Source: Helicobacter cetorum
GTDB lineage: Bacteria > Campylobacterota > Campylobacteria > Campylobacterales > UBA6016
Reading direction: 5' to 3'
Assembly: GCA_022729705.1 (NCBI GenBank)
Contig: DZAX01000008.1
Span: 1 to 64,000, forward strand
DNA length: 64,000 nt
Positions 1 to 64,000 of the stretch are shown one piece after another. The translations under genes were made by a program, and so were the position numbers. The notes beneath the pieces were generated by a model. That model did not search any database. It was not told the origin of the DNA and was given only the letters and a program-made list of their open reading frames with translations. Every line of letters starts with the position of its first letter. The stretch's first letter is position 1.

Positions 1-302
1 TCATTGTTTTGCTCTTATTTGGTTTTTTGTTTTTAGTTATGCAAAGATGGTTCCATTTGTGTTATAATCAACTCCAGCTACAAAAAAGGCGAGCTTTGAG
101 ACTCTTGCGGCGATTTTTGCAACTATATGTTTTGCCGAGCCAGAGGCGCCAAAAGAGATTACACTACAGCTAAAATGAAACCATCAGTTTTAGTTTGCCG
201 GATACTACATAAAAAAAATATCCTTAGAACACGGCTACGCCGAACTCGAAGCATACCTAAGCAGGAAGGGTATAAAGCTAAAACCGCAAAATATGATGGT
301 GG
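1..302 (+). other. Decayed coding scraps upstream of the phage-type gene
   Basis: No intact gene is seen. Short coding-like stretches appear in different frames: one around 85-178 reading ...FETLAAIFATICFAEPEAPK, ending at a TGA, and one around 194-338 reading ...EHGYAELEAYLSRKGIKL. They look like pieces of one longer reading frame broken by indels, probably the upstream part of the phage-type protein that follows. This is inferred only from the amino-acid character of the frames. Confidence 0.3.
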
Positions 303-2771
303 ATGGGGCTAATCTCTGGTACTGCCGCGTATTTGCAAGCTGACGGAACGGGAAAGAGTACCGAAGAGAAAAGGCAAGCGTTTATTGATTCGTATATCAC
401 AGGCGCTTTTATGGGCGCTGGCGGCGGCGCTGTTGGTGCGGCTGTCGGGCATTTTGTCGAGGGCGAAAAGCCAAAGAGCGACGAGCCAACTCCCCTCCCC
501 ACTCCTGCCGCTCCAAAAATAGAACCTGAAAAAATGATATACGATATGCAAGGGCTTCGTGGCGGCTCTATTGACCATGTTCAGATTTCCAAAGAACAGC
601 TTGACGCTTTGCCGTGGCTGGGATATTCACAAGAAGCTTTCCACGCCCTGCCATTTAAACAAAAAATGGATATGCTGAATCGTATATCTCAAAAATTAAT
701 TAAAGAAAGGTTCAAAGATGCAGAACGATACGGATTTGATAAACAATCAGGCTCCTTTACGGTCGATGGAACCCCACTTAGCTACAAAGAGTTCCTTTCT
801 CATTTCGCCGAATCAGCCGCCGCTGACATCCGAAGAGATTTTGTCGATAACGAATCTACATATGAACGTGGTGTTGGAAGCGCTACGATTACGCGGTATG
901 CACTTTCAGGCGCCACAGAGGGCGGGCTACACACTGCAAAACTGGGTAAACATGGCGAGGATGGACTAAACGTCCCTCGCGATGTAGATCCTTTTCTCTA
1001 CCAAAAAGACGCCCCCGAAATCACCGCTTCCGTCAAAGGTATGTTTGAAGCCAAAGGCGAGGGTGGGGTAATCACTCTGATGAAATCCTCCGATATTACT
1101 ACTATCTATCACGAGACCGCACACTATTTTGAACGTACTTTTGTGCCTGAGGAAAAGGCGCATTTTGACGCTATTTATGGAGAGTATGCTGAGGGTAGGG
1201 CTAGGAGCGAGGCTTTTGCAGAGGGGTTTGTAAGATGGGTTGCCGATGGGTGGTATGGCACAAAAGAGCAACACGGGCTATTTGCCAAATTCGCTAGATT
1301 TATCAGGGAGACCTTTAGACAGATACCGGATTCTAATGAGGCAAATTTTAAGCTTACGCCGCAAATGCAGCTCTTTTATCGTGCTATGCTGGGAGACGCT
1401 AAGGCTAAGGCGGCTTTGCATGAGGCTATTAAGAGGCGTGATGATGGTGGGGTGGAGAGTAAAATAAAACCCGCTAATGAGAGTAATCCGAATATACTCT
1501 ATCAAAAAGACGCTATTTCTAGCTTCAAAGAAGCCGTCCTTAATGATGAAAAGCCTACTCCTCTAGAGCTTGGCAGAGTGACCAAAGAGCAAGCCGCAAG
1601 ACTCAAAGAGCTTACCGGATTAGATTTTAGCGGATATAAGAGAGTATTGACTTTTGAATTTATCAGGCATATTAAAAATAGGCATCCTGAGGACTTGGGG
1701 CTTATCGATGATATACCGCAGATAATAAATGATTTTGATTTTGCTGAGAAGTCTATCACCCGCAATGAGCAGACCGGAAAGACTGAAGTTAGTCTTGTTT
1801 TGTATAAAAAAGATGATGATAAGATTGTTAAGTCTGTGGAGCTTAGAGATTTTGGGGACAAGAGTCTTTCTTTTAAAACTCTGTTTACGATGGAGTCGAC
1901 AGACCAAAAACTGCCGACCGCTCTACGGTTGTCGCCTAGTGCCCAAGATAACTCGTCCTTTAGCTCACGTCCTTACCCGCACTCCGATGGTTTGGGTGAT
2001 ATTTTATACCAATCCGGGCAAGAAGTCAAGCCCGAAGATGTCCTCTTTATCCGCCCAACTGAAGATATGAAGGGCTTTTGGCAAAAGTGGGTTGATAATG
2101 TATACAGAGGCGCAACTGCCATTGTGGATAGTAAGAAGTTTGATAATGTGAGGTGGGTTCGCCGGGTTCGTGAAAATCTGCTACTGCACGCCAACAGGGG
2201 TGAGCTGTATCTTGATCATCTTACGGAATTTCGTATGAGACTCTCTAGCGGATATGACATGGCTGTTGACCTTGGGAAGGCTCTTGCAAAAGAGTTGACG
2301 CCTGTTGAGCGGGAGGTATTGACTCGTAAGCTGGAGGGCGAAACAGCAGAAGCGGATAGGCTACGCTCTGAAAATCCTGATATTGATTTGACAAAGATAG
2401 ATGACCACTACGCAAAAATCAGGGCTCAAATCGACACAAACGCCGCAAAACTCAAAGAACTTGGCGCACTAAGAGACGAAGACAATATAAAAGACTATAT
2501 AAAGCGGGTATACCAAAAGCAGATAGACGAGGCAAATTCTGCTGGTTCTGCTGTTTTTGGTGGAGATACTTCTCACTCTCGAGGTGTTGAGAAGACCATA
2601 ACTGTTAAGGACGCTTTTGCGGATGATTTTAGTGTTGGTGAGACGCTTAAGATAGGTGGGTTTGAGTATAAAGTTTTAGAGTCCAACCAAAAACTAGAGG
2701 GTTTACCTAGTGATTACTTTTTTATAAAACCCATATATCGCCTCTGCGTCTTTGGCTCCAACCGCATTTGA
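303..2771 (+). CDS. Truncated phage-type polyvalent protein with HExxH metalloprotease and PBECR-like nuclease modules
   Basis: A multidomain protein (822 aa) of the kind carried by prophages and conjugative elements of epsilonproteobacteria. A Gly/Ala-rich N-terminal segment (residues about 30-55) is followed by an HETAH zinc-protease motif at residues 270-274, with a downstream acidic EAFAEGF segment (about 303). A region at about 430-530 (GYKRVLTFEFIRHIKNRHPE...) resembles the phage Barnase/EndoU/colicin-RelE-like (PBECR) nuclease fold. Three LYQ-containing linkers (about residues 232, 400 and 567) separate the modules, as in such polyvalent proteins. The C-terminal part is a charged helical region. 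The last roughly 22 residues are encoded antisense to the end of uvrC and look accidental, so the 3' end is probably lost. The start is also doubtful: an in-frame TGA lies just upstream at 294 and coding-like scraps precede it. Probably a pseudogene or remnant; domain calls are by motif only. Confidence 0.6.
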   Translation: MGLISGTAAYLQADGTGKSTEEKRQAFIDSYITGAFMGAGGGAVGAAVGHFVEGEKPKSDEPTPLPTPAAPKIEPEKMIYDMQGLRGGSIDHVQISKEQLDALPWLGYSQEAFHALPFKQKMDMLNRISQKLIKERFKDAERYGFDKQSGSFTVDGTPLSYKEFLSHFAESAAADIRRDFVDNESTYERGVGSATITRYALSGATEGGLHTAKLGKHGEDGLNVPRDVDPFLYQKDAPEITASVKGMFEAKGEGGVITLMKSSDITTIYHETAHYFERTFVPEEKAHFDAIYGEYAEGRARSEAFAEGFVRWVADGWYGTKEQHGLFAKFARFIRETFRQIPDSNEANFKLTPQMQLFYRAMLGDAKAKAALHEAIKRRDDGGVESKIKPANESNPNILYQKDAISSFKEAVLNDEKPTPLELGRVTKEQAARLKELTGLDFSGYKRVLTFEFIRHIKNRHPEDLGLIDDIPQIINDFDFAEKSITRNEQTGKTEVSLVLYKKDDDKIVKSVELRDFGDKSLSFKTLFTMESTDQKLPTALRLSPSAQDNSSFSSRPYPHSDGLGDILYQSGQEVKPEDVLFIRPTEDMKGFWQKWVDNVYRGATAIVDSKKFDNVRWVRRVRENLLLHANRGELYLDHLTEFRMRLSSGYDMAVDLGKALAKELTPVEREVLTRKLEGETAEADRLRSENPDIDLTKIDDHYAKIRAQIDTNAAKLKELGALRDEDNIKDYIKRVYQKQIDEANSAGSAVFGGDTSHSRGVEKTITVKDAFADDFSVGETLKIGGFEYKVLESNQKLEGLPSDYFFIKPIYRLCVFGSNRI

Positions 2772-4526
2772 AAGCTCCTCTACACTGGCCGCCCTGATAG
2801 TCTCAAAGTTTCCAAAGTAATCTAAGAGCCGCTTGATTTTTCCCTCTTTGATTCCTTTGAGCTTCATTAGCTCTATCTCTTTATCTTTTTTGCCTTTTTG
2901 CTTTCTGTGAAACGTCACGGCAAATCTATGCGCTTCGTCTCGTAGATTTTGCAAAAACTGTAGCCTCTTGTCGGAGGGCGGGAGTTTTAGGATTTTTGAC
3001 TCTATGTATAGCATATCGTTTGCGCTGTTTTTGGCTCTATGCGCTTTGCCGTCTATCTTCTCTTTGGCTATCGCCGCCACGTCGATATTTACGCCTACGC
3101 TCTCCAAAATATTCAGAGCCAGCGTCAAGTTTGCTTTGCCGCCGTCAAGCAGCCAAAGGTCTGGCGGAGGGTTTTTGTCAAAGCTCTCGGCTCGTCTTGT
3201 GAGAGCCTCTCTCATCTGTTCATATTCGCTTGTCGCTTCTAGGTTGTAGTGTCTGTACTCATCTTTTTTGAAGCGCTCATCCCATACGACCATTGAAGCC
3301 ACAGGCGAGGAGCCAAATAGATGTGAGTTGTCAAACGTCTCAATACGAGTCGGTGTACTTTTGAGTTCCAAAAGCTCTTTTAGCTCAATAGACATCGCCG
3401 CAAACGCACTCTCGCCCCTCTGCCTTAAAAGCTCAAAGCCGTTTTTGAGGGCTATAGCGGCTATGTTTTGATGCTCTTTTTTCTTTGGCGTGGAGATTTT
3501 GATTTTTTTGCCTATTTTTTCGCTTGCAAGCTCTTCTATAGCCGCTTTGTCGCCCTCGTCTATCTCGTGCAAGGTATAGATATTTTGCGACACAAACGGG
3601 TGTTCTTTGGTGTAAAACTCCAGCAACGCTTGGCTATACAGCTCGTCTATCGCCTCTTCATCGGACGCCTCAGAGAGGGAGGCAAAGCTATGAGAAGAGG
3701 ATACAAGCTTGCCGTCTCGGATAAAAAACCTCACCACGCACGCCGCATTTGAGCCTTTGGCGACCGCAAAAATATCAAAATTATCGTTTTTGGCGAGGTC
3801 TACTTCGCTTGTTACGGTGATTTTTTTGATGGCGACTATCTTGTCTCGCAGCGCCGCCGCCTCTTCGTAGCGAAACTCCTCCGCAAGAGCCGACATCTTG
3901 GCTTCTAGTTTTTTTAAGAGTCCCTTTGTGTCGTTGATAGCCCCCATCGCCTCGTCAACCATTTTTTTGTAAGCCGCTTCGTCCACGTCAAATTCACACG
4001 GCGCTAAGCATTTGTCTATCTGATAAAAAAGACACGCTTTTTTGCCCTTAAGACAAGACACTTTTTGCACCAAACGATAGTTTTCGTATAGCGCATCCAA
4101 AAGCTCTCTGGAGCCAGAGACGAAAGGACCAAAGTATTTGACGTTTTTGCCTTTTATGACTCTTCTGGTTATCTCAAAACGCGGGTACTTCTCTGCCAAA
4201 TCCACAAAAATATACGGGTATGTCTTGTCGTCCCTCAAAAGAATATTGTATTTTGGTTTTAGCTGCTTTATGAGAGAGTTTTCTAGCACAAGCGCATCGC
4301 TTTCGGCGTTTAAAACGATATATTCTATATTTTGCGCCTCGCTTATCATCTTGTGTATTCTCTGCCCGAGGGTGGGGGAGGGCAAAAACTCTGGCGAAAA
4401 ACGAAAGTAGCTCTTTACTCTGTTTTTGAGACTTTTGGCTTTACCTACATACAGTAGCCGCCCTTTTTCGTCAAAAAATTGGTATACGCCAGGGGTGTCG
4501 GGGAGGTTTTTAAGTTTTTGAAGCAT
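2703..4526 (-). CDS. uvrC: Excinuclease ABC subunit C
   Basis: UvrC of nucleotide excision repair. It is recruited by UvrA/UvrB at a lesion and makes both incisions. The N-terminal GIY-YIG nuclease domain is clear (residues about 8-90: LPDTPGVYQFF ... LLYVGKAKSLKNRV). It is followed by a cysteine-containing region (CLFYQIDKCLAPCEFD, about 165-180), the UVR/UvrB-binding helix pair (about 200-235), the RNase H-like endonuclease half (ETFDNSHLFGSSPVASMVVW, DLWLLDGGKANL) and a C-terminal helix-hairpin-helix end (LLDYFGNFETIRAASVEELSNAVG). The length of 607 aa is normal. It overlaps the preceding minus-strand DUF721-like gene by 17 nt, suggesting coupled translation. Its 3' end is convergent with, and overlapped by, the phage-type frame at 303-2771. 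Confidence 0.97.
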   Translation of the reverse strand: MLQKLKNLPDTPGVYQFFDEKGRLLYVGKAKSLKNRVKSYFRFSPEFLPSPTLGQRIHKMISEAQNIEYIVLNAESDALVLENSLIKQLKPKYNILLRDDKTYPYIFVDLAEKYPRFEITRRVIKGKNVKYFGPFVSGSRELLDALYENYRLVQKVSCLKGKKACLFYQIDKCLAPCEFDVDEAAYKKMVDEAMGAINDTKGLLKKLEAKMSALAEEFRYEEAAALRDKIVAIKKITVTSEVDLAKNDNFDIFAVAKGSNAACVVRFFIRDGKLVSSSHSFASLSEASDEEAIDELYSQALLEFYTKEHPFVSQNIYTLHEIDEGDKAAIEELASEKIGKKIKISTPKKKEHQNIAAIALKNGFELLRQRGESAFAAMSIELKELLELKSTPTRIETFDNSHLFGSSPVASMVVWDERFKKDEYRHYNLEATSEYEQMREALTRRAESFDKNPPPDLWLLDGGKANLTLALNILESVGVNIDVAAIAKEKIDGKAHRAKNSANDMLYIESKILKLPPSDKRLQFLQNLRDEAHRFAVTFHRKQKGKKDKEIELMKLKGIKEGKIKRLLDYFGNFETIRAASVEELSNAVGAKDAEAIYGFYKKVITR

Positions 4527-4950
4527 TTTTTATTATCAGCTCTCTTATCTGTTCTAGCTTTTCTCGCAACTCTTTATTGACAAACTTATTCTCAAACGCA
4601 CCATAACTTCTCTCTTTCTCCAAAAAAGTAGTTTCTAACGGCGGTTTTGGCGCTTCAGCCTTAGAGTACGCTTTTATCTTTGAAAACACAACCTCTTTGC
4701 ACTCAGGCGTAAAAGCGCAAAACTCTTTTAGTATGGACGCAAGGGCGTTTAGCTTGTAGTTTGCCTCAAACTCTAAAGATTTATTTTCTAGTAGAAAAAA
4801 TAGCGTGTCGTTTTTGATATAAGCGCTTTTTACGCCAGCCGCCAGATATGGCGGAAGTAGTTTTTTTATTTTTCCGATACAGGAAAAAAACTCTATTTTT
4901 TTATTTGATGTGACAGGTATATGTCTAAAAAGTTCGGCTCCGTATTTCAT
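4510..4950 (-). CDS. DUF721/DciA-like small protein
   Basis: A 146-aa protein with no signal peptide or membrane segment. The central part (residues about 20-90, KIKKLLPPYLAAGVKSAYIKNDTLFFLLENKSLEFEAN) has the layout of the DUF721 domain. In many bacteria that domain forms DciA, a loader or partner of the replicative helicase DnaB. The C-terminus (about 115-146) is a charged helix. The assignment is by pattern and by the short epsilonproteobacterial form of such proteins, not by a diagnostic catalytic motif. It lies directly upstream of uvrC, overlapping its start by 17 nt, so the two are almost certainly co-transcribed. Confidence 0.5.
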   Translation of the reverse strand: MKYGAELFRHIPVTSNKKIEFFSCIGKIKKLLPPYLAAGVKSAYIKNDTLFFLLENKSLEFEANYKLNALASILKEFCAFTPECKEVVFSKIKAYSKAEAPKPPLETTFLEKERSYGAFENKFVNKELREKLEQIRELIIKNASKT

Positions 4951-5016
4951 GGCGCAATTATAGCTGTAATATTTTGAGAGGCGTTAAGGGTTGGCGGTTA
5001 TATCGCTGTCAACAAA

Positions 5017-5421
5017 TCAAATCTTAGAATCTACTTTATCCATCTCCTCGCTCTCGCACCCGCCCTCAAACCACTCAAAAAGCTTTTGCTTAGCTTTTGC
5101 CTTTGTCTCTTCGCCTATAAACATAGCCACAGCTCCAAGCGCTAGCATCAAAGCCGTATAGTCGTCCACAAAACCGCCCACAGGAATAGCGTCGGGGATA
5201 AAATCAAACGGTAAGATGAAGTATCCAAGCGCACCGTAGATGATAGCTTTTGACTTTGCGGGGACATTTTCATCGGATAGAGCGTAATAGAGTAGCAATG
5301 CGGCGTACACAGCTCCACAACCCGCTTTTTTTGCGTATCCTCTGAGCTTCTCCCAAAAAGAGTCATCCGAATACTCTTTTTTTGATTTTTCAACGTCCTC
5401 TAGTGTGATTAGCTCTTTTAT
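5017..5421 (-). CDS. YkvA-family (DUF1232) membrane protein with apparent ATA start
   Basis: A small DUF1232/YkvA protein. The conserved core LPFDFIPDAIPVGGFVDDYTAL, followed by a hydrophobic stretch, is typical of the family, whose function is unknown. The first canonical start in frame is a GTG at 5310. However, the frame upstream encodes the family-like N-terminus EKSKKEYSDDSFWEKLRGYAKKAG, up to an in-frame TAG at 5434-5436. In that interval the only position with a good ribosome-binding site (GAGGAG, 7-nt spacing) is an ATA at 5421-5419. It is followed by K-E-L-I-T-L-E-D, which reads like a start whose ATG has become ATA. An IS remnant lies only about 50 nt upstream. Either initiation is non-canonical and weak, or the gene is inactivated. 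A start at GTG 5310 would lose about 37 conserved-looking residues. Confidence 0.7.
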   Translation of the reverse strand: MKELITLEDVEKSKKEYSDDSFWEKLRGYAKKAGCGAVYAALLLYYALSDENVPAKSKAIIYGALGYFILPFDFIPDAIPVGGFVDDYTALMLALGAVAMFIGEETKAKAKQKLFEWFEGGCESEEMDKVDSKI

Positions 5422-5422
5422 G

Positions 5423-5472
5423 TCAATGCTCCTCTATTACCGTCTCTATCGTAAGGTCGTTTATAAAGTGAA
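5423..5472 (-). pseudogene. 3' end of an unidentified gene cut by an IS element
   Basis: A reading frame (…DIHFINDLTIETVIEEH then TGA at 5425-5423) enters from the IS remnant and stops just before the YkvA gene, with its stop overlapping the inferred YkvA start region. It looks like the last codons of an upstream operon partner removed by the IS insertion. It is too short to identify. Confidence 0.3.
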
Positions 5473-5918
5473 TGTCAAGTTTCACCACATTACGCCATCC
5501 CATTTAAAAGAGTAGCATAAAACGTATCAGGTGAAATCTTAAAATTTTGCGGCTCTATTTCAAACCAACTTTTAACTCTTTTGTTTGTGTTGTAGTATAT
5601 CAAGAACCGGTTTAGGTCTGATTTTAACTTCTTGGCTTTTTCTTTTTGTTCTTTAGGCACTCGGCTAACGTCAAAGGCTTTTAAAGTGCGATAGACATTG
5701 CTTCTATTTGCTTTGAGTAGACACTTAGATAAATCTCTACCAACTCATGTGAGAGTTTTTACAGCTCTAATAAGTTCTTTGTCTAAAATCAGATAAAGCA
5801 TAGTTTATCTTGAGACTCTCTACTTTTCCATTTTGAGCTTGTGACATTTTAAATTCTTTGTTTTGTCTATCGCTTGCTTTTAGAGTGGTTGGCGATCATA
5901 ATGTGGTGAAACTGGACA
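5473..5918 (-). mobile_element. Deleted IS481-type element (family A)
   Basis: A 446-bp remnant bounded by inverted repeats: TGTCAAGTTTCACCACATTA at 5473-5492 and its near-complement (one mismatch) at 5899-5918. On the minus strand, a broken frame encodes the C-terminal part of an IS481-type transposase: ...VPKEQKEKAKKLKS, then RFLIYYNTNK, joined by a deletion to VKSWFEIEPQNFKIS...NGMA and a stop. A conserved segment (…RHGGLKKELKVRTPCEA, as in other copies here) is missing at that junction. Non-functional. The same family recurs at 14530-15369 and 33236-33480. Confidence 0.75.
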
Positions 5919-5986
5919 TTTTGCTTTTTTATCTCATTTTGGTTACCCTTGCCAAAAAATGAAACAGAAACGAAAGAATTTAAAAT

Positions 5987-6955
5987 ATGTTAATAGACGG
6001 CTTTGGACGAAAAATAGATTATCTTAGGCTATCCGTCACCGAAAGGTGCAATTTTCGATGTAGCTACTGTATGCCCGACAAGCCTTTTAGCTGGACTCCA
6101 AAAGAGAATCTCTTGAGTTTTGAAGAGATGTTTAGTTTTGTTAAGGCGGCGATTGACGAGGGGATTACGAAGATTCGTATAACCGGCGGAGAGCCTACGC
6201 TTCGAGAAGACCTTGATAAGTTTCTTGCGATGATATACAACTACAAGCCCGATCTAGACATAGCGATGACCACAAATGGGTTTTTGCTTTCCTCTTGCGC
6301 CGACAAGCTCACAAAAGCGGGGCTAAAACGTATAAACATATCGCTTGACTCGTTAAAACCGGAAGTCGCCAAGCAGATAGCAGGCGGCAAAGACGTGTTG
6401 GAGCAGGTGTTAAAGGGTATCGATGCGGCTCTTTTTGCCGGCCTACGGGTAAAGCTAAACAGCGTGCCGATAAAAGGCGTAAACGAAGCGGAGATAATAG
6501 ACTTGCTCGAATACGCCAAATCAAAAGGTATAATGCTTAGATTTATCGAATTTATGGAAAACAGCCACGCAAAAGACGGCGTAAAAGGGCTTAACTCTGA
6601 AGAGATACTAGAAATCATAAAACAAAAATACGAAATAACCGAAATACAAAAAGAGTTTAGCTCGCCTGCAAAGCTCTATCTTACAAATGACGGCTATGCG
6701 TTTGGCGTAATAGAGCCCCACAAAGAGGATTTTTGCGACTCATGCAATCGTTTACGGCTTACGGCGGAGGGGTATTTGATACCATGTCTATACTTTGACG
6801 AAGCTCTTAGCATCAAGGGTGCGCTCAAAGCGGGCGATATAGAAGCGGCTATAGAGGTTTTTAAAAAAGTTATAAAAAACAAACCTCAAAAAAATCGCTG
6901 GAGCGGAGACGACGCTGAGAGTAGCGGACGCGCTTTTTACATGACCGGCGGATGA
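5987..6955 (+). CDS. moaA: GTP 3',8-cyclase MoaA
   Basis: Radical SAM enzyme that converts GTP to 3',8-cyclo-GTP in the first step of molybdenum cofactor synthesis, acting with MoaC in the cytoplasm. The radical SAM cluster motif CNFRCSYC is at residues 21-28 and the GGEP motif ([10 protein letters not shown]) at about 68. The C-terminal second-cluster cysteines lie in [20 protein letters not shown] (about 245-265). The protein ends in the conserved di-glycine (…MTGG) needed for activity. The 322-aa length is typical. No other molybdopterin genes are adjacent. It is preceded by the IS remnant, and an unidentified gene follows after 15 nt. Confidence 0.96.
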
Positions 6956-6970
6956 TAAAAGGATAAAGAT

Positions 6971-7354
6971 ATGTCTACTTGCAAGAAAAAGACTACGCTT
7001 TACGAACACAATTTGAGGGTAGCGTTGCGAAAACTGCTTTCCATCGATGCTTTGTCGGCAAAAACACTAGGATTTTGCTTTGATAGCAGACTAAAATCAA
7101 AGATAAAGTTACTTTTAAAAGAGAGTTCAGGTTTGCGAGATATTGAGGAATTGCTCTTCTTTGCGCCGGATATGATAGGGACTCTCGCCATAACGAAGGA
7201 GATATATCAAAAAGAGCTTATCTCAAAATTAAGTGCAACGCATAATTTGACTCAAAAGAGTATTGCGACTCTCTTGGTTGCGAGCTTCGCCACAGAATGG
7301 CAATATGTTGTTAGCCAATATTATACGCATAAAGAGCCAAGCATAATGCTCTAA
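6971..7354 (+). CDS. Hypothetical protein downstream of moaA
   Basis: A 127-aa protein that I do not recognise. It is Lys/Leu-rich, predicted mostly helical and soluble, with no signal peptide or transmembrane segment. It has three cysteines (residues 4, about 56 and none clustered as a CxxC). It starts 15 nt after moaA and may be co-transcribed with it. A hairpin-rich repeat follows immediately. No function is inferred. Confidence 0.6.
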   Translation: MSTCKKKTTLYEHNLRVALRKLLSIDALSAKTLGFCFDSRLKSKIKLLLKESSGLRDIEELLFFAPDMIGTLAITKEIYQKELISKLSATHNLTQKSIATLLVASFATEWQYVVSQYYTHKEPSIML

Positions 7355-7373
7355 AAATGCAAAGACCCACTAT

Positions 7374-7457
7374 ATTCTCCGGCAAAGCCGGTAGCTTCAG
7401 AGGGATGCAAGGGGCGATTAGCCCCTGCCGTAAATACGGGCTTTGCCCGTATTTGCG
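7374..7457 (+). repeat. Dispersed structured repeat, copy A
   Basis: Three successive hairpins: CCGGC/GCCGG at 7379-7391, GGGGC/GCCCC at 7411-7425, and a long stem at 7429-7457 (CGTAAATACGGGC pairing with GCCCGTATTTGCG). Hairpins 1 and 2 are joined by a linker beginning GGTAGCTTCAG. Copies B (9762-9847) and C (13081-13160, minus) keep parts of this layout. No T-run follows, so it is not a simple terminator. Confidence 0.65.
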
Positions 7458-7484
7458 TATAATATCAGCCAAAAAAGGGCAAGC

Positions 7485-8057
7485 ATGATCATAAGAAAAC
7501 TTTTTAAATTTGAAAGCGCCCATATTGTAAGAGGCTGTTCTACGGAGCGGTGTAAATACTCTATTCATGGGCATAGCTACAAGGCTGAGATACTTATAAG
7601 CTCTGATACGCTTGATAACGGGCAGATGGTAATGGATTTTGGGCTTCTTAAAGGCGCCGTCAAGGGCGCTATAGATTCGTTTGACCACGCTATCGCTATA
7701 TGGGACAAGGATGAGCAGGGATATATAGAGTTTGCAAAAAAATATAGCCGCAGGTGGGTGAGTTTGCCCGTCAGTCCTTCGGCGGAGCAATTTAGCAGGG
7801 TTATTTTTGTCGCCATAGACGCAATTTTGAAAGAGTTTGCTTATCAAAACGGGGAGTTAAACGTAGAGCTTCACAGCGTTATTATTCACGAGACAGACAC
7901 CGGATACGCTCAATGCTTCAAAGAGGATGCTTACAGTGTCAAAATGGGGATTATTGAACTGGCAAATATTATATTTAGCGATGAGATCAAAAAAGAGCGC
8001 TCGTCGCTAGATTTTTTGGATAAAATATTTACACACAAATTAAAGATGGAGAAGTAA
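7485..8057 (+). CDS. queD: 6-carboxy-tetrahydropterin synthase (QueD family)
   Basis: A 6-pyruvoyl-tetrahydropterin synthase-fold enzyme. In the queuosine pathway QueD makes 6-carboxy-5,6,7,8-tetrahydropterin from dihydroneopterin triphosphate. The N-terminal FESAH supplies one zinc histidine and the IHGHSY motif the other two. A GCSTERC segment between them holds candidate catalytic cysteines. The downstream DFGLLKGAVKGAIDSFDHA and the C-terminal VIIHETDTGYA (Glu/His substrate-binding segment) are typical. The ATG at 7485 is chosen because the upstream in-frame part only reads through the structured repeat. At 190 aa it is longer than E. coli QueD, as often in epsilonproteobacteria. It is followed after 1 nt by a cytochrome c gene. 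Confidence 0.88.
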   Translation: MIIRKLFKFESAHIVRGCSTERCKYSIHGHSYKAEILISSDTLDNGQMVMDFGLLKGAVKGAIDSFDHAIAIWDKDEQGYIEFAKKYSRRWVSLPVSPSAEQFSRVIFVAIDAILKEFAYQNGELNVELHSVIIHETDTGYAQCFKEDAYSVKMGIIELANIIFSDEIKKERSSLDFLDKIFTHKLKMEK

Positions 8058-8058
8058 A

Positions 8059-8481
8059 ATGAGAGGAAGTTATCTTTTTGTCTATCTAGCGGCGGTTTCA
8101 CTGGCGCTCACAGGATGCGGAGGCGACAAGAAAGTCGAGGAGAGAGTGGCGCAAATACAAACAAATGCACCAATCGAACAAAACGTAAGCTCCACCCCAG
8201 AGGCTCCAAAAACGACCGACGTCAAAACGTCTCAGTCGTCTTTAGAGGGCAAACAACTGTATGACGCAAAATGCGCCGCATGTCACGGTGAAAAAGGAGA
8301 AGGAAAAGCTTCATATCCAAAACTTGCGGGAAATAACAAAGAAGAGACGCTAAAAAAACTAAAAGGATATATTGACGGCAGCTACGGCAAAGCTCAAAAA
8401 ATGCTAATGACTGGACAGGCAAAAAACTTGAGCGACTCCCAACAAGAGACGGTTGGCGAATATATAGGCTCTCTTAAATAA
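8059..8481 (+). CDS. Lipoprotein cytochrome c (class I, c553-like)
   Basis: A 140-aa small monohaem cytochrome. The N-terminal lipoprotein signal ends in LTGC (Cys about residue 20), predicting lipidation and a periplasm-facing anchor. A low-complexity, polar linker (about 25-65) leads to one haem-binding CAACH motif (about 73-77) and a downstream methionine (MLMTGQAKNL) that may be the sixth ligand. It probably shuttles electrons in the periplasm, partner unknown. It starts 1 nt after queD, though a functional link is not obvious. Confidence 0.88.
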   Translation: MRGSYLFVYLAAVSLALTGCGGDKKVEERVAQIQTNAPIEQNVSSTPEAPKTTDVKTSQSSLEGKQLYDAKCAACHGEKGEGKASYPKLAGNNKEETLKKLKGYIDGSYGKAQKMLMTGQAKNLSDSQQETVGEYIGSLK

Positions 8482-8568
8482 GTGATTGAGATTATAGGAT
8501 TTACGGCGGCATTTTTGACAACCGCCGCTTGTGCGAGCTCTCGCGTTGAAGACCTCATTTTGGGCTTT

Positions 8569-8604
8569 GCTCAAAATGTGAGAATTAATCAGAGGGCTCA
8601 ATAC
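8569..8604 (+). repeat. One end of a MITE-like element
   Basis: This 36-bp stretch beginning GCTCAAAATGTGAGAATTAA matches, with two differences, the complement of 14897-14932. There it forms one end of an 85-bp element with inverted termini. Here the other terminus is not evident, so this is a partial or diverged copy. Confidence 0.5.
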
Positions 8605-8631
8605 GTTGGAAAAGAGAAAAGAAAGTGAATT

Positions 8632-8706
8632 TTTTGATTGAAAAGTTTAACTCAAGCCCTGAACTTTTTAAAGATAACCCTTGCCATAAGTTGAAGGGAC
8701 TAAACA
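8632..8706 (+). mobile_element. Right-end remnant of IS481-type element (family B)
   Basis: It encodes the last transposase residues (IEKFNSSPELFKDNPCHKL) and ends in GGGACTAAACA, the terminal inverted repeat of family B. The same end is found at 20592-20671 and in the longer copy at 51200-51743. Only this end remains. The rest of the 8482-8752 gap shows nothing else I can name. Confidence 0.65.
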
Positions 8707-8752
8707 CTTCTAAAAAAAGAGCTCATTGTACGCCCCCTTAAAAAAACTGTTT

Positions 8753-9628
8753 TTAAGCCTTTGCAAAATGTATAACGGTTAAGTCGTCATCTAGCGTAAT
8801 CGTAAGCGCTCTTGCTCCTATTTCGTCGATAAAAGATTTATCAAATAACTTCATAACTTCGCCGTCAACTTGCGGGAGAACGCTACCCTCAACAAGTCCG
8901 TCGCTATATAAAATAAGTTTTTTAAACTCGTCAAGTTTTACGGTTTGCGGCACCCAATTTGGAATAAAGCTCATCGCCGGAGCGTTGTTTGAGCGAAGCT
9001 CAACTATGTTTTCGCCGTCTTTTATATACGCCGGATACATGCCTGCCATCGCATAACTAACCTCTGTAAAATCAGGGTTAAACCAAAAAAACGAGCCGCT
9101 TAGTTGCTCGCCGTCTGAAAGCATCGTCTCAAACAGATAGGAGAGTCTTGAAAACATCTGCTCCAAATCATCAACTTGAAGTATCGCTTGTTTGACAAAG
9201 GAGGCGAGAGCAAAAGAGGTAAGAGATGGTAACAGTCCGTGTCCCATTGCGTCTATAAGATACAAAAAAGCTCCGCCGGTTCTTGTCTTATGCAAAGAGT
9301 AGGCGTCGCCGCTTAAAATGTCGGCGGCGAGATAGACTATTTTGATGTCAAAACCGTTGTCTTCTTCAAAGTCGTTTGCAATCATAGCTTTTTGTTTTCT
9401 ATGAGCCATCTCTTGCTCGTTTCTTGCTTGTTCGTTTAGTTTTTGCAATATATCTTGCTGCCTGTCGCTTAAACGTATGATTTTATCAAGGCGTTTTACA
9501 TTTTTGGCTAGTGCTGCGGCAACCCTAAAAAGAGAGACCTTGACTTTTTCAATGTCGTTTTCCTGCGCTATTACAGTCTCAGCCTCACTAATAAGTCCCT
9601 TTTCCATTTCAGCAATCTCCCGCAACAT
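8753..9628 (-). CDS. Cytosolic SpoIIE-type PP2C serine/threonine phosphatase
   Basis: Soluble PP2C-family protein of the SpoIIE/RsbU type (291 aa). Residues 1-85 form a charged, coiled-coil-like helical region. The phosphatase core follows, with metal-binding aspartates in AADILSGDAY (about 101-110), DAMGHG (126-131), YSDGLVE (241-247) and DDDLTVIHF (280-288). Enzymes of this class dephosphorylate a phospho-Ser/Thr antagonist protein in partner-switching systems. It has no membrane segment and no obvious sensory domain beyond the helical N-terminus. It is divergently oriented from the SiaA-like gene at 9873, separated by a 244-bp gap holding repeat copy B. That placement suggests it acts on the same SiaC-like target, but this is inference. 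Confidence 0.85.
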   Translation of the reverse strand: MLREIAEMEKGLISEAETVIAQENDIEKVKVSLFRVAAALAKNVKRLDKIIRLSDRQQDILQKLNEQARNEQEMAHRKQKAMIANDFEEDNGFDIKIVYLAADILSGDAYSLHKTRTGGAFLYLIDAMGHGLLPSLTSFALASFVKQAILQVDDLEQMFSRLSYLFETMLSDGEQLSGSFFWFNPDFTEVSYAMAGMYPAYIKDGENIVELRSNNAPAMSFIPNWVPQTVKLDEFKKLILYSDGLVEGSVLPQVDGEVMKLFDKSFIDEIGARALTITLDDDLTVIHFAKA

Positions 9629-9733
9629 AAAATTTTATAATCTGTATTATACCTTGATTATATTTCAAAGCTATTTTTTAATTACATTAAGTCAAGCTTA
9701 ATATGCTAGAATACTGGCAATAAGTATGCAACT

Positions 9734-9754
9734 TTATGCGTATAAAACGCATAA
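9734..9754. repeat. Short perfect hairpin
   Basis: TTATGCGT pairs with ACGCATAA across a short loop. It lies between the divergent phosphatase genes, just upstream of structured repeat copy B. It could be an operator palindrome or an mRNA hairpin. Confidence 0.4.
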
Positions 9755-9761
9755 AATCATT

Positions 9762-9847
9762 ACTCTCCCGCATTTATGCGGGTAGCTTCAGGGGGCGCAG
9801 GGACGTTTATGTCCTTGCCGCTAATACAGGCTTTGCTCGTATTAGCG
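9762..9847 (+). repeat. Dispersed structured repeat, copy B
   Basis: Same architecture as copy A: stem CCCGC/GCGGG at 9767-9782, linker GGTAGCTTCAGGGGG, stem GGGAC/GTCC at 9800-9814, and a long stem at 9819-9847 (CGCTAATAC pairing with GTATTAGCG). The stems differ in sequence from copy A while pairing is kept, and the linker is nearly identical. This is the pattern of selection on structure. It lies 25 nt upstream of the siaA-like start and is probably in its 5' leader. Confidence 0.65.
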
Positions 9848-9872
9848 GGTAAGATTATAAAAAAGGCGCAGT

Positions 9873-11528
9873 ATGACTGCTTTACGTCACAGCATACGAT
9901 TACAAATTTTAGTTTTTTCAGCTCTTGCAAATTTATTGTTAATATTTTGTTTTACAGTGTATCTACATCATGTAGAAAAAATAGCGTTGGATGATAAGCT
10001 AAAGGTACAGTTATATACGGCGGCAAAAATGCTACAACCAAGCATGGATGAATACCACTCGAAAATAGAAAATAATCTATCGGTATCTAGCGAAGAGTAC
10101 AATCAAACACTAAAAAAACTGACAAAACTTGCAAACTCCATCGGAGTTGAGTATATCTACACGCTAGTTTTGCAAAATGGTCAAACTTTCTATACGGCGG
10201 ACTCCTATACCGAGGAGGATTTGAAAAAAGGAAAGATAACACGTTTTTATATGCCGTATCCCGATGCGCCAAAAGGCGTAATGGAGGCCATAAACAACTC
10301 CAAACCGACTTTTGAAGAGTATGCCGATAGCTACGGCGAACATAGGTCTATTTTTTTTCCGTCAAGTGCGGTGGATAATAGTTCAAAGCGGTATGTAATT
10401 GGAGTTGATATATCCATAAAACATATAGATGAGGAGCTAAATTCGATTGTATTAGGTTCGGCGTGGTATACGATTGTGGCGATGCTTGTCGCTATGCTAA
10501 TATCGTTTATCGTATACAATCCAATGTTAAACTCAATCGTTGAGCTGTCAAATTTGGCCAAAGAGGTGGCAAAAGGCAATCTATCGGCTAGAAGCAAAAT
10601 ATCCAGAAAAGACGAGATAGGTGACTTGGCGAACTCTATCAATCAAATGATTGGGTCGCTTGGAGAGTTTATTGAAAACATTGAAAAGAAGGTAGGCGAT
10701 AGGACTGAAAACCTGAGCGCGGCAATGAACGAAATAGTAGATTTGCACAAAAGTGTAAGAGACTCTATCAGCTACGCCTCTATGATACAATCGGCTCTTA
10801 TACCTACATTCGATGTGTTAAAGCCGTATTTTTCAGACTGTTTTTCGATTTGGCAACCCAAAGATACGGTTGGCGGCGACATCTATATGTTTGAGAGCTT
10901 TGCCGATAGAGACGCATGTCTTATTTTTGTTATAGACTGCACAGGTCACGGGGTTCCCGGTGCTTTTGTGACGATGCTCGTAAAAGCGATAGAGAGAAGT
11001 GTGGTGGCGCACATTACAAATCATCCAAATCAAGAGGTCAGTCCGGGATATATATTGTCAATTTTTAATAAAAGCATTAAAACAATGCTAAGGCAAGATG
11101 AAAAAAACTCTTTTTCAAACGTCGGATTTGACGGAACTATATTTTATTATAATAAAAAAGAAAAACAGATAAAATTCGCCTCTGCACAAAACCATGTCAT
11201 GTTTATGCAAGACGGTAAAGTAAAATGGTTTAAGGGCGATAGACAAAGCGTGGGATACAAGACAAGCAACCCTGATTTTGTATTTACAGAGCATACTTTA
11301 GAGGCTAAAGAGGGAGATTTATATTTTCTATCTACGGATGGATTATATGATCAAAACGGCGGAGAAAAAGATATTCCTTTTGGACGTAAGAGAGTTGAAA
11401 CAATATTTACAGAAAATGCCGACGAGCCTTTGAATGAAGTCAAAGAGCTTCTTTTGTATGAACTTGGCGCATATCAAGGGCGGAATGAGAGAAATGACGA
11501 TATGGCTTTTATCGGTTTTAAAATATAA
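9873..11528 (+). CDS. siaA: SiaA-like membrane PP2C phosphatase (TM-sensor-TM-HAMP-SpoIIE)
   Basis: Inner-membrane sensor phosphatase. TM1 is at about residues 9-31, an extracytoplasmic sensor at 32-192, TM2 at about 193-215, HAMP at about 216-268, a short coiled coil, then a SpoIIE/PP2C domain at about 300-551. Catalytic/metal motifs are GGDIYMF (334-340), DCTGHGVPG (355-363), STDGLYDQNGG (487-497) and RNDDMAFIGFK (540-550). In Pseudomonas, SiaA dephosphorylates SiaC and thereby controls the diguanylate cyclase SiaD and biofilm formation. Here the receiver, SiaB-like kinase and SiaC-like protein follow on the same strand, supporting the same role. The PP2C half is strikingly similar to that of the protein at 18227-20521, down to near-identical motif blocks, suggesting a duplication or a shared target. 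Confidence 0.85.
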   Translation: MTALRHSIRLQILVFSALANLLLIFCFTVYLHHVEKIALDDKLKVQLYTAAKMLQPSMDEYHSKIENNLSVSSEEYNQTLKKLTKLANSIGVEYIYTLVLQNGQTFYTADSYTEEDLKKGKITRFYMPYPDAPKGVMEAINNSKPTFEEYADSYGEHRSIFFPSSAVDNSSKRYVIGVDISIKHIDEELNSIVLGSAWYTIVAMLVAMLISFIVYNPMLNSIVELSNLAKEVAKGNLSARSKISRKDEIGDLANSINQMIGSLGEFIENIEKKVGDRTENLSAAMNEIVDLHKSVRDSISYASMIQSALIPTFDVLKPYFSDCFSIWQPKDTVGGDIYMFESFADRDACLIFVIDCTGHGVPGAFVTMLVKAIERSVVAHITNHPNQEVSPGYILSIFNKSIKTMLRQDEKNSFSNVGFDGTIFYYNKKEKQIKFASAQNHVMFMQDGKVKWFKGDRQSVGYKTSNPDFVFTEHTLEAKEGDLYFLSTDGLYDQNGGEKDIPFGRKRVETIFTENADEPLNEVKELLLYELGAYQGRNERNDDMAFIGFKI

Positions 11529-11555
11529 AATTTAATAAAATTTAAGGTGTAATGT

Positions 11556-11915
11556 ATGGCGAGAATTATGCTTGTTGACGACTCTAGGGTATCTAGAAGA
11601 GTTATCGGGGATGTATTAATAGGTCTTGGACACAAATTAGCCATAGAGGCTACAAGCGGAGAAGAGGCTTTAGAAAAATATGATAGAGATAAAGTAGACT
11701 GTGTACTGATGGACGTTGAGATGGGCGGCATATCCGGTATAGAGGCGACAAAACTACTAACAGAACAAGACCCGAGCGCAAAGATAATCATAGTGAGTTC
11801 CGTTTCCGAAACAAATAGAATCAAAGAAGCGCTTGCAAGCGGCGCAAAAGGTAATGTGCAAAAACCAGTAAATAGGGAGGCTCTCGGTAAAATGATTGAC
11901 TCTATGTTGACGTAA
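11556..11915 (+). CDS. Stand-alone CheY-like receiver protein
   Basis: A 119-aa single-domain response regulator. It has the acidic pair D8-D9, phospho-acceptor D53 (LMDVEMGG), a conserved Ser at about 81 and K103-P104 (VQKPVN), so it should be phosphorylatable. It has no output domain. It lies 27 nt after the SiaA-like phosphatase and before a new promoter for the SiaB/SiaC pair. I know of no receiver in the canonical siaABCD operon, so it may link a histidine kinase elsewhere to the partner switch. No histidine kinase is in the window. Confidence 0.88.
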   Translation: MARIMLVDDSRVSRRVIGDVLIGLGHKLAIEATSGEEALEKYDRDKVDCVLMDVEMGGISGIEATKLLTEQDPSAKIIIVSSVSETNRIKEALASGAKGNVQKPVNREALGKMIDSMLT

Positions 11916-11927
11916 GTGTCAAAGCCG

Positions 11928-11957
11928 TTGTCAAATTAGCTAGTTATATCGTATAAT
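11928..11957 (+). promoter_or_regulatory. Candidate sigma70-type promoter for the siaBC unit
   Basis: TTGTCA (11928-11933) and TATAAT (11952-11957) with an 18-nt spacer, starting 13 nt after the receiver stop. It would produce a leader of about 170 nt before the siaB-like start. Identified by consensus only. Confidence 0.5.
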
Positions 11958-11963
11958 TACGCA

Positions 11964-12071
11964 AGAACATACATCGCTCAACTGGAATGGGAGTTGCGTA
12001 TTATAAAAAACAATTACTGAGAAGTACCGTTGAGACAATGAGCATAAGTGGCGGCACCGAATTTTTTTTAT
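11964..12071 (+). ncRNA. Possible structured leader or small RNA upstream of siaB
   Basis: Immediately after the candidate promoter the sequence can form alternative pairings. CTCAACT pairs with AGTTG (around 11978-11998), and the same CTCAAC can instead pair with GTTGAG near 12030. A G/C-rich GGCGGCACCG followed by eight T (about 12050-12070) resembles a weak intrinsic terminator. Alternative stems plus a T-run suggest an attenuator or a roughly 100-nt RNA. No known riboswitch class was recognised. Confidence 0.3.
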
Positions 12072-12135
12072 TTAGCGATTATGTGCTAATCTTAAATATA
12101 TCGGCTCCGCATTTATAAAATTTAAAGGGCAGTAT

Positions 12136-12687
12136 ATGGTCGAAAATCTATATAAATTCAAAAATGACCTTGACGATCACGGAGTAATACTGTGTTTTAG
12201 CGGCGTAGTATCGCAAGAGATTCTTTCAACATTTGCCGAGATGATAGAGTTAAAGTTTGAGAGCGAAGGTTTTGCTGATATGACTGTAGCTAGCAATATA
12301 TTTGCAATTTTTGTGGAACTAACGCATAATATAATCAGCTACTCAAGCAATGCGACAATTGTCGGCGATAATAAAAAACAGAGTCCAGGCTTGATAATTA
12401 TAGGACACGATGCGACTCTTGCAAAATTCTATATCAAAAGCGGCAATACCGTAGAGGCGTCATCAAGAGATAGGATTGCCAAGAGAATCGACTCAGTCAA
12501 AAATTTAAATAAAGAGGAGCTAAAAATACTCTACAAAGAGCATCGAAAAAGCGGTAAAAACACTCATGGAAGAGGCGGTGGACTAGGTTTTTTAGAAGTA
12601 CAAAGAAAAGCTAGTGAGCCACTAGAGTACACTTTTAATAAAATTGACGATAACAATTTATTTTTTTGCGTTCAAGCAATAGTTTAG
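12136..12687 (+). CDS. siaB: SiaB-family protein kinase (GHKL fold)
   Basis: A 183-aa SiaB-type (DUF6272) kinase. Family members phosphorylate the partner SiaC, opposing the SiaA phosphatase. The ATP-binding N-box is ELTHN (residues 61-65), in a helix that follows the usual beta-alpha start. The G-box-like loop is GRGGGLGFLEVQRKAS (145-160). There is no membrane segment. It is the first gene after the candidate promoter at 11928 and is followed 12 nt later by the SiaC-like gene, so kinase and substrate are co-expressed. The family call rests on these motifs, the length and the neighbouring DUF1987 protein, which is the diagnostic pairing. Confidence 0.85.
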   Translation: MVENLYKFKNDLDDHGVILCFSGVVSQEILSTFAEMIELKFESEGFADMTVASNIFAIFVELTHNIISYSSNATIVGDNKKQSPGLIIIGHDATLAKFYIKSGNTVEASSRDRIAKRIDSVKNLNKEELKILYKEHRKSGKNTHGRGGGLGFLEVQRKASEPLEYTFNKIDDNNLFFCVQAIV

Positions 12688-12699
12688 GAGACTTAGATT

Positions 12700-13077
12700 A
12701 TGGAAAATATGTTTTTTGAAGCTACCAAGTATACGCCGGAGATTACTCTCGACGCCGATGGAAAGCTCATAAGCCTCAAAGGAAAATCATACCCTGAAAA
12801 TACGTTTGACTTTTATGAGCCGATTGTGGCGTGGCTGAAAAACTATTTTGCAGAGCCAAAAGAGGGAGTTAGCATAGTTTTTGATATATCCTATTTTAAC
12901 TCAAGCTCCTCAAAACTTTTTTTTGATATTTTTGACATCTTTGAAGAGGCCGCGCAAAGAGGGAATACTCTTGGTATAAAATGGGTATATGATGCGGATA
13001 ATGAAAGTGCGCAGGAGGCCGGAGAAGATTTTAAAGATGATTTTGAAGGTTTAGATTTTGAGCTGGTGGAAAAATAA
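12700..13077 (+). CDS. siaC: SiaC-family (DUF1987) regulatory phosphoprotein
   Basis: A 125-aa DUF1987 protein, the switch component. In Pseudomonas, unphosphorylated SiaC binds and activates the diguanylate cyclase SiaD. It is phosphorylated by SiaB and dephosphorylated by SiaA at a conserved threonine (T68, from memory). The family signature FDISYFNSSSSKLFFDIFDIFEEAA is at residues 61-85. The position corresponding to the threonine is here a serine (S68) within a run of four serines. The C-terminal tail is acidic. A terminator-like palindrome follows at 13223. No siaD-like GGDEF gene is adjacent or anywhere in the window, so the target is unknown. Confidence 0.87.
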   Translation: MENMFFEATKYTPEITLDADGKLISLKGKSYPENTFDFYEPIVAWLKNYFAEPKEGVSIVFDISYFNSSSSKLFFDIFDIFEEAAQRGNTLGIKWVYDADNESAQEAGEDFKDDFEGLDFELVEK

Positions 13078-13080
13078 AAA

Positions 13081-13160
13081 GTGAGAACTTAGCGACGGAG
13101 ACACAAATACCCCCCCGAGGAGTTTCCCGAAGCCCACCCGCTTATGCGGGAGAGCGAAAG
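13081..13160 (-). repeat. Dispersed structured repeat, copy C
   Basis: Read on the minus strand this starts CTCTCCCGCATAAGCGGG (hairpin at 13137-13150), then a GGGCTTCGGG linker and a G-rich second segment. It corresponds in order to copies A and B, but the second and third stems are degraded. It sits just after the siaC-like gene in the opposite orientation to the other two copies. Confidence 0.45.
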
Positions 13161-13176
13161 TTTTTTAAGTGCATAA

Positions 13177-13214
13177 CTGTTGTGCTATCTTGCAAAACCA
13201 AAATAGCACACAAC
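13177..13214. repeat. Long intergenic hairpin
   Basis: GTTGTGCTAT (about 13177-13186) pairs with ATAGCACACAAC (about 13203-13214) around a 16-nt loop, with one extra base. It lies between the siaC-like gene and ilvA, so it may stabilise or protect the 3' ends of the convergent transcripts. Confidence 0.45.
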
Positions 13215-13222
13215 CCTACTCT

Positions 13223-13243
13223 ATAGCTTTAAAGCTATTTTTT
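13223..13243 (+). terminator. Intrinsic terminator after siaC
   Basis: ATAGCTTT-AAAGCTAT is a perfect 16-nt palindrome followed directly by a T-run on the plus strand. No comparable T-run follows on the minus strand, so it best fits termination of the siaBC transcript. Confidence 0.55.
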
Positions 13244-13294
13244 GCAATTTTATTATACACGGCTACATGAAACCCACAACAAACGGATTACACC

Positions 13295-14506
13295 CTATAC
13301 AAGCACCGAAAACTTAAACTTCCCAACCCTTAAAGCTTCTTTGATAATCTCTTGATGCTCTTTGCCTTTTGATTCAAGCGTAATAGTGATATTTGCATCG
13401 CCATACGCTAGGTCGGAGGCTGTGCGGTCGTAGTCTATTGACACTATATTTGCCGCCGTGTCTTTAAATATCTGCGTTAGCTCCATGAGGCTTCCCGGTT
13501 TGTCTATTAGTGTGATTACCAGTTTTAGCTTGCGGTTGGATTTTGCTAAGCCTTTTTCTATGATAAGAGATAGAGTGTTTACGTCGATATTTCCGCCGCT
13601 TAGCACGAGAGCTATTTTTTCGTTTTTTTTCGTTTTGATTTTGTCGTGCATCAAAGCCGCCACTCCTACGGCTCCAGCACCCTCTACGACTATCTTGTGC
13701 CTCTCCATCAAAAATAGTATCGCACTTGCGCACTCCTCGTCATCCACCTGTATCATCTCATCCACGTATTGAAGCGCCAAAGAGAGCATTTTTGGCGAAG
13801 TGTCGCGCACCGCTATGCCGTCTGCGATTGTACGCACAGACGGTGAGTCTATTGTGGTTCTCGCCGCAAAAGAGTCAAACATCGCTGGAGCGCCTTTGGC
13901 CGTTACGCCGATTATTCTGATATTTGGCTTTAGTGCTTTGGCGGCTATCGCTATACCGCCGATAAGTCCGCCGCCGCCTACGGGAACCACGATAGCGTCT
14001 ATGTGCGGCTCTTTTGCTAGTATCTCGAGTGCTATGGTGCCCTGCCCCGCTATCACCGCATCGTCTTCAAAAGGGTGGACAAACGTCATCTTGTTTGCTG
14101 AGGCTATCTCTCTTGCTCGTGAGTAAGCTTCATCGTAGTTGTTGCCAAAGAGTACAACTTCAGCCCCGTGGCTCTTGACTCCGTTTACTTTCAAAAGCGG
14201 GGTGGATTCGGGCATTACGATAACAGCCCTAATCCCAAAACGCTTGGCGCTAAATGCGACGCCCTGAGCGTGATTTCCGGCACTTGCGGCTATTACTCCC
14301 GCCTCTTTTTCTTCGTGTGTCAAAGAGCTGATTTTGTTGTAAGCTCCTCTTATCTTAAAAGCTCCGGTGTTTTGCAGATTACACTTTTTGAGCCACACTT
14401 CACAGTCGCCCGCTTCTGAGAGATACTCAGAGCGAACAAACGGCACTTTGGCGACTACTGTTTTTATATTTTCCGCCGCTTTTTTTACGTCTTCTATTGT
14501 TATCAT
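13295..14506 (-). CDS. ilvA: Threonine ammonia-lyase (threonine dehydratase)
   Basis: PLP enzyme that deaminates L-threonine to 2-oxobutanoate, the first step of isoleucine synthesis. The PLP lysine lies in NTGAFKIRGAYNKI (K about 51). The phosphate-binding glycine loop is VPVGGGGLIGG (about 175-185) and a serine-glycine segment (LVLSGGNIDVN) closes the cofactor site. At 403 aa with a single C-terminal ACT-like domain (about 325-403, LKLVITLIDKPGSLMELTQIF) it is the short form, common in epsilonproteobacteria, rather than the E. coli two-ACT IlvA. It is a stand-alone gene. An IS remnant begins about 25 nt upstream of its start and may have altered its promoter. Confidence 0.93.
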   Translation of the reverse strand: MITIEDVKKAAENIKTVVAKVPFVRSEYLSEAGDCEVWLKKCNLQNTGAFKIRGAYNKISSLTHEEKEAGVIAASAGNHAQGVAFSAKRFGIRAVIVMPESTPLLKVNGVKSHGAEVVLFGNNYDEAYSRAREIASANKMTFVHPFEDDAVIAGQGTIALEILAKEPHIDAIVVPVGGGGLIGGIAIAAKALKPNIRIIGVTAKGAPAMFDSFAARTTIDSPSVRTIADGIAVRDTSPKMLSLALQYVDEMIQVDDEECASAILFLMERHKIVVEGAGAVGVAALMHDKIKTKKNEKIALVLSGGNIDVNTLSLIIEKGLAKSNRKLKLVITLIDKPGSLMELTQIFKDTAANIVSIDYDRTASDLAYGDANITITLESKGKEHQEIIKEALRVGKFKFSVLV

Positions 14507-14900
14507 TTGAACCTTCTAACTTATATACCTATCCAGTTTCACCACATTATAATTACCTAGCTTCCTAAGTACAAGCGATAGACAAACAACAATCAAGTAA
14601 AATCTTTAAACCAAAAAAAGATTTAAAAGATGTGTCAAGTCTATCTCTCTAATGCTAATACAAACCAACATGTAAGAGATATTGTACAAAAATCTGATTT
14701 GCCAAGTGTTGAATTAACCAAATAAATATAACATAAATATTCAAACTGTCGCCAAGTGGAGAAGTAGAGATTTTATACTTTTGGAATCAGTCAAGCACCC
14801 AAAGAGCAAAAAGAAAAAGCCAAGAAATTTAAAGAGTATAAACCTAGATTTTTATATATTGATGTAACCTATTTATCAAAACTAGATAATCAAAAGTATT

Positions 14901-14985
14901 GAACCCCCTGATTAATTCTCACATTTTGAGCAGACAGCTCTCGCGACTAGTCGCTCTTGCAAATTCATGTTTAACCAGAGGGTTC
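14901..14985. mobile_element. 85-bp MITE-like insertion
   Basis: Inverted termini GAACCCCCTGATTAA (14901-14915) and TTAACCAGAGGGTTC (14971-14985), flanked by the direct repeat TATT on both sides. It sits inside the family A transposase frame between KLDNQK and FVAIDK. One end matches 8569-8604. There is no coding capacity. Confidence 0.6.
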
Positions 14986-15081
14986 TATTTGTTGCCATAG
15001 ATAAGGGCTACGAAGAGCTAAATCAGTTTTTGATATACTACAACACAAACAGAAAACACGATGGACTGAAAAAAGAGCTTA

Positions 15082-15239
15082 TACCATCCCCCACAAACCT
15101 AGCACCCTATCTCTTGATGCAAATGCTTTGTAGCGTCGTTGATATTTCTTGATGTGCAATTAGCACACCTATAAAATATCGCCTAGCTACAAAACATTTT
15201 CATCTTCGATATAGTGTACTAGGTTTATGAGGGATGGTA
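15082..15239. mobile_element. 158-bp MITE-like insertion
   Basis: Imperfect inverted termini TACCATCCCCCACAAACCTAG (15082-15102) and its counterpart ending GGGATGGTA (15239). It interrupts the transposase frame between ...GLKKEL and the expected VRTPCEAV, which resumes right after it. There is no coding capacity and no second copy was seen in the window. Confidence 0.55.
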
Positions 15240-15417
15240 TTAGAGTTAGAACGCCATGTGAAGCGGTTAAAAGTTGGTTTGAAATAGAGCCGCAAAATTT
15301 TAAGATTTCACCTGATGCGTTTTATGCTACTCTTTTAAATGGGATGGTACGACGTGGTGAAACTTGACATACTCCGGTATCTCCATGCTATATCGAGTCT
15401 AAAACAGGAAATAGAGA

Positions 15418-15921
15418 GTGAAAAAGCTAACTGCATTGCTATTGTTTTTTGCTACATTTTTACACTCGTACGACTCCGACGACGCTTTAAAGGTCTCTAT
15501 ACTAGAAAAAGCTATTCAATTTATGACCTTTAAAGACAAAAACGAAGCGATAATCGCCGTATATAACAACTCTTACGGCGACGCTTTTGAAAAAACGTTT
15601 GCCGGAAAGCAAATAAACAACAAAAACATCAAAATAAAATATATCGACAATATGGACAAACTTGAGGGCGCGACGGCTCTTTATATCTCAAACGTCGCTA
15701 GCGACACCTTGGGTTTAGTTTTAAAAAAAGCGAGCAATAAAGGTATTTTAACCGTAAGCGACGCTAGGGGCTTTACGGAAAAGGGGGGCGTAATGCAGAT
15801 TTTTATCGCCTCTCAAAAACCAAAATTAAAAATAAATTTAGATGCGGCACAAAAAGAAGATATAAAAATAAAAGCTACGTTGCTTAGAATAGCGGAAATC
15901 TCAAAGGGAGACAACAAATGA
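15418..15921 (+). CDS. YfiR-like periplasmic regulator (DUF4154)
   Basis: A 167-aa periplasmic protein with a Sec signal peptide (residues 1-18, ending LHS-Y). The mature protein has the YfiR/DUF4154 pattern: ILEKAIQFMTFK near the start, NMDKLEGATALYIS in the middle, and the signature ILTVSDARGFTEKGGVMQIF...KLKINLDAAQKEDIKIKATLLRIAEI at the C-terminal half. YfiR in Pseudomonas is a periplasmic repressor of the CHASE8-containing diguanylate cyclase YfiN. This protein has no cysteine, so the disulfide switch described for YfiR cannot operate. The start is GTG at 15418, after an AGAGA-type site. Its stop overlaps the next gene's ATG (ATGA), giving tight coupling. The partner two genes downstream carries the expected sensor but a phosphatase output. 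Confidence 0.82.
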   Translation: MKKLTALLLFFATFLHSYDSDDALKVSILEKAIQFMTFKDKNEAIIAVYNNSYGDAFEKTFAGKQINNKNIKIKYIDNMDKLEGATALYISNVASDTLGLVLKKASNKGILTVSDARGFTEKGGVMQIFIASQKPKLKINLDAAQKEDIKIKATLLRIAEISKGDNK

Positions 15922-18227
15922 GATACTCTAAAAGTTTATTTATTTTTTTATTTGTATCTAGCGCGCTTTTTTCCGCAGATGATATTGCAGAACTTGAAAA
16001 ACTTTTATTGCAAGATACGGAGCTAAAAGCGGATGTAGGCTCAAGATGCGGACTCAAAAACGCTATGCAATCAAATACACCTATAGACGTAATAACAAGC
16101 GAACAGATAGAAAAAACGGGGCTTACCTCTTTAGTGGATGTCATGAGGTATTTTGTAGCCGGGTTCAACGCACCCGAACCCGCCATAACAGACGGAAGCG
16201 ATCACGTCAGGGCGTATACGCTAAGAGGGATGAGCCCCGATCAGATACTGACGCTTATAAACGGCAAGAGACTACACGCCTCCTCTCTTTTGCATATCAA
16301 CGGAACCATAGGGAGAGGGAGCGCTCACGCCGATCTTGATACGTTGCCCGTTAATATGATAGAAAGAATAGAGATACTAAGAGACGGGGCGGCGGCGCAA
16401 TACGGCTCAGATGCGATTGCCGGAGTCGTAAATATCGTACTAAAAGGGATGGGCGGCGGCTCTTCCGTCGCTTTGCAAAACGCCCTTAGATCAGGCGGCG
16501 ATGGGGCTAGTTTATATGCGAGTATGTTTTATTCAAAGGCTATGCGATACGACGGATTTATCAATATTGCAGCCGCGATAAAAAAACAAGAGAGTACCGA
16601 CAACGCCGGACTAGACGCAAGAGCGGGGGTCGCGCCCGTAAGGCATACGACAAAAATGGGCTTGCCAAAGAGCGACAATCTCCAGATGAGCGCAAATATC
16701 GAACTTCCAAACGAAAACGACTCCATAATCTACGCTAACGCAAATATAAATTTTAGAGATAGCGAGGCTAACGCTATATATAGGGCACCAAGCGCTTATT
16801 CGACCAACGGGTTTTTGCCGACGATAAATCCGCAAATTTACGACTATAGGCTAGGGGTCGGGGTAAAAAAAGAGGGCGGAATAATCGATTGGGATATTAG
16901 CTCCGTATACGGGCTAAACGAAATTAGATTTTACGTCAAAGACTCAATGAACTACTCGCTAGCGCCAAACTCTCAAAGCGAGTTTTATAACGGCTCTTTA
17001 AAACTTACCCAAAATACGACAAATTTTGATTTCAAAAAAAAGATTCAAAACTTTGCGCTTGCGGGTGGAGCCGAGTATAGATACGAGGGGTATAAAATAA
17101 AAAATGGCGAGGAGAGCTCATACTATACCAAAATGGGAGTAACGGGCGGAGCGCAAGGACTTAGCGGGTATAAAGTGGAAAGCGCCGTCGATACCTCCAG
17201 AAATAGTTACGCCCTTTATTTTGACGCAAAGTATTTCATAAACCCGAGTAGCTCGCTCGATAGCGCCGTTAGATATGAGAGATATAGCGATTTTGGAGCC
17301 ACGACAAACTATAAACTCGCTTACGGATACGCCATAAACGACGCTTTGACGTTTAGAACCTCCGCAAGCACCGGCTTTAGGGCGCCGTCTTTGGCTCAAT
17401 GGAACTACTCTTACGTCTCCTCTTATGCGTCGTCAACATCTCTCGTATTAGGCGGTATTTTTAGACCCTCCGAGCCTATTGCACAGATATATGGGGCAAA
17501 GAAGCTAAAGGCCGAAAAATCCAAACATTTGGCTTTTGGCGGCGTGTATAGACCCTCCCAAAACGGCTCTTTTACCGTCGATTTTTTTTATAACGAGGTT
17601 GACGACAAAATAGCGTTGTCGAGAAATTATACGACGACAAGCGCCGAACGAGCCGCCTACGGCGTTAGCTTTGTGTCGTTTTTTACAAATGTGTTCTCCA
17701 CAAGGACTAAAGGGGTGGATATAAAATACGAACAGCTATTCGACTTCCCCTCGTTAAAAATAAAATCGTCGATTTGGTACAACTATAACGACAATGAAGT
17801 AACCGACATAAAAGACGCAAAAATCACTAGAAGCAACTCTTTTAGAGAGATAGACAAGCTAGAAAACGGACAACCAAAACATAGCGCAAAGTGGCTAAAC
17901 GCATTTGATTTTGGCAAATTTTCCGCTGCCGTCAATATAAATTATTTTGGCTCTTTCAAGGACGTTCCACCCTCCGGCGAAGCCTCTTATAATTTTGACC
18001 CTATCGTAACGACCGACTGCGACGTATCCTATAAATACAATAAAAATATATCGTTTACCGTTGGCGGACTAAATATCTTTAACGCAATGCATAGTAAGTG
18101 GGATAGAACAATCTCTTCGGGAGGCAGTTATTTTTACGCCAAGGACGGGCTATTGCCCTACTCTCAATACTCTCCGATGGGTTTTAGCGGCGGGTATTAC
18201 TACATAAAAGCAAACATAAAGTTCTAA
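15918..18227 (+). CDS. TonB-dependent outer-membrane receptor
   Basis: A 769-aa TonB-dependent receptor. It has a signal peptide (residues 1-19, ending ALFSA), a plug domain at about 45-175 (TPIDVITSEQIEKTGLTSLVDVMRYF..., LRGMSPDQILTLINGKRLHASSL, IERIEILRDGAAAQYGSDAIAGVVNIV), then a beta barrel ending in an aromatic C-terminal strand (…GYYYIKANIKF). The substrate cannot be read from sequence. The overall plug style (iron/cobalamin-type or carbohydrate-type) is not diagnostic. It overlaps the upstream YfiR-like gene by 4 nt (ATGA) and the downstream sensor phosphatase gene by 3 nt (TAATG), so all three are one coupled unit. YfiR-like/TonB-receptor/CHASE8-sensor operons are known, which supports a sensing rather than purely nutritional role. 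Confidence 0.92.
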   Translation: MRYSKSLFIFLFVSSALFSADDIAELEKLLLQDTELKADVGSRCGLKNAMQSNTPIDVITSEQIEKTGLTSLVDVMRYFVAGFNAPEPAITDGSDHVRAYTLRGMSPDQILTLINGKRLHASSLLHINGTIGRGSAHADLDTLPVNMIERIEILRDGAAAQYGSDAIAGVVNIVLKGMGGGSSVALQNALRSGGDGASLYASMFYSKAMRYDGFINIAAAIKKQESTDNAGLDARAGVAPVRHTTKMGLPKSDNLQMSANIELPNENDSIIYANANINFRDSEANAIYRAPSAYSTNGFLPTINPQIYDYRLGVGVKKEGGIIDWDISSVYGLNEIRFYVKDSMNYSLAPNSQSEFYNGSLKLTQNTTNFDFKKKIQNFALAGGAEYRYEGYKIKNGEESSYYTKMGVTGGAQGLSGYKVESAVDTSRNSYALYFDAKYFINPSSSLDSAVRYERYSDFGATTNYKLAYGYAINDALTFRTSASTGFRAPSLAQWNYSYVSSYASSTSLVLGGIFRPSEPIAQIYGAKKLKAEKSKHLAFGGVYRPSQNGSFTVDFFYNEVDDKIALSRNYTTTSAERAAYGVSFVSFFTNVFSTRTKGVDIKYEQLFDFPSLKIKSSIWYNYNDNEVTDIKDAKITRSNSFREIDKLENGQPKHSAKWLNAFDFGKFSAAVNINYFGSFKDVPPSGEASYNFDPIVTTDCDVSYKYNKNISFTVGGLNIFNAMHSKWDRTISSGGSYFYAKDGLLPYSQYSPMGFSGGYYYIKANIKF

Positions 18228-20521
18228 TGAGATCGATTAGGTCAAAACTCATTTTCATGCTAAGCCTTTCGGCTTTGCTCTCTATCGCCCTCACCTCTAC
18301 AGCCCTTTTTATCTACAAGTACAACCAAAGCAGGTCTCAAGCCATAAGCATACTATCAGATATGGCGGCTGTAATGAGCGAAAATCTTACCGCCTCTTTG
18401 GAGTTTGACGACGAGGCAAGCGCCAAATCTATACTTAACGCTTTTAAAAATTCCGGCAGAATAGACGGCGCCTATCTACTAAAAAAAGACGGCTCGATGC
18501 TGGCAAAATACGAAAAAGATGGGTTAAATAAAGAGTTAATATTAAAAAAAGCCAAACCATTTTTTGAAAATATACTCATAAAGCCCGAGTCAAGCTCTTT
18601 TGATTTTAACTCTATATTTTTGGCTAAACAGATAATTTTAAACGACAAACATATAGGATCCGTCGTTATCGCCTCTAATACAAAGGAGATGCAAGAGACG
18701 CTTTACACTCAGCTTTTTATGCAAACAACAACGTCGTTAATAGCGCTAATTTTGATGATTTTGCTTGCGTTTAGACTCCAAAAAGCGTTTACCGACCCAA
18801 TTTACACTTTAAAAAATGCGTTTGACGCCGTTAGGCTAAAAAACGATTACTCCGCCAAGATAGACCTAAAAACAAACGACGAGTTTCAATCTTTGTTTGA
18901 CGGTTTTGGAAAAATGCTGGAAACTATAAAAAATCAAAAAGCGGAGCTTGAAGTATATACCGATAGCCTAAACGAGACTATAGCGCTTAAAACGGCGGAC
19001 ATTCAAAACCAAAAGGCAAGGCTGGAGAGGCTGCTTGTGACTCTCGATAAAAACGTAATATTTTCAAGAACCGATTTAGAGGGCGTCATCACTCAAGCCT
19101 CGGAGGCTTTTTGCAAAATTAGCGGCTACTCAAAAGAGGAGCTCATAGGCAAACCTCACAATATAGTAAGGCATCCCGATATGCCAACAAGCGTGTACGC
19201 AGAGCTTTGGAATACGCTCAAAGACGGCAAAATATGGCATGGCGAGGTTAAAAATCAGAAAAAAGACGGCGGATACTACTGGGCGGAGAGCGTTATATCT
19301 CCAGAATACGATAATTTTGGCTCACAGGTAGGTTTTAGCGCTATACAACAAGATATAACGGCAAAAAAACGCGAAGAGGTAGAGAGAATACTTGAAAATA
19401 TATTGTTGCCAATACTAATAACATCAAGAGCCGAGCGAAAAATACTCTACGCCAATAAATACGCAGAAGACCAATACGATAGACCGCTTTGCGAGCTAAT
19501 AGGCGCCGACATCGACAACGTATATACCGCAAAGGGGCAACAAGAACAGATACTTGAACTTTTGTCAAAAAACGGTAGAGTTCTAAATCTTGAAGAGAAT
19601 TTCAAAACCGCCGGAGGCAAAGAGTTTACGGCGCTCTTATCTGTTATCCCTATCGTATATTCTGGAATTGATTGCTATATCGGCATGGTGACGGATATAA
19701 CAGAGCAAAAAAGAATAGAAAACGAATTTAGAATACTCCATCAGCATACAAAAGAGTCTATAGAGTACGCTTCGTTGCTTCAACATTCGCTTATCCCATC
19801 AAGCGACCTTTTCAAAAAGTATTTTTCGGATCACTTTGTTATTTGGCATCCAAAAGATATAGTGGGAGGCGATATATATCTGTTTGACGAACTTGAAAAG
19901 CGCAACGAATGCTTGCTATTTGTGATAGACTGCACAGGACACGGCGTTCCCGGCGCTTTTGTTACGATGCTCGTAAAGGCAATTGAGCGCGAAATTGTCT
20001 CGCAAATCAATAACGACGATATGACCGACGTGAGCCCCGCTTGGATACTCTCATATTTTAACAAAACGATGAAGTATCTATTAAGACAAGACAGTGATAA
20101 AGCTATAAGCAACGCCGGTTTTGACGGCGCTATCATTCACTATAATAAACAAAATAGAGTTTTAAAATTTGCGGGGGCTCAAACTAACTTGTTTTATGTT
20201 CAAGACGACAAGTTAAATATCATAAAAGGAGATAGACACTCTATCGGATATAAAAAATCTAACGCCGATTTTCAATTTACGGAACATACGATACAAGCCG
20301 CAAACGAGATGCGCATATATTTGACGACGGACGGCTATATAGATCAAAACGGCGGAGACAAAGGTTTTCCATTTGGCAAAACGAGATTTGGCGATATGAT
20401 AGAGACAAGTTATACCGAAAGTTTTGCGGATCAAAAAGAGCTGTTTTTGTATGGATTACAAAAATATCAAAAAGACGAAATTCGCAATGACGATATAACG
20501 TTGATAGGGTTTAAAATATGA
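18227..20521 (+). CDS. CHASE8-HAMP-PAS-PAS sensor with SpoIIE/PP2C phosphatase output
   Basis: A 764-aa inner-membrane protein. TM1 is at about residues 8-30. A periplasmic CHASE8-like domain spans about 31-160 (ENLTASLEFDDEASAKSILNAF, GAYLLKKDGSMLAKYEKDG). TM2 is at about 167-187, HAMP about 188-240, coiled coil about 240-275. PAS1 covers about 276-385, with an Aer-like NIVRHPDMP segment that in related PAS domains accompanies FAD binding. PAS2 covers about 386-498. The PP2C domain covers about 510-764, with GGDIYLF (547-553), DCTGHGVPG (568-576), TTDGYIDQNGG (700-710) and RNDDITLIGFK (753-763). CHASE8 plus an operonic YfiR and TonB receptor is the layout of YfiN-type diguanylate cyclases, but GGDEF is replaced by a phosphatase nearly identical in its motifs to the SiaA-like PP2C at 9873. 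The likely target is the SiaC-like protein at 12700; this is inference. Confidence 0.87.
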   Translation: MRSIRSKLIFMLSLSALLSIALTSTALFIYKYNQSRSQAISILSDMAAVMSENLTASLEFDDEASAKSILNAFKNSGRIDGAYLLKKDGSMLAKYEKDGLNKELILKKAKPFFENILIKPESSSFDFNSIFLAKQIILNDKHIGSVVIASNTKEMQETLYTQLFMQTTTSLIALILMILLAFRLQKAFTDPIYTLKNAFDAVRLKNDYSAKIDLKTNDEFQSLFDGFGKMLETIKNQKAELEVYTDSLNETIALKTADIQNQKARLERLLVTLDKNVIFSRTDLEGVITQASEAFCKISGYSKEELIGKPHNIVRHPDMPTSVYAELWNTLKDGKIWHGEVKNQKKDGGYYWAESVISPEYDNFGSQVGFSAIQQDITAKKREEVERILENILLPILITSRAERKILYANKYAEDQYDRPLCELIGADIDNVYTAKGQQEQILELLSKNGRVLNLEENFKTAGGKEFTALLSVIPIVYSGIDCYIGMVTDITEQKRIENEFRILHQHTKESIEYASLLQHSLIPSSDLFKKYFSDHFVIWHPKDIVGGDIYLFDELEKRNECLLFVIDCTGHGVPGAFVTMLVKAIEREIVSQINNDDMTDVSPAWILSYFNKTMKYLLRQDSDKAISNAGFDGAIIHYNKQNRVLKFAGAQTNLFYVQDDKLNIIKGDRHSIGYKKSNADFQFTEHTIQAANEMRIYLTTDGYIDQNGGDKGFPFGKTRFGDMIETSYTESFADQKELFLYGLQKYQKDEIRNDDITLIGFKI

Positions 20522-20591
20522 ATTTATATAACTCTTTGTCTGCGGCGGCACCCCTAACTACCGTTTAACATTTTTGGCGTTATAACCACAT

Positions 20592-20671
20592 ACTATATTG
20601 CTAGAAAAGTTTGACTCCAGCCCTGAACTTTTTAAAGATAATCCGTACCTGAAGTTGGGGGGGACTAAACA
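20592..20671 (+). mobile_element. Right-end remnant of IS481-type element (family B)
   Basis: An 80-bp piece encoding LLEKFDSSPELFKDNPYLKL and ending GGGACTAAACA, matching the transposase 3' end of the copy at 51200-51743 (complement), with a G7 run at 20657-20663. The rest of the 20522-20728 gap holds nothing else recognisable. Confidence 0.7.
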
Positions 20672-20728
20672 TAACTATAATATCACAATAATAAGAATAT
20701 TTTACTTTTTATCTTATGCAAAATAAAA

Positions 20729-21391
20729 TCATGTATAACAAATCCCTATTTTACCAAGGTGTTCACTACGACTGGCCTCTGAAGATATAGTCTCCCACGC
20801 CTCTTTCATGCCCTCAGACCATGATATATCGTCAAATGCCATTATGGAACCTTTCGCCATATATGGAAGTATTTGCTTATAGTATTTAATAGTGGCGTCT
20901 TTATCGTGATGTCCGTCTATAAAGGCAAAATCTATCGGTGATATGTGCTTCAGTGTCTCCTCTAATACATCCGAGAAACGACCGATCACTTGAGTGATAT
21001 TAGAGCAACCCGCTTTTTTGATATTTTCAGACGCAACGGCGGCTATCTCCCTAGCACCCTCTATCGTATAAATGGTCGTATTTGCATTTGCAAGAGCCAT
21101 CGTAATAGCCGAAAAACCGCAACAAGTGCCAAGCTCCAAAACAACTTTTGGCTCTCTTTTTTGGATAAGCGTATAAATCCACTCCGACCACTCGTTTTTA
21201 AGTCCAATAGAGGAGAGTTTGGCGATAGTTGTCTGGGCTTCTTTACCTTTCAACATCTCCTCTTCGCTTCTTTTGTCTTCAGGGCTTCCGGCTCCAAAGT
21301 CCAAAAACTTTATTACGCTCTCGTCTTGCATACCCTTGCTTCTAAGCTCCGCTACCGTTTGTAGGTTTTTTTTGTCTGTTTCGTTTAGCAT
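20729..21391 (-). CDS. Class I SAM-dependent O-methyltransferase
   Basis: A 220-aa methyltransferase of the catechol-O-methyltransferase-like fold. The SAM-binding motif I is VVLELGTCCGFSAITMALA (about residues 79-97) with the acidic end of beta-2 at TIYTIEG. The metal/substrate segment FAFIDGHHDKDATIKYY (about 150-167) with DD near 182 is typical of this type. The substrate is unknown. It is the last gene of the minus-strand polysaccharide locus, 5 nt after the Gfo/Idh/MocA gene, and may methylate a glycan or a lipid-linked precursor. Confidence 0.8.
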   Translation of the reverse strand: MLNETDKKNLQTVAELRSKGMQDESVIKFLDFGAGSPEDKRSEEEMLKGKEAQTTIAKLSSIGLKNEWSEWIYTLIQKREPKVVLELGTCCGFSAITMALANANTTIYTIEGAREIAAVASENIKKAGCSNITQVIGRFSDVLEETLKHISPIDFAFIDGHHDKDATIKYYKQILPYMAKGSIMAFDDISWSEGMKEAWETISSEASRSEHLGKIGICYT

Positions 21392-21396
21392 ACCTT

Positions 21397-22455
21397 TTAG
21401 TGCCCCAATCTACATTTTTTTGGTTTAAAGCGCAAAAATACTTCTTCTCCAGTCTCTATTGACTCGTATATCGCCATAATAAGCTCCAAGCTTCGTCTAC
21501 CCTCTAATCCGTCAACCAAAGCTTTACCGCCGTTCTCTATACAATCAACCACATGTTCGTAATATGCTTTATGCCCAAAACCATATACATCCGGCGGATT
21601 CGTGGAAAAGTCTCTTTTAACTATCTCATCTTCTTCGATACCGTCCTTAAAACTCCAATGTCTTATCTCGTTTACAGCAAATCCACCTATCTCCACGCTA
21701 CCTTTTTCGCCAAGAATAGATATAGAACCTTCTAGGTCGTTTGGTCTAGTGGCGGTTGTAGCTTCTACAACCCCTAGCGCACCACTTTTAAATTTTAGCA
21801 GGGCTACGCCGGTATCTTCAACTTCTATATCGACAAGCTGTGTCGCACTTTTCGCAAACACGCTTTCCACATCACCCATTAGCCACTCCAGCAAATCCAC
21901 ATGATGACTAGCTTGATTTGTAAAAACACCCCCATCCATAGCCCAAGTACCTCTCCACTCATCTTGATCATAGTATCGCTGATCTCTACACCACCTAATG
22001 CGTACCGTCCCCATAACAAGCTTACCAAATCTACCGGTAATTAAAGCCTCCCTTAGCTTTACAACTGGCAAGTTGTACCTATTTTGCTTAATGACAAACA
22101 GCCTTATACCGTTTTCATCGCACACTCTAATCATTTTATCAGCATCTTCAAGCGTTAAAGCCATAGGCTTTTCAACTATGATATGCTTTTTGTAGGTCGC
22201 CAAAGCTATTGTGTGCTCGGCGTGCATCCCGCTTGGTGTTAATATGCTTACCGCATCAATATTTTGCTCTATTTTCATCATTTCTTGAAAACTATCGTAG
22301 TAATTAACTCCATATTTTGAGCCAAACTTCTCTGCTTTATTTTTATCTATATCGCAAACAGCTACAAGTTTAGCGCCGTTTATTAGCCCTGCCCCTAAAA
22401 GCTCCGCATGTCTGACGGCGATTCTGCCACACCCTATTAGCACTATATTTAACAT
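21397..22455 (-). CDS. Gfo/Idh/MocA-family oxidoreductase
   Basis: A 352-aa NAD(P)-dependent sugar-type dehydrogenase. The N-terminal Rossmann fold has IVLIGCGRIAVRHAELL (about residues 4-20). The family EKPMAL motif (HIIVEKPMALTLEDAD, Lys about 96) is followed by a C-terminal alpha/beta domain with WAMDGGVFTNQASHHVDLLEWL (about 170-190). This family often oxidises UDP-sugars such as UDP-GlcNAcA at C3 before transamination. The start overlaps the stop of the DUF354 gene upstream (TAATG). Its place in the glycan locus supports a nucleotide-sugar substrate, not determined further. Confidence 0.85.
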   Translation of the reverse strand: MLNIVLIGCGRIAVRHAELLGAGLINGAKLVAVCDIDKNKAEKFGSKYGVNYYDSFQEMMKIEQNIDAVSILTPSGMHAEHTIALATYKKHIIVEKPMALTLEDADKMIRVCDENGIRLFVIKQNRYNLPVVKLREALITGRFGKLVMGTVRIRWCRDQRYYDQDEWRGTWAMDGGVFTNQASHHVDLLEWLMGDVESVFAKSATQLVDIEVEDTGVALLKFKSGALGVVEATTATRPNDLEGSISILGEKGSVEIGGFAVNEIRHWSFKDGIEEDEIVKRDFSTNPPDVYGFGHKAYYEHVVDCIENGGKALVDGLEGRRSLELIMAIYESIETGEEVFLRFKPKKCRLGH

Positions 22456-23528
22456 TATAATATCTCTTCTATCTTGTCTAAAATATTTTTAAAATCGCAA
22501 TTTCCTCTACAAAAAAAACGTTTATTATCCAGTTTTTTACCTATTAAATCTTTTGCGAGTTCAACGGCTTCTTTTTCGCTATTTGTCCAGTGCATTATAC
22601 CATTTTGAATAAGATATTGATCATGATAAAGCCATATAGACCTCGTGGAGATGGTAGGTATTCCGTAATAAACAGACTCCAAATTCATCGTTCCACCGCC
22701 GCCTATAAAAAGATCTATAAAAGGATAAAACTCTTCAGGGCGAAGCTTTTCTTTTAAAACAACAGCTATATCGCCGAAATCTCTTTCAAGATACTCGCTC
22801 TCGTATCTAGGCATTATTACTATATTCGCGTTTATTTCCTCTTTTAAAGCGGGGATTACTGAGTATAAAAGCGGAAGTTTCTCGGACACATAGTGTGCCT
22901 TATACTCCTCTTCCCTTATCATGATGGTCATTTTGCCATTATCGATACCATATCTTTTTCTAAAATCGTTTTTATCTTCAACTTTTATGTCTTTCATCCA
23001 GAGGCACACATCTACAAAATCGTATGGGATAATTTGCTCATCAGATAAAGCAAGATTTGAAAACATAGAACGCGGCATAATGTATGGATAGAAAAATAGT
23101 TTTGAGTAGGGCAGAGTAAGGCGCGTAACTGCTGTAATATTTTTTGGGCTTTCTAGGTTGCCTGGATTTGTAACAGCTGGAGTATCGTAAATGTTGACTA
23201 TAGGGATACCAAGACCAAATGCAACATGCACACTATCGACGACTGCACCGCAAATAAGCACTTTTGGTACGCCTATCTGCCTAAAAATATCCAAAAACTC
23301 TTTTTGACGGAAAATCCTAGCCTGAAACTTGTCAAGAAGTGTACTACCGCCATATTCACCTAATACTGTATGTTCGATGCCGTTAAGCTCTAGTATCTCT
23401 TTTGCCTCGGTGTAATGCGGAGCATATCTCGTACTTACGAATATCTTTTGACCTCTAGCTTTTAACTCGGGAATCATTTTACTAAAAAACATAGCATATT
23501 TAGGGGTGCCGACATCAATCCAAATCAT
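22455..23528 (-). CDS. DUF354-family glycosyltransferase-like protein
   Basis: A 357-aa protein of the DUF354 family, GT-B-like fold. It starts MIWIDVGTPKYAMFFSKMIPELKARGQKIFVSTR, and the C-terminal half has FIGGGGTMNLESVYYGIPTIS (about 272-292), typical of nucleotide-sugar binding in this group. Members occur in polysaccharide loci, but activity is rarely proven. It overlaps both neighbours by a few nt, in line with one operon with the amidotransferase upstream and the oxidoreductase downstream. Confidence 0.75.
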   Translation of the reverse strand: MIWIDVGTPKYAMFFSKMIPELKARGQKIFVSTRYAPHYTEAKEILELNGIEHTVLGEYGGSTLLDKFQARIFRQKEFLDIFRQIGVPKVLICGAVVDSVHVAFGLGIPIVNIYDTPAVTNPGNLESPKNITAVTRLTLPYSKLFFYPYIMPRSMFSNLALSDEQIIPYDFVDVCLWMKDIKVEDKNDFRKRYGIDNGKMTIMIREEEYKAHYVSEKLPLLYSVIPALKEEINANIVIMPRYESEYLERDFGDIAVVLKEKLRPEEFYPFIDLFIGGGGTMNLESVYYGIPTISTRSIWLYHDQYLIQNGIMHWTNSEKEAVELAKDLIGKKLDNKRFFCRGNCDFKNILDKIEEIL

Positions 23529-25225
23529 ATTAGTTCTTTCAACCTTTCATAAAAAAATAGCCTCACGTCAACCGTATCCTTGGCGTTAAATCCAAGTTCT
23601 CGCATCCATGCTATATCGGGAGCTTCAAAACCTTTTTTATCTTTTCTGTAGACTATGTCTGCGTCCAAATATCCGGAAAGTATTTTACGCAATAAAAACT
23701 TGCTATACCCATTATGAAATTTATAAGAGTTTGGCGCAGAGTGGGCAAACTGCACAATGCGATAGTCGGTAAAAGGCGTTCTATTCTCCACCCCAAACTT
23801 CATAGCGTTTCTATCCTCAAAGCGTAGAAGCATCGGCAAATTAAACTTTAAAGTGTCAAGCCGCAACGCTTTTGACGGGCTTGGCGTAAACTTTTCTAAC
23901 AGTAAATCATAGTTTGGCTTGTAGTCTTGGAAAATAGCGTTTATTTTCTCCAAAGACCCGATATTGTCATCTATAATCAGCTCTTTTTTTACATGCAAAG
24001 GAAGAGAGAATTTAACGCCCAGCATATATTCATTAAGAGCCTCTTTGCCATACACATCAAGCCTATCAAGCAGATTTTGCCTATTTTGCGTCAAAAATCT
24101 AGCCACATGGTGATAATAACCGCCAAAAAGCTCGTCGGCGCCCTGCCCCGTCACGGCTACTTTTGAGTATTTTGATAGCTCTTTAAAAACCGCATACTGC
24201 ACAAAAGTAGAAAAACTTCTTGTCATATCCGACTGCGTCGCCAAAAAATCATCTATAAGCTCTTTTAAATCATCTACTTTTGGCGATAGCTTAATAAGAT
24301 TTAGATTCAGTTTTTTTGCAACTATATCCATATATGGACTCTCGTCAGAAGAGGGATAAGAGGGGAATACAGCTCCAAAATATCGCATATCTACGCCATT
24401 TTTTGCAAGAAGAGCGGCGATAAGAGAGCTATCTATACCGCCCGATAACAAAACCCCAACTTCCACATCAGAGCGAAGCCTAAGAAGTAGCGCATCTTCA
24501 AAAAGTTCCTCAAACTCGTCGCACGTTTTTTTAAACTCTTTTTTATCAAACTTTTTAGCCGTTTCAGAGCTGTGCGGTAAGCTCCAATATCTCCTGATAG
24601 AGAGTTTAGCTTTTTTTGCGTCAAATACGCCGTAATGCGCCGGCGGTAGATGTTTTATCTCTTTATAAATTGTCTTTTCAGAATAGTCGTTTATATTAAA
24701 TAGAATCGAGTCACAAAGCGTCTGTTTGTCGTACTCCAAAGAGCAAACAGACTTAAACGCTTCTATCTCTGAGGCAAAAAACAGTTTGCCGCCTTTTAAC
24801 GTATAGTAAAAAGGCTTATTTCCAAGCCTATCTCTCGCCAAAAATAGCTTTTTGCTTTTTTTATCATATACGCAAAAAGCAAAGTCTCCGTTAAATCTTT
24901 CAAGGCACCCCACCCCCCAATATCTGTACGCTTTTAGCAACACCTCGCTATCGCTGTGAGAGTGAAACGTCACTCCTTTTTTTTCTAGCTCCTCTTTTAG
25001 CTCTATATAGTTGTATATCTCGCCGTTGTATACGAGTACAAAATCTTCATCATACATAGGCTGAGCCGCTTCGTCGCTTAGGTCTATAATACTTAGACGG
25101 TTGTGGGCGAGGGCGATATGTTCGTCTTCAAAAAAGCCGTTTGCATCGGGTCCCCTATGCCTCATCGAGCCTGAGGCTTTTTTTATAATTTCGCTAAAGA
25201 TATTACCACCGCAAATTGAACACAC
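23525..25225 (-). CDS. Asparagine synthetase-like glutamine amidotransferase (copy 1)
   Basis: A 566-aa AsnB-type enzyme. The N-terminal class II glutaminase has the catalytic Cys2 (MCSICGG, with Ser in place of the usual Gly3), RHRGPDANG, YNGEIYNYIEL and FNGDFAFCVYD. The C-terminal ATP-pyrophosphatase domain carries the PP-loop LLSGGIDSSLIAALL (about 254-268) and GQGADELFGGYYHH (about 352). In polysaccharide clusters such proteins usually amidate a uronic acid or another carboxylate sugar rather than aspartate. It overlaps the DUF354 gene by 4 nt and abuts the truncated glycosyltransferase upstream. A second paralogue is at 27795-29555. Confidence 0.87.
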   Translation of the reverse strand: MCSICGGNIFSEIIKKASGSMRHRGPDANGFFEDEHIALAHNRLSIIDLSDEAAQPMYDEDFVLVYNGEIYNYIELKEELEKKGVTFHSHSDSEVLLKAYRYWGVGCLERFNGDFAFCVYDKKSKKLFLARDRLGNKPFYYTLKGGKLFFASEIEAFKSVCSLEYDKQTLCDSILFNINDYSEKTIYKEIKHLPPAHYGVFDAKKAKLSIRRYWSLPHSSETAKKFDKKEFKKTCDEFEELFEDALLLRLRSDVEVGVLLSGGIDSSLIAALLAKNGVDMRYFGAVFPSYPSSDESPYMDIVAKKLNLNLIKLSPKVDDLKELIDDFLATQSDMTRSFSTFVQYAVFKELSKYSKVAVTGQGADELFGGYYHHVARFLTQNRQNLLDRLDVYGKEALNEYMLGVKFSLPLHVKKELIIDDNIGSLEKINAIFQDYKPNYDLLLEKFTPSPSKALRLDTLKFNLPMLLRFEDRNAMKFGVENRTPFTDYRIVQFAHSAPNSYKFHNGYSKFLLRKILSGYLDADIVYRKDKKGFEAPDIAWMRELGFNAKDTVDVRLFFYERLKELI

Positions 25226-25590
25226 TAAGCCGCACCGCCGTTAGAGCTTATAATCTCTTTGCAAATGGAGAGATATTTCTTTGTTAAAATATTTTTGTCT
25301 ATAAGCGAGAGAGCTTCTTTGCTTGGCGTATAGTCTAGCGATTCACTCTTTTCGACATACAAAAATGCGTCTACGAGTGCTTGCTCGTTATCCACCAAAA
25401 ACGCACTTTTTTGATGCTCCAAAAACCCCTCATACTGAGGTAGATTTCTAAAAATCATAAACTTTCTAGCCGCTAAACACTCAAGCATTGTGTGCGGCAA
25501 CAACTGTTTTTCTACACCAGCTAGGCTTCTGAGTAATACTTTATGTCTAGATCTCATCTGAGCTATTGTTTGCCTCCCACTAATAACCAT
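25225..25590 (-). pseudogene. C-terminal fragment of a GT4-type glycosyltransferase
   Basis: Only the end of a GT-B glycosyltransferase remains: LLPHTMLECLAARKFMIFRNLPQYEGFLEHQKSAFLVDNEQALVDAFLYV matches the donor-binding E-x7-E-like region and the C-terminal helices of family 4 enzymes. The apparent N-terminus (MVISGRQTIAQMRSRHKV) instead continues an IS3-type OrfA remnant in another frame. The gene was probably truncated by an IS3-type insertion/deletion. It overlaps the next asparagine synthetase-like gene by 1 nt. Confidence 0.6.
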
Positions 25591-25643
25591 AAGATGACTT
25601 TACTTTTAAAGTCCGCACTGAATATTTTTTTCTTTTTACTCAT
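25563..25643 (-). mobile_element. IS3-type OrfA N-terminal remnant
   Basis: It encodes MSKKKKIFSADFKSKVILWL then a stop, closely resembling the start of IS3-family OrfA helix-turn-helix proteins. The frame continues, after a shift, as RQTIAQMRSRH. It sits exactly at the 5' break of the glycosyltransferase fragment. Confidence 0.55.
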
Positions 25644-25687
25644 GATATTTTTCCATAAACGCTGTTTTCAGCTTAGCCCTCGTGAAG

Positions 25688-26812
25688 TTAATTATTTAGA
25701 CCGTTGTCTTTTTTGCGGATTATGCCGGACTGCAAGCAATAGCTGGCAAGAAAACTCTCACATATCTCAAGATACTCGTAAGTCTGCAGATCAATATCCA
25801 AAACTACCGCAGCATCAAGACTTTTACCAGGTTTTGGGCGTTTTGAATCAACCTCTAAAAAAGCCTTTGACAGCGAATACTCGTCATCGCATAAAATAGA
25901 GTTATCCGGATGCAAAAGCTCGTCATAGTGTTCTATATTGGAGGCGATAACAAATACGCCGACCGCCAAAGCCTCCATAAAACTCTGCGGCAACCCGTCG
26001 CTTGGAGCGAATGAAATAACCGCGTCACAACTTGCAAACGCCATCGGCATACGCTCGTGCGGTACAATAAAAAACAAAATATCGTCCGCAAATTCGCTTT
26101 GTTTTGCAATCTCCCGCAACGAATCAAGGTAAGCTTTATCCGGTCTTAAGGTTGAAATCGCAAGCTTAGCGCTTGACCTGCCCTCTCGTTTAAAGTGCAA
26201 AAATGCGTTTAATACCTCTTCTTTTCTATAAAACGGTTGCATAGCCCTAACACAAAAAAATAGAGTGGCGCCGCCGCTCCAGGCTTGCAGCTCATCATCT
26301 GGTTGCGGGGTTGTAAAACACTCGCTTACACCCCAGCTTATCATATGAATACGGTTTTCTTTTATACCTTTTACATTATCCATCAACATCTGCTTCATAC
26401 ATAAAGACTTTACCGTAACCGCTGCGGCGTTTTTCAGTAATATCGAAGCCCAAAAAGCTTTCTGCCCCTTAAAATCTTGCGCTTTATCTATGTCACCGCC
26501 CATGCAACTTACAAGCAAGCGCTCTCTAAACGGCAAAAAAGCCAACGTCTGCCAAAGTCTACTGCCCCAATGAATAATAATCAGTTTTGGTCGATAGCCC
26601 AAAATAAGCCAAAACGTCAAAATAGTGCTCGCAATATATCGAAGCGTTCTGTTTTTGCAGCACAAAGGTCTAATAATCTTAAAACCGACATCCACATCCA
26701 CCTCATCGCAATCCGCATTTGCGACGACCACAACATCCTCGCCAAGTCTTTTAAGTATCGCTATTCGTGCTCTTAAAAGCGAACTATTGACGTTTGCAAA
26801 AACTAAAATCAC
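25688..26812 (-). CDS. GT4-family glycosyltransferase
   Basis: A GT-B glycosyltransferase (about 374 aa from the chosen start). The N-terminal half begins VILVFANVNSSLLRARIAIL. The C-terminal half has the donor-site pattern MAFASCDAVISFAPSDGLPQSFMEALAVGVFVIASNIEHYDELL, with the E of S-x-x-D-G-x-P-Q-S-x-x-E in place. The start is taken as GTG at 26812, which overlaps the stop of the upstream methyltransferase gene as GTGA. A TTG further upstream (26836) would add eight residues. It probably adds a sugar to a surface glycan; donor and acceptor unknown. Confidence 0.82.
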   Translation of the reverse strand: MILVFANVNSSLLRARIAILKRLGEDVVVVANADCDEVDVDVGFKIIRPLCCKNRTLRYIASTILTFWLILGYRPKLIIIHWGSRLWQTLAFLPFRERLLVSCMGGDIDKAQDFKGQKAFWASILLKNAAAVTVKSLCMKQMLMDNVKGIKENRIHMISWGVSECFTTPQPDDELQAWSGGATLFFCVRAMQPFYRKEEVLNAFLHFKREGRSSAKLAISTLRPDKAYLDSLREIAKQSEFADDILFFIVPHERMPMAFASCDAVISFAPSDGLPQSFMEALAVGVFVIASNIEHYDELLHPDNSILCDDEYSLSKAFLEVDSKRPKPGKSLDAAVVLDIDLQTYEYLEICESFLASYCLQSGIIRKKDNGLNN

Positions 26813-27802
26813 TTTTTTTTGCCTCTTCCTTCCCAACCGTTATATCCAAGATGGGCATCAACATCCTTAAGACCTGCTTCTTCAAGCCATCTTCTAAATG
26901 TCTTTAGTCTTACGGGGTGGTCATGCGCGGGGGAGAGCATATCAAAAAAATCTAGATAAGCCCACTCTTTTAGCTGCTTTTCATCAAGCCCCAGTGATGT
27001 ATAGTCAGGGATCAAAAGTCGCCAATTAATTTTATTAGCTCGCTTCGGCGAAAAAAGGTACCGATTGAGCTTGAATATGGGCCACATAAAGTCTATATAG
27101 TGCTTGCCAAAATTGTATAAAAATCTATGTGGTAACCTCTTTGTTATGGGACGTACCCAGTATTTCGTGTTAAATGGCGTATTTTTATTAAACGGATAAT
27201 GGTCGCACACTATTTCACCGTCTTTTTTTAATTTTTGCACCAAGACATCAATAGCTTTTTTGGCATTTGGAGTATGCTGCAACACACCAAAACAAAATAG
27301 TTTATCGGCAATATTATCAGGAAAAGGCATCTCATATATATTTGCTTGCACGAGTAATAAATTTTGATTTTCGCCATTACTTTCATAGTTTGCTTCTACC
27401 GCATTGGAATAATCAAAAGACAAAACCATTGCTCCCGTCTCGAGTGCATGCTTTGTAAATCTGCCTGAACCAGAACCAGCTTCAATAATTAATTGTCCGC
27501 CTAGGTGGTTTTCGCCCCCCCCATCTTGTCTCTTTAGCGAATCGCTCCTCGCTGACCTTAACTCCACTAGCATGGTCGTACTGTGTTTTTTTGTGAGCCA
27601 ACCACTCGAAGCCAAAGCTATTTGCATAATTATCAGCATCTACAAAACGCGGAATTGAGTTTGTAATCGAATAACTTGCTCCGCACTTTAAGCATAGCAG
27701 TGTACCTTCTTTCGTGCATATATCATCTCCGTCTATCACTTCTAATCTAAAATCTGAACAACATTTAGAACAAGCTAAATATTTTAAATGAATATTAAGC
27801 AT
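26809..27802 (-). pseudogene. Zinc-ribbon SAM methyltransferase, phase-OFF at a G8 tract
   Basis: Two overlapping frames make one protein of about 330 aa. The first (from 27802) has a Trm112-like zinc ribbon, CSKCCSDF...CLKCGASYSI, and the lead-in NYANSFGFEWLAHKKTQYDH. The second holds the SAM fold LIIEAGSGSGRFTKHAL, LFCFGVLQHTPNAKKA and a C-terminal methyltransferase_11-type region. The frame switches at a run of eight G on the coding strand (27515-27522). With seven or ten G the frames join as RWGGENHLGG. With eight it ends within about ten codons. This fits a phase-variable methyltransferase in its OFF state, unless the run length is a sequencing error. It overlaps the downstream GT4 gene (GTGA) and the end of the upstream asparagine synthetase-like gene. 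Confidence 0.75.
27515..27522 (-). repeat. Homopolymeric G8 tract (contingency locus 1)
   Basis: Eight consecutive C on the given strand, G on the coding strand, exactly where the methyltransferase frame breaks. Slipped-strand changes of one base would restore the frame (G7). Confidence 0.8.
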
Positions 27803-29555
27803 ATAATATATATCCTTTTCTTTCTAATCCTAAAAGCCATTTGTTAAGTGTGATAAAACAAAACCCGACACTGCCTAGACGCATATCGTCATCCAGCGCC
27901 TGCATAAAACCATGCACGCTCTTTTTGTCTACAATTCCAATACGCCAAAGAGCAGAGTCATGCGCCAACGCATCATCCAAAAGCCTACGCCAAGAGTTTT
28001 TTATCCAATAATCTATCGGGGGGTTAAACCCGTGTTTTGGTCTATCGAAAATTTCTTGGGGCAAGTCGCCCTTAAACGCTAATTTCAAAATAGGCTTTGT
28101 CTCCTCGAACGGTAAAAGCTCATTATATGATATTTTATCCGCGAAATCAAGCAAGGCGGGCGAAACAAACGCCGCCCTACCCTCAACGCTATACGCCATA
28201 CTCATGCGGTCAAGCTTTGTCATCATCTCGTTTTTTAGATAAAATTCCAAATCGTGCTTTAAAAACTCTTTTGGCGAAGAGTTAAGCGGCTCTTTTATAA
28301 GCAGTCTTGTCGATGGCTCTATATCGTCAAAAAAAATTTTAGCCAAAAACAACTGTTTTTGCGACTCCGTTGCGTAGTAGTGCCAACCTTTTGGCCTATC
28401 TTCGCTAAAAACTGTAGCGTCGCTACGGCGCACTTTGATATGCCAACTATATCCGCCAAAAACCTCATCGGCTCCATCGCCCGATAACAACACTTTAATC
28501 CCTTGCGCCGCAGCTTCTTTGGCTACAGCCAAAATACCAAGCCCCGATACAACCGCAAAAGGCTGATCTGAGAATTCAACAAAATCATCTAAAAGAGCCT
28601 CAAACTCCCTAGCCCCAATCATTATGGCTGTATGTTTTGTACCGAGCGACTTGCTAACGCGAGTAGCGTATTTGGTCTCGTCCGCATAGCCAGTGTACGA
28701 GTCGTAATCATCGGTAAATCCAACAGAAAAAGTTGGAAAATTTTTATGAATTTTGGAGGCCACGGAGCACACAATAGAACTATCGACCCCCCCAGACAAA
28801 AAAGCCCCTATCGGCACGTCTGAGAGTAGTCTATTCTCTATACTCTTAACTACCGCGTCTCTTGCAAACGTAGACAGATTTGAGCGGTCTATAGCTTTAT
28901 CAAACCTGTTTTCAAACTCTTTTATATTCAGACTCCCCGAAACGTCTACGCTCATCAAACGCCCAGGCATAAGAGTGTTCACACCCTCAATTACGCTATC
29001 TGGCTGAGGTATCCATAAAAAAGAAAAAAAATCCCAAATAGCTTGTCTACTTAGCTTTGGTAAGACAAGCTTTGACGCTAGTAGTGCCGATACGCTTGAG
29101 GCAAACACTACGCCGTCATCAGTTTTTGCGTAAAACAGCGGTTTCTCTCCAGCCCTATCTCTTGCAAGCAACATTTTTTGACGCCGCACGTCCCATATCG
29201 CAAAAGCAAACATACCGTCTAATTCTATGGCGCACTCGTCGCCAAGCTTTTCATATAGCCTAAGCAAAGCCTCCGTATCGCTCGATGTTCGCATTGGCAA
29301 ACCATGTGTTTTGACAAGCTCTTTATAGTTATAGATTTCGCCGTTTAATACAATAGCTATTAGACCGTCGTCTGACAAAAAAGGCTGATTCGCCTCCGGC
29401 AGAGGATCTATGACGGCGAGTCTTGTGTGGGCAAGCAAGGCGACGCCAAAATCTGAAACACCATTTCCATCCGGACCTCGACGGAACATAGAATCCAAAA
29501 CATCTTGTGTATTTGAACGATTAAAGGAGCCGACTACGCCGAATATTCCGCACAT
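27795..29555 (-). CDS. Asparagine synthetase-like glutamine amidotransferase (copy 2)
   Basis: A 586-aa AsnB-type enzyme with catalytic Cys2 (MCGIFGVVG), RRGPDGNG, LNGEIYNYKEL and LDGMFAFAIWD in the glutaminase domain. The synthetase domain has PP-loop FLSGGVDSSIVCSVA (about 253-267) and SGDGADEVFGGYSWH. It is only distantly similar to copy 1, so the two probably amidate different carboxylates. The PP-loop glycines are encoded by a G7 run (28787-28793) that is in frame here and could in principle slip. Its stop overlaps the start of the methyltransferase gene downstream, and it begins next to a glycosyltransferase 9 remnant. Confidence 0.88.
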   Translation of the reverse strand: MCGIFGVVGSFNRSNTQDVLDSMFRRGPDGNGVSDFGVALLAHTRLAVIDPLPEANQPFLSDDGLIAIVLNGEIYNYKELVKTHGLPMRTSSDTEALLRLYEKLGDECAIELDGMFAFAIWDVRRQKMLLARDRAGEKPLFYAKTDDGVVFASSVSALLASKLVLPKLSRQAIWDFFSFLWIPQPDSVIEGVNTLMPGRLMSVDVSGSLNIKEFENRFDKAIDRSNLSTFARDAVVKSIENRLLSDVPIGAFLSGGVDSSIVCSVASKIHKNFPTFSVGFTDDYDSYTGYADETKYATRVSKSLGTKHTAIMIGAREFEALLDDFVEFSDQPFAVVSGLGILAVAKEAAAQGIKVLLSGDGADEVFGGYSWHIKVRRSDATVFSEDRPKGWHYYATESQKQLFLAKIFFDDIEPSTRLLIKEPLNSSPKEFLKHDLEFYLKNEMMTKLDRMSMAYSVEGRAAFVSPALLDFADKISYNELLPFEETKPILKLAFKGDLPQEIFDRPKHGFNPPIDYWIKNSWRRLLDDALAHDSALWRIGIVDKKSVHGFMQALDDDMRLGSVGFCFITLNKWLLGLERKGYILYA

Positions 29556-29938
29556 TTAAGAGTCGCTCAAAAACTTATTAATATAAAAAGCTATCTCTTC
29601 TATATCTATAAAATCCATGCAGCACCTCTCTTTGACGCATTGTGGCTGATAACAAGAAATATATTCATATTGAATTTTGGTTTTAACGCCACGCTTTGGT
29701 TATAAAAATATATCTCCCGCTCATCTGTTGCCCCGAAAAGACCAATAGCTTTTTTACCAAGAGCAAACGCTAGATGAAGCCCTAATGAGTCGTTGCTTAC
29801 TATAGCTCTAATGTTTTTTGCTTTTTCAAATTTAACCACTCCATCAAAAACCTTTTCGACAGATACTAAGACCATATCTTCGCTAGTTTGCCACAAAACT
29901 CTCGATGGATTCCTTCTTTTTCCTGCAGTATATACCAC
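29556..29938 (-). pseudogene. Remnant of a GT9 (heptosyltransferase-like) glycosyltransferase
   Basis: The frame from 29938 reads IRAIVSNDSLGLHLAFALGKKAIGLFGATDEREIY, the donor-binding end of GT9 enzymes. It then shifts near 29670 into a second frame, EYISCYQPQCVKERCCMDFIDIEEIAFYINKFLSDS, which has the cysteine-rich C-terminus of that family and stops at 29556. Both the N-terminal half and the frame are lost. The frameshift is not on a homopolymer, so this looks like true decay. Confidence 0.65.
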
Positions 29939-29942
29939 TTTT

Positions 29943-30875
29943 CTAGCCTATATCAAAATATTTTTTGTATATCGGCATCGCAATAAAAACGGGAAGCAGC
30001 GACACGATATATCTGAGACGGTGCTTCCCGCCTGCGCTCCTAGCCTGCCTCAGATACACCCTAGCCGCACCGATATCGCCGATGGATAGCAGATAGTTCG
30101 CCTCCATGATTGCGCCCCACCTATAAGCGGCGGTAAACTCTTTTTGATACTCTTGACGCAACGATGGATAAAGCTTTTCCAATTTCTCAAGCGAACACAA
30201 AAGCTCCTTTGCATGTCTATCTTTTGTCTGTTCGCTAAGAGAGCCGTCTGTAAGCCTGTATTTTGCGATACGCTCTTTGATGGAGCAAACCTCGTATTTA
30301 GCCGCTACTCTCATAAACAAATCATAATCTGGCGAGAAACGAAGCGTCGTGTCAAAAATTAGCAAGGAATTTTCAGACAAAACGGCTGAGCGAATCATGG
30401 CGGTAAGCATCCCAATATCATACCATTTGAGTAACTCTGGAAATATGTAGCCGTTAGTGTGCTTTGTGTTGTAGTTTGTTATTTGCGTACCATCTTCTGC
30501 AATTTTCTCAAAATCACCGTAACAAAGCATAAACTGTTTGTTTGTCTCCATCATCTTCAGCTGTTTTTCAAGTTTTTGCGGTATCCATATATCATCAGTG
30601 TCTAAAAAGCCAATATATTCACCGCAACACTCGCTAAGAGCCAAATTCCTAGCCTCGCCAAGAGGAGTATGGGACGGGGCATAAAAATATTTTATTCTCT
30701 TGTCATTATATAATGTAACTATGTTGGCACTCTTATCAGTTGACTGATTATCCCAAAAAATTATTTCCCAATTTTGGTATGTTTGAGTCATAATGCTATC
30801 TATTGCTTCCTTTAGATATTTCTCACCATTATAACAATTCATTACCACTGATACCAGCGGTTGATTACTTTCCAT
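29943..30875 (-). CDS. GT2-family glycosyltransferase
   Basis: A 310-aa GT-A glycosyltransferase. The N-terminal VSVVMNCYNGEKYLKEAIDSIMTQTYQNWEIIFWDNQSTD and the metal-binding FLDTDDIW (about 98-105) are the family 2 hallmarks. The acceptor region follows. The C-terminal helices end KKYFDIG. It overlaps the upstream DegT-type aminotransferase gene by 11 nt, and the GT9 remnant lies immediately downstream. Donor and acceptor are unknown. Confidence 0.88.
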   Translation of the reverse strand: MESNQPLVSVVMNCYNGEKYLKEAIDSIMTQTYQNWEIIFWDNQSTDKSANIVTLYNDKRIKYFYAPSHTPLGEARNLALSECCGEYIGFLDTDDIWIPQKLEKQLKMMETNKQFMLCYGDFEKIAEDGTQITNYNTKHTNGYIFPELLKWYDIGMLTAMIRSAVLSENSLLIFDTTLRFSPDYDLFMRVAAKYEVCSIKERIAKYRLTDGSLSEQTKDRHAKELLCSLEKLEKLYPSLRQEYQKEFTAAYRWGAIMEANYLLSIGDIGAARVYLRQARSAGGKHRLRYIVSLLPVFIAMPIYKKYFDIG

Positions 30876-31977
30876 AAAATTCTCTTATTTTTTTTATAAC
30901 AATACTTTGCTCTTCTACCGTCAAATCAAAATGGCAAGGTAAAGTCAAAATATTTTCATAAATTTGCTCGGTTATTGGTAGTCTGAATTCTGATTTATAT
31001 TTTGTTTGTAGATGATTTGGTTTGTAATGAATGCCGCATTCGATACTGTTTGATATAAGATATTCTCTCATTTCATCTCTTTTTTCGGCTTTTATCACAA
31101 AAATGTGAGGCAACACTTCATCAAAATTAAAATCCAGTACATTTACTTCATCGATATCATCGAAAGCTTCTATGTACTTTTTTGCTATGCTTTGTCTTTT
31201 TTGTTTAAAATCTTCAATTCTATCAAGCTGTGCGATGCCTATAGCTGCCATGATATTACTCAAATGATACCTAAACCCTTGCTCCTTAACATCAAAATCC
31301 CAGCTTCTTTGGCTTGAGTATCTTTTTTCTGTATCTTTTTCTACTCCAAGAAGCCTTCCATCTTGAACTTTTCGAATCAACTCTTTATCGTGCGAAAGTA
31401 TTGCTCCACCTTCGCCTGAAGTGATATTTTTAATTCCATCAAAACTAAAACAGATAATATCTCCTTTTATACCCACCAAACTGCCGTCTCTGCTGCTTCC
31501 AAATGCCTGGGCGGCATCCTCTATAACCCTTAAATTAAACTCTTGCGCTATTTTATAAATTTCATCCATGCCTTTTGAACTGCTTGCATAATGCACAGGC
31601 ATTATCGCTTTTGTATTTTGGGTGATTTTTTTTCTTGCGTCGTCAGCATCCATAAAAAGCGTGTTCGGATATACTTCGCAAGAAATTGGCTTTGCTTTGG
31701 TCGCTGAAATAGCTTGAAAAGATGCCACATAAGTAAGTGATGGCACCAATATTTCATCATTACCTTTAATACCCAATGCGCTCAATGCCAAATGAATAGC
31801 GGAAGTCCCTGTATTTACACAAACTACACTCATTGAAGTTTTTAAATAGTTTTTAATCTTTTCTTCAAAAAGTTTAACTTCTTCACCCATACCAAGATAC
31901 TCTTTATCAAGAACTGATAGTACAGCGTTTTTTTCTGTTTCGCCGATTGAAGACTTGGATAATCTAATTTTCTTCAA
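30865..31977 (-). CDS. DegT/DnrJ/EryC1-family sugar aminotransferase
   Basis: A 370-aa PLP-dependent aminotransferase of the kind that aminates keto-sugar nucleotides. It has NTGTSAIHLAL (about 56-66), VIEDAAQAFGSS (PLP-contacting Asp, about 150) and the Schiff-base lysine in CFSFDGIKNITSGEGGAIL (about 178-196). The C-terminal part has YHLSNIMAAIGIAQL. It overlaps the methyltransferase upstream by 4 nt. With the CDP-sugar genes around it (rfbF, rfbG remnant, epimerase-like cupin) it may make an amino- or dideoxy-sugar such as the CDP-linked 3,6-dideoxyhexoses or perosamine-like sugars. The exact substrate is not read from sequence. Confidence 0.88.
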   Translation of the reverse strand: MKKIRLSKSSIGETEKNAVLSVLDKEYLGMGEEVKLFEEKIKNYLKTSMSVVCVNTGTSAIHLALSALGIKGNDEILVPSLTYVASFQAISATKAKPISCEVYPNTLFMDADDARKKITQNTKAIMPVHYASSSKGMDEIYKIAQEFNLRVIEDAAQAFGSSRDGSLVGIKGDIICFSFDGIKNITSGEGGAILSHDKELIRKVQDGRLLGVEKDTEKRYSSQRSWDFDVKEQGFRYHLSNIMAAIGIAQLDRIEDFKQKRQSIAKKYIEAFDDIDEVNVLDFNFDEVLPHIFVIKAEKRDEMREYLISNSIECGIHYKPNHLQTKYKSEFRLPITEQIYENILTLPCHFDLTVEEQSIVIKKIREFYGK

Positions 31978-32702
31978 GGATTTATTCCCTTAATCCAGTA
32001 TGTTCCGTTTTCAAGCAACCCATCTTCAAATCTTGGAAAATGCGATGCTTTGAACAAATCCCTATAGTCTTTTCTGGTCCTTATATAACCCCAAAATTGT
32101 TGTTTTTTCTTTAGTCCAGCACGATATTTAAACCAGTTTTTGATTATCGATACCCTTTGCTTAAGGGTTGGCAGATACTCATCTTCATACGAAGCGCTAA
32201 TAAGTAAAAATTCTTTTAGGGGATACTTTGCAACCTGATTTAAAAACCCTAGTAGTGTTTTATCGTCCATTGTGTAATCAATAGTATTGCAATAACAAAA
32301 GTCAATAGCACCTAATTTTTCAGAATATGCAATCTCTGGAAAATAGCCAGACAAAAAAGAAATTTTTTCATTTTTGATAAGCCATCTATTGACCGAGGAT
32401 GCCGGCTCAATAGCGTATAATAAACCTTCGTAATGTTTGGCGACGATATTTTCTACATAACCAGTACCGCAACCAATAGAGGCTACTTTTGGATATGACT
32501 GTATTTGTTTGAGCAAAAAATCCGCAATTTCACTTTTTAGCTTTCTCCAATCAGGAGATATTTCGTCATACGAAGCATATTTTTCAAAGAATTTCTCGTA
32601 AAATTTTGAATAAAAGTCATTACCTGCAATTTCTCTATCATCAAGTTTTGCAAAACTCTCAAACTCAATGCCAAACCAATTTGTTTGATAAAATTTTCTC
32701 AT
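31974..32702 (-). CDS. SAM-dependent methyltransferase
   Basis: A 242-aa class I methyltransferase. SAM motif I is KVASIGCGTGYVENIVAKHYEGLLYAIEPA (about 73-102). Downstream, the FCYCNTIDYTMDDKTLLGFL region corresponds to motifs II/III. The C-terminal segment is basic. It overlaps the epimerase-like gene upstream and the aminotransferase gene downstream by 4 nt each, a clear translational chain. The substrate is unknown, probably a sugar or nucleotide sugar of this locus. Confidence 0.75.
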   Translation of the reverse strand: MRKFYQTNWFGIEFESFAKLDDREIAGNDFYSKFYEKFFEKYASYDEISPDWRKLKSEIADFLLKQIQSYPKVASIGCGTGYVENIVAKHYEGLLYAIEPASSVNRWLIKNEKISFLSGYFPEIAYSEKLGAIDFCYCNTIDYTMDDKTLLGFLNQVAKYPLKEFLLISASYEDEYLPTLKQRVSIIKNWFKYRAGLKKKQQFWGYIRTRKDYRDLFKASHFPRFEDGLLENGTYWIKGINP

Positions 32703-33112
32703 ACATAATCCTTCGTCACAGTTTCTGTCGCATTATGCTCCATACTTGCAAGATTTAGCAACATATTATGCTCACTCAATCCCTCAAAACGCATCCATAT
32801 ACCAGGCGGCACAGTAAGCCTTTTGTATTCTTCGGTTGATATGACAAACTCAGCTCTCATCTCGTTAGTTGGCGATTCCTCTCTGTCGTCAATCAGGCAA
32901 AACTTAATGGCTCCAATCGGAACAACAATATTTAGCGTCATTTTTAGATGCTTTTTCCATCCCTTGATTTCGCCCTTGTTTACAAAAGAGAAATAAGCCT
33001 CACCAAAACCGCCAAAACCAGCATCGCTTTTCTTCATAGCATGCCATACAGCACCCTTTGGTGTGTCTATTTGACGCAAAGGCGTTAAAATCACACCATC
33101 TATTTGCTCCAT
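32699..33112 (-). CDS. dTDP-4-dehydrorhamnose 3,5-epimerase-like cupin
   Basis: A 137-aa single-domain cupin resembling short RmlC/RfbC-type sugar epimerases: VILTPLRQIDTPKGAVWHAMK, EAYFSFVNKGEIKGWKKHLKMTLN (the His of the catalytic H/K/Y group) and VPPGIWMRFEGLS. It directly follows the C-terminal remnant of a CDP-glucose 4,6-dehydratase with 13 nt overlap, so it should act on the CDP-4-keto-6-deoxyhexose made by that enzyme. With the dehydratase broken, its substrate supply in this strain is uncertain. Confidence 0.8.
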   Translation of the reverse strand: MEQIDGVILTPLRQIDTPKGAVWHAMKKSDAGFGGFGEAYFSFVNKGEIKGWKKHLKMTLNIVVPIGAIKFCLIDDREESPTNEMRAEFVISTEEYKRLTVPPGIWMRFEGLSEHNMLLNLASMEHNATETVTKDYV

Positions 33113-33235
33113 TGTAACCCTTTTTGCAAAGCTAACTCTTCGTAGTCCTCTATCTGCCTTAAAGTCTTGTCGTACATCTTTTTATCCGTCTTGTAAAAAT
33201 CAAAATACCACTCGCTAGTAAACTTAATAGTTAGG
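33100..33235 (-). pseudogene. rfbG: C-terminal remnant of CDP-glucose 4,6-dehydratase
   Basis: The last 44 codons (…FTSEWYFDFYKTDKKMYDKT, RQIEDYEELALQKGLQWSK) match the end of RfbG-type dehydratases. The stop overlaps the epimerase-like gene start. The 5' part is gone: at 33236 the sequence passes directly into the inverted repeat of an IS481-type element. The matching cytidylyltransferase rfbF survives at 36642. Confidence 0.6.
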
Positions 33236-33480
33236 TGTCAAGTTCCACAACATTATACCATCCCCTTCAAAGCAATAGCATAAAACGCATCAGGTGAAAT
33301 CTTAAATATTTCAGGCTCTACATCAAACCAACTTTGAACCGCTTCACATGGTGTTCTAACTTTAAGTTCTTTTGTTAGCCCACCATGTCTTCTATTTGTG
33401 TTGCAGTGTATCAACAATCTCTTTAACTCATCTTTGAGCTCATCTATATTTTTATATTCTGTCGCTTTAATGGTACTGTT
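33236..33480 (-). mobile_element. IS481-type element (family A), 3' fragment
   Basis: It starts with the family A end TGTCAAGTTCCACAACATTA and encodes, on the minus strand, the last roughly 75 transposase residues (…NTNRRHGGLTKELKVRTPCE, then WFDVEPEIFKISPDAFY). This is the least damaged version of this C-terminus in the window. The other end is missing, because the element is cut by the IS3-type fragment. Confidence 0.7.
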
Positions 33481-33695
33481 TGAAATGTCAACCCCTTTCC
33501 CAACAAACGGATTTCATTTAAGCGCATAGCTTAACCTCTGTTTCGTTTTTACTCAAGTTCCCTTTTTCAAAGTATCGCTTTTCATGCTCCGCCGGACTCA
33601 TATTGCCAAGCGCCGAGTGTAGCCTTTGTCTATTATAAAACACCTCTATATATTCAAATATCTGTTTTCTTACCTCCTCAGGTGTTGGCAGGGAT
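33481..33695 (-). mobile_element. IS3-type transposase (OrfB) 3' fragment
   Basis: The minus-strand frame [42 protein letters not shown] is the C-terminal end of an IS3-family integrase-type transposase, with its stop at 33518. The fragment is fused at about 33695 to an IS481-type transposase frame, giving a chimeric junction. Non-functional. Confidence 0.7.
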
Positions 33696-34233
33696 GGTTT
33701 TGTTAAATATCTCCACTTGTCCATTAGTCCAGGGGTGTTTAAATTTAGTTAATCTATGTTCAATACCATTTGCCGTGCAAATAGCGTCAAATGGATGAAT
33801 CTTGTTTTTAGGTTTTAGATGTTCCGCCAACAATTCATATGTGAATTGAGCCCCATTGTCTGTAAGTATCTATGAAGATTAGACCTTGAGAGAGCTGGAA
33901 TTTTATCTTTTAAGGCGATAAAACAATCATCTAGCGATAGTTTTGTTACTCGTCTAAACTCACAGACAATTTGTTGTTCTGTGTCGCTTAGCGATGATTT
34001 AATCTTTTTAGCACCACTCTTTTTATCTTCTGTGCTTGTATCTCTTTTCCATCTATGAACTGTTTTTGGATTAAGATTATATTTGATTGCTAACTTTGCG
34101 ATACTCTCACAAGAGTCTTGAATTTCTTTTCTGATTCTTGGCGTGGTTTTGGCGTTAGCGTGCAATAAATTTCCCATAAATTAGCCTCCATAAGGTGTTT
34201 GTGTATTATACCTGAAGAATGGGGGGCTAAACA
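33696..34233 (-). mobile_element. IS481-type element (family B), 5' fragment
   Basis: It begins at the terminal repeat TGTTTAGCCCCCCATTCTTC (34233 inward) and encodes the N-terminal winged-helix region LHANAKTTPRIRKEIQDSCE, then VHRWKRDTSTEDKK, DDCFIALKDKIPALSRSNLH (from 34177). It continues after frame breaks to [20 protein letters not shown], where it is cut by the IS3 fragment. The same N-terminus recurs at 51457-51675. Confidence 0.75.
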
Positions 34234-34255
34234 CTTAGGTGCGAAAGATGAGAAA

Positions 34256-35509
34256 TTAATTTATAAAATATCTCAAATCGATAGCATTTTTGTTTACAAA
34301 AAGCTCTTTTCTATCTACAAACTCATCCCATGCTACCGTTATTACAATGCAATTGCTACATTGTATAATTCCCTCAAGAGTATATTCATATTTAATTGGA
34401 AATTCATATGAGCTTTTGAAGTTATCAATAGCGATTGGGTCGTATGCTACTATATTCGTATAGCCCAAACTAAGCAGTCCATGAATTATATCCGCCGCTG
34501 GCGAATTTCTAACATCGTCAGAACCCGGCTTAAAAGAAAGCCCGAGAATGGCTATACTTTCATTTACCGCCGAAAGCCTTGCAATTTTATTAATAGAAAA
34601 AATTTTTATTTCATTATTGATATCTAGTGTACTCTTAAGCCCGCTAGCACTGCACCCTATTGATTTGGCAAAATCATACATTGCACTTGTATCTTTTGGC
34701 AAACAATAACCACCGAAACCGCATCCTGGAAAAACATATTCTGACATTTTTGCAGGCTGCCCAAACCACCTCTTGTCTTCATGGAGTATTTTAAATGTTT
34801 TTGCTATATCGATGTCACCTACTGCATCGGCAATCATTGACATTTCATTAGCATAACTAACTAGTGTTGCCAAAAGAGTATTTGAAAGATATTTTATAAA
34901 TTCAGAGTTTGTCCATGAAACACAGTGTACTCTAACCCCAAACGATGAATAATACGATTCTAATAATTGCCTTGATTCAATGTCTTCAGCACCAATAACA
35001 ACTCTATCGGGATTCAAAAAATCATCCCATGCACACCCTTCTCTCAAAAACTCAGGATTATTGGCTAGTAAAATATTATCGCCGACTACGAAACCATTTT
35101 GTTCTATAAAAGGCTTTAGTACTTTTGCAGTTGTAAGTGGCGGTATTGTTGATTTTATAAGCAACAATTTTTTACCATCGCCCCCAATATGCGAAAGTGT
35201 CTCACCAATTGCACTAATTAGGTAAGATAAATCAGCTTCTCCATTTTTCATAGATGGGGTTCCTACGCAGTATATGACAGTGTCAACCAGCGGTAACGCT
35301 TCTGCTATATCTGAGGCTAAAATAAAGTTAGTATTATTGTGTCTTAGTAGTGCCTCCGTAACGCCTGGTTCATAAAAAGGCACAATATTATTTTTTAGTA
35401 GTTCTATTTTGTTTTGGTCAGTATCGATACCAAACACCTCAAAGCCCTTTTCGCAAAATCCTAACGCAGTAGTAATACCGACAAAGCCCAATCCAACTAC
35501 GGCTATCAC
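34256..35509 (-). CDS. UDP-glucose/GDP-mannose-type nucleotide-sugar dehydrogenase
   Basis: A 417-aa four-electron dehydrogenase that oxidises the C6 hydroxyl of a nucleotide sugar to a uronic acid. The Rossmann motif IAVVGLGFVGITTALGF is at residues 2-18. The catalytic cysteine lies in FPGCGFGGYCLPKD (C about 264), and the C-terminal UDP-binding domain contains LGLSFKPGSDDVRNSP. Length and motifs fit UDP-glucose 6-dehydrogenase, though UDP-HexNAc or GDP-mannose variants cannot be excluded. It overlaps the upstream SDR gene by 4 nt, which suggests the pair makes a uronate and then a decarboxylated or epimerised derivative. IS debris starts 22 nt after its stop. Confidence 0.87.
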   Translation of the reverse strand: MIAVVGLGFVGITTALGFCEKGFEVFGIDTDQNKIELLKNNIVPFYEPGVTEALLRHNNTNFILASDIAEALPLVDTVIYCVGTPSMKNGEADLSYLISAIGETLSHIGGDGKKLLLIKSTIPPLTTAKVLKPFIEQNGFVVGDNILLANNPEFLREGCAWDDFLNPDRVVIGAEDIESRQLLESYYSSFGVRVHCVSWTNSEFIKYLSNTLLATLVSYANEMSMIADAVGDIDIAKTFKILHEDKRWFGQPAKMSEYVFPGCGFGGYCLPKDTSAMYDFAKSIGCSASGLKSTLDINNEIKIFSINKIARLSAVNESIAILGLSFKPGSDDVRNSPAADIIHGLLSLGYTNIVAYDPIAIDNFKSSYEFPIKYEYTLEGIIQCSNCIVITVAWDEFVDRKELFVNKNAIDLRYFIN

Positions 35510-36597
35510 GCTTGCCCCTTGCTATACTTAATAAACTCCAAAAATCTTTCAACCCCGACATCAACCGAAATTGTAGGGCTATACCCTAACATCTCTTTAG
35601 CTTTTGCAATATTGGGACATCTTCTTGATGGATTATTTGTTAGATAATCTTTTTCCGTAGATACTTCCATATAGAAATTAATTTTATTTCCAAACACACT
35701 TTCTGCTTTGCAAACAAAAATCTCGGCAAGTTCACTCATTTTTATTTCAGGCGCATCAATACCTATGTTAAAGTATTCGCCTCTGCCATATAATAATGCT
35801 TTTATATATCCGACTATGGCATCGCTAACATAACAAAATGTACGACTTGGTGAGCCATCTGAGTAGATTGTTATATTACGCCCCCCAAAGGATGCCTTAG
35901 CAAAATCAGCGGGAGCCCTTTTGTCATTAATGCTCATACCGGGTCCATAATTATTAAAAGGTCTTACTGTGGATATTGGCATATCAAACTTATTTGCAAA
36001 TAAATAGCAAATTGTCTCACCAATTCGTTTTGCCTCATCATAGCAGGCCCTTGGACCGATACAAGATACATTGCCAAAATAACTTTCGCTAGTCGGAATA
36101 TTAGCACTATCAGGATCGCCATAAATTTCACTGCTTGAAAAAAACAAAAAGCCGCTTATATTTTTATTTACATAGAAATCCAAAAGCCTTCGCAAACCAA
36201 AAACATTTGCATCAAGTGTTTCAATTGGGTATTGCCTATAAAAAACAGGTGATGCAATAGAAGCCAAATGAATCACGTAGTCAATTTTGTCACTGCCGCC
36301 AATATTTGCCACATCATCACAAATAACATCAAAATCATAAACCTCAAGCAGTCCATGATGGGCACAGGTCAAATTGTCTATCCACTGCGGTCTTCTAAGC
36401 ATAAAATTATCCAAACCTATAATTTTATTTACGCCCAGCTCTTTTGCCATTAAGACAAAAAAATGCATAAACATATAACCCAAAAAACCAGCACACCCAG
36501 TAATAAGTATATTCTTATCCTTAAATCTTTCTCTTTCTTTGCTGCTTAAACACTCGTATATGTAACTAATATCCTCGAGTAAAATTTTATTTTTCAT
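35506..36597 (-). CDS. NAD-dependent sugar epimerase/decarboxylase (SDR)
   Basis: A 363-aa extended SDR. The NAD motif NILITGCAGFLGYMFMHF is at about residues 29-46 and the catalytic Tyr-Lys in ACYDEAKRIGE (about 184-194). RPFNNYGPGM and SRTFCYVSDAIVGYI are typical of UDP-glucuronate decarboxylase/dTDP-glucose dehydratase-type enzymes. The dehydrogenase gene downstream overlaps it, so UDP-glucuronate or a related uronate is a plausible substrate. Whether it decarboxylates or epimerises is not determined. Confidence 0.83.
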   Translation of the reverse strand: MKNKILLEDISYIYECLSSKERERFKDKNILITGCAGFLGYMFMHFFVLMAKELGVNKIIGLDNFMLRRPQWIDNLTCAHHGLLEVYDFDVICDDVANIGGSDKIDYVIHLASIASPVFYRQYPIETLDANVFGLRRLLDFYVNKNISGFLFFSSSEIYGDPDSANIPTSESYFGNVSCIGPRACYDEAKRIGETICYLFANKFDMPISTVRPFNNYGPGMSINDKRAPADFAKASFGGRNITIYSDGSPSRTFCYVSDAIVGYIKALLYGRGEYFNIGIDAPEIKMSELAEIFVCKAESVFGNKINFYMEVSTEKDYLTNNPSRRCPNIAKAKEMLGYSPTISVDVGVERFLEFIKYSKGQA

Positions 36598-36641
36598 AGT
36601 TCCAGCCTTCCATTTTTATATTAAACACACCTCACACATAT

Positions 36642-37403
36642 CTACCACACCTTCCACTTTGGACTATCCGCCCAGCACTCTTCAAGATACTGCTTGTCCC
36701 TTACGGTATCCATACACTGCCAAAAGCCCTCATGCTTATAAGCCATGAGTTCACCATCCAAGGCAAGCCTCTCAAGCGGCTCCTTTTCAAATATTGTAGC
36801 ATCGCAGTCTATGTAGTCAAACACCTGTGGTTCACATACAAAAAAACCGCCATTTATCCACCCCTCGCCGCCTTGCGGCTTTTCGCTAAAACAAGACACC
36901 CTATCGCCGTCAAATTCGAGTCCGCCAAATCTTGGCGTAGGATGTACCGCCGTTACGGTGGAGAGTTTACCGTGGCTTTTGTGAAATGCTATAAGTTTTG
37001 ATATATCTGTGTCTATTACGCCATCCCCGTATGTCAGACAAAATGTAGAGTCCAGATACTCCGCCACCCTTTTGATTCTGCCTCCTGTCATAGAAGCATC
37101 TCCTGTGTTTACAAGCGTAATACGCCAAGACTCAGAGCGTCTTTTGTGAATCTCCATAGAGTTTGTGGACATATCTATTGTGACATCACTCTGGTGCAGA
37201 AAGTAGTTTGCAAAATACTCTTTTATCATGTAGCCTTTGTAGCCAAGACATATCACAAAGTCATTAATACCGTAGTGCGAATATATCTTCATAATATGCC
37301 ACAGTATCGGCTTACCACCTATCTCCACCATTGGTTTTGGTTTTAGCGTCGTCTCCTCAGATAATCTAGTGCCAAGTCCTCCAGCAAGTATTACGGCTTT
37401 CAA
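36642..37403 (-). CDS. rfbF: Glucose-1-phosphate cytidylyltransferase
   Basis: A 253-aa nucleotidyltransferase that makes CDP-glucose from CTP and glucose-1-phosphate. It has MKAVILAGGLGTRLSEETTLKPKPMVEIGGKPILWHIM at the N-terminus, LTYGDGVIDTDI (metal Asp, about 128) and FGGLEFDGDRV...GWINGGFFVCEP, all diagnostic of RfbF. The expected next gene, the dehydratase rfbG, is not adjacent. Its 3' remnant is 3.4 kb downstream beyond two other nucleotide-sugar genes and IS debris, so the CDP-sugar pathway appears interrupted here. Confidence 0.93.
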   Translation of the reverse strand: MKAVILAGGLGTRLSEETTLKPKPMVEIGGKPILWHIMKIYSHYGINDFVICLGYKGYMIKEYFANYFLHQSDVTIDMSTNSMEIHKRRSESWRITLVNTGDASMTGGRIKRVAEYLDSTFCLTYGDGVIDTDISKLIAFHKSHGKLSTVTAVHPTPRFGGLEFDGDRVSCFSEKPQGGEGWINGGFFVCEPQVFDYIDCDATIFEKEPLERLALDGELMAYKHEGFWQCMDTVRDKQYLEECWADSPKWKVW

Positions 37404-37412
37404 GTAACTCCT

Positions 37413-38942
37413 TTACAACTCAAATGCTTTTTTTATGTTCTCTTCTGTCGGTTCACAAAAAAATAGCACCTTATGCTTATTGCCAATTTTTTTTAGTATA
37501 CCGCAATCATTGAAAGTACTTATTGTTTCAATTGTATTCAAAAGCTCTTCTTTCGAGTCAATTGCATACCACAGCACACCGTCTCCTAGCTCAGTCAATG
37601 GATTATATTCAAAAGCATCTTTGCTTTTAACGACGACAATCGGCAAACCAATCGAGGCTAATTCTAACATTGCGCCCGTTGCCGATGCCACAACAAGTTT
37701 TGCCTCCTTGGCTAAATCGTAAATATCAACCGAACTTATCATATAGCTTGTTTTTAAGAGGTCTTTTAGCAAATTTATATCGGTTGCTGGATGAGCTTTT
37801 AAAATAATCTTCTCTTTACTATCCAAATGACTTATCATCTCTAGCACGTTTCTGGCATCTTCCAAGAAATAAGAGAGCAAAACTAAGATGGAGCCTTCAT
37901 TGGCAACAGATCTTTGAATATTGCACTCAAAAAGCTTCTTGTATCGAAGGGACGGTCCTACTTCAAATTTGACAATGCTACTTTCTGGCAAATAATATTC
38001 TCCGTTTACCAGCACTTTATCCGGAACAGTTTTAAAACTTATCTCATTTTCATCTACAAGAACACTCATATAAATGCAAGAAAACAGAAATAGCTGTGCA
38101 CCTATTATGTAAGTGTCTGCATCGCTATCCCTCATACCTCTGTATAAATTTTTGTCTATCGTCTGGTTTTCATACCAACTAATTAGCTTAATTCTTGTTT
38201 TTTTGAATCTAGCAAAGCGTTTGCCTTGCAAATACCTAGAATATCTATGAAAAGTTACAGCACCAAGACCGTCTAGCATTGCAAAATGGAGCAATCTATC
38301 GTTGTATTGCCTACTATCTAGCGAAGAGGTAAAGTTAATAACTTTAAACGGATATCTGATAATAAAACATAGAATGCGAACAAAATCTAGCATGGATAAA
38401 AGATCATACTCACAGACAACCGGATACTCTTTTTTTCTCAAAATTGAAAATACTTCCCTCATTTTTGCTGGAGAAAAAAGCCCATAAAAAACAGGGATGT
38501 AGACATACTCTTTATCAAGCCTTTGAAAAGTGTCATCTAGTCCAAAATAACTGTCTGAAAAACCATCTTGTCGTTCCAATACTTTGTCAATAATAAAAAA
38601 AGTATCTACAATAATAATCTCTTCTCCGGTCGCCTTAAAATCAAACTTTTTGGCATAGCGTAGATAAATAAAAAAATTGACAATATAGTAGTAAAAACCT
38701 TTGAAGCTTTTTTTGTAATAAGTAAGCAGTTTTTTTAGTATAAACCAAAAATCAACATTTGACGGTGTTGAATTTTCCAACTTTTGCCTTATAAAAACAC
38801 TTGAAAATGGGTTTTTTGAAAGCGTCTCATTTGAGAGCATATCTATATCTTTGTATGCTTCTTTCGCTTTTAAGGATAAATAATCAAAAATTTCTTGATA
38901 TTTTGGCTCAAGCGAATAATTAATCAATGGTAAACTCCGCAA
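37413..38942 (-). CDS. Putative surface-polysaccharide glycosyltransferase-like protein
   Basis: A 509-aa protein not firmly recognised. The N-terminal half is rich in aromatic residues and lysine with no clear motif. The C-terminal half looks GT-B-like (…KIILKAHPATDINLLKDLL, VVASATGAMLELASIGLPIVVVKSKDAFEYNPL), resembling the nucleotide-binding half of capsule, sialyl- or CDP-glycerol-type transferases. No membrane anchor is obvious. It lies between rfbF and a HAD phosphatase with which it overlaps by 23 nt, so it is probably a transferase for the sugar made by its neighbours. Confidence 0.6.
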   Translation of the reverse strand: MRSLPLINYSLEPKYQEIFDYLSLKAKEAYKDIDMLSNETLSKNPFSSVFIRQKLENSTPSNVDFWFILKKLLTYYKKSFKGFYYYIVNFFIYLRYAKKFDFKATGEEIIIVDTFFIIDKVLERQDGFSDSYFGLDDTFQRLDKEYVYIPVFYGLFSPAKMREVFSILRKKEYPVVCEYDLLSMLDFVRILCFIIRYPFKVINFTSSLDSRQYNDRLLHFAMLDGLGAVTFHRYSRYLQGKRFARFKKTRIKLISWYENQTIDKNLYRGMRDSDADTYIIGAQLFLFSCIYMSVLVDENEISFKTVPDKVLVNGEYYLPESSIVKFEVGPSLRYKKLFECNIQRSVANEGSILVLLSYFLEDARNVLEMISHLDSKEKIILKAHPATDINLLKDLLKTSYMISSVDIYDLAKEAKLVVASATGAMLELASIGLPIVVVKSKDAFEYNPLTELGDGVLWYAIDSKEELLNTIETISTFNDCGILKKIGNKHKVLFFCEPTEENIKKAFEL

Positions 38943-39555
38943 ACGACTCTATATATCCGCTTCCAATTCCTTTTAAGGCGGAATTGTTGAAACCGTAAAA
39001 AGATACTCTATTTTGAACGGCGGCGTCATAGTCGTTAATACTATCGCCAACCATTATGGCTGCCTTGTGTGAAGTATCGCTCTCTTCTAGTATTTTACGT
39101 AAAAGCGTACTTTTTGGGGTAGGAGAACCGTAAATGCCATCAAAAAACAGCCCTATTTGATAAGTTTCACACAAATATCTAAGCTCCTTCTGATCCGCAC
39201 CAGATGCAATAAATAGCTTTTGTTTGCCAAACCTAGACTCTATGAAGTTGAAAGTTTCTTTAATTATGTATTTTGGCTTGATTAGTTCTTTTGTCACAAT
39301 ATCAGAAAATTTATCAGCATACTCCAATATTTTTTTATCAGAAATAGCCTTCCGTAAAATATCTTCAAAAAAATATCTTATTTTGACATATCTCGAGATA
39401 CCACCATTTTGCATATGAAATTCCAAAAGTTTGTCAACGGCGGCAGAGTCAAACCCTTTAAAAATTTTAGAAAAAGCGTGTGCTTTTATTGGCATTGAAT
39501 CAAGTATTACTCCGTCAAAATCAAATATAATCGTCTTAATCAACAAATTCTCCAA
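38920..39555 (-). CDS. HAD-superfamily phosphatase
   Basis: A 211-aa HAD hydrolase with nucleophile motif IIFDFDGVILDSMP (about 9-22), motif II LFIASGADQKE (about 115-125), lysine in GSPTPKSTLL (about 147) and acidic motif IMVGDSINDYDAA (about 167-179), with a four-helix cap between. It probably dephosphorylates a sugar phosphate or sugar-acid phosphate for the surrounding pathway. Its gene overlaps both neighbours (about 20 nt each), indicating tight co-translation with the cyclase-family gene upstream. Confidence 0.82.
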   Translation of the reverse strand: MENLLIKTIIFDFDGVILDSMPIKAHAFSKIFKGFDSAAVDKLLEFHMQNGGISRYVKIRYFFEDILRKAISDKKILEYADKFSDIVTKELIKPKYIIKETFNFIESRFGKQKLFIASGADQKELRYLCETYQIGLFFDGIYGSPTPKSTLLRKILEESDTSHKAAIMVGDSINDYDAAVQNRVSFYGFNNSALKGIGSGYIESFAEFTID

Positions 39556-40192
39556 TAACTACACATGGTGCACCATCAAAACCGCCAATCCTAAGCGGAG
39601 AGACAAAGATACTTTTTAATTCATTAGCTCCAATTTCTCTTAAATCCATATCCTCCAAAAGCAGTATCGGACTATCTGGGTTTAAAAATGCCTTGTGAGC
39701 CGCCCTGCCAAGCTCTCTATCTAAAAAGCTAGATACAGAAATAGTATCAAAACCAAAAACTCTTATTTTTGGATACTTCTCTCTCAAAAAAATAGCGATT
39801 TCTGGCGCAAATCCATATCCCGATAAAGCGTAACCATCTTCTCCTCTAGTCTTGCAGCCTCCAGTTTTTACAAGCAATATATCATAATCATCGTCTCGTA
39901 TGCCATCGAGAGATAAAATTAATTCATCTTGTATTATTTTACTTTTTGGCTTTATCTCAACGACAAGCGGCTTTGCGAAAATAAAAAAATCAGCACTATA
40001 GTCACATATTGAGGCCGCACCTTCAAAAAAATGGTTTGGAAAATCAATATGGGTTCCCATATGAGCTGACATCGTTACTTTATTTTGCGATATTTCAAGA
40101 CTATCTTTATTTCCATATGTAGGCGTAGACGTATTTAGTGCGTAAGATAAAAAAATATACTTATTCTTCAAATTCAAATCCACTCTCTTCAT
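39536..40192 (-). CDS. Cyclase-family metal hydrolase (kynurenine formamidase-like fold)
   Basis: A 218-aa protein of the cyclase family (PF04199-type). The metal-binding signature is SAHMGTHIDFPNHF (about residues 41-54, HxGTHxD), with other conserved parts around VKTGGCKTRGEDG and RVFGFDTISVSS. Known members hydrolyse N-formylkynurenine or isatin-type amides. No tryptophan pathway is here, so in this locus it may remove a formyl or amide group from a sugar, or act on a lactone. It overlaps the SDR gene upstream by 32 nt and the HAD gene downstream by 20 nt. Confidence 0.75.
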   Translation of the reverse strand: MKRVDLNLKNKYIFLSYALNTSTPTYGNKDSLEISQNKVTMSAHMGTHIDFPNHFFEGAASICDYSADFFIFAKPLVVEIKPKSKIIQDELILSLDGIRDDDYDILLVKTGGCKTRGEDGYALSGYGFAPEIAIFLREKYPKIRVFGFDTISVSSFLDRELGRAAHKAFLNPDSPILLLEDMDLREIGANELKSIFVSPLRIGGFDGAPCVVIGEFVD

Positions 40193-41048
40193 AAATATGC
40201 TTTATGCAACGTATAAGCCCTTGCCCAAAGTCTACATATGGATTTGCCACCAGTTTTTTTGCACTTAATGGGTGAAAGGAATATGGTGTTACCTTGTAAT
40301 GCCCATCATAATCCGCATCTTTTGTCTCTAGTCGTATATGACCGCCAAAAATCTCACCTATCATACCAAATAAATCTTTTCTCTTAATGCTCTCAGTACC
40401 TGTCAGTATAATATGTTGATTTGCATACTCATTAGCCAAAATATCTACGGAAAGCTTGGCAGCATCGGATACATGGATATACTCTCTTATTTCTTCACCG
40501 CTTCCAACCATTGTAATTTTTTTTGTAGCCACAGCTTCTTTTAAAACACTCAATATATAATTTGAGCTATCCGCCCTTTCTCCATAAAGAGAACCGTATC
40601 TTATTACGGTAAATGGCAGACCATACTTCCTGCCATATTCTTCAGTTAATTTTTCGCTAGCGTGCTTGCTAATCCCATAAAACGAGCCTTTATTGCTTAC
40701 GGCATAGGCGCTGCTGGCATAAATAAATCTTTTAATTTTATTATTTTTAGAGGCTTCTAATATATTGAGATTGCCCACCACATTAAGCTCCACAGTTTTA
40801 AAAGGATCGTTCATTGCTATCGCAATATTGGCAAGTCCGGCAAAATTATAGACACAATCAGCACCTTTTAAAAGCTCATTCACGCCGTCTCTATCCAAAA
40901 TATCACAGTTCACAAACTCTTGCTCTTTGAGCAAATACTTTGATTTTGCTATATCCGCCACTACTACGCCATATCCGCGTACCGTAAGCTCATCCGCAAC
41001 ATAACTACCCAAAAATCCGCTTCCGCCAAAAACTATCGCTTTCTTCAT
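40161..41048 (-). CDS. NAD-dependent epimerase/dehydratase (SDR)
   Basis: A 295-aa extended SDR. The NAD motif AIVFGGSGFLGSYVADEL is at about residues 4-21 and the active site YGISKHASEKL (Tyr/Lys, about 144-154). It also has VIRYGSLYGERAD and a REYIHVSDAA substrate-domain motif. Typical of NDP-sugar epimerases, dehydratases or reductases. Substrate unknown. It heads a coupled group with the cyclase-like and HAD genes and lies downstream of toxin-antitoxin debris. Confidence 0.82.
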   Translation of the reverse strand: MKKAIVFGGSGFLGSYVADELTVRGYGVVVADIAKSKYLLKEQEFVNCDILDRDGVNELLKGADCVYNFAGLANIAIAMNDPFKTVELNVVGNLNILEASKNNKIKRFIYASSAYAVSNKGSFYGISKHASEKLTEEYGRKYGLPFTVIRYGSLYGERADSSNYILSVLKEAVATKKITMVGSGEEIREYIHVSDAAKLSVDILANEYANQHIILTGTESIKRKDLFGMIGEIFGGHIRLETKDADYDGHYKVTPYSFHPLSAKKLVANPYVDFGQGLIRCIKHIYEESGFEFEE

Positions 41049-41065
41049 ATTTTTAAAATCTCTAT

Positions 41066-41396
41066 TTATAATTTAGTGTGTGGTTTTAGTTTTTCAAAAT
41101 CAGCGTCAAATGTAACTAATTTAATTGATAGTTGCATCTATAAGAATATTTGTATCAAAAAAGATGGTTATCATTTATCTCATTGCAAAGCTTGCCAACA
41201 TCTACGCTCGTATCAACCGTCAAAAGTTTAGCTTCTTGAAAATTTTTTGATAATTTATGATCAGAAGTAACTTTCTTAGTATCGTAAATATTTTCATCAA
41301 CTAAAATTATCACTTTCATTTGTTAACAAGCTTTTCATAATCTTCTGCCTCTATAAATTTATCTTTAACATATATTTCAAATTCTATCACATACAT
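41066..41396 (-). pseudogene. VapBC-like toxin-antitoxin remnant
   Basis: On the minus strand an antitoxin is split in two: 41396-41316 (MYVIEFEIYVKDKFIEAEDY...) and, in another frame, 41319-41155 (MKVIILVDENIYDTKKVTSD...). It is followed by the start of a PIN-domain toxin at 41174-41121 (MITIFFDTNILIDATIN, with the first catalytic Asp) that stops at once. A toxin C-terminus (LVTFDADFEKLKPHTKL) ends at 41066. The middle of the toxin is deleted, so the module is dead. It fills most of the gap between two glycan genes. Confidence 0.55.
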
Positions 41397-41399
41397 TTC

Positions 41400-42320
41400 T
41401 CACACTTTAAAAAACTCTCTTAAATGCCAAATTGCACTTCTCCCCATCGCAAGCACAGCCTCGTTTGCATTGCCGCCGATATGGGGGGTGCATATAAGAT
41501 TTGGTAAAGTGAGAAGCTCCATATCACCTGGCGGCTCTTCAAGATATGCATCAATCGCCGCTCCAGCTATATCGCCATTTTTTAAAGCCTCTTTTAGTGC
41601 AACCTCATCGACTATACCGCCTCTTGCTGTATTTATTACAAAAGCACTATTTTTTATTTTTTTTAATGTACTTACATCAATTAGATTTCTTGTCTCGTCT
41701 GTCAAAGGAGTGTGGATAGTAATAAAATCTGCTTTTTCAAATATTTCATCTTTAATAGCAGCTTTTGCTCCAAAAAAAGCAATTTCAGCTCTTTTATCTG
41801 CTATATCGTTTATCAATAGTTCGCATCCAAAAGGAGCCAGCAGTCTTGCGACCTCTTGACCTATAAAACCAAAACCTATAATTCCTACAGTTTTACCGCT
41901 CAACTGAAAACCGCCACTTTTATTCCATACGCCACCCTGGAGCTGATTTGCCGTAATATATAAATTTCTACACAGCATCAACATAAAACCAAGCACCATT
42001 TCTGCTACGCTTAGTTTATTAACACCACCGCTCCAACCAATCGCTATGCCTCTTTTTTGGCAAGCTTCAATATCTATATTATCAAGCCCTACACCATATT
42101 TTGCAATTATTTTTAGATTTTGGCAAGCGCTAAGCACATCATCATCTATTGTCTCTAAGCCAACTATTGCGGCATCGGCATTTTGCAAGTATTTTATTAA
42201 TTCTTCTTTATTAAATCTCATACCACTAATATTTAATGTGGTATTTGGAAATGTAAATAAAATTTGAGACGATAGCGTACTATTTTTAGAAAAAGAAGGT
42301 GATATTACGACTATTTTCAT
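41400..42320 (-). CDS. D-isomer-specific 2-hydroxyacid dehydrogenase
   Basis: A 306-aa phosphoglycerate-dehydrogenase-like oxidoreductase. The NAD motif VGIIGFGFIGQEVARLL is at about residues 145-161. Catalytic Arg lies in INTARGGIVDE (about 229), Glu near 258, and His in CTPHIGGNANEA (about 280). It has no ACT or other regulatory domain, so it is shorter than serine-pathway SerA. In the glycan locus it may oxidise or reduce a small hydroxy acid used as a glycan substituent. Substrate unknown. A 97-nt gap without a convincing gene separates it from the FkbM gene upstream. Confidence 0.85.
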   Translation of the reverse strand: MKIVVISPSFSKNSTLSSQILFTFPNTTLNISGMRFNKEELIKYLQNADAAIVGLETIDDDVLSACQNLKIIAKYGVGLDNIDIEACQKRGIAIGWSGGVNKLSVAEMVLGFMLMLCRNLYITANQLQGGVWNKSGGFQLSGKTVGIIGFGFIGQEVARLLAPFGCELLINDIADKRAEIAFFGAKAAIKDEIFEKADFITIHTPLTDETRNLIDVSTLKKIKNSAFVINTARGGIVDEVALKEALKNGDIAGAAIDAYLEEPPGDMELLTLPNLICTPHIGGNANEAVLAMGRSAIWHLREFFKV

Positions 42321-42417
42321 TTAACTTTGGCAACTTAAATTACTCAATTTTTCAATGACTACTATTTTAATCACAAGTTCTTTTTTCATAATATATCTCT
42401 GTTTCTCCATAATTTAA

Positions 42418-43239
42418 TTACTTTTCAAAAATAAAATTATAAATACTCTTGTACGCACCATCTTCAATCATCTGCGAATGTGCTTTTGTAAATTTAGAAA
42501 ATCCACATTTTTGCAACATATTAATAACCTTATTAAGATATTCTACCTCGTTTTCATCGAGTTCAACAAGAATACTTTTTACTCCTTTATCTGCAAATGT
42601 TTTTAGTCCGCCTTTTATTATCAAATTCTCTATGCCATCTACATCTATTTTGATATAATTTGGTATTTCAAAACCATGTCTTAAGATAAGTTCATCAATA
42701 CTAAAAGAGAGTATTCCTTGTTTGAAAATAACTGCAGATGTCACACCGCCACACTTTATCTCGTCCAACTTTTCGTTTATATTAGAAAAGGTTGACACAG
42801 CTCCGCCAGCAGAGGTCATTGTCATATTTAGTATACCAAATTCACTCTTGTCTGAAATAGCAATAGGATAACATAAGACACTGTTTTGCATATCGTTTAT
42901 TTCAATATTTTTTGTAAGCATAAAAAAGTTATACCCAGATGGTTCAAACGAAAACACCTTAAGACCTTTTTTTGCAGCATATATAGAATAAAGTCCCATA
43001 TTTGCCCCTATATCCCAAAAGATATCTCCGCTTTGCATTCCGTCAATCCATTCAATTGTTTCTGGCTCTTTTGTAAGCAGAGTATCAGCCCTCCAGCAAG
43101 GTATGCCTCCGTAACAAAAATATTTAACTTCACCATACTTTGTGCTACAAACAAAAATTGGAGTATTCTCCTCTGCATCACGAGCTAGTCTATACCACTC
43201 TCTGATTTGCGTTCTGTCTACTGTTTCTTCATTCTTCAT
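42418..43239 (-). CDS. FkbM-family methyltransferase
   Basis: A 273-aa FkbM-type SAM methyltransferase. SAM motif I is DIFWDIGANMGLYSIYAAKKGLKVFSFEPSGYNFFML (about 91-127), and the late motif PNYIKIDVDGIENLIIKGG (about 213-231) is the family signature. FkbM members O-methylate sugars or sugar-linked groups in capsules and antibiotics. Substrate unknown. Confidence 0.86.
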   Translation of the reverse strand: MKNEETVDRTQIREWYRLARDAEENTPIFVCSTKYGEVKYFCYGGIPCWRADTLLTKEPETIEWIDGMQSGDIFWDIGANMGLYSIYAAKKGLKVFSFEPSGYNFFMLTKNIEINDMQNSVLCYPIAISDKSEFGILNMTMTSAGGAVSTFSNINEKLDEIKCGGVTSAVIFKQGILSFSIDELILRHGFEIPNYIKIDVDGIENLIIKGGLKTFADKGVKSILVELDENEVEYLNKVINMLQKCGFSKFTKAHSQMIEDGAYKSIYNFIFEK

Positions 43240-43285
43240 TTTATCCTAGAGCCACTTGCATATTTAAGAATTTTTCAGCATCCCG

Positions 43286-44824
43286 CTAGCTAAACTCGAT
43301 CTTTTCAATGTCGTCTTCTTTTTCATAATCTCCATAACCCATATACCTTTCAAGGCACTCGTCTTTAAGATGTCTAAAAATCTTGTCGCCCTCAGGAGTC
43401 AAGCTTTCAGCTTTTTTTATCTCTGCCCATCTATCCTTTGGCATCTTTACATAAAGCACAAAACAACGCCTTATACCCTCTATCTCTGCTTTTGGAAAGT
43501 ATTGCATATCAAGCATCGTGGCTTCAACAATACAAGTGGCTAGCTTGCCTGTTTCTATTAAGCCAAGAGATTCCGACATCGCCCTTAATGGCGTACCATG
43601 AAACGGAACAAATGTATAAGCATTTACGCCATCAGAGTTAAAATGCCTATTTAGTTCTATAGTATCAAAGGCAAGTTCTCTAGTTTCGGGTGGAAAGCCT
43701 ATTATATTATTTACGCTGATAGGAATTCCAAGCCCCGTTACGATGTTTAGATTTTTTATAATCATTTCGTTGCTTACTTTTCTAGCAAGTACTCTTTGCC
43801 GAAACACCTCATTGCCATGCTCGACTCCAAATGCCACGCGCAAAAGACCAACCTCTTGAAGCATTTTGAATTTCCACTCCGACACTGTTTCAGGTCTAGT
43901 TTGTATCCAAAAAGGGAGTTTAAATTCTGAATACATCTCGCAAAATGCCTCAAACTCACTATCATTCCAAGCCAAAAAAGTATCAGCCCAAAAATATATA
44001 GAGTCCGCCAGATAATTATCTACAACATGCTTTATTTCTTCGCGCACCAAGTATATCGTTTGTTTTCTAAAAAACTTAAAACTTTCATTTTTGTAGTTTT
44101 GCATCTGCGATGGAGAGTTGCAATACCCACAAGTATAAGGACATCCTCGTATGGTTTGAATAGGAATCATTCTTCGCATCATTCCTTGCATTGGTCTATA
44201 AAACCTGCTTTCTTCAAAAAGAGAATAATCAGGAAGTGGATTTTTTGTTATATCTACGGGTGGCGGCAATCCATTGTTTACTATCTTACCGTCTATTTTG
44301 GCATACAAACCTTTTAAATCCAGCAAATCAGAACCGTTTTGCAGTCTTTTTGCAAGCTCTACAAGGGTATCTTCCCCTTCGCCTTTTAATATATAATCTA
44401 TCGTGCCATCGGAATACCCATGTGCCAAATCTGGCGCAAAAGTCGCAAAAACTCCCCCGCAAACTACTGGCGGTTTTTTATTACCAAGTGATTTTAGCAA
44501 GCTTACGCCAACTGGATACATATCTTCAGTAGCCGACATCACAATAAGCTCAGGATTGAATTCTGCGATTATTTTCTCAAAATCACTATAGGCATCAGAG
44601 GCTCGAATTGATTGCTTAAGTATAGAATCGTCGTATTGTCTTGCGTTTAGGTTGTCAGCCTTTTGCTTATCAGAATCAATCTTTGCAAATACTCCTTCGT
44701 ACATTGTAGTATCGAATAAGGCAACAGTATGGCTCTCTTTTTTAAGAATAGCGGTAAACAAACCTATAGCCGGAGGCAGAGTATTCATTCCATATAAATT
44801 TGGATATAAAAACAGTATTTTCAT
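43286..44824 (-). CDS. Cobalamin-binding radical SAM protein
   Basis: About 512 aa from the chosen start. The N-terminal cobalamin-binding-like region (MKILFLYPNLYGMNTLPPAIGLFTAIL) is followed by the radical SAM motif RGCPYTCGYCNSP (cysteines spaced CxxxCxxC, about residue 220) and FGVEHGNEVFRQRVL later in the barrel. Class B-like enzymes of this layout methylate unactivated carbons or perform related chemistry on sugars and lipids. The ATG at 44824 is chosen because a strong GGAGGTG site precedes it at 8 nt; a longer frame would overlap the upstream SDR gene further. Probably co-transcribed with the SDR gene ending at 44829. Confidence 0.84.
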   Translation of the reverse strand: MKILFLYPNLYGMNTLPPAIGLFTAILKKESHTVALFDTTMYEGVFAKIDSDKQKADNLNARQYDDSILKQSIRASDAYSDFEKIIAEFNPELIVMSATEDMYPVGVSLLKSLGNKKPPVVCGGVFATFAPDLAHGYSDGTIDYILKGEGEDTLVELAKRLQNGSDLLDLKGLYAKIDGKIVNNGLPPPVDITKNPLPDYSLFEESRFYRPMQGMMRRMIPIQTIRGCPYTCGYCNSPSQMQNYKNESFKFFRKQTIYLVREEIKHVVDNYLADSIYFWADTFLAWNDSEFEAFCEMYSEFKLPFWIQTRPETVSEWKFKMLQEVGLLRVAFGVEHGNEVFRQRVLARKVSNEMIIKNLNIVTGLGIPISVNNIIGFPPETRELAFDTIELNRHFNSDGVNAYTFVPFHGTPLRAMSESLGLIETGKLATCIVEATMLDMQYFPKAEIEGIRRCFVLYVKMPKDRWAEIKKAESLTPEGDKIFRHLKDECLERYMGYGDYEKEDDIEKIEFS

Positions 44825-44828
44825 ATTT

Positions 44829-45542
44829 CTATTCACCTCCACCTGCAGGGATAATAGAGCCAGACACAAAAGTACAATCCTCTGAGGCTAAAAATAAAAT
44901 TATATTTGCAATCTCTCTCGCTTCAGCCATCCTACCAATAGGAATCATTTCTATGCGCTTGTTCATATCTTTATTTTTATTTTTAGCATGGAAATCGGTA
45001 TTTACTACACCTCCACGAATCGTATTAATAAGAACATTATCTTTTACTGCATACTTTGAAAAAGTGAGTGCTATGCTCTCTAACGCAGCTTTTGAAGCGC
45101 TATACGCTATGGTTTCTATGGAACCGCCATATTTTACAGCACCCACACTGGATAGATTTATAACTCTCCCCCATCTATTTTCCCGCATATTTTCTATCAA
45201 ACCTTTTATCAACAAAAACGGAGCTATACAGTTTACTTTATAGGCAAACTCCATATCTGCAACACTAACATCATGCAAAGAGTCTTGCACAATATAATCT
45301 CCTGCGTTGTTAACTAAAATATCCACATTGGAATACTTTTGGCATTCTGCTATCAATGTATCAATTTCCCATAAATTGCAAAAGTCAGCCTGTATTATTT
45401 TCAAATTTTTATAAGTCAAAGAGCGTAAAGCCTCGCTTGAGCTGTGATAATGGGCAAATACAAAATATCCTTTTTCCAAAAAAAGCTTTGCTGTTGCCAA
45501 CCCTATACCGCTATTTGCCCCCGTAATCAAAACTGTTCTCAA
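44829..45542 (-). CDS. Short-chain dehydrogenase/reductase
   Basis: A 237-aa classical SDR. The cofactor loop TGANSGIGLATAKLF is at about 7-21, NNAG at about 83, and catalytic Ser/Tyr/Lys in INLSSVGAVKYGGSIETIAYSASKAALE (Tyr-x-x-x-Lys about 147-151). The C-terminus has SGSIIPAGGGE. FabG/PtmA-like; in flagellin-glycan clusters such proteins reduce keto-sugar intermediates. It sits 4 nt before the radical SAM start. A candidate extended -10 promoter is upstream. Confidence 0.85.
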   Translation of the reverse strand: MRTVLITGANSGIGLATAKLFLEKGYFVFAHYHSSSEALRSLTYKNLKIIQADFCNLWEIDTLIAECQKYSNVDILVNNAGDYIVQDSLHDVSVADMEFAYKVNCIAPFLLIKGLIENMRENRWGRVINLSSVGAVKYGGSIETIAYSASKAALESIALTFSKYAVKDNVLINTIRGGVVNTDFHAKNKNKDMNKRIEMIPIGRMAEAREIANIILFLASEDCTFVSGSIIPAGGGE

Positions 45543-45598
45543 TATCTTCGTCCCCCTTTTTGTTGAGTCCTCTAGGTTTTTTATTCATAAGTTTATCA

Positions 45599-45608
45599 AT
45601 TATAACAC
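45599..45608 (-). promoter_or_regulatory. Candidate extended -10 promoter for the SDR/radical SAM pair
   Basis: On the minus strand TGT-TATAAT (TATAAT at 45604-45599) lies about 57 nt before the SDR start, inside the only sizeable gap of this stretch (45543-45686). The -35 region (TTCGTC) is weak. Confidence 0.35.
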
Positions 45609-45686
45609 AGGTATCATATTGGACGAACACGCTATATGACCCAAAAATTGGGTGGGGTAACGTATGTACAATAAAACATAAGTTGC

Positions 45687-46625
45687 TTATTTGGGACGAG
45701 CTACGCAAATTATTATACTGGCAGATTTTGTATCCTGCATAGCTTGTACAAATTGCTCGCTACATTTTTCAAAAATTGCATTTGCCCTTCTCTCAAAATC
45801 AGAATTACCAAGAAAAAACTGATTTTTTGTTGCTCCTGTAAAGTTCGCTTGTGGACCGCCGATAAAAAACCAATGCAAAAAATTATACAAACCGTATTGA
45901 TGTCTATACATTACTTTTTCAACCTCAAAACCACAAAATTCCAAAAGATTAACAATTCTTTTTTCATCGAAGTAGCTAAAGTGAGCCTTATGCCAAAAAA
46001 ACTTGTCATATCCTGCTCTTGTCTGCTCTGGCAAATACATCTTAAGCGCCTCTTTCATATTTGGCACCTCAATATACAAAAGACCATCGTCCTTCAATAT
46101 TTTTTTAATATTTTTCAGAGCTTCAGCTGGAAACGGCATATGATCAATAGCATTTAGAGAAGTTACTATATCAAAGCGGTTTTCAAATTCTATATTTTCT
46201 ATAAAACCATAATACCCACTAATATTTTTTGTTTTCAAAAATGAAACATATTCGTGACTCAACTCTACGCCGCTTACACTTCGCACGGCATCTCTTACGC
46301 CGCAAAGCAAATTGCCAGCACCACACCCAATATCGAGTAAATCCATATACGGCTGCAAGAGCGGCGATAGGTTTTCGATATCTTTATAAATAGTTTTTTC
46401 TCTTTCTTCAAAAAGATCGGCTACTTTTATGCTTCCCTCTAATATTTTGTTATTTTTTGTATATTCCAACTCATTGTATTCTGCAATTTCTTCTAGTGTC
46501 ATATTGGTTTCTTGGAATATATGCCCGCACGCCCTACACTCATAAACCGCCCCGCCACCGTCTCTGGTAATGTCTGATACTAGTTGATGTTCTGCCGCCT
46601 CATAACATACATTACACTTTTGCAT
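45687..46625 (-). CDS. Zinc-ribbon SAM-dependent methyltransferase
   Basis: A 312-aa C-methyltransferase-like protein. The N-terminal zinc ribbon CNVCYEAAEHQLVSDITRDG...CRACGHIF (about 4-36) precedes the SAM domain, with motif I LDIGCGAGNLLCGVRDAV (about 97-114) and ITSLNAIDHMPFPAEALKN-like motif (about 155). The C-terminal part is aromatic-rich. The same architecture occurs at 59320-60171, suggesting two paralogous sugar C- or O-methyltransferases in the locus. It begins within a chain of overlapping short frames after the TIM-barrel gene. Confidence 0.82.
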   Translation of the reverse strand: MQKCNVCYEAAEHQLVSDITRDGGGAVYECRACGHIFQETNMTLEEIAEYNELEYTKNNKILEGSIKVADLFEEREKTIYKDIENLSPLLQPYMDLLDIGCGAGNLLCGVRDAVRSVSGVELSHEYVSFLKTKNISGYYGFIENIEFENRFDIVTSLNAIDHMPFPAEALKNIKKILKDDGLLYIEVPNMKEALKMYLPEQTRAGYDKFFWHKAHFSYFDEKRIVNLLEFCGFEVEKVMYRHQYGLYNFLHWFFIGGPQANFTGATKNQFFLGNSDFERRANAIFEKCSEQFVQAMQDTKSASIIICVARPK

Positions 46626-46710
46626 AATTCAACTCCCCTTCTATACTTTTAAAAAAATCATCTACATAACGCATCTTATACACCATTATTAAATTTTTTT
46701 CATTAATCAT
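46612..46710 (-). CDS. Possible small protein between isomerase and methyltransferase genes
   Basis: A 32-codon frame (MINEKNLIMVYKMRYVDDFF...) starts in an ATGA overlap with the stop of the upstream isomerase gene and ends 14 nt inside the next gene. The overlaps on both sides would fit translational coupling, but the composition is not distinctive. It may simply be the untranslated spacer. Confidence 0.25.
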   Translation of the reverse strand: MINEKNLIMVYKMRYVDDFFKSIEGELNYAKV

Positions 46711-47534
46711 TTTACTTTATCCCTTTTATATATCTCAACAAAGTTATCAAAAAGTACATCCACTTCAACACCATCCGGTAGCAACGCCTCATGACTAATT
46801 ATACCACTATACGCTATTTCATCCAAAAAACTTTTAAACTGCTCATGTAATAAGATATTTTTATCAGATACGGGCAACATTTGAGGATCTGACACTTGAA
46901 CATGTGTAAACAATTTTTCGTATTTTTTTGGATCTACAGACATTAACCATCCGCTATCGAAATATGTTTTTGAATCCAACTGAACAAATATGTTTTTAAA
47001 GCCAGAACCATACACTATATCTGCAGCCTCTTGTGTAGAATTTAGATATTCGCACCACTCCTTTGGAAGCGGTTCAACACAAAACTTGATATCTTCAAAA
47101 ATTGGGTCAACTTTTTCAAGAAACGATATAAACATATCATTGCATTCGATTATTGATTTTGTATGCATCAACCTGCATTTTGGCGAGCCAAACGTGATAT
47201 TCCCAATACCAAGCAACTTTGCAATCTCTGAAATTTTTTTGAAATATTCTAGTAGGTTATTTTGTTTTTGCGCCCCATTAAATATTTCCAAATCCGGTCT
47301 ACTAAAAGTCAGCGAGTGCATTGATATAATATTTATACCAAACTCATTTGCCATCTTTTTAAGTGCAATAATATCTGATTTTATGACAATCTCTGGATTT
47401 TCCCAAATAGATGTAACCGAAAGCTCTAGGTTCTTTATGCCTTTGCGGCAAAGAACGCCAAAAAACTCTGGCAGATTTGAGACACCCTTCTTCCAGCCGA
47501 CATTTGAAATAGCGAGTCTATCCATTGTGCCCAT
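46707..47534 (-). CDS. Sugar phosphate isomerase/epimerase-like TIM barrel
   Basis: A 275-aa xylose-isomerase-like TIM-barrel protein. Metal-ligand-type residues appear in ISMHSLTFSRPD (about 71), FCVEPLPKEWCEY (Glu, about 147), VQLDSKTYF (Asp, about 184), FTHVQVSDPQ (His/Asp, about 215) and SHEALLPD (Glu, about 256). The family acts on sugars, sugar phosphates or inositols; the substrate here is unknown. It overlaps the cytidylyltransferase gene upstream by 17 nt. A similar protein is at 54375-55202 and a third barrel is fused to NeuB at 60168. Confidence 0.8.
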   Translation of the reverse strand: MGTMDRLAISNVGWKKGVSNLPEFFGVLCRKGIKNLELSVTSIWENPEIVIKSDIIALKKMANEFGINIISMHSLTFSRPDLEIFNGAQKQNNLLEYFKKISEIAKLLGIGNITFGSPKCRLMHTKSIIECNDMFISFLEKVDPIFEDIKFCVEPLPKEWCEYLNSTQEAADIVYGSGFKNIFVQLDSKTYFDSGWLMSVDPKKYEKLFTHVQVSDPQMLPVSDKNILLHEQFKSFLDEIAYSGIISHEALLPDGVEVDVLFDNFVEIYKRDKVK

Positions 47535-48243
47535 TCTTTATCCACCACTCCACTTGCGGCATTTGCCAAGCATAATCAACATCTAGTCCCGCATCTTGCT
47601 TTAACGGAAAAATATTTTGTCCCATCCATTTTTGAGGTAAAAGACCGCTTTGTAAATTTTCTAAATTTTTACCCCTTACTACGGACACACCCATGTCCGC
47701 GAACCATACATCGCCCTGCGAATCCCTATCGCAATTTAGGCTTTTCGAATCTCCAAAGTACTCAAAATCAACAAATGGATGTAAAAGACCGTCATCGCCG
47801 ACTTTTCTAGCCCTAAGCGGACTCCACATATTGTATCTGGAGACGGTAACAGCAGAATCAATTTTTTGGTCATTTTTCAAAATATCTATACCGTTTGATA
47901 TTGTTTCTGCGGTAATCATCGGGGCATTACACATGAGCAAAACAACAATATCTGGCTTGCCATGAGTAGCGCATATTTGCGTATAGGCATGTATATAAGC
48001 ATCTTCCCCAAGAGCCTTGTCGTCGCATAGCTTCAACGGTCTATCAATAATATCAAACCCAATATTTTTTGCAACCATTTTTATATTTTCATCATCCGTT
48101 GATACAAAATGCTCATCAATTGCACTAACTTTTTTTGCCTCTGACATGGGATATGAGCATAACGGTTTACCTTCTATCATGTACATATTTTTACCGGGAA
48201 ATCCTTTGCTTCCTTTTCTGCCTATTATAATCGAGACTATCAC
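47518..48243 (-). CDS. CMP-nonulosonate-type cytidylyltransferase
   Basis: A 241-aa NeuA/PtmB-like enzyme. Nucleotide-binding N-terminus is VSIIIGRKGSKGFPGKNMYMIEGKPLCSYPMSEA, with EHFVSTDDENIK and VVLLMCNAPMITAETI (about 100-115). Family members activate sialic, legionaminic or pseudaminic acids as CMP-sugars, and some activate other acids with CTP. The usual R-x-G-S-K motif is GRKGSKG here. It overlaps the radical SAM gene upstream by 4 nt and the isomerase gene downstream. A second, fused cytidylyltransferase lies at 58088, so two different activated sugars are likely. Confidence 0.82.
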   Translation of the reverse strand: MIVSIIIGRKGSKGFPGKNMYMIEGKPLCSYPMSEAKKVSAIDEHFVSTDDENIKMVAKNIGFDIIDRPLKLCDDKALGEDAYIHAYTQICATHGKPDIVVLLMCNAPMITAETISNGIDILKNDQKIDSAVTVSRYNMWSPLRARKVGDDGLLHPFVDFEYFGDSKSLNCDRDSQGDVWFADMGVSVVRGKNLENLQSGLLPQKWMGQNIFPLKQDAGLDVDYAWQMPQVEWWIKNGHNG

Positions 48244-49256
48244 CGTTGTGTCCTTAATTTTTCTATCTCACTATCTCTCAAATAGCATCCATTGCAAGAC
48301 GAAATCGTATGAGCATTGCCGATGACATGCGCTTGTCGGTACTTATCAATTAACTTCCATGCATTTTTAACAGTCATTTCCTTAGCATTGCCCAAACTCA
48401 TATGTGCAAAATCGTCATGATTGCAAGGAAGCATAGTTCCATCCCACCAAACAGCCATTCTTTGCCACAACTGAGGGCACGCCCACATTGCAACTTTATC
48501 TTTCTTTTTTTCGGCCATTTCTTTATAGTCAAGATAGGCTACCTCGTCGGCAAAAGACGACCAAAACTTCGTATACTCATCAATTGTATCTTTGAGCTCG
48601 TCAAGCAATACGGTCTGGATTCTAACCTTTGGGTGTTCTACACCAAGCTTTTTTTTGAGAGTCTGCAAATTTTTTATATTATTTAATACCGTATCAAAAT
48701 TTGAGCCAACCCTGTACTTTTCATACACCTCTTTGGTGTACCCCTCGGCGGAGATGGAGATTCTATCAAGCTTCGCTTCTATTAGCCTCATAGCCATATT
48801 TTCATCCAAAAGCAAGGCGTTTGTATTAAAATACACATCCACAAAACCAGCATCTTTGGCGTATTTGACAAATTTGTCTATTTGCTTATGAAGCAGCGGC
48901 TCGCCTCTGATATTAAACTTTACGCCGTAAAGCCCCTCTTTTGCGCCCTCATCGATTATCTTTTTTACTAGTTCTTCGGAGATGAACCCTTTTTTCATAG
49001 AATCTCCAAGGTATGTTGTGGCGCAAAAAGGACACTTAAGATTGCAAGTACTGGTGACTTCTATATCCAAAAAGAGAGGAAAAGGCGCAACATGAAATAT
49101 TTTTGGGTACTCGCTCCATTTTTGCCTATACTCCACAAATTTTTTGTCATCCCTTTCAAATAAGCTCTTTCCGGCAACTGTATGAAAATTTGAGTTTGCC
49201 TGTGCAGACAAGCCTTTCTCTTTTTTCGGTGACTCCAACATTACTATCCTTTGCAT
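48240..49256 (-). CDS. Radical SAM/SPASM-like protein
   Basis: A 338-aa radical SAM enzyme. The cluster motif is STCNLKCPFCATTY (CxxxCxxC, about 70-77), with IRGEPLLH nearby. A SPASM-like C-terminal set of cysteines includes ACPQLWQRM, LPCNHDDFAHMSLGNA and SCNGCYLRD. Such enzymes often carry out dehydrogenation, deamination or epimerisation on sugars or peptides. Function unknown here. It overlaps the cytidylyltransferase gene downstream by 4 nt. Confidence 0.84.
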   Translation of the reverse strand: MQRIVMLESPKKEKGLSAQANSNFHTVAGKSLFERDDKKFVEYRQKWSEYPKIFHVAPFPLFLDIEVTSTCNLKCPFCATTYLGDSMKKGFISEELVKKIIDEGAKEGLYGVKFNIRGEPLLHKQIDKFVKYAKDAGFVDVYFNTNALLLDENMAMRLIEAKLDRISISAEGYTKEVYEKYRVGSNFDTVLNNIKNLQTLKKKLGVEHPKVRIQTVLLDELKDTIDEYTKFWSSFADEVAYLDYKEMAEKKKDKVAMWACPQLWQRMAVWWDGTMLPCNHDDFAHMSLGNAKEMTVKNAWKLIDKYRQAHVIGNAHTISSCNGCYLRDSEIEKLRTQR

Positions 49257-49327
49257 GGTATAATCGTAGCTTAATAGTTTTTACTAATAATAATATAGAG
49301 TTCAGATGAGTGCAACATTATACTATA

Positions 49328-51085
49328 TTAACGCAACAACACCTTCAGCTCTTCAGCCCAGTCATTCAGCCAACTCTTACTCGTCAAAGCATATTGGTTA
49401 CAAAACTCATTTTTTGCATTTTGAACTTCATCAGATAACCACCATTTATCTATATCGTCATTAATCATATTTAAATGTTTTGCTGCAGACTCTGGAGATG
49501 TATGAAATATTTTTACTTTTTGAAGCAGATCGAAATAATATTTTGCATCATCTCTTAACTCCCATTGGTGCGGATTCCAAAAGATTATAGTAGGAAAATT
49601 GACCGCAAAAGTCTCCAAAAAAGTAGTTGCGTTGTATGTTCCAATCATAATCTTCGCACCTTGAAGCATTTTATACATAGATTCACGGCATTCATCAATT
49701 TGCAAATCACTTCCACACCTATCTGTTAACCTCTGCTTTTGCTTCAAATCATGGTCTTGCGAATATAGTCGAACGACAATTTCAGACATGATATAAGGAT
49801 TCAAATTCTTCAAAAAGAGAACTTGCTCATCAATATATATATTGTAGCCACTGCTTGAATGTGGCTCATTAAGTAAGTGTATCGTATATCTAGGAATGCT
49901 ACATAATACATGCAATATATATCCATCTTTTTTTGGCTTAATATATGTGCGGCTTAGCTTTGGGCTTGCAATCGCCTTTGTTTTTGTATTTTCGTTCCAA
50001 CCCCATGTATAAAAGGTGTCACAACAGCGTAGTTCATGATTTTCGACCATAAGCTTTTTTAACAACCCATAAGCACCGCCATGTTGTACTCCAAGTAGTT
50101 TTGTGTTTTTAGTAATACACTCTGCTGACCAAAATTTAAAACACTCATCAGCATAAATAGCAACGGCAGTTATGATAATTTTTGGCGCTCTGTGCCTGTA
50201 TAGCTCCAGTGATTTCGATTTTATTTCACCGTAACCCTCGATATAATATTTAGGAATGTGTTCCACCAGCATATCTGAAAGTAGTTTCTCAAACGATGAA
50301 TCTCCCAAATCAAAACTTATACTATTTCTCAACCTAGCATCGTACTTAAAATCTATATTTTCCATTTTTTTTGCTCTATCCGTAACAGGCGTCATGCCAA
50401 GCCGCATTAAAAGTTTATCAATATTGTCAACCCCAAAAGAAGAATCAACAAATACAATATCATTATTAACAAATTTGGAAACAATATCGTCAATAAAAAA
50501 TCTAACTTTTCTCTTAAAAGTATATTTGTGTTTTGGCTGCTGTATATGAAGCTCTTTTGTCACCACCATTCGTTCACTTTTGACAGATTGGACAATACCA
50601 GTCTTTTCAATTATTTGGCTAAACAATGCTAGATTGTAATTATCAGTAGTAGCCATTCCCGCAAAATCAAAGTACGCATTAGGAGTTATCTCGCCATTTT
50701 TTAAATCGCAAACAGTTGTATGAAGCCATTTATCATACGCTAACGCAGTCCTTAAGCACTCATATCTATCAAATACAACTCCGACAAACCATTCCAGCCA
50801 AAATCCAAGTAAAATTCTCCAATACCTAGAAGGATAATCAACACGGTGCAACCGATTTAGTTGTTGCATAATTTGTAACAAAGCCTTTTCGCTTAACTGA
50901 TCAATATATTCAAAATCCTCATTAAACTTAGCATCATCATCCCAATGATATGGCACAGTAGTATACTCTTTGTTATTCCAAGCTTGTTGTTTATTATAAA
51001 GCTTGCACCACTCACCCAAAAACAATATCTTACTATTTGAACAATCCCAATATTCGGACTGTGCCGTTAATGCCAAGAACAACAT
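49328..51085 (-). CDS. LIC12162-family putative surface-carbohydrate transferase
   Basis: A 585-aa protein of the LIC12162 type: MLFLALTAQSEYWDCSNSKILFLGEWCKLY at the start, then VPYHWDDDAKFNEDFEYIDQL and LNRLHRVDYPSRYWRILLGFWLEWF are the family marks. The C-terminal half (LGVQHGGAYGLLKK..., YNATTFLETFAVNFPTIIFWNPHQWE) is GT-B-like and resembles the nucleotide-binding half of glycan transferases. Members are usually found beside sialic/legionaminic acid genes, as here, and probably transfer or process the CMP-sugar. The start lies about 45 nt from the decayed IS481-type element upstream. Confidence 0.8.
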   Translation of the reverse strand: MLFLALTAQSEYWDCSNSKILFLGEWCKLYNKQQAWNNKEYTTVPYHWDDDAKFNEDFEYIDQLSEKALLQIMQQLNRLHRVDYPSRYWRILLGFWLEWFVGVVFDRYECLRTALAYDKWLHTTVCDLKNGEITPNAYFDFAGMATTDNYNLALFSQIIEKTGIVQSVKSERMVVTKELHIQQPKHKYTFKRKVRFFIDDIVSKFVNNDIVFVDSSFGVDNIDKLLMRLGMTPVTDRAKKMENIDFKYDARLRNSISFDLGDSSFEKLLSDMLVEHIPKYYIEGYGEIKSKSLELYRHRAPKIIITAVAIYADECFKFWSAECITKNTKLLGVQHGGAYGLLKKLMVENHELRCCDTFYTWGWNENTKTKAIASPKLSRTYIKPKKDGYILHVLCSIPRYTIHLLNEPHSSSGYNIYIDEQVLFLKNLNPYIMSEIVVRLYSQDHDLKQKQRLTDRCGSDLQIDECRESMYKMLQGAKIMIGTYNATTFLETFAVNFPTIIFWNPHQWELRDDAKYYFDLLQKVKIFHTSPESAAKHLNMINDDIDKWWLSDEVQNAKNEFCNQYALTSKSWLNDWAEELKVLLR

Positions 51086-51199
51086 GACTCCTAATAAACA
51101 TTTTATAACTATTTAATATTGCGAAATATAACTATGTCTGTCTAAACCCTCTAAACTCTACATCTCTATTTTTGTATAAGTTAACTACGTTTTTTTGAA

Positions 51200-51743
51200 T
51201 GTTTAATCCCCTAAACTTCAGGTACAGATTATCTTTAAAAAGTTCAGGGCTGGAGTCAAACTTTTCTAGCAATATAGTATAAGGGGTCTTAAACTTTAAA
51301 GCTTTTAATTTCTTCTGGTGGTTATAATACAGAAGATAACTCATCAGGTGTTGTTTAAGCTCGTCTACCGTCTCGTAATGATATGTTTTTGTCGTAGCGT
51401 TTTTAATAGTCTTGTTAAATATCTCCACTTGTCCATTAGTCCAGGGGTGTTTAAATTTAGGGTCTAAACTCACAGACAATTTGTTGTTCTGTGTCGCTTA
51501 GTGATGATTTAATCTTTTTAGCACCACTCTTTTTATCTTCTGTGCTTGTATCTCTTTTCCATCTATGAACTGTTTTTGGATTAAGATTATATTTGATTGC
51601 TAACTTTGCGATACTCTCACAAGAGTCTTGAATTTCTTTTCTGATTCTTGGCGTGGTTTTGGCGTTAGCGTGCAATCAATTTCCCATAAATTAGCTTCCA
51701 TAGGGTGTTTGTGTATTATACCTGAAGAATGGGGGGCTAAACA
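51200..51743 (-). mobile_element. Internally deleted IS481-type element (family B)
   Basis: A 544-bp copy with terminal inverted repeats TGTTTAATCCCCTAAACTTC (51200-) and the complement of GAAGAATGGGGGGCTAAACA at the other end (51743). The minus strand encodes the transposase N-terminus (MHANAKTTPRIRKEIQDSCE..., 51675-51457). It is fused out of frame, by a central deletion near 51460-51480, to the C-terminus ([60 protein letters not shown]), whose frame runs past the element end to 51132. The catalytic core is lost, so it cannot move alone. The flanks 51086-51199 and 51744-51828 hold nothing recognisable. Confidence 0.8.
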
Positions 51744-51828
51744 TTATAAAGCGTCCCAGCAATACATGCAATACCTTGCGGAAACCAATGGATATATGAA
51801 TCATTATCATAAACTATTAATAATATTT

Positions 51829-52775
51829 TCATAAATTTATTATCCCATCCTCTAGTATATTATTTAGCATATCAGGATGCCCCATCAGCACACCAACTTT
51901 TCGATTACTATTTGATGAATACAGCAGAGCATAGCTTCTATCTGTAATCTGATCGCAGTTTTTGCATATCAATTCGCTTGTCATAAAAGAGCCGTCAGAA
52001 TGAACCTTTCTTATTTCTTTAAGTCTTTTAGAATCTAGTACCTCGGCTAATTTTTGAGTAGTCAAATCGCCAATAACCAATTTTCTATCATTATCAAAAC
52101 AGCAAACAGAAACCTCACCGCTTTCATGGACATAAGGCTCGCCAGAAAATGGTCTACCGCATGTTTTGTAACCACCATTGTCTATTCTAGAAAATTCATT
52201 TTCCATGATACCGCTATAGTTGTGCGGCTTCCAAATTTGCAGCTCATCTACTTTTGGCTCCCAATAGGCTTTCCAACTTTCGGCTTCATGTTCATTTTCA
52301 TTTAACATTACAAAATTCATAGCCACATAAAGCCCCCCCCATTAGGTTTTTTATAATCTAAAATATTGTGTAGGTTTTCCCAAACTCTATCAAATTTTAC
52401 AGAGCCTCCGTGTACTTTTTCATAAACTTCTTTACTCATTCCATACATTGAGATTTTTAAAGTATCTATATAGTCTAATAAGTGAATTTTATCTTGTGTA
52501 AGTTGGTTGCATGTTGTACTTGTAAAAATTTTTAGAAATGGAAATGTATCTTTTGCGTATTTTAACTTTTGCTCGACATTCTTATCCATAAAAATATCAC
52601 CATATCCGCTCATTATTAACGAAATTGCACCATTACTCACGGCATCATCAAGTATTTTCTTGAATAAATCAAAATTCATTGACTTGAACTTGAACTGATA
52701 TTCATCTCTTGGGCACATTATGCATTTTGCATCACAAAGCGTTGTTGTTTCGATATTAATCTCTTTTGTATTCAC
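51829..52775 (-). pseudogene. Radical SAM/SPASM protein, phase-OFF at a G8 tract
   Basis: Two frames make one protein of about 315 aa. The first (52775-52317) has the radical SAM motif TTLCDAKCIMCPRDEYQFKF (C14-C18-C21) and IMSGYGDIFMD. The second (51829-52326) carries the SPASM-like part: YKTCGRPFSGEPYVHESGEVSVCCFD and LICKNCDQITDRSYALL. The break is at eight G on the coding strand (52333-52340), after KKPNGG. Nine G would join the frames as NGGGLYVAMNFVML. With eight the protein ends at ...GFMWL. The repair needs exactly +1 in the homopolymer, as expected for a contingency locus. Substrate unknown. It is the last gene before the IS, in the nonulosonate module. Confidence 0.8.
52333..52340 (-). 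repeat. Homopolymeric G8 tract (contingency locus 2)
   Basis: Eight C on the given strand at the precise frame break of the radical SAM gene. G9 restores a full-length product. Confidence 0.82.
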
Positions 52776-52802
52776 TGACTACTCCTGCTAGGCTTATACT
52801 TA

Positions 52803-53630
52803 CTACCAGACACTTCTGCCGCCATCCATATTTAAAACTGCCCCGTTCATATAGCTACTCGCATCACTACATAGGAACAATACAGAAGCCTTATATTCGT
52901 CTATCTTTGCCATTCTTTCCATTGGAATAAGCTTACTTATTTTTTGTACAAACTCGTCAGAATGGTTGTTATATACACCTCCAGGTGCAAAAGCATTACA
53001 TCTGACACCTTTATCTGCCCAGTATGTTGCTAGATATTTTGTCAAGCCGACAAGTCCATGCTTAATCACCGAATATGTCACTGGCTTTACATTTTGCATA
53101 TCGTCCAGTAAGCCGTCTTGCTTATAAAGATTTTGATTCGGCGCCATAACCCCCAAATCAGATGCAATGTTAAGTATTACACCGTAGCCATTTTTTGCCA
53201 TTTCAGTACCGAAAATTTTACTACAAAGCATTGCACCGCTTAATCCTACTGATATTTCAAGATTCCATTGATTCAGATCAAAATTCTCAAGTCTTGTTTT
53301 GTTTGCATTGCTATCTTTTTCAAACTTTGGGTCTATAGCCGCATTATTTATCAGCACATCTGGGTATTTTTTAGAATGCAAAAATATAGCATCCCGAGCT
53401 TTTAAAATCTCTTCTTCCTTTGTAATATCCACCCTTAAAGCCAACATATCTCTATTGTACTTGACTTTTACATCAGCTACAAAGTTATTCATAGCTTCAC
53501 TATTTACATCGAATATTATCACATCTGCTCCAGCCTCTATTAAAGCTTCACAGTGCTTCTTGCCGAGTAGTCCGGCACCACCAGTTACAATGACCAACTT
53601 ATCTTTCATATTAAATCTATCTAAAACCAT
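52803..53630 (-). CDS. Short-chain dehydrogenase/reductase
   Basis: A 275-aa classical SDR. The cofactor loop VTGGAGLLGKKHCEAL is at about 15-30, LINNAAIDP at about 93, catalytic Ser in ILNIASDLGV (about 155) and Tyr-x-x-x-Lys in VTYSVIKHGLV (about 185). The C-terminal MNGAVLNMDGGRSVW is typical. PtmA-like; probably reduces or oxidises a sugar or sugar-acid intermediate. It precedes the phase-variable radical SAM gene and follows a second SDR after 7 nt. Confidence 0.84.
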   Translation of the reverse strand: MVLDRFNMKDKLVIVTGGAGLLGKKHCEALIEAGADVIIFDVNSEAMNNFVADVKVKYNRDMLALRVDITKEEEILKARDAIFLHSKKYPDVLINNAAIDPKFEKDSNANKTRLENFDLNQWNLEISVGLSGAMLCSKIFGTEMAKNGYGVILNIASDLGVMAPNQNLYKQDGLLDDMQNVKPVTYSVIKHGLVGLTKYLATYWADKGVRCNAFAPGGVYNNHSDEFVQKISKLIPMERMAKIDEYKASVLFLCSDASSYMNGAVLNMDGGRSVW

Positions 53631-53637
53631 AATCGCC

Positions 53638-54378
53638 TCATATAATCTTTCTCAGCTGTCCACCATCCATAACGATATTGCTACCTGTTATAAAATCACT
53701 TTTTTCTAAAAATATTACGGCTTTTGCAATATCCTCAGGTGTAGCAAATCTATTCAACGGAACATTTGTAGCTATATAATCAATAACTTTTTGCTCATCA
53801 CTTCGCATCTTTTGACTCCATGTACTTCCCTCAAACATAACATTACCTGGAGAAATTGAGTTTACCCTAATGCCAAACTTGGCAACCTCGTTTGCAAGAT
53901 TTTTTGAATATGCCAAAAGAGCAGTTTTGGCACAACTATAGGTAATAGGCGCCCCGAGCGCCTCACATCCAGCTATTGAAGATATAAAAATAATATTGCC
54001 ACTTGAGGCTTTCAAATATTCAATTGATTTAATAGACAAAGATACTGCACTAAAAAAATTCAAGTCAAATACACGCCTATACTCACCCAAAGATACATTA
54101 TGCCCGCAAGCACCACGCCCACTTCCTATATTGCACACTAGCAAATCAACTCTTTTTTCAGCTTCAACTATATATTTTAATGAACCCTCTATAGACTCAT
54201 CTGCCGATAAATCAGCAACAAGAGGTTTGGCATTTGTGCCGAGTTCTTTTGCTGTAGAATAAACCGTAGCCTCATCTCTGCCATTGATATAAACGATATA
54301 GCCATCCGCAACCAACCCCTTGGCAATCCCCTTGCCTATACCTCTGCTTGACCCGCTAACCAATGCTACTTTTTTCAT
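53638..54378 (-). CDS. FabG-like short-chain dehydrogenase/reductase
   Basis: A 246-aa SDR. VSGSSRGIGKGIAKGL is at about 7-22, CNIG (about 84-87) replaces the usual NNAG, catalytic Ser lies in IIFISSIAGCEALG and Tyr/Lys in ITYSCAKTALLAYS (about 152-156). It ends TGSNIVMDGGQLRKII. It overlaps the TIM-barrel gene upstream by 4 nt. The two tandem SDRs probably act on the same sugar pathway at different carbons. Confidence 0.84.
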   Translation of the reverse strand: MKKVALVSGSSRGIGKGIAKGLVADGYIVYINGRDEATVYSTAKELGTNAKPLVADLSADESIEGSLKYIVEAEKRVDLLVCNIGSGRGACGHNVSLGEYRRVFDLNFFSAVSLSIKSIEYLKASSGNIIFISSIAGCEALGAPITYSCAKTALLAYSKNLANEVAKFGIRVNSISPGNVMFEGSTWSQKMRSDEQKVIDYIATNVPLNRFATPEDIAKAVIFLEKSDFITGSNIVMDGGQLRKII

Positions 54379-55202
54379 TTTAGATACTTATCGATATATG
54401 ATTGCAAAAACTCTTTTTGAATTTTGATTCTTTGTAGGTCTTTTATATAGTTATCATCCCTAGAAGCCTGCATGGTTATAACGCCGTTAAAATTAATCCC
54501 TTTGAGTTTTCTAAACAACTTATCAAACTCAGCATTTCCAGTACCGAGCATCACGGAGCCGCCGCCAAGAACTCTGTCTTTGATGTGTAAGTCAGATATA
54601 AAACCTCCGTAGGTATCAAACTCTTCTTCTAGATCGTATCCAATTGCGGCAGAATTACCACTGTCATAATTAACTTTTATATTAGACGATTCAAATCTTT
54701 GCAATAATGATAAAAATGGTTTTGGCGCCAAATCTGTCTCAAAATTTATAAACACTCCCGCATTATGCGCAAGTGGTAGAGCTTTATTTATCGATGAAAC
54801 AAACATATCAAAATCTTCAGAAGTTTTTAACGATGAATGATCCACGCATGGCACCACAATATCGATGACACCAAGCTCTTTTGCATTCTCTATAAGTCTT
54901 ATGAAAACATCTTCACTTTTTGCCTGATGCGTAGAATGGAATGGGGCTTCCATAAAATAGTCAGCACATACGGATTTCACTTCCACGCCGCTCTCTGAAA
55001 TTATTGACTTGATCTGCTCAATGCCAGCAACGCTCATAAGTGGATTTTGCTCATAGTCATTATAGTCTAGTATGAACTCAATCCTGTCAAAACTTAAATC
55101 TCTAGCAATAAAAAACTCCGCCTGCCAATAATTCAAGGGGTGAGACTGGTATCTATTTCTAAAACGAGGTAGCAACCTACCCTGCATGACACCAATTTTC
55201 AA
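54375..55202 (-). CDS. Sugar phosphate isomerase/epimerase-like TIM barrel
   Basis: A 275-aa xylose-isomerase-like barrel: MKIGVMQGRLLPRF at the start, FDRIEFILDYNDYEQNPL, VVPCVDHSS, FINFETDLAPKPFL (Glu), VNYDSGNSAAIGYD (Asp), DLHIKDRVLGGGSVMLGTGNAEFDKLF (His/Asp), and a final Glu/Gln-type strand ITMQAS. These are the positions that usually bind the divalent metal. It overlaps the SDR gene downstream and the methyltransferase gene upstream by 4 nt each. Confidence 0.82.
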   Translation of the reverse strand: MKIGVMQGRLLPRFRNRYQSHPLNYWQAEFFIARDLSFDRIEFILDYNDYEQNPLMSVAGIEQIKSIISESGVEVKSVCADYFMEAPFHSTHQAKSEDVFIRLIENAKELGVIDIVVPCVDHSSLKTSEDFDMFVSSINKALPLAHNAGVFINFETDLAPKPFLSLLQRFESSNIKVNYDSGNSAAIGYDLEEEFDTYGGFISDLHIKDRVLGGGSVMLGTGNAEFDKLFRKLKGINFNGVITMQASRDDNYIKDLQRIKIQKEFLQSYIDKYLK

Positions 55203-55876
55203 GCTAACCCTCCGTCATTTTTTATACCGACCCCAACAAGCATTAATTCTTTCGACCATCTAAGGAATTTTATTTTGCATCTTATTGGCACAAAAGGTGC
55301 AATGGCTGCACTGAAATAATTAATAAATGGATATTTCCAAACTATAGGCAATTGTCTAAACTTGAAGACACTTATATTGGAAAATGAGTGCATTTTATAT
55401 ATAACATTGAGACTAACTGTCGTAAATGGTGTTTTGTGCGTATGATCGTCAAAATAAATTTTATAATTTGATTCCCAATCAGGCACAAGAGTAATTAACT
55501 TTCCACCTTTTTTAAGCAATCTAAGCGCTTCGGCAAAATATTTATCTGGATTTTCTAGATGTTCCAAAAGTGACTTTGAATAAACTACATCAAAGAAACC
55601 ATCTTTAAAATCAAGCTCCTCCTTTTGGATATCGACTATCTGTACCACAATACTATCATCGAAGTTAGCGGCCTCAGATGAGATATCTACACCATACACA
55701 TCCAATCCTAATTCTTTGAATTCTTGAAGAAATTCACCCCTACCGCAACCAATCTCTAGCAGTCTCATACCTTCTTTTAAATCGAATCTAGAACAAAGAT
55801 GTTCAACAAGTTTTCGAGGATATGATGTATATGGTCTCTCTGCTGTGTTATAGATTGTGGATATATATTTACTCAC
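55199..55876 (-). CDS. SAM-dependent methyltransferase
   Basis: About 225 aa from the chosen start. SAM motif I is RLLEIGCGRGEFLQEFKELGLDVYGVDIS (about 38-66), with VYSKSLLEHLENPDKYFAEALRLLKKGGKLITLVPDW following. The GTG at 55876 is chosen because it has a GAGG site at 5 nt and overlaps the aminotransferase stop by 8 nt. An upstream ATG at 55924 would add 16 residues antiphase to the aminotransferase end. The C-terminal third is hydrophobic and aromatic. Substrate unknown, probably the nonulosonate or its carrier. Confidence 0.78.
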   Translation of the reverse strand: MSKYISTIYNTAERPYTSYPRKLVEHLCSRFDLKEGMRLLEIGCGRGEFLQEFKELGLDVYGVDISSEAANFDDSIVVQIVDIQKEELDFKDGFFDVVYSKSLLEHLENPDKYFAEALRLLKKGGKLITLVPDWESNYKIYFDDHTHKTPFTTVSLNVIYKMHSFSNISVFKFRQLPIVWKYPFINYFSAAIAPFVPIRCKIKFLRWSKELMLVGVGIKNDGGLA

Positions 55877-57254
55877 AGGCACCTCGCTCTTGTAAAATAT
55901 CTCGCAAGGACTCTTTATAAACATCTATCGCTTCAACCAGCGCTTCTTCTGGAATACAAAGAGGTGGTCCTATCTTAATAGTTCCCGACAATGTTCTAAT
56001 AGAATTTACACCTTTAAGCATTGCTTTATAGATTAGATTATCAACAAGTTCAACATCTAACTCATCTGTTCCATCTTTGACAAAAAATACAGCAGCCACA
56101 AGCCCTTTACAAATGATATTTGAGATAAGCGCTGGATACTCAGCCTGCCAATCAAGCAAAATTTTTTCTAGCAATTCTCCTTTTTTTCTTGATGCCTCTA
56201 TTAATCCTTCGTCAATCAATGCATTAAGCGCAGCTAGAGATGCTGCGCACGCCATAGGATTACCTCCGTGTGTACTATTCATACTGGGGTCGATATCTAA
56301 TATTTCAGCTCTGCCCAAAATCGCAGATAGCGGCAAGGATGACGATATGGCTTTTCCACAACAAACCAAATCAGGCTCAATGGCATAATATTCAAATCCA
56401 AAAAGCTTCCCCGTCCTACCAAAGCCAGACTGCACTTCATCCACTGCTATTAGCACATCATTTTCTTTTGCCCATTTGACCATTTCGTCTATATACTCTT
56501 GCGGATAGAAGATCGCACCCCACCCCTGATAGGTCTCCATCATAATACCGGCAATATTTTTGAGATTCACACCGCTCTTTTCTAGCTCCGCCAAATCCCT
56601 TTTAAAAAGCGCCGATGGATTTAGTCCACACTCTTCAACATACCAAGGAGTTGGAAATGGAAGGTGATAGATATCTTTATCTAGGTTGACTATCCACGAT
56701 TTACCTTTATCTTTACCGCCTATTTGCTGAGAACCCGTTGTTTTACCGTGAAATGAGCCCGCAAAACTAAGTATTCCAATCTTATCTCTGTTTTTTTTAT
56801 ACCCATTTTGCCTCATTGTCTTAAAGGCACATTCAGTAGTCTCAGAACCAGTAGTATAAAGTATGCATTTATTCAAGTGTTTTGGTGAAATTTCTATAAG
56901 TTTTTTGACAAAATCTCTTCTTATCGCCGTCGGATAATAATAGCTATTTAAAAGTGGCTTATTCGTATATTCTCTCACAGCCTCAACTACTTTTGGATGT
57001 GAATGCCCAATATTGGCAACAAAAATTGTAGATGTAAGGTCTATAAATATATTTCCAAAACCGTCAAAAACTCTGTAATCAGTAGCACTATCCCAAAGTA
57101 TGGGGAGTTGGTCATGCATAGATTTAGTCTCATACATCCTTAGGTCTTCAATTATTTTTATCGCCTCTGGATGTGGTAGCGATGTACATATTTTCCTATG
57201 TTTAGTTTCTAATTTTTCCGTCTGCTCTGGTTTTAAGTCGTAATTCGTTTTCAC
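55869..57254 (-). CDS. Class III PLP aminotransferase
   Basis: A 461-aa class III aminotransferase (ornithine/GABA/glutamate-1-semialdehyde type). It has YTTGSETTECAFK (about 131), SFAGSFHGKTTGSQ, the PLP Asp-Glu motif VLIAVDEVQSGFGRTGKLFG (about 266-285), catalytic Lys in CCGKAISSSLPLSAI (about 299) and STHGGNPMACAASLAAL. In this locus it is expected to transfer an amino group to a keto-sugar or a glycan-linked acid. It starts with GTG at 57254, immediately after the split methyltransferase gene. Confidence 0.87.
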   Translation of the reverse strand: MKTNYDLKPEQTEKLETKHRKICTSLPHPEAIKIIEDLRMYETKSMHDQLPILWDSATDYRVFDGFGNIFIDLTSTIFVANIGHSHPKVVEAVREYTNKPLLNSYYYPTAIRRDFVKKLIEISPKHLNKCILYTTGSETTECAFKTMRQNGYKKNRDKIGILSFAGSFHGKTTGSQQIGGKDKGKSWIVNLDKDIYHLPFPTPWYVEECGLNPSALFKRDLAELEKSGVNLKNIAGIMMETYQGWGAIFYPQEYIDEMVKWAKENDVLIAVDEVQSGFGRTGKLFGFEYYAIEPDLVCCGKAISSSLPLSAILGRAEILDIDPSMNSTHGGNPMACAASLAALNALIDEGLIEASRKKGELLEKILLDWQAEYPALISNIICKGLVAAVFFVKDGTDELDVELVDNLIYKAMLKGVNSIRTLSGTIKIGPPLCIPEEALVEAIDVYKESLRDILQERGACE

Positions 57255-58080
57255 TAGTCCCTCCTTGCCAATACTACATACTCATCGCAATTATAGTCAT
57301 ATTCATTAAGTTTAAAATTCTTATACACATCAATATGGGTAAAACCTGCCTGTGTTAGCATGCTGCGAATTTCAACAGGAGAATATGGTTTTAAAATATT
57401 CGTCATTTTGCTATTTCTATTTCTATCATCTCTATGATAAAACATTTTCTCCCAAACTACAAAATTATCATCATCTAAAGAAATACTTTCCAGTATAATT
57501 TCAAAAGGATCTCTACTGTCAAACATTTGCCATGTCCTAAAAAGTCCGTTATTTGCATAAATATTTCTCATTACTGAAAACATACTGTACAACTCCAAAA
57601 TGACACAACCTCCTGGCTTTAGGCTTTCATAGAATGCCTTCAACAACTTCTTGACCCCCCCCGTTTTATTGGATCAAGGAATTGCAAAACAATATCAACG
57701 GCAATACAGCAGTCAAACTCTGCACACCCCAAATCAAATTCAAAAATATTTTTATTTATATTTTGCACATTCTGTAGATCTAGATCTTTTTTCCATTTCT
57801 CCGCAAATTCAAATCTAGTCTCACTAATCTCCAATCCTATCCCATGCTCCAAGGCACCATCTAAAGCTAGCCTATAAAGCAATTTTGAATTTCCGCTACC
57901 CAACTCAAAAACTTTTATTCTATTTTCTTTAAATAATTTTTTAACCAGTCCTGCAAGCTCCTCAGTGCTTGATAATTTTTGAAGCCTGTATTGACTTAGT
58001 TGTTCTAAACTAGAAAAATTTTGCAAAGATTCGACATTGTCATAAGAAGTTAAGTTTAATTTGGCTTTTTTATTCATCAT
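57254..58080 (-). pseudogene. SAM methyltransferase, phase-OFF at a G8 tract
   Basis: Two frames form one class I methyltransferase of about 275 aa. The first (58080-57640) carries the SAM site KVFELGSGNSKLLYRLALDGALEHGIGLEIS and FDCCIAVDIVLQFLDPIKRG. The second (57254-57646) continues KAFYESLKPGGCVILELYSMF and the C-terminal ILKPYSPVEIRSMLTQAGFTHIDVYKNF. The break lies on eight G of the coding strand (57655-57662). Nine G would read KRGGVKKLLKAFYESLKPGG. With eight the protein ends at RGGSRSC. As with the radical SAM gene, +1 restores the product. Its stop overlaps the aminotransferase GTG start. Confidence 0.8.
57655..57662 (-). repeat. Homopolymeric G8 tract (contingency locus 3)
   Basis: Eight C on the given strand at the exact frame break of the methyltransferase gene. 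One more G restores the reading frame. Confidence 0.82.
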
Positions 58081-58087
58081 ACTGTCC

Positions 58088-59317
58088 TTATAAAATAAGC
58101 ATTTCTACAATTTCAAGCAGATTACCTTCAATATCCCTGCAATAGCACACTTTTGCAAATCCCTCTGTGGATAGTAATGGCTCAGAGATAAATTCTAGAT
58201 TTTCTTTTTCTCTGTTATAAAATTCATCTATATCGTCAATCTGAAGAGCCATATGCGTATAGCCTAAACTATAAGTGTTTGATTTTACCATTGATTTATT
58301 GCTATCGATAAAATCTAACAACTCTAGCTTAACTTCACCAAGCCTATCGCTTAGCTTCACCATTCTTACTTTTTGATTCTCTACTTCTAGCAGTTTATCC
58401 AAATACCCACTCTCTTCAACCCAGTCCTGGCTAATCTCAAAACCTAATCTAGAGGTATAGAATTCCAGCATTTTATCCATACATAACACCACAATACCGG
58501 TATGTCTAAATTTGGCAACGTGTCTTTTATTGATATTTTGATATTTTTTTTGCAATTGCTCAAAAATACGATATTTTTTGAGTTTTAGCATATTTTCAAT
58601 CAATTCAAAATCCTCAAGCGTATCTATTTCAAGCGCTCTAGTTGTTTCAAATAGCAAAATATTGTCGCCATAAACACTATTTTGCTCCAACACCACACTT
58701 GTGCGTATCACGTCAACATAACCATTTGGTATATATACATCATCAAACGATTGCCTAGGTCTATCAGTGTCTGCAATTGTAAGTTTATCTGTTAATGGTT
58801 CATAAAAACTATTTTTTTGTAAAAACCACTTAAATGGTGTTTCAGATGCCTTGTGCGAAGATCTAAGTGAAGAGGCAGATGGTTTACTTATTAAAAGCTT
58901 AATAGCCTCATCAATAACAAAAGTGTCCCTCAGCGGGGTTGTCGGTCTAAGAATAGCTATAAATCCTGGAACTTGAGATTCGTTTTGAGCAAACCATTCA
59001 ATAGCATGCTTAACATAATCAATATCTCTTGAGTTGTTAGATGCAAACTCTGACGGTCTCAAAAATGGACACTCAGCTCCGAATCGAATCGCATAGTCGG
59101 CAATTTCTAGATTATCTGTTGAAACAACAACTCTACTTGCCACTTTGCTCTCCAGTGCAGCCTCTATTGAATAGGCAATTACCGGAAAGCCGCCCAAAGA
59201 TTTTATATTTTTTTTAGGAATACCCTTACTACCGCCCCTAGCAGGAATAATACATAAGACATTAGAATTATTGTTTTTAGTAGCCATTGAATCAATTTCA
59301 ACTTCGATATCTATCAC
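58088..59317 (-). CDS. Cytidylyltransferase fused to a VOC (glyoxalase-like) domain
   Basis: A 409-aa two-domain protein. Residues about 18-240 are a NeuA-type cytidylyltransferase: VLCIIPARGGSKGIPKKNIKSLGGFPVIAYSIEAAL, VVSTDNLEIADYA, AILRPTTPLRDTFVIDEAI and the late FETTRALEIDTLEDFEL. Residues about 270-405 are a vicinal-oxygen-chelate domain: FRHTGIVVLCMDKMLEFYTSRLGFEIS, YTHMALQIDDIDEFY, CYCRDIEGNLLEIVEML, with His and Glu at metal-ligand positions. CMP-sugar synthetases with C-terminal hydrolase domains are known, but a VOC partner is unfamiliar to me. It starts with GTG at 59317 after a GAGGAAG site. It lies directly downstream of the NeuB-fusion and methyltransferase genes. Confidence 0.84.
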   Translation of the reverse strand: MIDIEVEIDSMATKNNNSNVLCIIPARGGSKGIPKKNIKSLGGFPVIAYSIEAALESKVASRVVVSTDNLEIADYAIRFGAECPFLRPSEFASNNSRDIDYVKHAIEWFAQNESQVPGFIAILRPTTPLRDTFVIDEAIKLLISKPSASSLRSSHKASETPFKWFLQKNSFYEPLTDKLTIADTDRPRQSFDDVYIPNGYVDVIRTSVVLEQNSVYGDNILLFETTRALEIDTLEDFELIENMLKLKKYRIFEQLQKKYQNINKRHVAKFRHTGIVVLCMDKMLEFYTSRLGFEISQDWVEESGYLDKLLEVENQKVRMVKLSDRLGEVKLELLDFIDSNKSMVKSNTYSLGYTHMALQIDDIDEFYNREKENLEFISEPLLSTEGFAKVCYCRDIEGNLLEIVEMLIL

Positions 59318-59319
59318 CG

Positions 59320-60171
59320 TTACTTCCTCAAAAGAGCAATCAGTGTATCGGTTGCTCCGATACTCGCCAAAGAAGCTTCATACTCTTTGCACAAAGACGG
59401 GAAATCTAAAAAATTTCCCCACTCTTGATGACCGCCTGGTTTGCCATTGCTAAGCCAATAGAGATGATTCGACAGTGGGTATCTTTGTATATATTTTATA
59501 AATTTAACTGCAACGTCAAGTCCAGCTTTTTTAAAAAGCATACCAAGAGTTTTACTGTTATAAAGAAACAAATGGGGACTCCAATATGTAAAATTTGCGA
59601 AAGGCTTGTTTTTGTATATACTCAGCAATGCATCATTGGAGTTTGGCACTTCTATAATCATCTTGCCGCCTACTTTTAGTTTTGAAAAAAGTTTTTGCAA
59701 AATCATCGCAGGGTCAGGCAAATGTTCGATAACATGAAACGCCGTTACTACATCAAAATAATCATCTTCCAAAATATCTAAATCATTAAATATATCTATA
59801 CTGTTTTCCATATAGTGATTTTTAAGTCTTTTCTCAAGCTCAACCCCACAGGCATAGCTAGCATGTTGTTTTGCCTGCATTAAAAAACCGCCGACACCGC
59901 TACCAAAATCTAAAATCTTTTTATCAGCAATCATCTCTTTTAAAAATTCAAATCTTCTGCTATCATCCACACATGTCTGCTTTAGCCAACTTGCAATATC
60001 TAAATCAGCAGACATCCCAGAATCTTTATAAAAATCATCGCTTATGTGATCTTTTGTGGAAAGATATACCAACCCACAAGATGAGCACTCCAAAATATCT
60101 AAATTTGGATTATCTCTGACATTACCGTCTCTCTTAAAGCTTGAATTTGATCCACACAAATAACAACTCAT
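59320..60171 (-). CDS. Zinc-ribbon SAM-dependent methyltransferase
   Basis: A 283-aa protein. The N-terminal zinc ribbon (CYLCGSNSSFKR...LECSSCGLVYLST, about 3-40) is followed by a class I SAM domain with motif I KKILDFGSGVGGFLMQAKQHASYACGVELEKRL (about 84-116) and TAFHVIEHLPDPAMIL, then GGKMIIEVPN. Same architecture as 45687-46625. It overlaps the NeuB-type gene upstream by 4 nt, so it is part of the nonulosonate module. The methylated substrate is unknown. Confidence 0.84.
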   Translation of the reverse strand: MSCYLCGSNSSFKRDGNVRDNPNLDILECSSCGLVYLSTKDHISDDFYKDSGMSADLDIASWLKQTCVDDSRRFEFLKEMIADKKILDFGSGVGGFLMQAKQHASYACGVELEKRLKNHYMENSIDIFNDLDILEDDYFDVVTAFHVIEHLPDPAMILQKLFSKLKVGGKMIIEVPNSNDALLSIYKNKPFANFTYWSPHLFLYNSKTLGMLFKKAGLDVAVKFIKYIQRYPLSNHLYWLSNGKPGGHQEWGNFLDFPSLCKEYEASLASIGATDTLIALLRK

Positions 60172-62060
60172 AGTTTACCCTCTAATCTTTCCAAACTTAT
60201 CCAAAATCCCTCACCGTTATTTTTGTGTCCTTGCCACACTTCTGGTATAAATGAATATTCATGTGAATTTTCTCTAATAATTTTACATAGCGTTTGAAAA
60301 TCAACATTCCCCTCGCCTACCTGCAAGCCTTCTCCATCAACTCCCGTTCCATCGGATATGTGATAATGCGCTGTAATTGGCGCTAGTTTTTTCGTATACT
60401 CAGCATGATCCCAGCCGAATTTATTACAAGCCAAATGGGAATGCGATATATCTTGACAAATTCTCATATTAGCTTTTTTACAAAAATCCACTATTTCATC
60501 TGCATCTATAAAAATATTCTGATGTCTTTGTCCGCCAAAAAACCAAGGAAAAGGAGCCATATTTTCAGGCAACAGTTCAATATCTGATAAGTCTAGTTGT
60601 TGTAAAGAGTCAAACAAATTTTTATAATATACACCCCTAGCCGACAGAGGTAATGGCTCATCCTTTGTAAACCCGCCACAATGAACTACTATCTGAGGTT
60701 TAAGAGTTTTTGGAAAATAATCTTTCATCGAAAGAGTTGCATCAATTACTCTCTTTAGATGCTGGATTGACTGCATTCTATATTCATTATTAGGTGTGCA
60801 TAAATCAAGTAAATGATCGTTTTCGAACAACTCCGGCGCATGAACAATATACTCACACTCATATTTTCTAGTCAAAAACTTTCCAAAATCTTCGCCAATA
60901 TCTTTAAAACTCATATGAAATTCAACACCCATTGGCGAAGTGTTTTCTAAAAGTGAATTAATATCATGAAGCCTTACTGGCAACATCCATCTGCTGCAAA
61001 ATTGATAGTTTCTTTTTGACAATGCCAATCCACCAAGATCTGATTTATAAAGGCAATCGCCCTGCTTTATCAATCTCAATGCCCTATAGCCTATAATTTT
61101 ATTCAAATATTGTGGGCTTAAGCCTCTTCCGGGGCTTTTTATTTCAAAATCATCAGCCTTGAATACATCACCTTCAGCGATACTGTTCTTTGCAAAAATA
61201 CTTTTGCCTAGATTTTCCCTATTTATCATCTCGCCTTGACTAACATAGCGGCTATCGCCATTACCCATGCCAAGCTCCACCTCTCTAACCCCATCAACTA
61301 ATCTTCTGAAGTCATCATATTCTAGACTTGCCGTATGATCTGCCCCTTCCATATTTCTATCGAGCGTAAAATGTCTTTCTATGATTTTGGCACCGAGCGC
61401 AACGGAGGCAATCGTAATAGCAATACCTCTTTCATGACCCGAGTAGCCTACTGGCACATTATATTTTGAGAGCTTTTTCATATAACGAAGATTTATATCT
61501 TTAAACGGGGCAGGATATGTTGAGTTGCAGTGCAAAAGGGCAAAATCAGCATTATGTCGAAATAGAAATTCTACAGTTTGATCTATCTCGTCGTCGCTGC
61601 TCATACCTGTCGACAAAATTATAGGTTTTTTCTTTGTGACTAGATATTCCAATAAGTCAAAATTTGTCATATCAGCAGATGCAGTTTTATATGCTGGAAC
61701 TCCTATTTCTTCTAATTTATCCACACTTGTCTTATCCCAGGGAGTGCACATAAAAACAAGCCCTTTGTCTTGCGCATATTTTGCCAAGTTTACATACTGC
61801 TCAAATGTTAATTCAAACTTTCGCAAGAGTCCTATTGTATACTGTGTAGACAAATCGCTACTCGTGATATCCAATGCATCTTTGGAATATAAATCCTCCA
61901 AGTGACGCATCTGAAACTTCACACAGTCTACACCCAATTGAGAGGCTTGCTCAATGAGTTTAATTGCATTTTCAAAAACACCATTGTGATTCATACCTAT
62001 TTCGGCAATAATAAATACTTTATCATGCTCACCGCCTAGAATATGTCCTGCAATCTTCAC
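60168..62060 (-). CDS. NeuB-type nonulosonate synthase fused to a sugar-isomerase-like TIM barrel
   Basis: A 630-aa protein with three parts. Residues about 15-265 are a NeuB/SpsE synthase barrel: FIIAEIGMNHNGVFENAIKL, VDCVKFQMRHLEDL, PAYKTASADMTNFDLL, ILSTGMSSDDEIDQ, LLHCNSTYPAP, PVGYSGHERGIAITI, IIERHFTLDRNMEGADH. Residues about 285-345 are the SAF (antifreeze-like) domain (LGKSIFAKNSIAEGDVFKADDFEIKSPGRGLSP). Residues about 360-630 form a second, xylose-isomerase-like barrel (MGVEFHMSF, HAPELFENDHLLDL, LLPENMAPFPWFFGG, CQDISHSHLACN, YHISDGTGVDGEGLQVGEGNVDF). NeuB enzymes condense phosphoenolpyruvate with a six-carbon sugar to make sialic, legionaminic or pseudaminic acid. The fused barrel may prepare or epimerise its substrate. 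Confidence 0.87.
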   Translation of the reverse strand: MKIAGHILGGEHDKVFIIAEIGMNHNGVFENAIKLIEQASQLGVDCVKFQMRHLEDLYSKDALDITSSDLSTQYTIGLLRKFELTFEQYVNLAKYAQDKGLVFMCTPWDKTSVDKLEEIGVPAYKTASADMTNFDLLEYLVTKKKPIILSTGMSSDDEIDQTVEFLFRHNADFALLHCNSTYPAPFKDINLRYMKKLSKYNVPVGYSGHERGIAITIASVALGAKIIERHFTLDRNMEGADHTASLEYDDFRRLVDGVREVELGMGNGDSRYVSQGEMINRENLGKSIFAKNSIAEGDVFKADDFEIKSPGRGLSPQYLNKIIGYRALRLIKQGDCLYKSDLGGLALSKRNYQFCSRWMLPVRLHDINSLLENTSPMGVEFHMSFKDIGEDFGKFLTRKYECEYIVHAPELFENDHLLDLCTPNNEYRMQSIQHLKRVIDATLSMKDYFPKTLKPQIVVHCGGFTKDEPLPLSARGVYYKNLFDSLQQLDLSDIELLPENMAPFPWFFGGQRHQNIFIDADEIVDFCKKANMRICQDISHSHLACNKFGWDHAEYTKKLAPITAHYHISDGTGVDGEGLQVGEGNVDFQTLCKIIRENSHEYSFIPEVWQGHKNNGEGFWISLERLEGKL

Positions 62061-62070
62061 TGCGCGACCC

Positions 62071-63444
62071 TCATAGTCTTGATATCCATGTTTTTAACCC
62101 TTCATTGTCAAACTGAAAGTTTTGCGTTACAATATTTCTACTTTTAAGAGCCTCGATAAACTCGTATCTTTTTAAAGATGGTACATAAAATAAAAAATAC
62201 CCGCCACCGCCTGCGCCCAATAGTTTCCCGCCAGTAGCTCCACTTGTTACTGCAAAATCATAAAGTTCATCTAGGTATCTATTTGATATTTTTTGCGAAA
62301 ACTGTTTTTTTGTTACCCATGCCTTGTGAAGTAAAATACCAAAATCATCAAGCCTACCTTTTAGAAGCCTTGTTTTCATCTCGTAAGCCAGCTTCTTTGA
62401 GTACTCAGCAAACTCTTTTGTGCCAGAAGTAGACATATTATCTTTTTGCTCACTATGGATTTCCCCAGAATTTCTACCAGCACCCGTAAAACAAAGCACC
62501 AAGCTATCTTCAAGCTCCAGCTTTAACTCATCTGAAATTCTAAGAGGATGCACTATATTGTCTTTTTCATTGAACTCCATAAAATTAAATCCACCGAAAA
62601 CCGTAGCATACTGATCCTGCCACCCGCCAGAAATATCAAGCTCTATTCTCTCAGCATGAAAAGCCAGTTCAGCTATTTCGTATCTCGTATATTTATCTTC
62701 CCTGAAGTTATTAAATGCTCCAATTACAGCCGATAGCATCACAGCAGAACCACCGAGTCCAGAACCAGGAGGCACATCGCTTGACAGATACAAATCAAAT
62801 CCAAACTCAGGCTTTAAAACATTAAGTACTGCTTTTATTAAATCCAATCTACCATCGTACTTCAAATCTATTATATCATTGAACTCTAGTTTTAATGAAA
62901 AATCATTTGAATATATAATAATTTTTGCATCATCCCTCTTTATAAGTGAAGCATATGCGTATTTATTGATAGTGGAATTTAAGACAACACCGTTATTGTT
63001 ATAAAAATAATTAGTTATATCTGTGCCCCCGCCCGCAAAACTGATTCTAACCGGCGACTTTGCTTTTGATATAATTTTGCTTTCACTGTTCCAGTTAAAA
63101 CTATTTTTTGTAACAATTGCCTTGAGTGTTTTATCTTTTCTCAAGATTGGAACTAGTTTTGCTCTCGTGTCCAATAATTTTAGTAAGCCCTCTTTTCCAA
63201 CATCGTTTTCAAACAAAAAAATAAATTCATAATTAGCATATTTAGATACCATATCATGCAGACCTGCGCCAGAAAGCAACGCTCTTCTAATATCTCCGTC
63301 TGTAGCGCAGGAGACTATTTGTGAGTTTTTATTAGATAAAAAAACCAATCCGTTGTGATTTTCATCTATAAGATATAGCGCATCTTTAATTGATGCTTCC
63401 TCATCTAAGCAAAATTTATTTAGAACTAAAATATCTTCTATCAA
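62071..63444 (-). CDS. CBS-domain/GHMP sugar kinase (HddA-like)
   Basis: A 457-aa fusion. Residues about 8-125 form a tandem CBS-type regulatory module (LDEEASIKDALYLIDENHNGLVFL, CATDGDIRRALLSG). Residues about 128-457 form a GHMP kinase: SPVRISFAGGGTDITNYFYNNNGVVL, the ATP loop DVPPGSGLGGSAVMLSAV (about 228-245), ELDISGGWQDQYATVFGG and the late GGKLLGAGGGGYFLFY. The kinase half resembles D-glycero-D-manno-heptose 7-phosphate kinase HddA, and the nucleotidyltransferase gene just upstream overlaps it by 4 nt, as in heptose pathways. CBS modules usually sense adenosine nucleotides, so activity may respond to energy status. Confidence 0.82.
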   Translation of the reverse strand: MIEDILVLNKFCLDEEASIKDALYLIDENHNGLVFLSNKNSQIVSCATDGDIRRALLSGAGLHDMVSKYANYEFIFLFENDVGKEGLLKLLDTRAKLVPILRKDKTLKAIVTKNSFNWNSESKIISKAKSPVRISFAGGGTDITNYFYNNNGVVLNSTINKYAYASLIKRDDAKIIIYSNDFSLKLEFNDIIDLKYDGRLDLIKAVLNVLKPEFGFDLYLSSDVPPGSGLGGSAVMLSAVIGAFNNFREDKYTRYEIAELAFHAERIELDISGGWQDQYATVFGGFNFMEFNEKDNIVHPLRISDELKLELEDSLVLCFTGAGRNSGEIHSEQKDNMSTSGTKEFAEYSKKLAYEMKTRLLKGRLDDFGILLHKAWVTKKQFSQKISNRYLDELYDFAVTSGATGGKLLGAGGGGYFLFYVPSLKRYEFIEALKSRNIVTQNFQFDNEGLKTWISRL

Positions 63445-64000
63445 AGTATCTCCAATCCGCCAATTGCTTGTTTGAACCTATAATAATCTTCTGGAACGCC
63501 TATATCTATAAAAAATCCATTATGCTTATAAGCATTAACTTTTAGACCGGCACCTAACTGAGTTTTAATTTCCGTTTCTACGGCAAAAACTTCATCATAT
63601 ATGTTATAAAAAAAATCCAACCCGTTAAATAAGTAGATGCCCGCATTTATCCAAGCATTCCTGCTATTTACTTGCTTTTCAAAAAAATTTATTATTGTCT
63701 CATCGTCTACCTCTAGTGTGCCATATCTATCGCAATCGTTTACAGCAACAGATACAATGCAAACACTAGCCGATGTATTTTTAGTAAATAAGCTTAAATC
63801 TACGTCACAAAATGTATCGCCATTAAAAACTAATATTTTAGAATCTTTTTTTAATCCAATATGCTTTATTGCATACTTAATTGCACCGCCAGTCCCCATT
63901 GGTTGATTCTCTTTAATAATATGTATTTTTTCATCTCCGGCATAATGGCTCTCAATGATATCGGAAAAGTGGTGCGTAAGAAGATAAATATCCTGAATAT
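63441..64000 (-). CDS. Sugar-phosphate nucleotidyltransferase (HddC-like), 5' end beyond window
   Basis: The frame is open to the window edge (…IQDIYLLTHHFSDIIESHYA upstream of 63899), so the real start is outside. The visible C-terminal roughly 186 residues contain NQPMGTGGAIKYAI, KILVFNGDTFCDVDLSLF (metal Asp), SRNAWINAGIYLFNG and FFIDIGVPEDYYRFKQA. These are typical of heptose-1-phosphate guanylyltransferase HddC and related GDP/dTDP-sugar pyrophosphorylases. With the GHMP kinase it probably makes an activated heptose for the surface glycan. Confidence 0.8.
   Translation of the reverse strand, partial: IQDIYLLTHHFSDIIESHYAGDEKIHIIKENQPMGTGGAIKYAIKHIGLKKDSKILVFNGDTFCDVDLSLFTKNTSASVCIVSVAVNDCDRYGTLEVDDETIINFFEKQVNSRNAWINAGIYLFNGLDFFYNIYDEVFAVETEIKTQLGAGLKVNAYKHNGFFIDIGVPEDYYRFKQAIGGLEIL

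Follow-up and report, generated by a model that had tools for sequence, protein, structure and literature searches.

The siaABC-like cluster at positions 9873-13077 of the window, by which we mean the whole 64,000-nucleotide stretch of a Helicobacter cetorum contig analysed here, raises the question of what a SiaC switch controls where no diguanylate cyclase gene lies nearby. In Pseudomonas the switch turns on a signal-making enzyme, SiaD (PMC8457831, PMC7647112). Open reading frames and Pfam matches bear out the four-gene order given by a first-pass annotation, with all genes on the + strand: a SiaA-type phosphatase with an N-terminal sensor region, HAMP and PP2C domains (9873..11528, +; Pfam HAMP and SpoIIE; NCBIfam SiaA 8e-76, under the equivalog cut-off), a single-domain receiver (11556..11915, +; Pfam Response_reg) in which D53 and K103 are both present, as had been stated, a SiaB-type kinase (12136..12687, +; Pfam DUF6272 (SiaB) 2.8e-35; PDB 6KKO 2e-19) and the DUF1987 protein, a SiaC phosphoprotein (12700..13077, +; Pfam SiaC 1.2e-42; PDB 6KKO/7E6G 2e-20). 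The phosphatase, kinase and SiaC of a SiaABC partner switch are therefore encoded together. The kinase also scores above the cut-off of the NCBIfam SiaB subfamily model, and a motif check found its catalytic Glu (E61) and G-rich loop kept. SiaC carries a phospho-acceptor equivalent, S68, aligned to T68 of the Pseudomonas protein, and conserves the contacts Y31, Y65, N67, S69, D79 and D114; in helix 3, R103 is changed to Ser and L107 to Ala, as in other stalk-linked SiaCs. From the intact catalytic motifs we predict that SiaB adds, and SiaA removes, phosphate on SiaC.

The cluster had also been described as followed by a terminator. A terminator-like site is indeed seen after siaC, at 13139-13156, but its stem is short (5 pairs) and such sites are only about twice as numerous as in shuffled sequence (9 found, 4.6 expected). 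Whether the four genes share a single transcript is uncertain, because siaB starts 220 nt past the receiver gene, behind a promoter-like TTGTCA-18-TATAAT (11/12 match) in the non-coding gap at 11916-12135, a strong site of its kind. No known RNA family was found in the window at the gathering threshold.

Divergent from siaA, 244 bp upstream of it and thus outside the interval of the first-pass annotation, which had begun at 9873, lies a gene (8753..9628, -) for a 291-aa protein with a SpoIIE/PP2C domain (9.3e-16), which we propose as the effector of the switch in the place of SiaD. Its N-terminal part includes KNVKRLDKIIRLSDRQQDILQK. The SiaD residues that SiaC touches in the crystal structure of their complex are R74, K77, V78, R80, I81, S82, D83, R84, Y85, Q86, M88, R90 and D91 (PMC8457831). 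In an alignment to these contacts (7E6G) anchored on the invariant Asp, the motif RLDKIIRLSDRQQDILQK (aa 46-63; 9440..9493, -) is identical at seven of them, R46, K49, R52, S54, D55, R56 and Q58 corresponding to SiaD R74, K77, R80, S82, D83, R84 and Q86, while V78, I81, Y85, M88, R90 and D91 are replaced by I, L, Q, I, Q and K. Positions 59-92 of the NCBIfam SiaD model match aa 37-70 of the protein (E 3.5e-4), that is, the stalk only. The top PDB match of a SiaD-free profile, made from stalks in SiaC neighbourhoods, is SiaD itself (7E6G, 2.4e-7), with both docking motifs covered, and a profile made without the window protein recovers it at E 5.7e-11 as the sole stalk match in the genome.

The AlphaFold2 model predicts the stalk as one continuous helix of 57 residues (aa 26-82; 9383..9553, -; pLDDT about 64-83 over the helix, 78 overall) that runs into a PP2C fold, to which the nearest solved folds include RssB and the SiaA PP2C. 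The acidic metal-binding motifs of the PP2C domain are intact (SGD, DAMGHG, SDGL, DDDLT). The protein thus has the SiaC-docking stalk of SiaD, with one docking motif (aa 46-63) where SiaD has two, and carries SpoIIE/PP2C instead of GGDEF; therefore we do not class it as a SiaD.

That no GGDEF protein is encoded in the window, as first noted, agrees with the genome as a whole (2.19 Mb, 75 contigs), whose 15 GGDEF proteins all sit on other contigs. It had been argued from this absence that the switch must have some other target, or else work on a cyclase encoded far away. When a SiaD-like protein was sought in the rest of the genome by profile search, the SiaC-docking stalk was found in none of the 15 GGDEF proteins, and the only stalk found in the genome is that of the adjacent PP2C protein. 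These results support the first part of the argument and disfavour the second; a distant SiaD was rejected on the same ground. With so many GGDEF proteins encoded, the switch might still act on a diguanylate cyclase encoded elsewhere that lacks a recognisable stalk; yet the profile that matches none of them does match SiaD, the SiaD-like proteins of Azospirillum and Tistrella and the stalk-GGDEF proteins of two siaC loci (L066, L167), and we consider such a target very improbable.

We then have to weigh whether the stalk is specific to SiaC. Helical linkers commonly precede PP2C domains, and the motif could belong to a generic coiled coil, the PP2C gene being an unrelated neighbour. This is contradicted by the contact-by-contact match to SiaD, by the rank of SiaD in the PDB search and by a near-perfect co-occurrence with SiaC: SiaC is present in 17 of 18 stalk genomes against 22 of 397 related genomes overall (P 1.6e-24, a value that ignores the relatedness of genomes), and among 100 relatives all 17 stalk genomes fall within the 22 that are SiaC-positive (P 4e-15, with genomes taken as independent). 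By our own count, siaC is no more than about 5 kb away from 26 of the 35 stalk matches in the relatives. This proximity is partly circular because the stalk profiles came from siaC neighbours, a circularity that touches neither the co-occurrence across whole genomes nor the match to SiaD. Among 1095 fetched proteins, a set enriched for SiaC neighbourhoods, a strict form of the motif is present in 24, all of them stalk proteins, and it never appears in 20 shuffles. We therefore give the generic coil very little credence.

The stalk residues, SiaD as the top PDB match and the SiaC co-occurrence all count in favour of docking, and we hold it very likely that SiaC docks on the stalk of the PP2C protein. 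Sequence shows the parts of the switch, a docking motif, PP2C motifs that are intact and co-occurrence with SiaC, and we consider it likely that the output of this SiaABC switch, in the sense of docking together with control, is a PP2C phosphatase and not a diguanylate cyclase. Against this reading stand the single docking motif in the window stalk where SiaD has two, the replacement of the helix-3 contacts R103 and L107 in SiaC, and a second SiaC set, on contig C48, that has no stalk partner in the genome.

We hypothesize that the SiaA-type sensor phosphatases would take phosphate off SiaC S68 and the SiaB-type kinase would put it on; unphosphorylated SiaC would dock on the coiled-coil stalk of the 8753-9628 (-) protein, ordering and dimerising it, and would thereby turn on the PP2C domain, in the way that SiaD is switched on by SiaC and RsbU by RsbT. 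That docking activates the phosphatase seems probable to us, if somewhat less so than control of some kind, since activation and its direction are taken by analogy from those two systems. Relative to SiaABCD of Pseudomonas aeruginosa (PMC8457831, PMC7647112), the locus is alike in its PP2C phosphatase, SiaB kinase, SiaC and stalk with SiaC contact residues, and differs in its PP2C output, its one docking motif, a Ser in place of Thr at the phospho-site, an extra receiver and an effector gene placed divergently upstream. RsbT activates RsbU by ordering a linker of this kind (PMC12143880); the proposed logic is the same, in that a partner orders a linker helix and the PP2C becomes active, but there the partner is the kinase RsbT, acting on the RsbU N-terminal domain and linker, whereas here it would be the SiaC phosphoprotein on a SiaD stalk.

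What would the phosphatase act on in turn? Stalk-PP2C proteins occur in two further families (loci L128 and L132), both from SiaC-positive genomes, with PP2C domains 35-44% identical, while the closest PP2C relatives in six genomes that lack SiaC have, as read by eye from the sequences, PAS-like or GAF-like N-termini in the stalk's place. Within the genome, the nearest PP2C among those compared (31% identity) belongs to a receiver-PP2C-HATPase protein on contig C6, which we take to be HsbR-like from its domain layout alone. Its neighbour is a 102-aa protein of SpoIIAA/RsbV fold (pLDDT 89.7, TM 0.78) with the two marks of RsbV/SpoIIAA-like proteins, the STAS fold and a Ser where the helix following the third strand begins; in its family a pair of serines around a core of the type DS..(I/L)TSS is invariant. 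A Pfam STAS search gave no match to this protein, which was found through the PP2C neighbourhood and its fold. Of 150 relatives, 36 encode a member of the family, among them all three genomes with a stalk-PP2C; where the family is present, 11 of 23 related PP2Cs are encoded within 3.5 kb of it. Because the case consists of family likeness and gene neighbourhood, we regard the C6 protein as a candidate substrate of the stalk-PP2C and no more, and our support for it is tentative. It is nevertheless the best candidate for the phosphoprotein to which the activated phosphatase would pass the signal, and as the target it would place two partner switches in series. Connected partner switches have been reported for HsbR-HsbA / CrsR-CrsA (PMC6482189), which the C6 pair resembles in having a receiver-PP2C-kinase layout beside an anti-sigma-antagonist fold; in those systems the input is a receiver, where the stalk-PP2C has its stalk and no kinase domain.

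The stalk-PP2C might instead dephosphorylate SiaC itself, or the SiaC of the C48 set, so that SiaC docking would make the switch self-reinforcing. SiaC is a known PP2C substrate in Pseudomonas, and the genome has three SiaC genes, one of them truncated. The PP2C domain shares only about 18-26% identity with SiaA-type PP2C domains across most of their length, however, and is nearer to the HsbR-like one, and SiaA-type phosphatases are already there to dephosphorylate SiaC. We judge such feedback unlikely.

Besides the C48 set, which is a second SiaABC set, a decayed third Sia locus on contig C52 (L049:4504-6254, -) holds a phosphatase and a truncated SiaC, with SiaB missing. In the window, downstream of siaC, three genes follow one another on the + strand: a YfiR/HmsC-like periplasmic protein (15418..15921, +; DUF4154 1.4e-25), a TonB-dependent receptor (15918..18227, +) and a second SiaA-type phosphatase with CHASE8, HAMP, PAS and PP2C domains (18227..20521, +; NCBIfam SiaA 2e-73, under the cut-off), whose PP2C shares 56% identity with the PP2C of 9873-11528. 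A like three-gene order is found in two clusters with siaB, siaC and a stalk gene (L083, L088), the first two genes there being judged by size, position and N-terminal sequence only. The trio at 15418-20521 is a possible second input to the switch. Farther along, 33694-34233 and 51406-51743 contain almost identical repeats of 282 nt (99%) and 55 nt (96%), which are probably copies of a mobile element.

The receiver had been seen at first as standing in place of SiaD and as a possible point of two-component input. The former idea was rejected, since clusters of identical gene order have both a receiver and a stalk effector: phosphatase, receiver, SiaB and SiaC genes are followed by a stalk effector in L088, L166 and L168, and by a stalk-GGDEF in L167. 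The presence of a receiver inside the cluster in several genomes, between the SiaA and SiaB genes, could also suggest that it is a direct output partner of SiaC. It has no docking stalk, it occurs together with stalk effectors in L167, L168 and L088, and it is missing from many SiaABC clusters; we think such a role highly unlikely. Among the fetched proteins, which were biased towards SiaABC loci, the window receiver is most closely related to receivers from other clusters of that type, and in whole-genome searches the best receiver match lies within ~3.5 kb of siaC in five genomes (G336, G410, G048, G413, G088) and not in the others. Receivers fused to SiaA-type PP2C domains are found in L066 and L067. 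Since a receiver gene also stands between those for SiaA and SiaB in other genomes, in one case with a stalk GGDEF next to it, we conclude that it is probably an extra input, and two-component signalling through it, probably onto the phosphatase, is plausible. Another receiver, with 58% identity to the one in the window, is encoded at G000:C40:52050-52391 (L187:5533-5892, -) beside molybdopterin-synthase-like small genes, with no sia genes in the 11.5 kb examined around it.

The 50 stalk proteins include 22 that match HD-GYP, 13 HATPase_c, 5 adenylate/guanylate cyclase, 3 GGDEF and 3 PP2C, counts of matching families that are not exclusive classes. A row of genes on an Azospirillum plasmid encodes PP2C, siaB, siaC, a stalk histidine kinase and a stalk GGDEF; stalk effectors are therefore not confined to one phylum. 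A scan of the collection with one SiaC protein gave two loci only. Stand-alone stalk proteins without an output domain occur in the siaC clusters L076 (6624-7001, -; 125 aa) and L066 (8401-8634, +; 77 aa) and are possible competitors for SiaC.

DUF1987 proteins have been proposed to modulate adjacent proteins (PMC8457831), and exchangeable coiled-coil linkers have been proposed across phosphatases, kinases and cyclases (PMC12143880). In Campylobacterota, gene clusters that bring together PP2C, stas_STYK and STAS proteins with c-di-GMP enzymes led to the proposal of a combined pathway (PMC9239204); the parts of that work available to us make no mention of the SiaD docking stalk or of PP2C or adenylate-cyclase outputs of SiaC. 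In the literature searched, most subscription papers, preprints and the 2020 EMBO J SiaABC paper lying outside that search, we found no report of a SiaD stalk on phosphatases, kinases or adenylate cyclases.

That the docking sequence is found on many other enzyme types in related bacteria suggests a single switch whose outputs can be exchanged. We tentatively hypothesize, with less than even confidence, that the SiaD stalk is a portable SiaC-docking plug, used in more than one phylum to control whatever output is attached to it, be it GGDEF, HD-GYP, histidine kinase, adenylate cyclase or PP2C, and that here it drives a phosphatase feeding a second, RsbV-like partner switch. If this is true, SiaC would be a general adaptor for stalk-bearing outputs rather than a regulator dedicated to c-di-GMP; sequence alone would predict the targets of many DUF1987 proteins; and the family would offer a direct test of how a single coiled-coil signal can act on cyclases, phosphodiesterases, kinases and phosphatases alike.
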